From: a virus
IMG/VR virus record: IMGVR_UViG_3300009185_000120
Span: 1 to 22,090 of that record
Reading direction: 5' to 3' (one strand)
DNA length: 22,090 nt
Positions 1-22,090 of this stretch are shown here, one piece after another (the stretch's first letter is position 1; each line of letters starts with the position of its first letter). Below the pieces are notes generated by a model. That model was not told the DNA's origin. It saw nothing but the letters and a program-made list of their open reading frames with translations, and ran no database searches. A program made the translations under genes and the position numbers.

Positions 1-1707
1 AGCGTGTTCAGCGCCAGCAGGTGTATATACAGGCTTGCCATTTAATGTTCTTGGTGCAGCCCAAGCATCAACATCATCAGCCAACCCTTTATATAACTGA
101 GATAAAGCATTTTGTTGAGGCTCACTATATGAGCCAGTAGGAACACCTTTACCAACCCTGCTTAATTCAGCGCCTACTGTTTTTTGTACATCACGAAGCT
201 CTTTATACGATCCACCACCAGATTGAAGAAGCTTATCAATACGTTCAACAGTTTTACTGATAACTGCCGTATCTGAAGTAGTAGGGAATTGATCCAATAC
301 ATTAATTGTTGCAGTGTTTGTGTTATTTAATGGTATTTTTGTATTGCCAGCTAGTTTTTCAGCACGGTCAAATATTGGAGATACAGCATCTTTAGCATTA
401 CGATATTGCTGGCGCAAATCATTTGCAATTACTGCTTTTTCACCACCAAGTTTAGTTACAGATGCTGGTTTGACTTGCTCTGTAACTTTTTCAATCAAAT
501 CACGAACTTGAGCAGATTTTGCTTGATTTGCATCTTGAACTTGATAGCCAAATTGACGGGCTTTGTTTAGTGTTCCAGCACCTGGGCCACCAACATCACC
601 AACATCAATATTTACTCCACGTTGTGCAGCAGATTCAACTAACTGCCCTGTTTGCGGATTAGCGTAATTAGTCCCTGTTCTGACATTACCTGCTCGAGCT
701 GCAACAGCACCAGCAGGAAGACCTGCAGCTAAGTTAATGCCTAACAGTGCTAACGGGTTTTGAATATCGAATTGACTACGGGCAGTTTCAGCAGCACCAG
801 TGCCTGCTGTTGCACTTGCTGCTTGAGCAACTGGTTGAGCCGCTAAACCACGTCCAACTGCTTGAGTAGTCGCTCTACCTGATTGTTGAAGTAAGCCTCC
901 AACACCACCCATTGCAGGGATACCTGCTACTGCACGAGTAACATTACCAATGCCTTGCTCAAAGCCAGTTTGTGGTTGTGGCAAACCAAGCATAGTTGCA
1001 AAGTTTGACATTGCCTGGCTAGGTGGTTGCAATTGGCTACCAGTAGCCCTGTTAATCAACATATTTAATGGTGATCCAACAATATCAGCAACCTGTCCCA
1101 ATCCTTCCATACCATAACGAGCAGTCAATCCTACCTGACGAGCAACAGAATCTTGGTTTGGCTTTTTAGGAGTTTGTTGGACTATTGGCTCACCCAACAT
1201 TGATGGGTCAATATCACGAAAACCTGCACCTTGTTGTGTAGGTTGTACTTGAGTCTGTTGACTTGGTATTTGAGCTGGTAGACCAAGTAAAGATGGGTCA
1301 ATATCTCGATAATTAGCCATGTTTGTACCCACAACTTTCTGTACGTAATTCTGTGTTTCTTTAAATGGTGGAACACCACCATATTTGTCAACATTTGCTG
1401 GACCAGCGTTATAAGCTGCCGCTACCAAACTAGGATCTTGAAATCGCTGCGTCAATTGGTTTAGATATTTAACACCACCACGGATGTTATCTTTCCAATC
1501 CATGCGATTTACGCCTAAACCAGTAGCAGTTTCACTCATCAACTGCATAGGCCCATAAGCTCGATCACCAGTTTTTGTCTTTGGCCCTATAGCGTTGAAA
1601 TCACCGCCAGATTCTGTTTCTACAATCTTTTGCACCAAAGAAAAAGGAACGCCCTGCCTTTCGGCTTCTTGCCTAGCAAATTCGTAAACTTGTTCTCTGG
1701 TAGCCAT
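1..1707 (-). CDS. Virion-associated lytic transglycosylase (SLT domain), 3' end outside window
   Basis: I read this frame directly: it starts at ATG 1707 and stays open for 569 codons to the left edge, so the C-terminus is missing. Residues about 5-127 form a lysozyme-like SLT (GH23) domain. The likely catalytic Glu32 lies in V-E-T-E-S-G-G, followed by G-P-M-Q-L-M (52-57), A-A-Y-N-A-G-P (97-103) and E-T-Q-N-Y-V (117-122). Such domains cleave peptidoglycan between MurNAc and GlcNAc. After them comes a long Gln/Ala/Gly/Pro-rich region with no recognised domain, the layout of virion proteins such as T7 gp16, in which the enzyme opens the wall during DNA entry. The start overlaps the stop of the upstream gene in TAATG. 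A free lysis endolysin is less likely because of the length and the place at the end of the virion operon. The domain call is firm; the ejection role is inferred. Confidence 0.88.
   Translation of the reverse strand, partial: MATREQVYEFARQEAERQGVPFSLVQKIVETESGGDFNAIGPKTKTGDRAYGPMQLMSETATGLGVNRMDWKDNIRGGVKYLNQLTQRFQDPSLVAAAYNAGPANVDKYGGVPPFKETQNYVQKVVGTNMANYRDIDPSLLGLPAQIPSQQTQVQPTQQGAGFRDIDPSMLGEPIVQQTPKKPNQDSVARQVGLTARYGMEGLGQVADIVGSPLNMLINRATGSQLQPPSQAMSNFATMLGLPQPQTGFEQGIGNVTRAVAGIPAMGGVGGLLQQSGRATTQAVGRGLAAQPVAQAASATAGTGAAETARSQFDIQNPLALLGINLAAGLPAGAVAARAGNVRTGTNYANPQTGQLVESAAQRGVNIDVGDVGGPGAGTLNKARQFGYQVQDANQAKSAQVRDLIEKVTEQVKPASVTKLGGEKAVIANDLRQQYRNAKDAVSPIFDRAEKLAGNTKIPLNNTNTATINVLDQFPTTSDTAVISKTVERIDKLLQSGGGSYKELRDVQKTVGAELSRVGKGVPTGSYSEPQQNALSQLYKGLADDVDAWAAPRTLNGKPVYTPAGAEHA
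1186..1308 (-). repeat. Duplicated R-D-I-D-P-S-(L/M)-L-G motif in the transglycosylase protein
   Basis: Residues 134-144 and 164-174 of the transglycosylase protein repeat R-D-I-D-P-S-L/M-L-G-x-P, separated by a Gln/Thr/Pro-rich linker. At the DNA level the core GATATTGACCCATC is identical in both copies, while the flanking codons differ. The pair sits just after the enzymatic domain and may be a linker motif for binding or processing; no function is known to me. Confidence 0.7.
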
Positions 1708-3137
1708 TAGTCATAAACCCGATATGCGCCAGTTGGAAGTTGATATGCTGTTTTTCCTTTTTCAGGACCAGCTTTAACTTGAAACTGAGGCAAATATTTA
1801 CGCAACTTAGGATCTTCAAAAATAGAAGAACTACCTTTTGAGCTTTGTGACCATTTTTCAACTACGTCAGGAATAGGATTTGCAGTTACAAAATTGTAGT
1901 AATCTTTTTTCCGTTGATTTGCTACCTTTGTAAGATCAACATAATATTGAACAGCTTCTTTTTGGTTTGTTATTTGTGGCCCACGAGACGCACTAAATAA
2001 AATATCTTTATCTGAAGTTGCCCCTGATAAATCTTGAAGGTTTGAGGAGGCAACATCAGCAACAGATTGCAAGAATAAAGGAGAGTCAACAGAAACCGCT
2101 TTAGCTCTTTCGCCACCAACCCCCAAACCTGTTGCAATTTGAGCAACTTCAGATTTAAATGCCGCGAACTTACCTGGCTCAAATGCACCACGATTAATAA
2201 TGTTTTGCAGATTTTCTAAACTTCGGTCAGAACTAACAGCAGTTTGAAACCCTTTTAAAGCAGCATCTTTAATAGGCTTATATCCTTCATAAGCTTGTAT
2301 CTCAGCAGGAGACAAAGCTGATGGTTGACCTAACGCTTGAGCTTGTGTTGCAAAAGTTGGCCTTCCAGTTTGTAAATTAGGAACAGTTGTAGGAGTTGTT
2401 TGTAATGCAGCTTGTCCTTGTCCTAATCGTTCTGAATAATTTAATTGTTGAGTTGCTAGTGGAGCGCCTGGGATAACATTTGCGCCAATCATTCCACTTG
2501 CATCAAAACCAAGCATTTGGCCTGGCCTGACTTCTGGAGGAGTAGATTGAATTGCTGATTGCATATAGTTCTGTACAGGAGCCGCAGAATATCCACCAGT
2601 TAACGGGTTGTACTGGGATGTAATGCCTTTATCTTGTGTTGGCAAACCACTAAGAACATTTCCGCTTGCATCAACACGTAAATTGCCTTGGTATTTAGGT
2701 TGCATAGCCGTCAAAGTCTCACGAATTTGAGGTTGTGCAGGATTACCAATTAAACGCAAAGAATCTGTTAAAGCTCTGTTGTAATCAATAGGTGCATTTA
2801 ATATTGTTTGCTGGTTTTGAGCCGCACTTAATGTTGGGCCACGACCTTCTGCACCTAATGCACGTTGTCCTGCTTGCATTTGATTAGGAACATATTGCTC
2901 TAAGAAACTAGAAACTTCAGCACGTTGGCGTTTTTTCTCTTGAACATCTGATATGTTTTTCTGAGTAGATGTGTATTGCTCTGGAACACCCATAGCAGCT
3001 TTATAACCCATAGCAGGATCATTGCTTAGTAGCGAACCAAGCAAAAACTGTTGAGTGGCTTGCTTTTGAAGATCAGTCTTTTCTTTATCACTGAGACCAG
3101 TTAGAGCAGCATCTGACAATAAGCCAAAATCAAACAT
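1707..3137 (-). CDS. Putative internal virion (ejection) protein, 476 aa
   Basis: The gene lies between the giant repeat protein and the transglycosylase protein. It starts at ATG 3137 after the strong site TAAGGAAATAAT. I do not recognise a named domain. The protein is polar, rich in Gln, Ala, Ser and Pro, and I see no cysteine or membrane segment. Residues about 1-150 look helical and charged, the middle (about 150-290) is Pro/Gly/Gln-rich and probably extended, and about 280-400 looks helical again. The C-terminal tail is basic and aromatic. Its place in the last three genes of the virion operon, ahead of a wall-cleaving enzyme, matches internal core proteins of podoviruses (T7 gp14-gp16, P22 gp7/gp16/gp20). 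That role is inferred from position, not from sequence identity. Its TAA stop overlaps the next ATG. Confidence 0.72.
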   Translation of the reverse strand: MFDFGLLSDAALTGLSDKEKTDLQKQATQQFLLGSLLSNDPAMGYKAAMGVPEQYTSTQKNISDVQEKKRQRAEVSSFLEQYVPNQMQAGQRALGAEGRGPTLSAAQNQQTILNAPIDYNRALTDSLRLIGNPAQPQIRETLTAMQPKYQGNLRVDASGNVLSGLPTQDKGITSQYNPLTGGYSAAPVQNYMQSAIQSTPPEVRPGQMLGFDASGMIGANVIPGAPLATQQLNYSERLGQGQAALQTTPTTVPNLQTGRPTFATQAQALGQPSALSPAEIQAYEGYKPIKDAALKGFQTAVSSDRSLENLQNIINRGAFEPGKFAAFKSEVAQIATGLGVGGERAKAVSVDSPLFLQSVADVASSNLQDLSGATSDKDILFSASRGPQITNQKEAVQYYVDLTKVANQRKKDYYNFVTANPIPDVVEKWSQSSKGSSSIFEDPKLRKYLPQFQVKAGPEKGKTAYQLPTGAYRVYD

Positions 3138-3151
3138 ATTATTTCCTTATC
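3135..3151 (-). promoter_or_regulatory. Stop/Shine-Dalgarno overlap, 17-nt cassette copy 1
   Basis: GATAAGGAAATAATATG contains the TAA stop of the repeat protein, the Shine-Dalgarno AAGGA and the ATG of the 476-residue protein. The same 17 nt occur in front of the portal gene. The arrangement implies re-initiation by the ribosome that has just terminated. Confidence 0.75.
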
Positions 3152-6100
3152 TAAAAAGGCCAAGCAAGCCTTGACCTGAAGAAGAAGTTGACTGAATACC
3201 AGAACCACCAGCAGGGTTAATGCCCAAAGCTTGATTAATGATTTGCTGCTGTTCCAATGGCAGGTTTCTGATTGCATCCAGTTGTTGTTGAGAGAACTGT
3301 TGTTGGAAGCCACCTTGTTGAGCCAGAGCATTTGCCCCTGCAAGTCCCATTTGTTGACCTTGACCAGCAATGCCTGCAAGCTGATTTGATGCTGCAAGAC
3401 GCTGTTGATTACCAGTTAAACCAGCTTGTTGGTTAGCCAAATTAGCTTGTAAAAAACTTTGAGCGTTAGTCAAGCCAGCTTGCTGAGTTAACCCTGCTTG
3501 CTGGGCAGCAGCAGCATTAAGAGCCGCTTGATTACTCAAGCCTGCCTGATTGAATGCAGATGCACCAAACTGTGAAGCTTGGTTTTGAGCGCCCATGTTT
3601 GCCAAAGTCATTGCTTGCTGATTAGCAGCATTAAACTGACCCATTTGATTTTGTGCAGCAGCGTTAGCTAAACCCGCTTGATTAAATGCTGCACTACCAA
3701 ACTGTGCTGCTTGATTCTGTGCTGCTTGGTTAGATAAGTTAAATGCTTGGGTATTACCTGCATTATATTGAGCCATTTGGTTTTGAGCGGCAGCATTTTG
3801 CAAAGCAGAAGCATTCAGAGCGGCACTACCAAACTGTCCTGCTTGATTTTGCGCGGCTAAATTAGCAAGTGACATCGCTTGTTGATTACCAGCGTTGTAT
3901 TGAGCCATCTGGTTAGCAGCAGCAGAGTTTTGTAAGGCGGCAGCGTTTTGGGCGGCACTATTAAATTGACCAGCTTGGTTTAATGAAGCAGCATTGGAAA
4001 GACCTGCTTGCTGAAGATTAGCAGCATTAAATTGCTGGCCTTGATTAAGGGCGGCTTGGTTGGCAAGTGCAGCAGCGTTTGTAGCCCCTGCACCATATTG
4101 ACCTGCTTGATTCAAAGCAGCCGCATTAGACAAACCTGCTTGTTGTAGATTACCCGCATTAAACTGAGCCAAAGCATTCTGAGCCGCAGCATTTTGTAAA
4201 GCGGTTAGATTTGAGGCCGCAGCTCCAAATTGAGAAGCTCCTGTTTGGGCAGCAGCCCCTGCAAGCCCAGCCTGCTGAAGATTACCTGCGTTAAACTGAG
4301 CTAATGCATTTTGAGCAGCAGCGTTCTGAGCAGCATTTTGATTATTAGCAGCAGCCCCAAATTGAGATGCTTGGTTTTGTGCTGCTATGTTTGAAAGACC
4401 AGATTGTTGAAGATTACTTGCATTGAATTGTGCCAAGGCGTTTTGGGCAGCGGCATTTTGTGCGGCAATAGTATTCTGAGCATTAGCACCAAACTGAAAG
4501 GCTTGGTTTTGCGCCCCTTGCGTAGACAATCCTGCTTGCTGAAGTTGTTGGGCATTAAACTGCGCTAATGCATTAGCAGCAGCTTGATTCCCCATGCCAG
4601 CTTGCTGGAAGTTGCCAGCATTAAACTGAGCCATTTGATTAGCTGCTGCTTGATTTGCCAAAGATGCTTGGTTTCCTGCTTGAGCGCCAAACTGTCCAGC
4701 CGCATTAGCCGCAGCAGATCCTGCTAATCCTGCTTGTTGTAGATTACCAACGTTGAACTGGCTCATCTGATTCTGAGCAGCGGCATTCTGCAGTGCGGCA
4801 GCATTTTGTGCGGCAGATCCAAACTGAGATGCTTGGTTAGCGGCAGTTTGACTAGACAATCCTGCTTGTTGCAAATTACCCAGATTAAACTGACTCATTT
4901 GATTTTGAGCCGCAGCATTTGCTAATGATGTTTGATTTCCTGCTTGTGCAGCAAATTGTGCAGCAGCGTTCTGAGCAGCTTGATTGGATAACCCAGCTTG
5001 CTGGAAGTTTCCTGCGTTAAATTGTGCCATTTGATTAGCGGCAGCTTGGTTAGCTAATGCAAGTTGTTGAACATTTTGCGTGTTTGTTTGACCAACATTT
5101 AAGTCAACCCCTTGATTAGCAAGTGCTGCTCGCAATGAAGCATCTTGATTAGCTTGTGCAGCCTGTAAAGATGCCGCTTGGTTTAACTGTTGGGCTTGCA
5201 GTCCGGTAGATTGGTTAGCAAGTGATGCCCGTAAATTAGCATCTTGATTAGCCAAAGTTGCTTGTTGTTGCAATTGGGCATTTGTCAACCCATATTGGGT
5301 ATCAACACCTTGGTTAGCCAAGGCAGCACGTAAGTTTGCATCCTGATTAGCCAATCCAAATTGACCTGCAAGTTGCAATGATTGTTGTGTAGTAGCAGCG
5401 TCTTGAGCCTGGTTAAGCTGTTGCGCTTGCATAGTACGAGCAATATCAGCCTCAGATGCTTGCTGTGCAGCTTGATATGCAGCAGCATTCTGTTGAGCAA
5501 CTAAACGAGCCGCATTCTCTCCAAACGCGCGGTTTGTTTCAGCTTCAGCAACACCCTGGCGAGATCCACCAAACGCTTTAGCAGCAGTGGCAGATGCAGC
5601 AGTCTGTTGTTGTTGCAACTGACGTGAACGCTCTAAATCTTTAAGACTTTGTTCAGTTACAGCTTGTGTATATGGATTCATATACTGCTGAATATTCTGG
5701 TTTAAAAATGAACCAGCTTGAATATCACGAACATTTGCACGAGCTTGTGGGGCAATCTGTCCTAAAGCTTCAGAAGCAACTTGTGCGCCTGATACACCTG
5801 TAGAAAATACATCCCTAGCACCACTTCGTGCGGCTTGGGCGGCAATTGCTTGTTGAGCGGCAATACGCTCTGCAGCAACACGTTCTGCCGTAATTTGCTG
5901 GGCTGTGACATCACGAATATCACCACGACCTAATACTGCTGCTTGTGCGGCTTGTGCATCGCCAGCACCAACCCCAGCAAATTGGGCAGCGTTAAAACCT
6001 TGGCTTGTTGCAGCTTGTGCAGGACCGCCAGTCACTCCAGCAAATCTTTCAGCAGCATAACCTTGGGCGGCAGCATCAGCAGCAGGACCAGAAATAGCAC

Positions 6101-6977
6101 CACCAAAACGATCTGCTGTATATCCTTGACCAATAGCAGTAGCCGAAGGACCAGCACCAACACCAGTAAAACGTTCAATAGGAGCAGCAGTCTGACCTTC
6201 ATATCCTTGTGCTGTATAACCAGTAGCTTGAGCTAATCTAGCTGCTTCAGCTTGGGCGCCACCAAAAGTTGTTGCTCCATAACCACTTGCTTGAGATAAC
6301 GCAGCAGGAGCAGCTTGCGCTCCACCAAAAGTTGTTGCTCCATATCCAGTTGATTGAGCTAAATTAGCAGGAGCAGCCTGGGAGCCACCAAATTGATTTG
6401 CTGTGTATCCAGTACCAGCAGCTAAGTTAGTTGCTCCTGTTTGAGCACCACCAAATTGATTGGCTGTATAACCTTGGGCGGCAGCATTCTGAGATGCGCC
6501 AGCAGAAGCACCCGTTCCTGTTTGGGCTGTATAACCTAAAGCAGAAGCCAAAGCAGCAGGGCCAGCAGATGTGCCAGCACCTGTTTGTGCTGTATACCCT
6601 TGAGCGCCTGCTAATGTAGCAGGACCAGCACCAGAATACTGACCAGTTGTAGCGTTATAACCTTGTTGAGCAGCCATAGCTGCAGGAGCTACTGTTGCAC
6701 CCCCATAAGCATTGTATGCAACATTCTGTGGTTGGTAACCATATGAAGAAACCGCCATGTTTGCGGCAAGCTGCAGTTCGTTCTGTTGTCTACTATTAGG
6801 GTCAGCAAATTGACGGGTTGCGGAATATGCCGCTTGCTGGTCAGGGGTAAGTTGAGCAAACTCCCTCGGGCCTAATCCTGCCGCAACACCTTGAGCTTGT
6901 TGAACGTTTCCTAAATATGCATCCCGCAATGCAGGGTCAAGCGAACTTCCGCTACTGCTACTTCCACCTAGAGACAT
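3147..6977 (-). CDS. Giant Ala/Gln/Asn repeat protein, putative internal virion protein, 1276 aa
   Basis: The start at ATG 6977 is chosen over the upstream ATG 7013 because AAGGGG sits 6 nt before it and it leaves 1 nt after the upstream stop; the longer form would overlap that gene by 35 nt. In numbering from 6977: residues 1-80 are a phage-like N-terminus. About 85-345 are 21-residue G-Y-T-A repeats. About 424-506 are a core with Y-M-N-P-Y-T, A-F-G-G-S-R and A-E-T-N-R, a pattern I know from phage proteins encoded after the tail nozzle. About 542-640 are 33-residue repeats, about 641-1190 are 44-residue repeats, and the tail ends Gly/Ser-rich. The length greatly exceeds what I recall for relatives. 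Position suggests a core or ejected protein. Function is unknown; a fibre or structural filament is the alternative. Confidence 0.85.
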   Translation of the reverse strand: MSLGGSSSSGSSLDPALRDAYLGNVQQAQGVAAGLGPREFAQLTPDQQAAYSATRQFADPNSRQQNELQLAANMAVSSYGYQPQNVAYNAYGGATVAPAAMAAQQGYNATTGQYSGAGPATLAGAQGYTAQTGAGTSAGPAALASALGYTAQTGTGASAGASQNAAAQGYTANQFGGAQTGATNLAAGTGYTANQFGGSQAAPANLAQSTGYGATTFGGAQAAPAALSQASGYGATTFGGAQAEAARLAQATGYTAQGYEGQTAAPIERFTGVGAGPSATAIGQGYTADRFGGAISGPAADAAAQGYAAERFAGVTGGPAQAATSQGFNAAQFAGVGAGDAQAAQAAVLGRGDIRDVTAQQITAERVAAERIAAQQAIAAQAARSGARDVFSTGVSGAQVASEALGQIAPQARANVRDIQAGSFLNQNIQQYMNPYTQAVTEQSLKDLERSRQLQQQQTAASATAAKAFGGSRQGVAEAETNRAFGENAARLVAQQNAAAYQAAQQASEADIARTMQAQQLNQAQDAATTQQSLQLAGQFGLANQDANLRAALANQGVDTQYGLTNAQLQQQATLANQDANLRASLANQSTGLQAQQLNQAASLQAAQANQDASLRAALANQGVDLNVGQTNTQNVQQLALANQAAANQMAQFNAGNFQQAGLSNQAAQNAAAQFAAQAGNQTSLANAAAQNQMSQFNLGNLQQAGLSSQTAANQASQFGSAAQNAAALQNAAAQNQMSQFNVGNLQQAGLAGSAAANAAGQFGAQAGNQASLANQAAANQMAQFNAGNFQQAGMGNQAAANALAQFNAQQLQQAGLSTQGAQNQAFQFGANAQNTIAAQNAAAQNALAQFNASNLQQSGLSNIAAQNQASQFGAAANNQNAAQNAAAQNALAQFNAGNLQQAGLAGAAAQTGASQFGAAASNLTALQNAAAQNALAQFNAGNLQQAGLSNAAALNQAGQYGAGATNAAALANQAALNQGQQFNAANLQQAGLSNAASLNQAGQFNSAAQNAAALQNSAAANQMAQYNAGNQQAMSLANLAAQNQAGQFGSAALNASALQNAAAQNQMAQYNAGNTQAFNLSNQAAQNQAAQFGSAAFNQAGLANAAAQNQMGQFNAANQQAMTLANMGAQNQASQFGASAFNQAGLSNQAALNAAAAQQAGLTQQAGLTNAQSFLQANLANQQAGLTGNQQRLAASNQLAGIAGQGQQMGLAGANALAQQGGFQQQFSQQQLDAIRNLPLEQQQIINQALGINPAGGSGIQSTSSSGQGLLGLFR
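3540..5057 (-). repeat. Tandem 132-nt (44-residue) hendecad repeats, 11 copies
   Basis: Eleven in-frame units run without gaps. Ten are exactly 44 residues and one (the fourth) is 66, that is one and a half units. A twelfth degenerate unit continues to about 3408. The typical unit is L-x-N-x-A-A-x-N-Q-M-x-Q-F-N-x-G-N, then L-Q-Q-A-G-L and x-Q-A-x-Q-F-G. It breaks into four 11-residue pieces, with Leu/Phe recurring at 12- and 10-residue spacing. Eleven residues equal three helical turns, so straight or slightly right-handed helical bundles are expected. Codons vary between copies, so the array is old or under selection. Confidence 0.9.
5058..5354 (-). repeat. 33/34-residue repeats (three units) preceding the 44-residue array
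   Basis: The motif A-N-Q-D-A-(N/S)-L-R-A-(A/S)-L-A-N-Q recurs three times at 33-34 residue spacing (3 x 11). It leads directly into the 44-residue units and differs from them in carrying Asp and Arg. It looks like a charged, possibly older, form of the same hendecad. Confidence 0.8.
5943..6725 (-). repeat. N-terminal 63-nt (21-residue) G-Y-T-A repeats, about 11 copies
   Basis: Units of 21 residues begin G-Y-(T/G/N)-A, continue with T-F-G-G-A-Q or a similar string, and end in Ala-rich P-A-x-L-A-Q. Most copies have exact 21-residue spacing; one unit near the middle is longer. The Tyr, Phe and Gly-Gly positions are the most constant. The composition suggests turns and beta or extended structure, unlike the helical C-terminal array. 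Confidence 0.85.
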
Positions 6978-6989
6978 ATTATTCCCCTT
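6978..6989 (-). promoter_or_regulatory. Ribosome binding site deciding the start of the repeat protein
   Basis: AAGGGG followed by AATAAT leads into ATG 6977. The TAA stop of the upstream gene is inside the AATAAT spacer. No comparable site precedes ATG 7013. Confidence 0.75.
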
Positions 6990-7449
6990 GTATCCATTTA
7001 ATTGCATCATCATGTGCCGTAAAATAACGCCACATATCTGTACTTACTTCTCGGGCTGCTTCTTTACCTCTAAGCAGCATAACAATCATTGGTGCGATTT
7101 GTAAGGAAATAATTCGTAATGTGAGCGCATAAGCCCTGTCATTAGAATCACCCTTCTCAAGTTCAACAGAGTCAAGCCATGCGTTGATACTCTGAATAAC
7201 CAATGGCATTAAGAATGCCTTGTTTTGGTTAAAAAACTCATTTGTTGGTAGTGTGACCAAAGCACTCCAAAAGACTGCATCAATCTCTTTTCTGCTTGGC
7301 TGATTATCTTTGTCTACTAAATCATCCCATAATTCAGCAATACTTGACAAAGAGACAATAAAGTCTACAGCACTTTGGTTACCACCAAACCATTCTAACA
7401 GTTTAGAATTTCTTGCGTCACGCCATTCTTGGCTGTCATGTTCAATCAT
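6979..7449 (-). CDS. Conserved phage protein of unknown function, helical, 156 aa
   Basis: I recognise the general pattern of a small helical protein encoded next to tail nozzle genes of podoviruses but cannot name a domain. The N-terminus is charged. Residues 38-44 read A-E-L-W-D-D-L, and 107-127 form a hydrophobic stretch with an Arg inside it and one at its end, more like a buried helix than a clean membrane span. There are many Trp residues (9, 20, 41, 61, 91, 140, 152). The start at ATG 7449 has only a weak AAAGAA upstream. The gene ends 1 nt before the next ATG, so the two are probably translated together. A chaperone or minor virion role is possible from the context only. Confidence 0.8.
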   Translation of the reverse strand: MIEHDSQEWRDARNSKLLEWFGGNQSAVDFIVSLSSIAELWDDLVDKDNQPSRKEIDAVFWSALVTLPTNEFFNQNKAFLMPLVIQSINAWLDSVELEKGDSNDRAYALTLRIISLQIAPMIVMLLRGKEAAREVSTDMWRYFTAHDDAIKWIQGE

Positions 7450-7478
7450 ATTCTTTTTACAAACTTATTTCCAATTAT

Positions 7479-8954
7479 TTATCGCATACTTCCAGGACTT
7501 CCACTAAACCGGATAATTCCAACTCGCCAATTAGTTAATTTAACGCCCTCAATCTTTGCGGCAATCTGCCTACCAGTTATGCGTACTGAGGTAGGGCTAT
7601 TAACTGAGTATGGCCCATAATTGTATTCAGTGGCATTTGGATAGAACTTAGTACTGAATCTAACCTGGACATCACCTGCTGTGTTTTCATCAGGAACTAA
7701 TCCTGTCAAATTCATAGTTCTTTCCCCATTACCCAACTCTATAGGGCCAGACTCAGCAAACAATGTTTGCCCATCATAGGCAAATCCAACTTCATGCTCA
7801 TAGACATATCCATCTGTAGAAACCATAATTGGATTAGCAAAGATACCACGATCTGTACCGCAAGTTCGTGCTAAAGTGCCAATAGCCCAATGGCCTTCTC
7901 GATAGTTGTAAGAAACATAAGAATCTACTTCATTTGAAGCAGAACTTGGGTAAAACCACCAAATCTCACCAAATGTTGAGTTGTGTACACAATAGACTTT
8001 TGATGACTGAGTTGTGTTCATGTTACTAAACACATAGTCAGAAACATCACAGGGCAATGGCTTAACAAAACCATCGTAAATCCAAAAGCCTGATCCAGAC
8101 ATCCAGATACAAGCGTTGTCAGTGGCAGCTACTGATTGCTTAGAAATAACTCCACAACCAGAGCCAACACGCTCAAAACTGTAAATAAACGGTGGTCCAA
8201 TGTATGTGGCAGTATGTACATCCACATCAGTAAACAGAATAGTTGAGCCACGTATGCGTTTAGCGCATTGTAAAGAGCCAATTGTGGTTAACTCAAAGTC
8301 ACCAGCTTGGTTGGTAGCGGCAGGAGTCCATACAGTATTGTTTTCTTGGTCACACCATTGGACTTTACGAGGATTACCACCAGCGCCTAATGCAAACAAG
8401 AATCTTTCTTGCGTAGTAATTAAACCAGTACAGCTAGTTGGTGCGTTAGTAAGTGCAACAGCATCACTAGCAGTATTTAACTGCCATTCAAGTAACTTCC
8501 CATCTTTAGATGAGCAGGCAACTAAGTACTCACCCCATGTATCTAGACTCCAAGTAGTAGCAGCAGTGTATTGGCCTAGATCTGGACGAGCAACACCATA
8601 AGCAGATGTTCCATAAGTTCCATATCCATAACCAATTTTTAGTATAGCATCAGCGTCACCAACAGTAAAACTAGCTGGGGTAATGTCAGTAAGAGTACCA
8701 TTCTCATTCATTGAATAAAGGTTTGAATGCGTACCAATCCCAATGCGTCTATTATTGTTGTTATCTCTCCAATTAATCAAACCTCGAGCCATGCCCGTCA
8801 ACTGAGATGTAGCACGTTTTCTCCATCCACCCACAGGACGGATAGTGCTTTCATACCAGCGGACCAAATTTGATCCGCTCCAACGACCTTTTGACTGATA
8901 TTCAGTCCCGTTTTTAAATACGCCTGGTGGAATTTGGAGTGGAATGTAAGCCAT
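7479..8954 (-). CDS. Tail nozzle / DNA stabilisation-like protein, 491 aa
   Basis: The N-terminus (P-P-G-V-F-K-N-G-T-E-Y then K-G-R-W and R-P-V-G-G-W) and the run of short Trp/Tyr/Gly-rich beta stretches match the propeller-like stabilisation and tail nozzle proteins of podoviruses (P22 gp10, T7 gp12 type). These close the portal channel and form the distal tail. Pieces such as Q-W-C-D, G-S-G-F-W-I-Y-D-G and G-E-I-W-W-F-Y-P fit repeated blades in about residues 60-400, followed by a beta C-terminal domain. The length is near the usual 450-500. The start at ATG 8954 lacks a clear Shine-Dalgarno and follows the tandem stop TGA-TAG of the previous gene by 12 nt, so re-initiation is likely. The call rests on fold-level pattern, not on a catalytic motif. 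Confidence 0.85.
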   Translation of the reverse strand: MAYIPLQIPPGVFKNGTEYQSKGRWSGSNLVRWYESTIRPVGGWRKRATSQLTGMARGLINWRDNNNNRRIGIGTHSNLYSMNENGTLTDITPASFTVGDADAILKIGYGYGTYGTSAYGVARPDLGQYTAATTWSLDTWGEYLVACSSKDGKLLEWQLNTASDAVALTNAPTSCTGLITTQERFLFALGAGGNPRKVQWCDQENNTVWTPAATNQAGDFELTTIGSLQCAKRIRGSTILFTDVDVHTATYIGPPFIYSFERVGSGCGVISKQSVAATDNACIWMSGSGFWIYDGFVKPLPCDVSDYVFSNMNTTQSSKVYCVHNSTFGEIWWFYPSSASNEVDSYVSYNYREGHWAIGTLARTCGTDRGIFANPIMVSTDGYVYEHEVGFAYDGQTLFAESGPIELGNGERTMNLTGLVPDENTAGDVQVRFSTKFYPNATEYNYGPYSVNSPTSVRITGRQIAAKIEGVKLTNWRVGIIRFSGSPGSMR

Positions 8955-8966
8955 GTTTGTAGTCTA

Positions 8967-9614
8967 TCAGTTTGGTAGGTTAGACACAAAACTCATTGTA
9001 ACAATAGCTGATGGCACTGCTGGGCGTGTTGGAGTTGTCCCAGCAGGATATTGCTCAATTGTTACGCCTACATCAGTTGGTCTCCACATGATTTCAACAT
9101 AATCTGTGGCATTTAAACTTAAAAAATAATTTATTGCAGCAATGGTGTGAAACGGATCTCCAACGCCTTTTCTTGGTGCAAATCCAAATCTACTATTTGA
9201 GTTGGCAGAATTTGTACCGTTGACCTTAAACCAAACATCTACATCTTGAGAGGCATTTGTTGTATTTGTAAACTGAATGGAAAACTGAAGGTTATAAATA
9301 CCAGAGTCTGCAACATTAAGCCTAGAACTGTTTGACAAAGTGACTCCGTTAGAAAAATCAGTTGTATTAAAAGTTATAGCGTAAGCCGTAGTTGTATTGG
9401 CAGCAACTTGATCTGTGCTATCTTGGAAAGCACCATAAGGATTATTCAAGTACTTGCCACCCCTTGGGCCAATTACAGACTGTATTGAGTTAACTAACTT
9501 TGTAAAAAACAACCTCAAAAGGCCATTGTTTTGATTTTGGACATTTTGAGAGTAAACAGTTCCTGACGTACCTAAAGAAGGTATAGCAGGAATTTCTAAC
9601 TGTTGTTTAGCCAT
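8967..9614 (-). CDS. Jelly-roll (C1q/TNF-like) tail or virion surface protein, 215 aa
   Basis: After a polar N-terminal arm (about 1-55, with P-R-G-G-K-Y) the protein is made of alternating beta stretches: A-Y-A-I-T-F-N-T-T-D, then G-V-T-L, a segment Y-N-L-Q-F-S-I-Q-F, V-D-V-W-F-K-V-N-G-T and Y-V-E-I-M-W. This is the order of strands in C1q/TNF-like jelly rolls, found at the tips of phage fibres and as decoration proteins. The start overlaps the stop of the holin-like gene in TAATG. Position beside the fibre cluster suggests a surface-exposed, receptor- or polymer-binding protein. The fold assignment is by pattern and moderately sure. Confidence 0.72.
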   Translation of the reverse strand: MAKQQLEIPAIPSLGTSGTVYSQNVQNQNNGLLRLFFTKLVNSIQSVIGPRGGKYLNNPYGAFQDSTDQVAANTTTAYAITFNTTDFSNGVTLSNSSRLNVADSGIYNLQFSIQFTNTTNASQDVDVWFKVNGTNSANSNSRFGFAPRKGVGDPFHTIAAINYFLSLNATDYVEIMWRPTDVGVTIEQYPAGTTPTRPAVPSAIVTMSFVSNLPN

Positions 9615-9841
9615 TACTTTTTAAGCCAAGCTTGCCATATAGCGCCTGCAGCCATAACCAACCCACCGATCCAAAGAATAGGTTTAGCAGCAGAGGCTAT
9701 CCAACCTAAGACCTTAAAAGCCCCATCAAAGGCGTTCATAGCCTCTACAATGCCTTTTGTATTCTTGTCTATAGCATCTACCTTAGTTTCGACTGCAAGC
9801 AGTCTTTCGTAGATTTGGGCATGGGTGACTTCTTCTGTCAT
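9614..9841 (-). CDS. Holin-like / XhlA-like small membrane protein, 75 aa
   Basis: A charged helical N-terminus (about 1-40, with heptad-like V-E-T-K-V-D-A-I-D and Asp/Lys/Glu) is followed by a hydrophobic segment at about 54-70 and a short basic end (W-L-K-K). That layout, a cytoplasmic coiled coil then one C-terminal membrane span, is the XhlA/holin pattern: such proteins permeabilise or anchor at the inner membrane at lysis. The start overlaps the previous stop in ATGA. No endolysin or spanin gene is next to it; the wall enzyme in this window is the virion transglycosylase. A non-lytic membrane protein is the alternative. Confidence 0.65.
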   Translation of the reverse strand: MTEEVTHAQIYERLLAVETKVDAIDKNTKGIVEAMNAFDGAFKVLGWIASAAKPILWIGGLVMAAGAIWQAWLKK

Positions 9842-10278
9842 GGCGCATCAGGATAAGTTACAGTCCAAGGAAATCCTGCTTGCTTAGTGATGTCACGCAA
9901 TGCTTGACGGTAAGTTGCCCATGCTGCTTTGTCCGCAGTACTATCAGCAATCTGAGTCCAATCGCATTCTTTCAGCTTGTCGTTGCGTGAGGTGCGAACA
10001 TTTGCAGCTTGTGCAGCATCAGCAGCAACAATGGCTTCTGCATTCATATCAGATACAGAATACTTGGTGTACCACTGACTATTAATTTGCTCAACACCAT
10101 CAGCAAAACCTATTTGATGATGTGTAGGTTGAGCCTGTGGACCTTCCAACACTGGATCAGCACCAAAATCATTTAAAGTTTCTACGCTGATAATTTGCGG
10201 GAATGATGTGCTGGAATTGAGTTTGCGGAACTCATCCTCATACATTACTGCGCCTGATTCACGAATTCTGATTTGCAT
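9838..10278 (-). CDS. Tail fibre assembly chaperone-like protein, 146 aa
   Basis: The C-terminal third carries R-N-D-K-L-K-E-C-D-W-T-Q, then A-W-A-T-Y-R-Q-A-L-R-D and G-F-P-W. This is the signature of the phage tail assembly chaperone family (Phage_tail_APC type) encoded directly after fibre genes. The N-terminal part (about 1-90) is less conserved and presumably recognises the partner fibre. It follows the 637-residue adhesin gene, separated only by the TAAGGA re-initiation junction, so that protein is the likely client. It probably acts in the cytoplasm during assembly and is not part of the particle. Its TGA stop overlaps the next ATG. Confidence 0.82.
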   Translation of the reverse strand: MQIRIRESGAVMYEDEFRKLNSSTSFPQIISVETLNDFGADPVLEGPQAQPTHHQIGFADGVEQINSQWYTKYSVSDMNAEAIVAADAAQAANVRTSRNDKLKECDWTQIADSTADKAAWATYRQALRDITKQAGFPWTVTYPDAP

Positions 10279-10290
10279 GATGATTCCTTA
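10276..10290 (-). promoter_or_regulatory. Stop/Shine-Dalgarno overlap between adhesin and chaperone genes
   Basis: TAAGGAATCATCATG joins the TAA stop of the 637-residue gene to the Shine-Dalgarno and ATG of the chaperone gene. Confidence 0.7.
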
Positions 10291-12201
10291 CGCTATAGCC
10301 AAAAAGATGTAGGTAGCTGCACTCACGTTGATTGCTGCCAAGATTGCTGAGTTCAGCGCAAAACCCGTTGAAACTGTTGTAACAGAACCAAGCGTAGCGA
10401 CTTCAGCCGCTGTGCTGTTTAAAAGCAAATACGGATCTGTTAATACCGTCATGCCACGGGCTGTGTCGTAGACGTACCAATCACCTGTTGAGTCTGTACG
10501 CTTGATAAGCACAAACCTTGCCCCGCCCGTAAAGCCGCAGTTGATGGTCTGGGTTGTGCCGTTACCTGTGTAGCTGCCGACTTTGGAAACGCCGGGGCAA
10601 GTTGCAAAAAGGTAAGCAACGTATGTTGCCGCAGAAGTGTTGACCTCTGTTGCAGTACCGATACTAAAAACAGACGATGTAGGAGTTGTGCTATTCCACC
10701 TTGTTGTACCTGTTGCTTTTGCAGCAGTAGTATTTAAAACAAGATATTCTGTATTTGCTAATGCGCTTGAATATATTTGCCATGCGGTTGCACCAGAACG
10801 CCCTTTTACAATTATTAACTCAGGCACTACCGTCAAGTTATGACTAAAGGTAGTTCCACTCCCCGTCCCCGTATAGCAAACCTCATCAAAGAAGCCGGGG
10901 GCGCGGCCAAATAACCAATCAATATAGCTATTTACATTAGAATTGGTTTGTCCCTGATCGATGGTTTTAAAGCCAGTATTTGTTGGCGTAAAAATTGGTG
11001 TGCCACCAAAATAGTTTGTTGTGTTTGTTGCCTCATTATCTGTTGAATTAGAGCTAAGAGGTTGGTCAGGCCCACGAAGCCTGTCAAATGACCAGTTAAG
11101 CTGCGTGCTTCCTCGGTTCTTGGTCATCCACAAATCGGGCGAAAACGACAGTCCAGAAACAGTTTGATCGGCTCCATTACCTGTACGTGCATTAGGAGTA
11201 AACACACTCGTACCCACTGTAGGCACTTTCATCGGGCCACGGCGTATGGCTATGTAGATGCAATTAAGGCCAGAATATCCAGTAGCTGTAAAACCTGTTG
11301 CTGTTGGGAAAACGCCAGCCCCCACTCCTTCAGCACCGCTTGTATTTGGACGCAACAATGCTTGCGAAAACCCAGTAACCGGCATTCCCCTCATGTTGTC
11401 CATAATTGTCCAAGAATCCGCACCACCATAATTCTTTACCAACACCCATTGAGGTTCATACCCAAGGTTTACGGTAGTATTGCCGGTAAAACTCCCACAA
11501 GAAATCACATTGTCCGTACCCGTCAGGCCAAAGCCTCCTGCGTCATGGGCGTAGATGTAAGCCACATAAGTGCCACCAGATGCGTTAACAGTGGCGTCAG
11601 TGCCAACGCTAAAGACTGAGGATGTGGGGGTTGTGCTGTTCCAACGTGTAGCGCCTGTGGCTGCTGCGGCTGTAGTGTTAAGCGTCAAATATTGCGTATT
11701 GGCAAGGCTGCGGTGATATACAGCCCAAGCCGCTGCTGTGTCTGTGCGCTTGACGATGATGCTACCCGGTACTGCGCCAAGGCTGTGGGCAACCGTTGTG
11801 TTTGAACCCGTCCCTGTATACGTCACAACATCAAAGAACTTTGGCTGTTCGCGGAATGTCCATGAGGCGTAGGTAGCGGCGGAAGTGTTGTAATTAGAAT
11901 CTGCGCCGATGGTAAAGCCCGTTGTACCGAATGCGGTTAAGCCTGTTGTATCGGTTGTTTGCGCTGCGGTCGTGTCGCTAATCAACGCTTTAGTTACACC
12001 ACGTGCTGTGTCAGTTAATTTGTGGTCAGTAGCGTCAGAACGCGATTTAATCCAAGTTAACCCACCATAAGTTGTTGTATTAATATTATTGGTGATGGTC
12101 TGAGATGCGCCTGTACCCGTATAAAGGTACGTGCTAAACACATCCTCGATGTAATTGCTTACACTACCAGCACTATTTCCTGTTTTACTTGCTGCAAACA
12201 T
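10288..12201 (-). CDS. Tandem-module tail fibre / adhesin (DUF7483-like), 637 aa
   Basis: The protein consists of about six related modules of roughly 90-105 residues. Each begins Y-T-G-x-G-x-x-x-T, continues with a beta strand P-x-x-I-I-V-K and an aromatic W-x-V-Y, and ends A-T-Y-V-A-Y-x-F-A or similar. I associate this with DUF7483-type phage proteins. Modules at about 122-218 and 437-533 are closest, sharing R-W-N-S-T-T-P-T-S-S-V-F-S and L-N-T-T-A-A. It is Thr/Ser/Gly/Ala-rich with few charges, as expected for an extracellular beta-rich fibre. It lies between another fibre and the assembly chaperone, so it is probably the receptor-binding component or an accessory adhesin. The start at 12201 has a TAAGGA site. 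The name of the family is from memory; the repeat architecture is seen directly. Confidence 0.82.
   Translation of the reverse strand: MFAASKTGNSAGSVSNYIEDVFSTYLYTGTGASQTITNNINTTTYGGLTWIKSRSDATDHKLTDTARGVTKALISDTTAAQTTDTTGLTAFGTTGFTIGADSNYNTSAATYASWTFREQPKFFDVVTYTGTGSNTTVAHSLGAVPGSIIVKRTDTAAAWAVYHRSLANTQYLTLNTTAAAATGATRWNSTTPTSSVFSVGTDATVNASGGTYVAYIYAHDAGGFGLTGTDNVISCGSFTGNTTVNLGYEPQWVLVKNYGGADSWTIMDNMRGMPVTGFSQALLRPNTSGAEGVGAGVFPTATGFTATGYSGLNCIYIAIRRGPMKVPTVGTSVFTPNARTGNGADQTVSGLSFSPDLWMTKNRGSTQLNWSFDRLRGPDQPLSSNSTDNEATNTTNYFGGTPIFTPTNTGFKTIDQGQTNSNVNSYIDWLFGRAPGFFDEVCYTGTGSGTTFSHNLTVVPELIIVKGRSGATAWQIYSSALANTEYLVLNTTAAKATGTTRWNSTTPTSSVFSIGTATEVNTSAATYVAYLFATCPGVSKVGSYTGNGTTQTINCGFTGGARFVLIKRTDSTGDWYVYDTARGMTVLTDPYLLLNSTAAEVATLGSVTTVSTGFALNSAILAAINVSAATYIFLAIA
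10291..12153 (-). repeat. Six tandem ~100-residue adhesin modules
   Basis: Approximate residue limits in the 637-residue protein are 17-115, 125-218, 232-320, 332-432, 441-533 and 541-637. The second and fifth are clear near-duplicates (DNA about 11548-11838 and 10603-10893); the others share only the start, the I-V-K strand and the end pattern. Confidence 0.7.
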
Positions 12202-12212
12202 TTCAGTCCTTA
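12199..12212 (-). promoter_or_regulatory. Stop/Shine-Dalgarno overlap between the two fibre genes
   Basis: TAAGGACTGAAATG contains the TAA stop of the 264-residue fibre gene, the Shine-Dalgarno and the ATG of the 637-residue adhesin gene. Confidence 0.7.
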
Positions 12213-13004
12213 TGGTGTGTAGTTCTGTGAAACAGTTACGCCGTACCAGTTTGTACCATCAGCAAAGAAACTAAAAATGTCTTGTTTAGATGCCGTGCTG
12301 GTAATTGTTGGTGCAGTACCTCCAGGCCATTTAACTGTTGACCAAGTAACGGTGCGTGAGCCTGTTGCATCTTGTTTAAGAAGCAAAATAAAAGACTTGC
12401 CAGACGTTGCTGTTGGCATTGTGATTGTTGCATTACCCGTCAGCGTAATGATCTGCACCGTCCCGTTTGTCAAAGCAAGCGTAATAGCTGTGCTTGAATT
12501 GGCAGTGTATGGTGTTTCAACGTAGTTAGTAACAGTTGGGTTTGTTAAGGCGGCAGTGGTAATTGTTGGGGTTGTACCAAATACCAAAGAGCCAGAACCA
12601 GTTTCATCTGTTACAGCAGAAATTAAATTAGCACTTGTTGGTGTTCCTAAGAATGTAGCAACACCAGTTCCAAGAGATGTAATACCAGTACCACCATTAG
12701 CAACAGGTAAAGTACCTGTAACACCAGAAGTAAGAGGAAGGCCAGTGGCATTAGTTAAAGTGCCACTTGTAGGAGTACCAAGAATTGGCGTTACCAATGT
12801 AGGGCTTGTAGACAATACATTATTGCCAGATCCTGTGCTAGTACCGACACCAGTACCACCCTTTGTTACTTTCAGTAATGGACCAGCATCAAACAACGCA
12901 TCAAGAGAGTCAAGATCAGTATTGATCTTAGTACCCCATGAATCTGTGGATGCGCCAACTTCTGGCTTTGTTAAGCCTAAATTTGTGGTGGTTGTATCTG
13001 CCAT
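12210..13004 (-). CDS. Tail fibre protein with G-G-T-G repeats, 264 aa
   Basis: The N-terminus [11 protein letters not shown] and D-S-W-G-x-K-I-N-T-D-L-D is the common attachment domain of phage tail fibres. It is followed by L-P-V-A-N-G-G-T-G and K-V-T-K-G-G-T-G-type repeats (about 45-110), typical of trimeric fibre shafts, and a beta C-terminal domain of about 80 residues with [12 protein letters not shown] and D-G-T-N-W-Y-G. Composition is Thr/Gly/Ser/Val-rich. A GGGG Shine-Dalgarno precedes ATG 13004. It is probably a trimeric side fibre or spike connected to the virion through its N-terminus; the receptor cannot be predicted. Confidence 0.88.
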
Positions 13005-13026
13005 GTTTTACCCCTAATAGACTTAT

Positions 13027-13461
13027 TTAAACTGAAACTGTTGTCCAAGACTCTGAAATATCCTCAATTGGAGTCCAACTCTCAGATACATCTACTTCAG
13101 TTTCCCATTTCTTTCTAGCATTAATCACAATGCTAGAAGTATCAATAATTTCTGCTGAAAAATGTTGTATACGGTTATATTCAATGCCCAAAACACTTGT
13201 TGAAATAATATCAACATTACCAACAGCAGATATACCACCCGCAACTGTTAATACAGATGTATCAACTATTTCAACAGTGCTACTTGAAATTATTGCGGCA
13301 GTTATAGATACAGTGCTTACAGAACTTATTTCAAATTGAGCATCTTTTATCTTATCGCCAGCAACAACTACAGTAGACGCAGAGACAATTGCAAGCGCAC
13401 CTAAGTACGCTCCATAGGAGTATGCACCCCCACTGTAATCTCCACGCCCGTAAGCAGCCAT
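13027..13461 (-). CDS. Putative tail-associated beta-repeat protein, 144 aa
   Basis: I do not recognise a named family. Residues 1-22 are Gly/Tyr/Ala-rich. From about 28 to 113 the sequence repeats with a 20-residue period: a start T-S-(V/S)-(L/I), a hydrophobic strand, a polar turn and an end (E/D)-I-(I/V/S). The C-terminus carries two copies of D-(V/I)-S-E-S-W-T (about 124-141). The period and alternating hydrophobics suggest a small beta-solenoid or stacked beta sheet. It sits between the tail-associated protein and the fibre gene, so it may be a fibre connector or spike base; that is inference. The start at 13461 lies 1 nt after the upstream stop. Confidence 0.75.
   Translation of the reverse strand: MAAYGRGDYSGGAYSYGAYLGALAIVSASTVVVAGDKIKDAQFEISSVSTVSITAAIISSSTVEIVDTSVLTVAGGISAVGNVDIISTSVLGIEYNRIQHFSAEIIDTSSIVINARKKWETEVDVSESWTPIEDISESWTTVSV
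13123..13380 (-). repeat. 20-residue beta repeats, four copies plus a partial one
   Basis: Units at about residues 28-47, 48-67, 68-87, 88-107 and a partial unit 108-113 keep the spacing exactly at 20 residues. Copies starting T-S-V-L and T-S-S-I are the clearest. Confidence 0.65.
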
Positions 13462-13462
13462 G

Positions 13463-13858
13463 TTATGCCAATGTTATAGACAGGCTAGAAGCAGGAATGC
13501 GGAAAATGTCTCCATCATTAATTGCTTTAGAGGTTGTCAATGGCGCCCAAGCAAGCAAAGTCCCACCAGATGAAGCAGTAAAAATACCCGCCCAGCCAAT
13601 TGTTCCCCAATTGCCACCAGAAGCAGCAGCAAACTCAATTGCAGCAGCGTTTGTAAAAGTTGTTGCAGTACCACTGCCTGATATAGTTCCTGTAACTACA
13701 CGAGCGTAACCACTGCCAGAAACTTCTGTACCGCCACCAGTATCACTAGGTGCGGCAGTAAATAACCCTACGTACCAAGCAGTAGGACGAGTTGCAGCAC
13801 CTGTTGTGAACAAGTATGTTAGTACAAGATTTTCTGTGTAGTCTGTAAAAGATGACAT
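13463..13858 (-). CDS. Tail-associated structural protein, 131 aa
   Basis: The sequence begins S-F-T-D-Y-T-E-N-L-V-L and contains R-P-T-A-W-Y-V-G-L-F-T-A-A-P-S, E-V-S-G-S-G-Y-A-R, W-G-T-I-G-W-A-G-I-F and I-N-D-G-D-I-F-R-I-P. This is a widespread small phage structural family, often annotated as tail fibre-like and resembling mycobacteriophage Gp80. It is beta-rich and Thr/Gly/Ala-rich, without membrane segments or cysteines. A GGGG Shine-Dalgarno overlapping the upstream stop region precedes ATG 13858. It lies between the head-tail adaptor and the beta-repeat protein and probably belongs to the tail or fibre base. Family recognised, exact location in the virion not known. Confidence 0.8.
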   Translation of the reverse strand: MSSFTDYTENLVLTYLFTTGAATRPTAWYVGLFTAAPSDTGGGTEVSGSGYARVVTGTISGSGTATTFTNAAAIEFAAASGGNWGTIGWAGIFTASSGGTLLAWAPLTTSKAINDGDIFRIPASSLSITLA

Positions 13859-13861
13859 TTA

Positions 13862-14482
13862 TTACCCCAAAGAACGGGCGCGAACAAGTGGAGTTGAAGC
13901 AACAGACGCCCTTTGATCTGCTATCTCAATGTCGCTTATGGAGTTGGCATACATCTGACCCCATACAGCTAGACGTTCATCATCTTTTAAATATGGTGCA
14001 GCCTCCATAAGCGTACCATACAGGTACAAGTCTGGGGCATAAGCTAAAAGCCAGTTGCTTGTGTTTGAATCACTTAACGCAGGAATCTTAGCATAATATG
14101 TAAGTTCTGCACTATATGTTGCGTCTGGAGAAGGAATAAACTCCAGTTGCGTACCAGTAATTGTGTAATAAACTGGCTGACCAATAGATACATACCTGTT
14201 GGCCTTTAACTCATCTCCTTGTGCTTCAGTTACAAACTGAAGTCTGACAATGGGATTGGTGTTTAATTGGAATTCTTTGGCTTGTAGCCAATCAGCAGGA
14301 TAGGCAAAAAATGAAGACTCAATCTGACCTTCAGAACGCTTAATCATTTGGCGTGTACGAAGTTTGCGGTTGAATTTTGCTTCTGCAATAGTAATAAAGC
14401 TTGGAATAACAGAAGTCAGGTCATCTCGATTAAGATAATCCGCTATTGTTGCTTTAAGTCCTGCAAAAGTATCAAGTGCCAT
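13862..14482 (-). CDS. Head-to-tail adaptor (SU10-type adaptor), 206 aa
   Basis: The N-terminal helices with F-I-T-I-A-E-A-K-F-N-R-K-L-R-T-R-Q-M (about 29-46), the Y-P-A-D-W-L stretch, and the helical segment with L-Y-L-Y-G-T-L-M-E-A-A-P-Y-L match the SU10-type phage adaptor family. A ring of these proteins docks under the portal and receives the tail nozzle. The length is typical. The start overlaps the end of the glycosyltransferase gene by 11 nt without a clear Shine-Dalgarno, so it is probably translated by coupling. The match with the SU10-type capsid protein further upstream supports the assignment. Confidence 0.85.
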   Translation of the reverse strand: MALDTFAGLKATIADYLNRDDLTSVIPSFITIAEAKFNRKLRTRQMIKRSEGQIESSFFAYPADWLQAKEFQLNTNPIVRLQFVTEAQGDELKANRYVSIGQPVYYTITGTQLEFIPSPDATYSAELTYYAKIPALSDSNTSNWLLAYAPDLYLYGTLMEAAPYLKDDERLAVWGQMYANSISDIEIADQRASVASTPLVRARSLG

Positions 14483-15137
14483 TTTCTACATCCCTACACA
14501 TTAGTGTGTGTTCATGTTTGTATTCAAATGTGCCAATATGAAAGATCTCTTTAGAAAGATCTTGGTCAACATAAGTTTTATGCCCATTTTGAGCTGCTCT
14601 ACGGCAGAACCATACATCTTCACCAATGTAGTCCTCCGCAGCGGGAACCCAAGGGATAGCAAACCAAGGATATTCCATAGATTTATAGACTTCGGATTTG
14701 ACAAGCATTACACCCATCCCGCAGTAGTCTACGTCAACAAGTCCTGTTGAATCATCCTCAGTATATACCCGATTTATAAATGTTGCATCCATATCTGGGG
14801 TATTTTTTTTCACCGCAATCGGCTCCGTTGGAAACCTACGTTTCGCATAGTTCCCACAGACTATGCCAATATCATGTTTTAACAAGCGAATGATGGTATC
14901 TTTTGGAAACCTCATATCGCTATCTAGCCACATGGTGTGTGTACACTTAGCCTCAATAGCATCCCTAGCTAAATCCTGACGTTGTGCCGACAACAATGTA
15001 CCTGAACTAGTATAAATAACCACTTTATGATTGGTTGTTCCTACGGTGTATCCAACTAGCCTAGCTAAATCAAAAGCAAATCCAGAGTTAACAAAATCCC
15101 GTGTTGGAACCAAAATCCCAATGGTCATACTATCCAT
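14472..15137 (-). CDS. Glycosyltransferase, GT-A fold (family 2-like), 221 aa
   Basis: A metal-binding D-S-D (72-74) lies in M-W-L-D-S-D-M-R-F, preceded by the helix R-Q-D-L-A-R-D-A (53-60) and followed by G-M-G-V-M-L-V (140-146) and G-E-D-V-W-F (172-177), where Asp174 or Glu173 is the likely base. H200 in F-H-I-G may bind metal. These are the parts of a GT-A nucleotide-sugar transferase. Length and the absence of membrane segments suggest a soluble enzyme. It could glycosylate a virion protein or alter a host surface sugar against superinfection; the window does not decide this. ATG 15137 is preceded by GGAG with 7 nt spacing and overlaps the upstream stop in TAATG. It is unusual for its place among capsid-tail connector genes. 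Confidence 0.88.
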   Translation of the reverse strand: MDSMTIGILVPTRDFVNSGFAFDLARLVGYTVGTTNHKVVIYTSSGTLLSAQRQDLARDAIEAKCTHTMWLDSDMRFPKDTIIRLLKHDIGIVCGNYAKRRFPTEPIAVKKNTPDMDATFINRVYTEDDSTGLVDVDYCGMGVMLVKSEVYKSMEYPWFAIPWVPAAEDYIGEDVWFCRRAAQNGHKTYVDQDLSKEIFHIGTFEYKHEHTLMCRDVENGT

Positions 15138-15451
15138 TAAACTTCTCCAGGTCTTGTGCGAAATGCACGATTGTCAGGGTCATTAAGCCAACGCTTCATA
15201 TAAGCTTGGTCTTCTAGTTTCCCTTCGGCTTTCATTTGATAAAACAATGCCATTGGAATGGATGCAACATGGTGCATATCACCTTTCCAAGTAGCTTTTT
15301 CATCAAATGAGTTAAATCTTGCTTGATTGTCTGCAACAATCTGAGTTGCATCAATGATTGTCTCAATGGTAGCTTCGTCTTTTTCGGCATTGTAATGCCA
15401 CATCTTACGAGTACCAGTTTCTGTATTAATGTCAAATAGTTTGGTGTACAT
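15137..15451 (-). CDS. Conserved phage protein of unknown function, 104 aa
   Basis: I recognise a small conserved type encoded after capsid genes: T-G-T-R-K-M-W-H-Y near the start, then A-R-F-N-S-F-D-E, M-H-H-V-A-S-I-P and a C-terminal R-W-L-N-D-P-D-N-R-A-F-R-T-R-P-G. No enzymatic motif or membrane segment is visible. Function is unknown; its conservation with the capsid cluster suggests a head-related role. ATG 15451 follows the capsid-gene terminator hairpin by 5 nt, with no Shine-Dalgarno outside the stem. The internal ATG at Met17 has only a weak upstream site and would remove the conserved L-F-D-I-N-T-E-T-G-T-R segment, so I keep the first ATG. Confidence 0.82.
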   Translation of the reverse strand: MYTKLFDINTETGTRKMWHYNAEKDEATIETIIDATQIVADNQARFNSFDEKATWKGDMHHVASIPMALFYQMKAEGKLEDQAYMKRWLNDPDNRAFRTRPGEV

Positions 15452-15453
15452 AT

Positions 15454-15483
15454 AAAAAAGGGTGGGTTATTAGCCCACCCTTT
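15454..15483 (-). terminator. Intrinsic terminator after the major capsid gene
   Basis: On the minus strand a 10-bp perfect stem AAAGGGTGGG/CCCACCCTTT closes on a 7-nt loop and is followed directly by three more T, giving a run of six T. It lies 8 nt after the capsid gene stop. It probably caps most capsid transcripts while letting a fraction continue into the tail genes. Confidence 0.88.
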
Positions 15484-15490
15484 ATTCAGA

Positions 15491-16474
15491 TTAAGTCTGA
15501 ATTGTAGAGTTCAGGTCATAGACAGCGCCATGAGCTTTCTCATTCTTGATCTTCAAGCCCCACTCACACAAGAGCATACGCTTTTCAGCATCACCTGTCT
15601 TAGCCAGTTCAACTGTCTGGAAGGGACGCAGATAAGCAACGCTTGCGTACTCAGGATCAAGCACGAAAACATCACGCTCACGTTGGAAGCGATTAGGCAC
15701 AATGCTTACGTTACCAAAGTCAGACACATAGACGTCTGCAGCACCAATCAAAGTAGCGGGTTTAGCACCACCGTTGATGTTGAAACGGCTAGATGCAATA
15801 CCAGCCATCTTAGACAAGTTCTGTTTGTTAACAGGACCAGCCATAACGATAGTTGGCGAGCCACCTTCTGTCCACACCTTCTGAATTACGTCTTTCAGCA
15901 ATGCTTCGCTGAATGAACGCAAGTTAGTTGTTGTGGCATCTGTACGAGCCGCATCAGGAATAGTAGTGTATGAAGGATCACCACCACCAGTACCTTCGTT
16001 AGTATTGGTCTTCAAGAAGGCTAACAAAGCACCAGTCTTACGGGCAGCAGATGTAGAACCAGCAGTAGCGGCTTGGTTAGCCAGCATTGTGGAACACATA
16101 TCGCGCTTGATTTCAGCAGACTTTTTGGCCATTTGATAGCTCAACTCTGAGCGGCGACCAGCTTTGTCAACAGCTTCCAATGTGCCAGCAATAATTACAT
16201 CCTTACGGCTAATCTGGGTGTAGTTGCCCAAACGAACTGTAGCTGTAACTGCTGTGAAAGAAGTGATGTCATCACCCTCGATCTGTGCATTGGTTGTGCT
16301 GGCAGCAGCCAGGTCATCGGTTTGCCATTCAAAGAAAGTATTGGAAACGTTTTCACGTCCAATATTGCTCATAAATGGTGTCTCTTCTGGAGAGATCTGA
16401 TAGATAACATTCGAAAGATCCTCACGTACACCCTTCGCATCAAAGCGGGTGTAGGTGTTGGTAATAGCAGCCAT
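15491..16474 (-). CDS. Major capsid protein (SU10 MCP / DUF5309-like), 327 aa
   Basis: The N-terminal half has R-E-D-L-S-N-V-I-Y-Q-I-S-P, E-T-P-F-M-S-N-I-G-R and F-F-E-W-Q-T-D-D-L (about 17-56), followed by N-Y-T-Q-I-S-R-K-D-V-I-I-A-G-T and a long helix region. These mark the SU10-type HK97-fold capsid protein family (DUF5309). The C-terminal part has the beta-rich axial domain features V-F-V-L-D-P-E-Y-A-S-V-A-Y-L-R-P-F and an E-W-G-L-K-I-K-N-E-K-A-H-G end. Length is typical. It follows the scaffold gene through a TAAGGA junction and is closed by a terminator, as expected for the most abundant virion protein. Confidence 0.93.
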   Translation of the reverse strand: MAAITNTYTRFDAKGVREDLSNVIYQISPEETPFMSNIGRENVSNTFFEWQTDDLAAASTTNAQIEGDDITSFTAVTATVRLGNYTQISRKDVIIAGTLEAVDKAGRRSELSYQMAKKSAEIKRDMCSTMLANQAATAGSTSAARKTGALLAFLKTNTNEGTGGGDPSYTTIPDAARTDATTTNLRSFSEALLKDVIQKVWTEGGSPTIVMAGPVNKQNLSKMAGIASSRFNINGGAKPATLIGAADVYVSDFGNVSIVPNRFQRERDVFVLDPEYASVAYLRPFQTVELAKTGDAEKRMLLCEWGLKIKNEKAHGAVYDLNSTIQT

Positions 16475-16486
16475 GATAAATCCTTA
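16472..16486 (-). promoter_or_regulatory. Stop/Shine-Dalgarno overlap between scaffold and capsid genes
   Basis: TAAGGATTTATCATG joins the scaffold TAA stop, the Shine-Dalgarno and the capsid ATG. Confidence 0.7.
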
Positions 16487-17470
16487 AATAAATTTCTCGA
16501 AAAGGGATGCGGCATCTCTGACGCTTCCTGTTTGTGCAAGACGCTTTTTTGCGTTATTTATATCACTCGACTTAGAACTTAGGCTACCTGATGAACCTGG
16601 ACTAGCCATCCTTGGTGCTTTCTTCATTTTTGCTTGGAATTCTGGACGCTTGCTCATCATCTGGTCATATTTCCACGCTTTGTGAAGCGCCAATAATGCC
16701 CGTGAATCAGAGATGCCGTTCAGTTCCTGCTCAGAGAAACCCAGTTTCTGACCATACTCCAACAAAGCTTTACCTTCTGCTTTAGCCTTCTCTGGAGAAT
16801 TCCACTCTGGAATCTTCTCTTTCAAAATTACAGTTTCCTGCGCTAAAATATTTTGTATCTGCTTTTGTGATTCAGCTTGATACAACTGATTAAGTCTCAT
16901 TTGCTCCATTTGTACTGCGTATTGTTGTTGCTGTCTGCGCTGATGTGATGTCCATTGACGGGCATATTCAGTCGGGTCTTCAACTTCTAAACGGTTCCAA
17001 TCAGGCTGTTGTGGCTCAAACTGTTGTAATTTTTGCTGCAATTGTCCTAATATCTGAGAGTATTGTTCACGCTCTCCACGTACTTGCTGAAATTCAGATT
17101 CGACAATCTTGCGTTCTTCTGCTAATTTCTGCGTTTTCCGTGTGTAGTCAGCTTCACGTTGATAACCTCGGATAAGTTCTTCCTTCTGGACTTCGATTTC
17201 TTTACCGTCAACTTTGACAATAAACTTCTGTTTCCTTAAGGCTTGCTCCTCAGACTCTTCGTCTTCACCTTCTACTTCCTCGGAAGTTTCCTCTGCTTCT
17301 TCTTGCGGCTCCGCAGATTCTATTTCCTCAGATTCGGGTTCGGATTGCTCCTCCTCCGGTTGCGCCTCTGCACCAGTGTCAACACCCTCTTGAGCGTCTA
17401 GCATAGTAGCAAAGCTTTGCGCGGCTTGGTTTACTGTAATCGAACCGACTGCATTTGCGTTATCGGACAT
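16484..17470 (-). CDS. Capsid scaffolding protein, 328 aa
   Basis: Directly upstream of the capsid gene. Residues about 25-76 are extremely acidic (Glu/Ser/Pro). They are followed by F-I-V-K-V-D-G-K-E-I-E-V and an R-E-A-D-Y-T-R-K-T-Q-K-L-A segment (about 83-120), a long Gln/Glu-rich coiled-coil-like region (about 120-215) and a basic C-terminal helix region (about 275-328). The order acidic tail, coiled coil, basic capsid-binding end is that of phage scaffolds, which fill and shape the procapsid and then leave. No protease domain is visible. AAGAGGT precedes ATG 17470. The assignment rests on position, composition and the V-D-G-K-E/Y-T-R-K-T-Q pattern I know from such scaffolds. Confidence 0.88.
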   Translation of the reverse strand: MSDNANAVGSITVNQAAQSFATMLDAQEGVDTGAEAQPEEEQSEPESEEIESAEPQEEAEETSEEVEGEDEESEEQALRKQKFIVKVDGKEIEVQKEELIRGYQREADYTRKTQKLAEERKIVESEFQQVRGEREQYSQILGQLQQKLQQFEPQQPDWNRLEVEDPTEYARQWTSHQRRQQQQYAVQMEQMRLNQLYQAESQKQIQNILAQETVILKEKIPEWNSPEKAKAEGKALLEYGQKLGFSEQELNGISDSRALLALHKAWKYDQMMSKRPEFQAKMKKAPRMASPGSSGSLSSKSSDINNAKKRLAQTGSVRDAASLFEKFI

Positions 17471-17494
17471 ATTTACCTCTTAGTTTAACATTCA

Positions 17495-17767
17495 TCATAA
17501 CTTTGGTGGACGACCACGCTGGCGAATCATAACAACTTCAGCCATCTTGCCTGTATCCATAACAGAGCGCAGTTTAGTCCTCAAGATATCTACCGTTGTC
17601 AAAAGCAAATAAGCTTGCTCTCTAACTGGTCCTTCCATTAACTTGGAAGAACGAATCTCACGATAACAGTCATCTTCTATTTTTTTGATTAACTCATTTA
17701 AGAGTTCATCTTCAAGAAGCAACTTGGCTCTGTCACCTCTTGCGAGGTTAATATCTAATTCATCCAT
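17495..17767 (-). CDS. Small conserved phage protein between portal and scaffold, 90 aa
   Basis: Mostly helical and charged: A-R-G-D-R-A-K-L-L-L-E-D near the N-terminus, V-R-E-Q-A-Y-L-L-L in the middle, and a basic end G-R-P-P-K-L reminiscent of an AT-hook-like or NTP-independent DNA contact, although a single short motif proves little. No named domain is recognised. It starts 1 nt after the portal stop and ends 24 nt before the scaffold start, so it belongs to the head assembly group. It may be a small head or packaging accessory protein. Confidence 0.75.
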   Translation of the reverse strand: MDELDINLARGDRAKLLLEDELLNELIKKIEDDCYREIRSSKLMEGPVREQAYLLLTTVDILRTKLRSVMDTGKMAEVVMIRQRGRPPKL

Positions 17768-17768
17768 A

Positions 17769-19895
17769 TCACATCATAGGTTGGGGCTGTTGATTACTCA
17801 TTGCAGCTTGTTGACGGATTATCTCTCGGTCTCTATTCATTGCGGCATCAATCTCCGCACTTTGAATTTGTACCCCGTATTTCAATTCTAACTCATATCT
17901 ACGCAAAATTCCATCTTGTTCAATACGATCACGCTCACGATCATCTGCCATTATCATTTTTTCACGATCTAATTGCAGTTCAGCAGCTTTCTTTTGAATA
18001 TCTGCTTGAATAGCTTGAGCCTGTACTTGAGCAAGTGTTTCCTCTGGCGTAAGCCTTGGAGCTTCTGGAGGCGGCATTTGGAAATCAGCAGGTAACTGGT
18101 TAAAGTAGTTCTGTGAATCTTTAATACCTGCCAGTTGCAACATCTTAGTTAAAGTATTTGTGTACTGTGGTACGGTTACAACAGGGTTGTTAGGACCAGT
18201 TTCTTTAATCAACATTTCCTGACGCATGGCAACCTGATTCAGGATATTAATGCGGTCTTCAATAGTGCCATCTCCAACGCCAACATTAACCGTCACATCC
18301 ATGTTTGAATCCCAAGAACGGGGATCAATTGGCACAAACTTATTACGCAAACGAACCATACGGGCGCGGTCTTGATTTTCAACTACCAGTTTCAAGATGC
18401 CAGTAAACAGTTTACGCAAACCTGTCTCAGCAAAGATACGCGCTATCATTTCGATATGCTGGTGAGCGGCATTGACAGTAGCGGAAACTGCAGCTTTGGT
18501 GGTGCTTTGCAATGCATCTGCATCTAGTCCTGCAGCGGCCTTAGAAATGCCTGTACGGGTCTGTTTAATGTCATCCAAGTAGTCAAGCATTGGGAAAGCG
18601 GCTTGACCAACAAAAGGAGTAGTAAACGGTTGAACCATACCTGGCGCTCTCATGCGGATAACGGCGCCTACTTCAGTGTTCAGCACATCCTCCATGTTGG
18701 CCTGCCCCTCAACAATTGCTGTACGGGGGTGGATAGCTTGGGCCAAAGAGTCCAAGATACCACGCTGGACATTAGACTTGATACGCTGAATATCCATAAC
18801 CACATCGGCAGGACACATACCAAAAAACGTATGGGGTTCTGGGTCTGGGCAGAAGTCAGCAAACTGGCGGTCATCAACAATCTCATTGCGGAGAACCTTG
18901 TTGCCTGTGCCAACAGTGCAAATCCTACGCATCTCAGCAATGCCATCACCATCAAAGTCTACCTTTAAGTAGCCTTCAATGTAGAGAACGCTTTTGCTTG
19001 ATGGGTCACCATTGTTTGCGGTACTAATAACTGCGAACGGGTTACGGGCTTGATATTCTTGATTGCTGTCAAAGTCATTACCATTTCCTGCAACTTCAAC
19101 CATCTCATCGTAGTCATAACCCATAGCGACTAGATCGGAAACAGTTTTCATAGTCCTGTGGCCTACAAAGGTGGCCTCATCAATAGACTTTGCTCTACGG
19201 TCAATTAGAAACTCTTCTGGTGGCAAAGCCTCAATCTTTACTTTGCCAGATTTGATTCTGCGCTTGATCTCCACATCGTACATCATGGGAGGTGGAGCGC
19301 CATCAATCATTTGCTCAGTACCAGGCACTGGGTAATCACGTACAGCAGAGATCTCTACATCTGGGTTTTCTATAAGCATCATCATGCTTTGCTCATCAAG
19401 CATAGAGAATGATTCTGCTTTAACTTCTACAGACTCATCCCACCAGTACTTAATGATTCCGGTCTTGCGAACCAAGGCATCTTTAAAAGCAGAGTGGAGA
19501 ATCTTAAAGCCAGGGTTATCACGCTTGAAGATAAAGTCTACGTAGTCAGTTGCTTGTTCAGCATTCTGTACATCCTCTGGTCCTTGGGGGGTGAACTCAA
19601 CTACACGCTCTGGGCCAAAGAAAATACGCATCAGACTTGGCAAGATGCCTTGTACTGTATCTCGTACATCCATTGATACAACTTGGGAGCGACCTTCTTC
19701 TTCATCACCAAATGGCTGACCATAGTAATACTCAGTTGCCAATGCACGATTGCCACCAATGTCGTCATCTATGAAAGAAATGGCATCATAAATTTCAGCA
19801 GAAATAACGCCTTGAAGTTGCTCTTCAGACATTACCTCATCACCCTCCATCTCGCCTTGAATGGTCTCAGCCATCAACATTGGATTTTCGTACAT
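17769..19895 (-). CDS. Portal protein (podovirus type), 708 aa
   Basis: The N-terminal region (A-L-A-T-E-Y-Y-Y-G-Q-P, then R-S-Q-V-V-S-M-D-V-R-D-T-V and L-P-S-L-M-R-I-F-F-G) is the start pattern of large podovirus portals. A middle region with P-P-E-E-F-L-I-D-R-R-A-K and G-I-S-K-A-A-A-G-L-D-A-D-A-L fits the wing and stem/clip parts. About 615-705 is a long charged helix rich in Gln, Glu, Arg and Lys, like the barrel of P22-type portals. Portals form the dodecameric ring through which DNA is packed and ejected, binding terminase, capsid and adaptor. The length is close to that of P22 (about 725). The start has a strong Shine-Dalgarno overlapping the upstream stop. Confidence 0.93.
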   Translation of the reverse strand: MYENPMLMAETIQGEMEGDEVMSEEQLQGVISAEIYDAISFIDDDIGGNRALATEYYYGQPFGDEEEGRSQVVSMDVRDTVQGILPSLMRIFFGPERVVEFTPQGPEDVQNAEQATDYVDFIFKRDNPGFKILHSAFKDALVRKTGIIKYWWDESVEVKAESFSMLDEQSMMMLIENPDVEISAVRDYPVPGTEQMIDGAPPPMMYDVEIKRRIKSGKVKIEALPPEEFLIDRRAKSIDEATFVGHRTMKTVSDLVAMGYDYDEMVEVAGNGNDFDSNQEYQARNPFAVISTANNGDPSSKSVLYIEGYLKVDFDGDGIAEMRRICTVGTGNKVLRNEIVDDRQFADFCPDPEPHTFFGMCPADVVMDIQRIKSNVQRGILDSLAQAIHPRTAIVEGQANMEDVLNTEVGAVIRMRAPGMVQPFTTPFVGQAAFPMLDYLDDIKQTRTGISKAAAGLDADALQSTTKAAVSATVNAAHQHIEMIARIFAETGLRKLFTGILKLVVENQDRARMVRLRNKFVPIDPRSWDSNMDVTVNVGVGDGTIEDRINILNQVAMRQEMLIKETGPNNPVVTVPQYTNTLTKMLQLAGIKDSQNYFNQLPADFQMPPPEAPRLTPEETLAQVQAQAIQADIQKKAAELQLDREKMIMADDRERDRIEQDGILRRYELELKYGVQIQSAEIDAAMNRDREIIRQQAAMSNQQPQPMM

Positions 19896-19909
19896 ATTAT
19901 TTCCTTATC
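19893..19909 (-). promoter_or_regulatory. Stop/Shine-Dalgarno overlap, 17-nt cassette copy 2
   Basis: GATAAGGAAATAATATG, identical to the site at 3135-3151, contains the TAA stop of the Ala-rich gene and the Shine-Dalgarno and ATG of the portal gene. Confidence 0.75.
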
Positions 19910-20312
19910 GAGCGCCTATGTAAGGGAGGATTCCAGAATTAGTATTTTGCAATATAGATGGAATGCCACCAGCATAATTGTTAGCCATCCCACCGTAGGG
20001 GTTACCCATTTGTGGAGCCATATTAAATTTGTCATCTTCTCTTTGATTAATTTGATATTTAAATGCTGATCGAGCCATATCACCCATTGTTGCATTTGGG
20101 TTCGTCATGGAGTTATAAAAATCCATGCTAGGAGCCATTTGCTGTTTTGCAAAGCCGCCAAGAGTATCACCAATAGACATTGGGCTTGTCATTGCTGCTT
20201 CTGCTACTGGAGCCGCTGGCGCTGCTGCTGCAATAGCTCCTTCTGCCACTGGAGCTGCTCCTGCTGCTGATGCTGCCAAAGATTCAAGAAATGCTGCGAG
20301 TAAGGCTTCCAT
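19905..20312 (-). CDS. Ala-rich phage protein of unknown function, 135 aa
   Basis: About half of the first 41 residues are Ala, in a stretch with Pro-Val-Ala-Glu repeats and no Lys or Arg, so it may be a helix or a flexible arm; it is too interrupted by Pro and Glu to call a membrane segment or signal peptide. Residues about 42-135 are polar with Met, Asn and Gly (Q-M-A-P, M-G-N-P-Y-G-G-M-A-N-N-Y) and end in G-I-L-P-Y-I-G-A-R. No domain recognised. It starts directly after the stop of the cysteine-rich gene and its own stop forms part of the portal ribosome site, so its translation is probably tied to both. Possible minor head or packaging protein. Confidence 0.75.
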   Translation of the reverse strand: MEALLAAFLESLAASAAGAAPVAEGAIAAAAPAAPVAEAAMTSPMSIGDTLGGFAKQQMAPSMDFYNSMTNPNATMGDMARSAFKYQINQREDDKFNMAPQMGNPYGGMANNYAGGIPSILQNTNSGILPYIGAR

Positions 20313-20753
20313 TTAATCTTCCTCATCTTCCATGTTGTATTCTGTCTTAGCCATCATCAACATATTAGATTGATTCTTGCTCATCTTCTTAGTGATAGGG
20401 CCACCAGATAGCCATGCTGAACAGGTCCGTGCGCCTGCACACTTAAAGTCAAACAGTTCACAGTAGCCTAGATTAGCCGCACCCTGTACGTCTTTGGCAT
20501 AGCCATCAGTCTCTTCGTCTATACCTTTTAAGATGCAGGCTTCCATTTCTGGGGTTTGGATAAAGGCAGCGCAATTACCGCAACGCATGGTCTGGGCTTC
20601 TTCAACATCTGTTTGCCACTCATCTGCTCGCTTCATCCAGAAGTCAACATTGTCTTCATCTGGATTAGCAGGACCATAGCCAACATTCTTAAATGCCCAA
20701 TCACGGGCTTTCAGATTAGCCTTGATGTCATAGGTAGCAAGAGGGCAGTTCAT
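20313..20753 (-). CDS. Cysteine-rich phage protein, possible Fe-S or zinc site, 146 aa
   Basis: Seven Cys: 3, 58, 61, 73, 98, 105 and 111. The core is C-G-N-C-A-A-F (58-64), then E-A-C (73), G-Y-C-E-L-F (97-101), F-K-C (105) and R-T-C-S-A-W (109-114). The C-x2-C followed by a distant Cys and a final C-S-A-W resembles high-potential iron-sulfur proteins, which end in G-W-C-S-A-W; a zinc knuckle is equally possible. The C-terminus is acidic (M-E-D-E-E-D). The N-terminal 50 residues are charged and aromatic. It lies in the small-gene group before the portal gene, 4 nt after the upstream stop, with only a weak Shine-Dalgarno. The gene is sure; the metal type and the function are not known. Confidence 0.82.
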   Translation of the reverse strand: MNCPLATYDIKANLKARDWAFKNVGYGPANPDEDNVDFWMKRADEWQTDVEEAQTMRCGNCAAFIQTPEMEACILKGIDEETDGYAKDVQGAANLGYCELFDFKCAGARTCSAWLSGGPITKKMSKNQSNMLMMAKTEYNMEDEED

Positions 20754-20757
20754 AGTT

Positions 20758-21009
20758 TTACCACTTTACTTTATTAGCCCAGTACGCTGCGCTCATTTTG
20801 CCTTTGGCAATATTCTCAGCATGACGGGCTTTAAATGCTTCGTTTCTTTTAGATCCGTCAGGACTACCAGAAACACCTTGCTGACCAAAACGAATTAACT
20901 TTACTTGGTCACCAGACTTAGCCAATACAGCATGGCTTTTCTCGGGATGACCAGGAGTCTTCTTTGGTTTGTTGTAACCAGAGAATTCTTCTGATCCACG
21001 CTTAATCAT
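20758..21009 (-). CDS. Small basic conserved phage protein, 83 aa
   Basis: The sequence has K-R-G-S-E-E-F-S-G-Y-N-K-P-K, S-H-A-V-L-A-K-S-G-D, I-R-F-G-Q-Q-G-V, a K-A-R-H-A-E-N-I-A-K-G segment and the end A-Y-W-A-N-K-V-K-W. I recognise this pattern from small proteins encoded near terminase and portal in podovirus-like genomes; no function is established to my knowledge. It is rich in Lys, His and Arg, so it could bind DNA. It overlaps the upstream 48-residue gene in ATGA and is followed after 4 nt by the cysteine-rich gene. Confidence 0.82.
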   Translation of the reverse strand: MIKRGSEEFSGYNKPKKTPGHPEKSHAVLAKSGDQVKLIRFGQQGVSGSPDGSKRNEAFKARHAENIAKGKMSAAYWANKVKW

Positions 21010-21152
21010 TTCTTTTTAGCAGTCTTAGCCGCTTGCTTAAAGTCCTTGGCAGTAGGAGCGCCCTTAGTGCCAGGCTTTCTCATCTTCTCTTTGGAGCCAG
21101 CCTTGATACGTTCTTGCTTGGCATTAATGTTGGCATACAGCCCAGGTTTCAT
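21006..21152 (-). CDS. Very small lysine-rich phage protein, 48 aa
   Basis: Read directly from the sequence: ATG at 21152, TGA at 21006-21008. The protein begins M-K-P-G-L-Y-A-N-I-N-A-K and goes on through K-M-R-K-P-G-T-K-G-A-P-T to A-A-K-T-A-K-K-K. This is a pattern I know from small phage proteins in the terminase-portal interval. It has 14 Lys and Arg among 48 residues and only three acidic residues. Both ends overlap neighbours by ATGA, which is strong support that it is real despite its length. Function unknown; nucleic-acid binding is plausible from charge alone. Confidence 0.82.
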   Translation of the reverse strand: MKPGLYANINAKQERIKAGSKEKMRKPGTKGAPTAKDFKQAAKTAKKK

Positions 21153-21469
21153 AACAACTCCGTAACGCTAACTGTTGAAGCAGTAACACCAGAATCTTTA
21201 ATAACAGCAATCTTGTCACCAGAAGCCACGGGGAAAATTTCAGATGTATTGTTTGCCAACATTGGGCTTGTCGTAATGCTTGCTGTTGGTGCAGATCCAA
21301 ACTGGATATGACTATGACCTAATGAACAAGCAACTCGAACATGAGTTGTTGAGGCCGCAAAAGCGGTACTTGCAACACTAGAATTTGTTACTGTAAAAAC
21401 TTGTGTCGTACCAATTCTAAATACATTAGGGATGGTATTTCCGTTGTTATCTCTAGTTAAGAAAGACAT
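21149..21469 (-). CDS. Putative head decoration / virion structural protein, 106 aa
   Basis: A beta-rich small protein: F-T-V-T-N-S-S-V-A-S-T, then H-V-R-V-A-C-S-L-G-H-S-H-I-Q-F-G, P-T-A-S-I-T, a P-V-A-S-G-D-K-I-A-V-I segment and V-S-V-T-E-L-L. The pattern (variable Ser/Thr-rich strands, a small-molecule-like F-G-x-A-P-T-A turn, G-D-K-I-A-V) is frequent in phage genes near terminase and capsid, usually unnamed or called structural. It has no membrane segment. AAGGAA precedes ATG 21469 at a normal distance and its stop overlaps the next start in ATGA. The decoration role is inferred. Confidence 0.78.
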   Translation of the reverse strand: MSFLTRDNNGNTIPNVFRIGTTQVFTVTNSSVASTAFAASTTHVRVACSLGHSHIQFGSAPTASITTSPMLANNTSEIFPVASGDKIAVIKDSGVTASTVSVTELL

Positions 21470-21484
21470 GATTTTTTCCTTAAG

Positions 21485-21670
21485 TTACTTTTTGCTTTGG
21501 TTAGTTGCAGTACGACCACCACGTTTGGGCATAGCACGAGACTCGCTCATTGCAATAGCTACGGCTTGGTCACGGGATTTAACCTTCTGACCAGAAGAAG
21601 ACTTGAGCTTGCCACGCTTGTATTCACCCATTACTTTGCCAATCTTGTTGGCAGCATCATCCATGTTCAT
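21485..21670 (-). CDS. Small basic DUF6496-like protein, 61 aa
   Basis: The sequence M-G-E-Y-K-R-G-K-L-K-S-S-S-G followed by K-V-K-S-R-D-Q-A-V-A-I-A-M-S-E matches the short DUF6496-type pattern (a K-H/R-G-x-L-x-S-G-S-G segment, then R-x-Q-A-I-A-I-A) found in phages and bacteria. It ends in a basic Arg/Lys/Gly-rich tail. I start it at ATG 21670, not at the upstream TTG 21682, because the TTG overlaps the Shine-Dalgarno GGAG. It is the first gene after the terL terminator and therefore opens the structural operon. Function unknown. Confidence 0.82.
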   Translation of the reverse strand: MNMDDAANKIGKVMGEYKRGKLKSSSGQKVKSRDQAVAIAMSESRAMPKRGGRTATNQSKK

Positions 21671-21680
21671 AGGAATCTCC
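21671..21680 (-). promoter_or_regulatory. Ribosome binding site of the first gene after the terL terminator
   Basis: GGAG followed by ATTCCT leads to ATG 21670. This decides the start of the DUF6496-like gene and rules out the in-frame TTG at 21682. Confidence 0.75.
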
Positions 21681-21716
21681 AATATAGGTTGCGTAATACT
21701 ACCATATTGTGTTAAT

Positions 21717-21747
21717 AAAAAAAAGAGCCACTTTTTTAGGGTGGCTC
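21717..21747 (-). terminator. Intrinsic terminator after terL
   Basis: On the minus strand a 7-bp perfect stem GAGCCAC/GTGGCTC with a 9-nt A-rich loop is followed at once by eight T. It lies 22 nt after the terL stop and separates terL from the structural genes, so those need either readthrough or a start point in the about 45 nt between it and ATG 21670. Confidence 0.9.
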
Positions 21748-21769
21748 AAAATTTGAACGGCAACGGCAA

Positions 21770-22090
21770 TCAAACAAGCCCTCGAATCAACCTTTTTATC
21801 GGTTTACCCCAAGACAAATTAGATCCCCAAGAGATTGTGGCAGCATCTGACGCAAATGTCAAGACAAAAGCATCAGCCATGTCAGGAGATTTCAACCCCC
21901 TCCTGCGAATATCATCCTTGGACTCAATCTTAATTTTCCCATTGGATGTAAATGTATATCTTACTGTCGCTAGTTCAGCAATAAAATCTTCGTTATTGGG
22001 TATCTTGCAGTCCCGCTTCTCCAGCCAGGCTTTGGTTTTGTGCCACAACTCAGCCCTTAGATTCAAATAAGTGCCGCCCATAGCAGGACT
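21770..22090 (-). CDS. terL: Terminase large subunit, C-terminal nuclease end (5' part outside window)
   Basis: The frame continues to the right edge with S-P-A before the first visible Met, so the start lies outside the window and Met22081 is internal. Visible are N-L-R-A-E-L-W, then C-K-I-P-N-N-E-D-F-I-A-E-L-A, Y-T-F-T-S-N-G-K-I-K-I-E-S-K-D-D and the end K-S-P-D-M-A-D-A-F-V-L-T-F-A. This is the C-terminal part of the RNase H-like nuclease of phage terminases. One of the two Asp residues in S-P-D-M-A-D-A is the likely last metal ligand. TerL packs the genome through the portal by ATP hydrolysis and cuts it. The ATPase part is not in this window. A strong terminator follows the TGA stop. Confidence 0.9.
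   Translation of the reverse strand, partial: SPAMGGTYLNLRAELWHKTKAWLEKRDCKIPNNEDFIAELATVRYTFTSNGKIKIESKDDIRRRGLKSPDMADAFVLTFASDAATISWGSNLSWGKPIKRLIRGLV

Follow-up and report, generated by a model that had tools for sequence, protein, structure and literature searches.

Lockstep repeat arrays on the two arms of a probable DNA-ejection protein from an uncultured phage

Our analyses have identified two tandem repeat arrays of unlike sequence that have changed in length together within a single virion-operon protein of an uncultured phage. The protein is encoded in the window, i.e. the whole stretch of 22,090 nucleotides that was analysed (IMG/VR virus record IMGVR_UViG_3300009185_000120), and among its relatives the lengths of the arms on the two sides of a conserved core fall on one straight line. 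We consider it probable (roughly two chances in three) that this is a lengthened member of the ejection-protein family phrog_4287 which folds as an antiparallel hairpin rod, the paired arrays setting the length of the rod. The ejection-protein family is known; no earlier description of the paired arrays in lockstep was found in the literature searched. The features of the repeat protein and of its neighbours in the window are as follows.

1..1707 (-): virion transglycosylase (SLT), truncated at the window edge
1707..3137 (-): protein of 476 aa that matches no family (473-528 aa long in relatives)
3147..7013 (-): repeat-protein ORF (P0001), 1288 aa as listed
3150..3407 (-): conserved C-terminal region of the repeat protein (..LDAIRNLPLEQQQIINQALGIN..), which supplies the C anchor for the length law
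3408..5057 (-): C arm, an array rich in Ala/Gln/Asn whose units are 44 aa (4 x 11) long, helical by prediction in a relative
4578..4643 (-): additional 22-aa half unit, the only one in the C array, mirroring the 32-aa N unit
5058..5354 (-): stretch of irregular 11-residue repeats that joins the core to the C array
5355..5702 (-): conserved core, proposed hairpin tip (NQNIQQYMNPYT .. AFGGSRQGVAEAETNRA .. LAGQFG)
5787..5930 (-): 5-residue repeats adjoining the core (ITAER VAAER IAAQQ ..)
5931..6728 (-): N arm, an array rich in Gly/Ala/Thr/Tyr and built of 21-aa units (GYTAxxFGGAQAxPAxLAQAT)
6126..6221 (-): the one N unit of 1.5x length (32 aa), in third place among the listed spacings when counted outward from the core
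6720..6977 (-): conserved N-terminal region (MSLGGSSSS..LDPALRDAYL..), its LDP being the N anchor of the length law
6979..7449 (-): 156-aa protein with no assigned function, phrog_21390
7479..8954 (-): nozzle-type virion protein, phrog_3287, of constant length (490-499 aa) in relatives

The array on the C-terminal side, described in an earlier note on this DNA as a 44-residue array at 3408-5057, was recovered there and corresponds to aa 653-1202 (550 aa). Its residue autocorrelation is 0.63 at a shift of 44, 0.56 at 88, 0.40 at 22 and 0.29 at 11; in 1000 shuffles no shift gave more than 0.26. The sub-periods of 22 and 11 within the 44-residue units bear out the 11-residue rhythm claimed for it, and motif spacings of 44 with one extra 22 confirm its single 66-residue unit. 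The array does consist of repeated units, but about 12.5 units fit it in place of the eleven plus a degenerate twelfth that had been counted, and the alternating 12 and 10 residue spacing of Leu/Phe is seen in part of the array and not throughout. It is made up almost entirely of A, Q, N, G, L, S and F and has zero charged residues, and the 11/3 = 3.67 period of large hydrophobic residues is absent from the Fourier peaks listed (2.75, 4.39, 5.5, 3.14 and 10.98). The hydrophobic pattern is not that of a classic hendecad coiled coil and, hence, any helix formed by the C arm would pack through Ala and the N arm.

A second array, overlooked in the earlier note, is present on the N-terminal side (aa 118-361; unit of 21 residues, one unit of 32), where it partly coincides with a 63-bp tandem repeat. 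Its 21-aa unit is abundant in Gly and Pro, and toward the core the array passes into 5-residue repeats (ITAER VAAER IAAQQ). The consensus units of the N and C arrays show no resemblance to one another, and dN/dS values of 0.25 and 0.15 in the two arrays indicate purifying selection on both. The core of the window protein, located between them at aa 438-553, contains NPY and FGGSR separated by 37 aa. The likely start of the protein is the ATG at 6977, because AAGGGG is found shortly upstream of it, and this gives a repeat protein of 1276 aa. As listed, the ORF runs into the upstream gene (6978-7013); many relatives start at the matching MS.GGSS position.

The search for metagenomic relatives with the core and with variation in repeat length, which had been proposed in the earlier note, yielded 89 distinct proteins of 396-1353 aa. 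Arm lengths were measured as the distances between the anchors LDP (N), NQNIQxYMNPYT (core) and LDAIRNLP (C), with open-ended fragments excluded. In the first 56 distinct complete relatives, in which the C arm ranges from 212 to 850 residues, C = 2.083 N - 56.9 (r 0.99984, residual SD 2.2 aa), and 33 further IMG/VR relatives, obtained in a second scan using a core profile and lying outside the discovery set, follow the same law (slope 2.07, r 0.9992). For all 89 proteins C = 2.08 N - 52 (slope 2.079, r 0.9998, residual SD 2.6 aa), and phylogenetic contrasts for them, computed on a tree built from the conserved parts, have a slope of 2.077 (r 0.9997), with the same sign in 60/60 non-zero contrasts. 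Within the second set L125 departs most from the law, by 11.5 aa. Four proteins of the first scan (L028, L068, L071 and its copy L073) failed the strict anchors; once these are relaxed, L028, L068 and L071 are off the law by 3 to 11 aa. The lengths of the C arm are spaced in multiples of 11 residues (48 of the 56 equal 3 mod 11). The step-wise change of length, for which the earlier note had steps of 22, is supported with steps of 11, 22 and 44. Relatives that keep the core and are free of the array, the case named in the earlier note as one that would count against its reading, do exist (L079, 408 aa; L125, 396 aa), but the rest of the protein is not unchanged in them, since the N-side array is lost in equal proportion.

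The individual changes that make up this law are also matched in size and position. Indels of 5 aa in the N-side 5-residue repeats match indels of 11 aa on the C side, and the paired sizes (N:C) observed are 5:11, 10-13:22, 18:33, 21:44 and 32:66. Between the window protein and L001, for example, a 21-aa change in the N arm at 193-214 residues from the core is matched by one of 44 aa at 414-458 from the core on the C side. In 28 pairs of proteins with one indel per arm the distances from the core correlate with r 0.979, the best r in 10,000 permutations being 0.66, and within each of the pairs L032/L031 and L011/L006 a matched gain occurs together with a matched loss. The order of full and half units outward from the core likewise agrees between the arms in most relatives, in a comparison where some rows have units merged because a marker motif is missing. 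This order is N 21,21,32,21.. and C 44,44,44+22,44.. in the window protein, N 32,21,32 and C 66,44,66 in L050, N 32,32 and C 66,66 in L022 and L038, N 32,21,21 and C 66,44,44 in L015, and N 32,21,21,21 and C 66,44,44,44 in L008; the L051-L061 clade (N 16,21; C 22,44,33) shows no clean match. Such matched, mirrored changes in unlike arrays indicate that the arms lie side by side and antiparallel, with the core at the turn, and the pairing of the arrays and of the antiparallel arms appears well supported by these comparisons. A parallel pairing of the arms was rejected, since the distances of the paired indels from the core increase together. Coincidence, shared ancestry and a simple constraint on total length were rejected on the basis of the contrasts, the mirrored positions and the unit order.

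The window protein has no Pfam match and no PHROG match at E <= 0.1 (hmmscan), and the short form L079 also has no direct PHROG match; the link to phrog_4287 is made by profile comparison. Intermediates among annotated phages (e.g. MW805364 gp18) match both the core (tblastn) and phrog_4287, and hhalign of the short-form profile against a profile of distant members including SU10 gp21 and gp22 gives a probability of 99.6 and an E-value of 4.7e-24. SU10 gp21 and gp22 belong to phrog_4287, annotated "DNA ejection protein". In the alignment SU10 gp21 is without part of the NPY..FGGSR core and both SU10 proteins are without the literal motif; NPY and FGGSR are spaced 37 aa apart in every distant relative parsed. 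Membership of the window protein in this family is therefore likely, and the portal and capsid proteins in the window are also of SU10 type. In SU10, gp20-24 are present in virions and gone from the genome-release intermediate (PMC9509320), and the homologue in phage phiM5 is annotated as detected in the phage particle proteome. SU10 gp21 and gp22 resemble the window protein by profile and in lying among ejection genes beside an SLT transglycosylase gene; they differ in being 322-350 aa long with no 44-aa or 21-aa arrays seen. They are not resolved in the SU10 virion map and match no solved structure by sequence. Ejection proteins are poorly resolved in the virions of short-tailed phages. The phrog_4287 family is filed under DNA, RNA and nucleotide metabolism in PHROGs, which hides it from virion-protein searches.

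These results uphold the placement of the array in a virion operon and, through the profile link, a probable part in the ejection apparatus, but not the suggestion that it is a different solution from the known ejection proteins, since the protein appears to be a lengthened form within a known ejection-protein family, that of SU10 gp21/gp22. No described protein with this array, as had been stated earlier, turned up in the literature searched, where nothing relevant was found on the array itself or on 11-residue repeats in ejection proteins. Searches of genome contigs and of plasmids found no relative, and the genome contigs thus give no clue to the host.

Some distant members of the family have arms lengthened with other sequences. 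In the base form of the distant members the N arm has 87 and the C arm 133 residues, and other forms differ from it by -5:-11 and +10:+22 (N:C). In L185 (539 aa) the arms are longer than in the base form by +44:+92, with a clean 5-residue repeat on the N side and an 11-residue repeat on the C side whose sequences are unlike those of the window protein. An independent, charged array is found in L210:1-7551, L211 and L212 (783-792 aa), where the C arm shows periods of 18, 29, 47 and 58 (which sums of 7s and 11s fit), the N arm has 5-residue repeats, and the arms exceed the base form by about +128:+239 on a slightly different measure. The 1:2 ratio is broken by the phiM5-type relatives (L085, L175), at about +43:+39, and this type may be a helix-helix variant of the hairpin. 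Several distant relatives carry a C-terminal Peptidase_S74 domain, which a Pfam scan did not find in the window protein or L079. Sinorhizobium phage phiM5 protein 27 and the other S74 relatives share with the window protein the core of NPY, 37 aa and FGGSR, but they carry S74, are annotated as tailspike or endosialidase chaperone, and, in the phiM5 type, have arms that are not 1:2.

An alpha helix rises 1.5 Å per residue, so that 11 residues span 16.5 Å. Beside a C-arm helix, each N-arm residue must rise 3.3 Å (5 residues per 11) or 3.14 Å (21 per 44), and these are extended-chain values; the N arm would thus be extended if the C arm is alpha-helical. This combination is suggested by the geometry, with weak support from the structure models. 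AlphaFold predicts, at low confidence (pLDDT 62, pTM 0.28), a near-continuous helix over aa 264-704 of L021 and coil over aa 113-167, and the C side of the short form L079 is again predicted as helix, also at low confidence (pLDDT 54, pTM 0.31). In the L021 model, however, the 5-residue-repeat segment (aa 168-214) is helix, which is at odds with an extended rise, and part of the N side has a pLDDT under 50. The helical bundle suggested in the earlier note fares well to the extent that the protein is, by these models, probably a long helical rod; the hendecad hydrophobic period that would go with it is lacking. Foldseek of the L021 model gave no PDB match and mostly weak BFVD matches with an rmsd too large for use, and single-sequence and profile searches found no PDB match to the window protein. 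Whether an 11-residue-unit helix is lined antiparallel by an extended chain of 5-residue units, zipped to it from end to end (5:11, 21:44), is in our judgement evenly balanced. No earlier description of a pairing rule between a helix and an extended chain was found in the literature searched.

The window protein is, most probably, a DNA-ejection protein; the rod, if fully helical, would measure some 26-122 nm across the relatives (FGGSR to C anchor: 26 nm in the shortest form, 115 nm in the window protein, 122 nm in L001). In the arrangement that we infer, the N-terminal arm would run outward in extended form to the conserved core, which would be the tip, and the C-terminal arm would come back as an almost straight, long alpha helix built of 11-residue units, bringing the N- and C-terminal regions together at the base of the rod. 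Because five extended residues would equal eleven helical ones in axial length (~16.5 Å), the arms could lengthen only together. Several copies would assemble into an oligomeric bundle forming a rod or tube, stored in the head, which would exit through the nozzle and extend the path of the DNA as a conduit; the paired arrays would set the length of this rod, which would be free to evolve. A straight rod of 115 nm exceeds the head expected for a genome of 36-40 kb, so that it would have to be stored in a bent or unassembled state, as other ejection proteins are assumed to be. A comparable mode of working is known for T7 gp14/15/16 and DEV gp72/gp73, helical proteins that are stored in the head and refold into an envelope-crossing tube (PMC10925440), but no sequence match to them was found and no repeat arrays are described there. 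From the sequences at hand, a length-variable injection rod or conduit would be the best available reading.

The same length law and mirrored indels would arise if the N arm paired with the C arm of a neighbouring subunit to give a domain-swapped tube, and known ejection channels are indeed oligomeric (T7 gp15; DEV gp72:gp73, a C9 tube ~300 Å long, PMC10925440). With the core as tip, however, pairing within one molecule is simpler, and the swapped form seems to us rather unlikely. The straight 115-nm rod that would not fit in a small head also raises the question of an external position, as a central fibre or tail needle inserted into the nozzle, the array setting its reach. The location of the gene close downstream of the nozzle gene and the S74 ends of several distant relatives are consistent with this, the Peptidase_S74 chaperone domain being typical of fibres and spikes. 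On the other hand, SU10 has a separate tail needle, gp18 (phrog_16534), and its gp21 and gp22 are ejection proteins; with neither a phrog_16534 match nor S74 in the window protein, we regard an external rod as distinctly unlikely.

Two arms that carry a tip domain and must match in length are also found in SMC proteins, to which the coupled arms and mirrored indels of the window family are alike in working, and the arms of natural SMC proteins come in discrete length classes (Burmann et al. 2017, PMC5344682). There, both arms are helical, whereas the arm ratio of 2.08:1 in the window family points to one helix and one extended strand, and there is no relationship by sequence. An ordinary antiparallel coiled coil with both arms helical would obtain its 2:1 ratio from a C arm that folds back; the predicted helix in the 5-residue-repeat segment and the ratio near 1 of the phiM5-type relatives would suit it, but every N indel has as its partner a single contiguous C indel twice as large, where a fold-back needs two, Gly and Pro are frequent in the 21-aa N unit, and the predicted C arm is a single nearly continuous helix, which leaves this explanation a slim chance. 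Hardly credible is a low-complexity, disordered spacer grown by slippage, whose arm lengths would match through shared ancestry or chance: the uncharged Ala/Gln/Asn-rich composition and the low pLDDT in part of the N side would accord with it, but all 60 contrasts keep the law, indel positions mirror each other, unit order matches, and dN/dS is low in both arrays.

The antiparallel hairpin rod, if correct, would mean that sequence comparison alone has yielded both a topology (antiparallel arms, core as tip) and an axial register (5 against 11 residues). It would represent a phage injection rod that is extendable about fourfold in matched steps, and thus a natural and evolvable molecular ruler, present in a single group of uncultured phages and, built from other sequences, also in distant relatives such as L185. 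In otherwise similar gene sets the protein occurs naturally in a series of lengths between 396 and 1353 aa, so that the length and purpose of the rod are directly testable, and the pattern of matched repeats may be usable for building protein rods of chosen length.

The repeat-protein gene sits between the nozzle gene and the SLT/ejection genes. In the relatives, the lengths of these neighbours (nozzle, 156-aa, 476-aa and SLT proteins) show no correlation with array length, and the array is hence not matched to another protein of this operon. Elsewhere in the window, a glycosyltransferase-like ORF (recognized by eye) is located inside the virion gene block at 14472-15137, and a 42-bp tandem repeat at 20194-20273 lies within a small Ala/Pro-rich ORF (19905-20312) beside the portal gene.
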